Origin: Eubacterium sp.
Lineage (GTDB): Bacteria; Bacillota_A; Clostridia; Peptostreptococcales; Anaerovoracaceae
Direction of reading: 5' to 3'
Assembly (NCBI GenBank): GCA_021769545.1
Contig: JAETSS010000106.1
Coordinates: 1 to 5,426, forward strand
DNA: 5,426 bases
Both the position numbers and the translations under genes were made by a program. Below, piece by piece: positions 1 to 5,426 of this stretch; position 1 is the first letter of the stretch; every line of letters starts with the position of its first letter. Below the pieces are notes generated by a model. It was not told where the DNA came from and ran no database searches. It worked only from the letters and a program-made list of their open reading frames with translations.

Positions 1-49
1 TATACTGTATTTTTTATTATAATTGTTGGCCCACTTTATCATAGTCAAT

Positions 50-73
50 GTTTGGCGGTTCGTCAAACTTTTT
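50..73 (+). terminator. Probable intrinsic terminator of an upstream gene
   Basis: GTTTGGCG (50-57) pairs with CGTCAAAC (61-68) across a three-base loop, giving an 8-bp stem with one G-T wobble, and is followed at once by TTTTT (69-73). This is the form of a rho-independent terminator for a plus-strand gene that would end before the window. No coding end is visible in the first 50 bases, so the gene it would serve is unknown. The T-run runs into a TATAAT (75-80) that belongs to the following repeat. Confidence 0.45.
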
Positions 74-86
74 GTATAATGTAATT

Positions 87-171
87 TCAAGAAAAGTACC
101 TTGCACAGCGTCTCCCCGAAGCGGGCGGCGAGTGCAAAGTCATCTTTGATTCCGTCTTGCACACTTTTTTT
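87..171 (+). ncRNA. Candidate small structured RNA, copy 1
   Basis: This is a hypothesis from architecture alone. TTGGCG (52-57) and TATAAT (75-80), 17 bases apart, could be a promoter, putting a transcript start near 87. The predicted RNA holds an inner stem around 109-130 with a CCGAAG-containing loop, closed by TTGCAC (101-106) with GTGCAA (132-137), and ends in the competing hairpin GTGCAA (132-137) with TTGCAC (157-162) plus T7. No known RNA family is recognised. It could equally be a terminator relic without its own promoter. Confidence 0.25.
132..171 (+). terminator. Terminator-like hairpin, repeat copy 1
   Basis: GTGCAA (132-137) pairs with TTGCAC (157-162); an inner ATC-TTT-GAT gives three more pairs, with unpaired bases between the two helices. 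The T-run 165-171 follows two bases after the stem. It is weaker than its counterpart in copy 2. GTGCAA can pair instead with TTGCAC at 101-106, so the terminator and an upstream hairpin are mutually exclusive. Confidence 0.35.
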
Positions 172-182
172 ATAATGCAGTT

Positions 183-269
183 TCAAAAAAAGCACATTGC
201 GAAGCGTCGCCCCGAAGTTGGCGACATATGTGCAAAGGAATCTTTGATTCCGTCTTGCACACTTTTTTT
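183..269 (+). ncRNA. Candidate small structured RNA, copy 2
   Basis: This is the second copy of the arrangement described for 87-171, again a hypothesis. A TATAAT lies at 171-176, but the best upstream partner (TTGATT, 146-151) is 19 bases away, so the promoter is weak. The RNA would contain the perfect stem GTCGCC (206-211) with GGCGAC (220-225), an outer helix GCACAT (192-197) with ATGTGC (228-233), and the terminal hairpin 230-260 followed by T7. The inner stem is kept in both copies despite substitutions (T-A here, T-G in copy 1), which favours an RNA-level role. No named family is recognised. Confidence 0.25.
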
Positions 270-277
270 ATTTTTTT
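230..277 (+). terminator. Strong intrinsic terminator just upstream of the cadC promoter
   Basis: GTGCAA (230-235) pairs with TTGCAC (255-260), and inside it GGAATC (237-242) pairs with GATTCC (246-251) over a TTT loop, giving 12 pairs broken by a small internal loop. ACTTTTTTTATTTTTTTC follows (261-278). This is the best terminator in the window for plus-strand transcription. It would insulate the metal-responsive promoter at 289-318 from read-through. Confidence 0.6.
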
Positions 278-288
278 CATTTTTACTA

Positions 289-318
289 TTGACAGTTGCG
301 TGTACGTTCAACTATAAT
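289..318 (+). promoter_or_regulatory. Sigma-A type promoter of the cadC-cadA operon
   Basis: A perfect -35 box TTGACA (289-294) and a perfect -10 box TATAAT (313-318) are separated by 18 bases. Transcription would start near 325, leaving a leader of about 65 bases before the ATG at 391. Both boxes lie within or against the palindrome at 292-353, so a bound repressor would exclude RNA polymerase. Confidence 0.85.
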
Positions 319-353
319 AAAGCCATAATTCAGTTGAATATACACGCAACTGT
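292..353. promoter_or_regulatory. Nested palindromic operator, probable CadC binding region
   Basis: ACAGTTGCGTGTA (292-304) is the exact inverse of TACACGCAACTGT (341-353). On the same axis TTCAACT (307-313) is the inverse of AGTTGAA (332-338). Smaller palindromes sit in the right half: ATTCA-GT-TGAAT (328-339), and CGCAAC-T-GTTGCG (345-357). ArsR/SmtB repressors typically bind imperfect inverted repeats with TTCA/TGAA cores overlapping the promoter, so ATTCA-GT-TGAAT and the TTCAACT arm are the likeliest contact sites. That the encoded regulator binds here is inference from position and symmetry. Confidence 0.7.
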
Positions 354-374
354 TGCGAATGAAGCTTTTAAAAC

Positions 375-380
375 GGGAGG
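375..380 (+). promoter_or_regulatory. Ribosome binding site of cadC
   Basis: GGGAGG lies 10 bases before the ATG at 391. It decides the start: the same frame is open back to 157, but that stretch covers the terminator, promoter and operator and cannot be coding from the promoter at 289-318. Confidence 0.85.
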
Positions 381-390
381 CGATATAAAT

Positions 391-747
391 ATGGGAAAAA
401 ATGAAGTTACATGCGACTGCGCTGCAATACATGAAGACGTTCTTGAGCACGTACGGAACGAGATCGTTCCATCGGAAAGCCTAAACTATATGTGTAAGCT
501 TTTTAAGGTATTCGGCGACAGCACCCGCATCAAAATAATGGCTGCTCTCAACTGTCACGAGATGTGCGTATGCGATCTGGCCGTGTTGCTGGATATGACA
601 AAGTCAGCTATCTCTCACCAGTTGAAGGTCCTCAGGGACAACAATTTAGTTAAATTTCAAAAGAAAGGAAAGCACGCCTACTATTCTCTGGCAGACGATC
701 ATGTGAAGGAGATATTGGACGTTGCGCTGGAACATATCAATGAGTAA
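391..747 (+). CDS. cadC: ArsR/SmtB-family metal-sensing repressor, CadC type
   Basis: A cytosolic winged-helix transcriptional repressor of 118 residues, the usual length for CadC/SmtB proteins. It should repress this operon and release DNA on binding Cd, Pb or Zn. The DNA-binding core is FGDSTRIKIMAAL (41-53) and the recognition helix region around TKSAISHQLKVLR (70-82), followed by the beta wing (about 86-100). Two metal sites are readable. The alpha-3N thiolate site is Cys8 and Cys10 in the N-terminal tail with Cys59 and Cys61 in EMCVCDL, matching the CadC pattern. The alpha-5 site is Asp102, His104, His115 and Glu118, with exactly the D-x-H and H-x2-E spacing of SmtB. The start at 391 is set by GGGAGG at 375-380. 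The stop overlaps the cadA start by 8 bases (ATGAGTAA), so the genes are cotranscribed and probably translationally coupled. Metal preference is inferred from ligands and neighbour. Confidence 0.93.
   Translation: MGKNEVTCDCAAIHEDVLEHVRNEIVPSESLNYMCKLFKVFGDSTRIKIMAALNCHEMCVCDLAVLLDMTKSAISHQLKVLRDNNLVKFQKKGKHAYYSLADDHVKEILDVALEHINE
706..711 (+). promoter_or_regulatory. Shine-Dalgarno inside cadC that bears on the cadA start
   Basis: AAGGAG lies 10 bases before an in-frame TTG at 722 but 28 bases before the ATG at 740. The ATG has only a weak GG/TGGA near 728-731. Ribosomes could therefore start at TTG 722, adding six residues (MRWNIS), or reach ATG 740 by coupling from the cadC stop. The AAGGAG also encodes part of the conserved alpha-5 helix of CadC (VKE), so its presence may be coincidental. 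Confidence 0.45.
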
Positions 748-3136
748 AGGATTAGATAGACGACAATTCGATGAGCATGATAAACATGAGCATCATGACG
801 GACACTGCGATCACGACCACGAACACCATCATCACGACGATGACTGCGGCTGCGGTTGTGAGCACGAGCATGGACACCATGGCAATCACGACCACGGCGG
901 ACACCATCATGAGCATCATGAAGATCACGACCACGAACACCATCATCACGACGATGACTGCGACTGCGGTTGTGATCACGAGCATCACGAAGATCACAAC
1001 CACGGCTTCGACAACATCGCAGGCTCCAACCAGATAACATACATCGTTCAAAACCTTGGCTGCGCCAACTGCGCTGCAAAGATGGAACGCAAAATACAGA
1101 GCCTTCCTCAGGTACAGGCCGCATCCCTGACCTTTGCAACAAAACAGCTCAGGGTCGCCGCCGACGATCCCCGCGCCTTAAAGCCGCAGCTCGAAAAAAT
1201 CTGCCAAGCCATCGAGGATCAGGTATACCTCGAAGAAAAAAGCCAGCTAAAAGCACCTGCGAAGCATGAACAAAAAGGGGTTTTCAAACAAAATATAAAA
1301 GATATACTGTCCATAATCATCGGGGCTGTATTATTCGCCGCAGGAATGGTGATACACCACGCAGAGCTGTTGCCTGTTCAGGCAGTATTCGGCATATTCA
1401 TCGTCGCATACATCGTGCTGGGCTGGAAGGTTCTCTGGACATCCGCCAAAAACATCTCAAAAGGTCAGATCTTTGATGAGAATTTCCTGATGGCGGTAGC
1501 TACTATAGCGGCCTTTTGCATCGGCGAATTTGCCGAAGGTGTAGGAGTGATGCTGTTCTACAGCGTAGGCGAGCTTTTCGAGCATATAGCCGTTGAAAAG
1601 AGCCGCGCTCAGATCATGGATGCAGTGGATATGCGTCCTGAAACGGTAAATCTCGTCCACGACGACCACTCCCACGTAGTGCCTGCCGAAAAAGCCAACA
1701 TCGGCGATATCCTGCTTGTTCGTCCGGGAGACAGGATCCCTCTTGACGGGATCATCACCGAAGGTGAAAGCCGCATCGACACATCCCCTGTTACAGGCGA
1801 ACCTGTTCCCGTTTCCGCTCACCCGGGAACGGAAGTTATATCAGGCTGTGTCAATGAACAGGGTCTGATAAAGATCAGAGTGACGAAGCCTCTTTCGGAA
1901 TCCATGGTTACACGCATACTGGACTCCGTCGAAAACGCAGCGGCCGGAAAGCCTCAGATCGACAAGTTCATTACGAAATTCGCCAAGATATACACACCGA
2001 TAGTCGTTTTACTGGCTCTGCTGGTAGCCATCATCCCATCGATAGTTTCCGGCAACTGGGGTTTTTGGATAGAAACGGCCATCACCTTCCTGGTAATAAG
2101 CTGCCCTTGCGCTCTGGTGATAAGCGTACCTCTTGCCTTCTTCTCAGGCATCGGCGCAGGCTCAAAGCTGGGCATACTGTTCAAGGGCGGACTTTCCATA
2201 GAGGCCCTGAAAAAGGTAAAAGCTGTAGTCATGGATAAGACAGGAACCATCACAAAAGGAAACTTCGTCGTACAGGAGATCATCACGGCAGACGGCATCA
2301 GCGAAAACGACGTCCTTGCCATTGCCGCCGCGTGTGAAGCCGCCTCCACGCATCCTATCGCCAAAAGCATCATGGACGAGGCAGCTAAACGTAGCATCAG
2401 TATCGACCATGCAGATAAAATAGAGGAACTTTCCGGACTCGGCGTAAAAGCCTCACTTACCGGCTGGACCGTCCTTTGCGGAAATAAAAAGCTTCTGGAA
2501 AAATACGGCGTTTCCGTAAGCGAGCAGGCTGTATCCGGTACAGGCACGCATGTACTGCTGGCCCTTGACGGCAAATTCATCGGAAGCATAACCATATCCG
2601 ATACCCTCAAGGACAATGCAATAGGCGCCATTTCATCCATCAAAGCCAAAGGACTGCTTCCTGTCATGCTGACGGGAGACAATGCAGCAAGCGCAAAGGC
2701 TGTCGCCGGTCTTGCAGGTATCGACAGAGTCTACGCACAACTCATGCCGGAAGATAAGCTGACAATATTAAAAGAGCTTCGCGAGGAAACCGGCTCGGTA
2801 ATGTTCGTAGGCGACGGTATAAACGATGCTCCCGTACTGGCAGGCGCAGATGTAGGCGCCGCAATGGGAAGCGGAGCAGATGCCGCCATCGAAGCCGCTG
2901 ACGTGGTATTCATGAATTCCTCACTTGAGGCTATCCCTCAGTCCATAAATATCGCGAAGTCTACTGGTACCATATCCTATCAGAACATAGTATTCGCACT
3001 GGCTGTAAAGATGGTCGTTCTGGTTATGGGTCTTCTGGGATTTGCAAATATCTGGGCTGCCATTTTCGCAGACACAGGCGTGGCTATGCTCTGCATACTC
3101 AATTCGCTCAGGATACTTCTTAAGAAATTCAAATAA
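740..3136 (+). CDS. cadA: P1B-2 type Zn/Cd/Pb-exporting P-type ATPase, CadA/ZntA
   Basis: An inner-membrane pump that uses ATP to export divalent soft metals (Zn, Cd, Pb); 798 residues from ATG 740. In order: a His/Asp/Cys-rich tail (13-88; 33 His, 7 Cys); one HMA domain (about 99-168) with the GCANC metal site, Cys108 and Cys111; membrane helices about 189-207, 213-233 and two more to 283, with Glu278 in the SVGE segment; the actuator domain with TGE at 352-354; the membrane CPC motif Cys455-Pro-Cys457; the phosphorylation site DKTGT at Asp499; the nucleotide-domain HP at 538-539; GDGIND at 691-696; and last helices with Lys757 and Asp778. The CPC motif with this Lys and Asp, 21 residues apart as in E. 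coli ZntA, marks the P1B-2 subgroup rather than copper pumps. All catalytic motifs are intact. It overlaps cadC by 8 bases. An alternative start is TTG 722. The tail is longer than usual for the family. Confidence 0.95.
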   Translation: MSKGLDRRQFDEHDKHEHHDGHCDHDHEHHHHDDDCGCGCEHEHGHHGNHDHGGHHHEHHEDHDHEHHHHDDDCDCGCDHEHHEDHNHGFDNIAGSNQITYIVQNLGCANCAAKMERKIQSLPQVQAASLTFATKQLRVAADDPRALKPQLEKICQAIEDQVYLEEKSQLKAPAKHEQKGVFKQNIKDILSIIIGAVLFAAGMVIHHAELLPVQAVFGIFIVAYIVLGWKVLWTSAKNISKGQIFDENFLMAVATIAAFCIGEFAEGVGVMLFYSVGELFEHIAVEKSRAQIMDAVDMRPETVNLVHDDHSHVVPAEKANIGDILLVRPGDRIPLDGIITEGESRIDTSPVTGEPVPVSAHPGTEVISGCVNEQGLIKIRVTKPLSESMVTRILDSVENAAAGKPQIDKFITKFAKIYTPIVVLLALLVAIIPSIVSGNWGFWIETAITFLVISCPCALVISVPLAFFSGIGAGSKLGILFKGGLSIEALKKVKAVVMDKTGTITKGNFVVQEIITADGISENDVLAIAAACEAASTHPIAKSIMDEAAKRSISIDHADKIEELSGLGVKASLTGWTVLCGNKKLLEKYGVSVSEQAVSGTGTHVLLALDGKFIGSITISDTLKDNAIGAISSIKAKGLLPVMLTGDNAASAKAVAGLAGIDRVYAQLMPEDKLTILKELREETGSVMFVGDGINDAPVLAGADVGAAMGSGADAAIEAADVVFMNSSLEAIPQSINIAKSTGTISYQNIVFALAVKMVVLVMGLLGFANIWAAIFADTGVAMLCILNSLRILLKKFK
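809..985 (+). repeat. Internal duplication encoding the His/Cys-rich tail of CadA
   Basis: Positions 809-871 and 923-985 are 63-base copies with two mismatches (849/963 and 862/976), offset by 114 bases, which is 38 codons and keeps the frame. Each encodes DHDHEHHHHDDDC followed by xCGC, that is, a His cluster, three Asp and three alternating Cys (36/38/40 and 74/76/78). Similarity extends upstream (HEHH before each copy) with a 9-base length difference. This is a recent in-frame duplication that doubled a putative metal-binding module. Confidence 0.85.
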
Positions 3137-3146
3137 GAAAATGTGT

Positions 3147-3194
3147 TTTCAGCGGCTATGCCATATTGATGTATATGCCGCTGAAATTGTTTTT
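3147..3194 (+). terminator. Possible cadA terminator, first hairpin of the array
   Basis: TTTCAGCGGC (3147-3156) is the exact inverse of GCCGCTGAAA (3177-3186), ten bases after the cadA stop, and TTGTTTTT follows (3187-3194). The loop is 20 bases, with a possible TAT/ATA extension of the stem. The T-rich tail makes termination plausible, but the hairpin is also unit 1 of the repeat array, so its position after cadA may be incidental. Confidence 0.4.
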
Positions 3195-3500
3195 GATCTT
3201 TCAGCGATGATTACCGGATTAGGGGACTGCCGCTGAAATAACCCTAACCCCTTTCAGCGGCACTTGACAAATCTAAGCCACATCGCGGAAACAATCAGCT
3301 CTCTTTCAGCGATTATTGCCGGATTCAGCGTCTCTCGCGGAAAGCGTTCTTTCCATTTCAACGGTATATCATTTTCATCATGCCTACCGGTGAACCTCAT
3401 CATTTTACTTTCTCCGATAATCAATAAAGAGTCCTCTTGCCGGTGAAATTTCTTAAAACATTTCACCGGGAAACAGCCATACCCTATGCATGACGTTGAA

Positions 3501-3538
3501 GCAAAATCCTTACAACAAAAATAAGGCTGCATTTTTTT
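3501..3538 (+). terminator. Weak terminator-like hairpin where the array loses its period
   Basis: CCTTA (3508-3512) pairs with TAAGG (3522-3526), with GCA/TGC possible outside it, and ATTTTTTT follows (3531-3538). The stem is short. It occupies the 44-base interval between array units 7 and 8, where all other linkers are 12-14 bases, and looks like an insertion or a decayed unit. Confidence 0.25.
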
Positions 3539-3644
3539 CAAATATTTCATCGGCAAAATGTATTTCACCCGATTCACCGGTGAAGCAGCAAAATTCAAAT
3601 TCAACGGTAATATATTAATAACCGATATTACCGTTGAAGCGTTC

Positions 3645-3692
3645 AAAAAAATTTCAACGGCAATGCCGCGATAATCAGCACCACCGTTGAAA
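3645..3692 (-). terminator. Probable terminator of the amidohydrolase gene, last array unit
   Basis: Read on the minus strand, TTTCAACGGTGG (3692-3681) opens a hairpin closed by CCGTTGAAA (3660-3652), followed by seven T (3651-3645). The stem is 9 bp with a loop of about 23 bases. It lies 42 bases past the stop codon of the minus-strand gene. A-tracts flank both sides, so it could act in both directions. It is also unit 10 of the repeat array. Confidence 0.5.
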
Positions 3693-3733
3693 AAAACATA
3701 TTATGAGCATAGGAGCTATACTTTCCGCCCCGG

Positions 3734-5426
3734 CTATTTCACCTGCTCTCCTTTGAGCACAAATCTATCTACCTTTATTTCTCCTATATCCATCGGATCT
3801 GTATCCTCGATCACGCTGTCAAGTATCACGAAGTCCGCAGATTTTCCGACCTCGATGGTTCCCGTAACGTCTTCCGTAAACATCTGATACGCTCCCGAAA
3901 GTGTATAGCTTTCGATCATATCATCAAGGGACATGAGATCTGCTGTAGGATCATCCTCGGGACCTGATATTATACCTTTGTATTCCTCATAATACGGAGA
4001 TTCCTTCGGGGATGTCCTCGTTACTCCCACCTGTATGCCCTTGAGAGGGTCAATCTCCACTGTAATAGGGAAATCCGTTCCGGAAGCCATCACGGCTCCG
4101 GCTTTTTTCATCCTGCCTATAGGATACTGTTCGTACATCCTCTTTCTGCCAAGCAGCGGCTGTACGAAAGTGGTGGAAAAATAATCGATGATCGGCCATG
4201 TCGGCTGGATCGAGCCTACGACATTGAGTCTCGCCATCCTTTCGATATCCTCGTCGTCGATGTTCATGATATGTGCTATGGAATTTCTTCTGCCTTTCAC
4301 GCCGTTCTCTTCGATATATTCGAAAGCATTGAGCGTCTGCTTTACGGCAGCGTCTCCCATGGCGTGGACGTGTATCTGATATCCGCTCCTGGCCAGCATC
4401 AGAAACGCCTCCTTCATTTCCTCCTCGGTCCACTGCGGGAATCCTCTGTAATCAGCAGGATAGCCCATGTCCTTCAGCACCTGCGGCTCGAAAGGCTCGT
4501 TCATATAGAATGTGAAGCCGCCTCCGTCACAGAAGAATTTGACCGTTTCTATCTTGAAATCATCGCCTACATTATATTTTCCTTTATCAGCTATCATCTG
4601 CTCAAACTGCGAAAACGGCTTTGAGAGATCCGCCAAAAGCGCGGTGCTGACTCTTATCTTGAGTTCGCCCGACTCCGCCAGCTCTTTATAAGCCAGCAGT
4701 GCGTTTTCCGTGGCATATGCATCAAAAATCCCCATTATACCGTGGGTGAATGCCTGATCCCTCTGGAAATCCAATATGCCTTTTTTGTATTCTTCCACGG
4801 AAAAATCTATCAGCGGAAGCTTATCTATGAGCATGCAGATAGCTGACAGCTCCTGAAACAGTCCTGTAGGGTTGCCTTCCGCGTCTCTGCTCATCACTCC
4901 GTTTCTCGGAGTCGGTGTGTCCTTGTCTATTCCCGCCATCTCAAGAGCTTTGGAGTTGACGAGTACGCTGTGATGGTCGAAGGATCTCAGCATCACAGGC
5001 CTGTCCGCGCATACCAGCTCATCGACCTCATAGCAGGTAGGAGTCCCTTCCGCATCCAGCTGGAAAGCGGCAGGCGTCCATCCTGTGGACCTTACGATGG
5101 GAAGCTCCGGATTTTCCTCCGCATACTCCCTGATAGGCGCCATGATCCTTTCGATATACGCTCTGCGGCTTTCGCTTTCATTGCGGTCTATTCCGTAAAT
5201 AAGCTTTGTTGCGGAAAGCTCCGTGCACATGGTGGCATGCAGATGCGCGTCTACGAAGCCCGGGAGTATACTGTTTCCCTCAGCATCCAGTACCTTCGTA
5301 TCCTCCGCTATGTATTCCCGGATGTCCTCATCGCCGCCAATAAAGATAAACTTTCCGTCTTTAACCGCCGCTGCGGTATTTCCAAGCGCTTTGCCGCCAT
5401 CAAATATCCTGCCATTCTTAACAACT
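3734..5426 (-). CDS. YtcJ-like amidohydrolase (amidohydrolase family 3), 5' end cut by the window
   Basis: A cytosolic metal-dependent hydrolase with a TIM-barrel core; substrate unknown. The frame stays open to the window edge (563 residues visible, first full codon at 5425-5423), and the protein opens VVKNGRIFDGG, typical of the small N-terminal beta domain of this family, so only a few residues are missing. An internal ATG at 5230 is not the start, because it lies after the metal site in PGFVDAHLHATM (His61 and His63 of the visible part). Further expected ligands are Lys296 in VKFFCDGG, His352 and His354 in HVHAMGD, His385 in SIAHIMN, and Asp451 in SGTDFP. The C-terminus (GTIEVGKSADFVILD) closes the beta domain in the usual way. 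No signal peptide can be judged. It converges on cadA across a repeat-rich gap and has no apparent functional link to it. The family is secure; the reaction is not assignable. Confidence 0.9.
   Translation of the reverse strand, partial: VVKNGRIFDGGKALGNTAAAVKDGKFIFIGGDEDIREYIAEDTKVLDAEGNSILPGFVDAHLHATMCTELSATKLIYGIDRNESESRRAYIERIMAPIREYAEENPELPIVRSTGWTPAAFQLDAEGTPTCYEVDELVCADRPVMLRSFDHHSVLVNSKALEMAGIDKDTPTPRNGVMSRDAEGNPTGLFQELSAICMLIDKLPLIDFSVEEYKKGILDFQRDQAFTHGIMGIFDAYATENALLAYKELAESGELKIRVSTALLADLSKPFSQFEQMIADKGKYNVGDDFKIETVKFFCDGGGFTFYMNEPFEPQVLKDMGYPADYRGFPQWTEEEMKEAFLMLARSGYQIHVHAMGDAAVKQTLNAFEYIEENGVKGRRNSIAHIMNIDDEDIERMARLNVVGSIQPTWPIIDYFSTTFVQPLLGRKRMYEQYPIGRMKKAGAVMASGTDFPITVEIDPLKGIQVGVTRTSPKESPYYEEYKGIISGPEDDPTADLMSLDDMIESYTLSGAYQMFTEDVTGTIEVGKSADFVILDSVIEDTDPMDIGEIKVDRFVLKGEQVK

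Follow-up and report, generated by a model that had tools for sequence, protein, structure and literature searches.

Rows of phased, inverted half-sites in related bacteria suggest an undescribed protein that bends or coats intergenic DNA

The window (the whole stretch of DNA analysed, 5,426 nucleotides of contig JAETSS010000106.1 from Eubacterium sp.) encodes three proteins: an ArsR-type regulator, a heavy-metal P-type ATPase and an amidohydrolase. The ATPase gene (forward strand, end at 3136) and the amidohydrolase gene (reverse strand, end at 3734) are convergent, and between them we found an array of ten units of 40-41 bp, each bounded by inverse copies of the half-site TTTCAnCGG (Table 1). 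No reading frame is open across the entire array, and the Rfam search of the window gave three weak matches, every one below the gathering score. The N-terminal part of the ATPase (770-1010) is very histidine- and aspartate-rich and internally repeated, and is likely to bind metal. Ahead of the regulator gene lies a 96-bp tandem repeat of 2.1 copies (67-271), and just upstream of that gene an inverted repeat of 22 nt (292-353, 91% complementary, 18 nt between the arms), which we take to be the operator of the ArsR-type regulator.

Table 1. Positions of the array, its ten units and the two flanking genes in the window
Feature	Positions	Strand	Forward half-site start	Reverse half-site start	Remarks
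Whole array	3147..3692	.			Ten units, alternating inverted half-sites; half-site scan, shuffles
Unit 1	3147..3186	.	3147	3178	Both half-sites exact; ATPase stop 10 bases before
Unit 2	3199..3238	.	3199	3230	
Unit 3	3252..3291	.	3252	3283	
Unit 4	3304..3343	.	3304	3335	
Unit 5	3356..3395	.	3356	3387	
Unit 6	3409..3448	.	3409	3440	Two mismatches in forward half-site
Unit 7	3461..3501	.	3461	3493	Followed by the sole long step, 84 bp (eight turns)
Unit 8	3545..3585	.	3545	3577	
Unit 9	3599..3639	.	3599	3631	Contains a 14-bp perfect inverted repeat
Unit 10	3652..3692	-	3652	3684	Also a terminator-like hairpin with T run, 3' of the amidohydrolase gene
Heavy-metal P-type ATPase gene	722..3136	+			Left neighbour (context, outside the array)
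Amidohydrolase gene	3734..5425	-			Right neighbour, convergent, open at window end (context)

The ten units and their relative starts (0, 52, 105, 157, 209, 262, 314, 398, 452 and 505) agree exactly with those given by an earlier, sequence-only reading of this DNA. TTTCAnCGG does bound the units as that reading held, but more loosely: 10 of the 20 half-sites are exact, six have one mismatch and four have two. The distance between half-sites is 31-32 bp within a unit and 21-22 bp between units, with one reverse-to-forward step of 52 bp.

The region 3137-3733 was compared with 2000 dinucleotide shuffles, counting sites with at most one mismatch. We found 18 such sites, namely 16 of the 20 array half-sites and two more within unit 8, against a shuffled mean of 0.74 and maximum of 5; correctly spaced pairs numbered 6, against a mean of 0.001 and a maximum of 1. 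A motif-blind score reached 35, with a shuffled maximum of 28. Since the site counts and the motif-blind score exceed all 2000 shuffles, the array is not a product of chance. Phase coherence, computed for periods from 9.5 to 12.0 bp, peaks at 10.5 bp (forward 0.93, reverse 0.87, joint 0.90), the helical phasing that had been claimed. Units 2 and 4, which lie 105 bp apart, share 79% identity over 42 nt, so tandem duplication gives part of the regular period of the window.

Similar arrays were found in other genomes. Locus L009 of genome G008 matches the window ATPase with 71% identity in its best segment, and a two-mismatch search through 148 genomes of the family of G008 led to genome G086, with TTACAGCGG units 52 bp apart. 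Further reading of G086 revealed arrays with other half-sites and a similar layout. In G086 and G140, the only two genomes of their genus in the set, the stretches read contained 14 arrays of GAGCAGTA, each of at least two units, with a geometry like that of the window. Exact places of GAGCAGTA-N20..26-TACTGCTC numbered 72 in G086 and 32 in G140, and the reversed control gave 0 in both. With a gap of N22..24, the GAGCAGTA pattern was present in two of 345 family genomes, G086 and G140, and the control in one other genome. TTTCAnCGG with the right gap occurred at 8 places in six of 349 family genomes (control, 1 of 349); two of these places fall within open frames (286 codons in G232, 293 in G305) and were put down to chance. 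The variant TTnCAGCGG occurred at 11 places in six of 393 genomes of the order, with the control in none of those listed; one place, on contig C170 of G283, is coding. Small TTTCAGCGG arrays were found in G283 and G253, with no frame open across them.

By their half-sites, the arrays of G086 and G140 were assigned to classes A (GAGCAGTA), B (TTACAGCGG) and C (TTCCAYGRTATA). A sequence-blind scan of 2.23 Mb of these two genomes picked out 19 places, all of them alternating inverted arrays of the three classes: 13 were class A, two were class B (a single array) and four were assigned to class C. Applied to 1.67 Mb of other loci, the scan picked out just two overlapping copies of the class B array; because it is tuned to a period of 52-53 bp, arrays with wider spacing, like the ones in G283 and G253, escape it. 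No exact-motif unit was found in 80 loci of ATPase relatives (80 of 113 kept). In viral contigs, single units turned up in 6 and in 35 stretches, and the sequence-blind scan found an array in none of these 41, so there is no sign of a viral origin. The amidohydrolase has an orthologue in G133 (87% identity) with a different neighbour gene from that in the window; in the 1500 bases past its 3' end the sequence-blind scan found no array, and five one-mismatch half-sites were scattered there.

The geometry of the GAGCAGTA arrays is strict. Through the 14 stretches, the forward-to-reverse distance is 31 bp in 107 of 117 cases and the reverse-to-forward distance 22 bp in 101 of 111. The period of about 52.5 bases proposed from the window thus returns in the GAGCAGTA arrays (31 + 22 bp), whereas the G283 and G253 arrays are wider. 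The geometry is not universal, since class C shows other distances (24-25 and about 27 bp between 12-mers) and the class B array in G140 has one forward-reverse step of 105 bp. Class C arrays were located at L114:1017-1210, G086 C12:311703, G140 C2:106971 and G140 C1:161550.

Neighbouring unit interiors are often alike. Because tandem duplication can yield a constant period, the steps that depart from the 52-53-bp rule are more independent evidence of phasing. Eleven irregular intervals were reduced to eight: L186 was left out, as was an interval of 147 (52 + 95, the same repeat), the orthologous 93 and 94 were pooled as 93.5, and the window's 189 was entered as its 84-bp long step. An interval of 157 in L176 was filtered out, with steps of 104-108 and 157-161 counted as multiples of the rule. 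L186, on contig C170 of G283, had been a candidate array with an 84-bp step; it was removed from the array set because it lies within an open frame of 525 residues and its spacings (33, 51 and 33) are multiples of three. The remaining steps are 72, 73, 73, 74, 84, 93.5, 94 and 95 bp, and at 10.5 bp they give a coherence of 0.93, the mean phase being close to zero (random-phase P 6.5e-5), for a set that was chosen after seeing the data and comes from six arrays, three steps being from one array. Because the range covered by the steps is narrow, periods of 10.3-11 bp score nearly as well. When exact half-sites were required, no place with a reverse-forward gap of 15-45 came up in G086 or G140, so the exceptional steps in these genomes involve degenerate half-sites; the eight steps rest in part on half-sites with one mismatch. 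With these limits on the exceptional steps, the sites are set in whole helical turns, as in an array of nucleoid-protein sites. The earlier proposal of a helically phased protein-site array thus gains from arrays with other half-sites and from near-whole-turn steps, and gives up part of its period to tandem duplication. The units in the stretches read form clusters, and where their spacing changes it does so by about whole turns; single units scattered at random and freely drifting spacing, the outcomes that the sequence-only reading had set against itself, were not what we found.

Plain satellite DNA, made by replication slippage and keeping its period as a relic of duplication, could account for the interiors common to neighbouring units. 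Two arrays common to G086 and G140 (A8/hA2 and A6/hA3) differ in copy number, as such slippage would allow. However, across 122 units of the 14 class A arrays the half-site core is nearly invariant and the interiors differ, identical distances recur with an unrelated half-site, and the exceptional steps fall near whole turns; moreover, the data already suggest that half-sites change much slower than interiors in aligned orthologous arrays. We regard satellite DNA as a very improbable explanation.

The interiors were said to be mostly unrelated, which does not fit the A/T-rich centre of the dyad that the units share. In class A the A/T fraction is 0.98 at the dyad centre and 0.94 at one bp from it, falls to 0.31-0.35 three to five bp out and is back at 0.93 at ten bp; in all 14 arrays the centre is richer in A/T than the positions three to five bp away. 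The A/T signal in phase with 10.5 bp beats shuffles in 2000 of 2000 cases for class A, in 1995 of 2000 for the window and in 2000 of 2000 for the six other TTTCAGCGG loci, four of which hold one unit each, in short frames, coding or not. The strongest of the periods tried was 8 bp for class A, 9 for the window and 11 for the other loci, so what the data show is less a 10.5-bp rhythm than an A/T dyad with G/C on either side. At the exact centre of class B units the A/T fraction is just 0.42. An A/T dyad with G/C flanks is the pattern that a dyad-bending protein would select.

Another explanation is that the units are RNA hairpins or bidirectional terminators, at which RNA polymerase stops or which shield the 3' ends of transcripts from the ATPase and amidohydrolase genes, the inner units being decayed copies. 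A hairpin with a T run, as in a tandem terminator, was found in one of the ten window units, unit 10, by a scan covering loops of up to 8 nt; both terminator-like sites of the window lie in this unit, compared with 0.7 in shuffles, and the T run is on the strand of the amidohydrolase transcript. Against interior shuffles, units 9 (z -3.1, plus strand) and 10 (z -3.0, minus strand) fold well and unit 1 somewhat so (z -1.7, plus strand). At the other TTTCAGCGG loci three of 11 units reach z -3 on one strand, and the well-folding units there are the third and fourth of the G283 array and the only unit of G008. In the window, however, units 2, 3, 6, 7 and 8 fold no better than shuffled, and in class A, where the first eight units of every array were compared with interior shuffles, z averages about -0.4 on either strand. 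The first position of the class A half-site varies, and it pairs in 91 of the 122 units compared with 96.5 when shuffled within arrays; there is no covariation in these units, and no position outside the half-sites pairs clearly above shuffled. Therefore, pairing is not what class A keeps. Hairpins would also leave the whole-turn steps and the A/T dyad unexplained, and the arrays are found between divergent and co-directional genes as well. Considering the lack of covariation and that most units fold like shuffled ones, a protein site on double-stranded DNA is a better fit than a hairpin, and we hold the hairpin or terminator explanation to be rather improbable. The outer window units may have been recruited as terminators.

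In the mechanical frame list, the class A arrays are placed between larger frames, with the flanking genes in several orientations, and small frames overlap many of them. No frame is open across 12 of the 14 class A arrays, and the other two have frames of 283 and 92 codons. Most arrays are separated from the nearest large frame by over 100 bp. Twenty neighbouring proteins, a part of all neighbours, were scanned, and 16 of them have Pfam families, of unrelated kinds. Considering the window's three proteins and these 20 neighbours, with no initiator or partition gene among them, the iteron or partition role that had been suggested is not borne out. Iterons and plasmid or chromosomal partition sites also hold multiple protein sites in phase with the helix, as direct repeats or single palindromes at one or a few places; unlike them, the arrays here consist of alternating inverted half-sites, with many arrays per genome.

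The units could also serve a regulator or site-specific recombinase, acting on nearby genes, as its operators or accessory sites. Paired inverted half-sites with an A/T dyad do resemble the dimer sites of repressors and recombinases. Serine-recombinase sites and the biotin operator likewise have outer half-sites that are read by sequence, an interior that is less specific and an overall size of roughly 30-40 bp; they differ from the arrays in occurring as single or few sites. A LysR-type regulator gene, one of the 20 neighbours, adjoins array A7. On the other side, no recombinase family is present among these neighbours, which goes against the recombinase role named earlier; the neighbours are of unrelated kinds, large frames are mostly over 100 bp away, and an operator has no need of so many units. 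We know of no ten-unit arrays of large palindromic dimer sites. An operator or recombinase site is in our view quite improbable.

Among the orthologous places of G086 and G140 that were resolved, arrays also come and go. Array A5 is absent from its place in G140, where the aligned flanks are 57 bp apart compared with 1014, with no half-site of up to one mismatch between them. The place in G140 that corresponds to A4 holds a single stray half-site and has one flank inverted, and the G140 counterpart of A9 is down to three degenerate half-sites. This turnover argues against control of particular genes.

Intergenic dispersal, alternating orientation and presence or absence at orthologous places would suit a mobile or selfish BIME-like repeat, multiplied by a transposase without benefit to the host. 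According to PMC2817692, BIMEs are regularly spaced REPs in alternating orientation, for which protein-binding and chromosome-organising roles have been suggested, and the arrays here are likewise intergenic, dispersed, regularly spaced and alternating. In PMC3733652 a REP is described as a short stem-loop whose stem measures 5-13 bp, and the two large families also carry a GTAG or CGTC tag; the half-site here differs as an 8-9-mer lacking a stem-loop of this kind, with arms 22-23 bp apart and helical-turn spacing. A REP-style stem-loop kept by pairing is not seen in class A, though some window and G283 units fold well, and in the position profiles of class A and the window neither GTAG nor CGTC occupies a constant position beyond the half-sites. 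Of known kinds, BIMEs come closest, although the stem-loop and tag by which REPs are defined were not found. For the tyrosine transposase (RAYT) associated with REPs, matches to the Y1 transposase family (PF01797) numbered 3 in G086 (one broken) and 21 in G140, and there were none in G283, which has a TTTCAGCGG array. The IS200-like pairs read in G140 are ordinary, and no array half-site was noted alongside them. Considering both sides, we think a selfish repeat unlikely. Tandem pairs of near-identical IS200-like elements were observed at G140 C1:255540-256649.

The reading that we prefer, with a probability of about one half, is that a dimeric, DNA-bending protein binds the units in phase along one helix face, most likely in an architectural role. 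Each unit of about 40 bp would be a double-stranded site for one dimer. The dimer would recognise the sequence of the two half-sites, which are separated by three helical turns, and the intervening DNA would be bent at the A/T-rich dyad. Units usually set five turns apart, at times seven, eight or nine, would by this whole-turn spacing place all dimers on one helix face and let adjacent dimers join into a filament or wrapped block. The arrays would be scattered through the intergenic DNA of some relatives, growing and shrinking by tandem duplication, and their most likely job would be compacting, bridging or insulating intergenic DNA rather than control of particular genes. From the arrays we infer a dimer, DNA bending, cooperative assembly and an architectural role, the last of these being the least certain step.

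Similar rows with different half-sites in related bacteria suggest an undescribed protein that bends or coats intergenic DNA. Somewhat less probable than the preferred reading is that they form an undescribed class of intergenic nucleoprotein arrays in some clostridia, where related dimeric bending proteins with a lineage-variable half-site and a kept geometry (units of three turns, whole-turn steps from unit to unit and the A/T dyad) would build dispersed, fast-evolving chromatin-like blocks. No description of such arrays was found in the literature searched, which is weak evidence, as coverage was partial and most subscription journals lie outside it. If the preferred reading is true, some bacteria use dispersed intergenic arrays of bent and phased protein sites, by a logic like that of positioned chromatin, and the fixed geometry with changing half-sites is a natural experiment in the co-evolution of protein and site. 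It is directly testable: the arrays are short and the geometric prediction is sharp, with half-turn insertions breaking assembly and full-turn ones sparing it, and the array DNA is a ready bait for the cognate protein.

A dispersed palindrome with arms TTTCCAGGGGAAACGCCGA was also observed on contigs C1 and C2 of G140 (e.g. C1:446552 and C2:387156). With up to two mismatches, the stretches read contained no match to TTTCCAGGGGAAACGCCGA in G086, and 16 forward and 12 reverse matches in G140.
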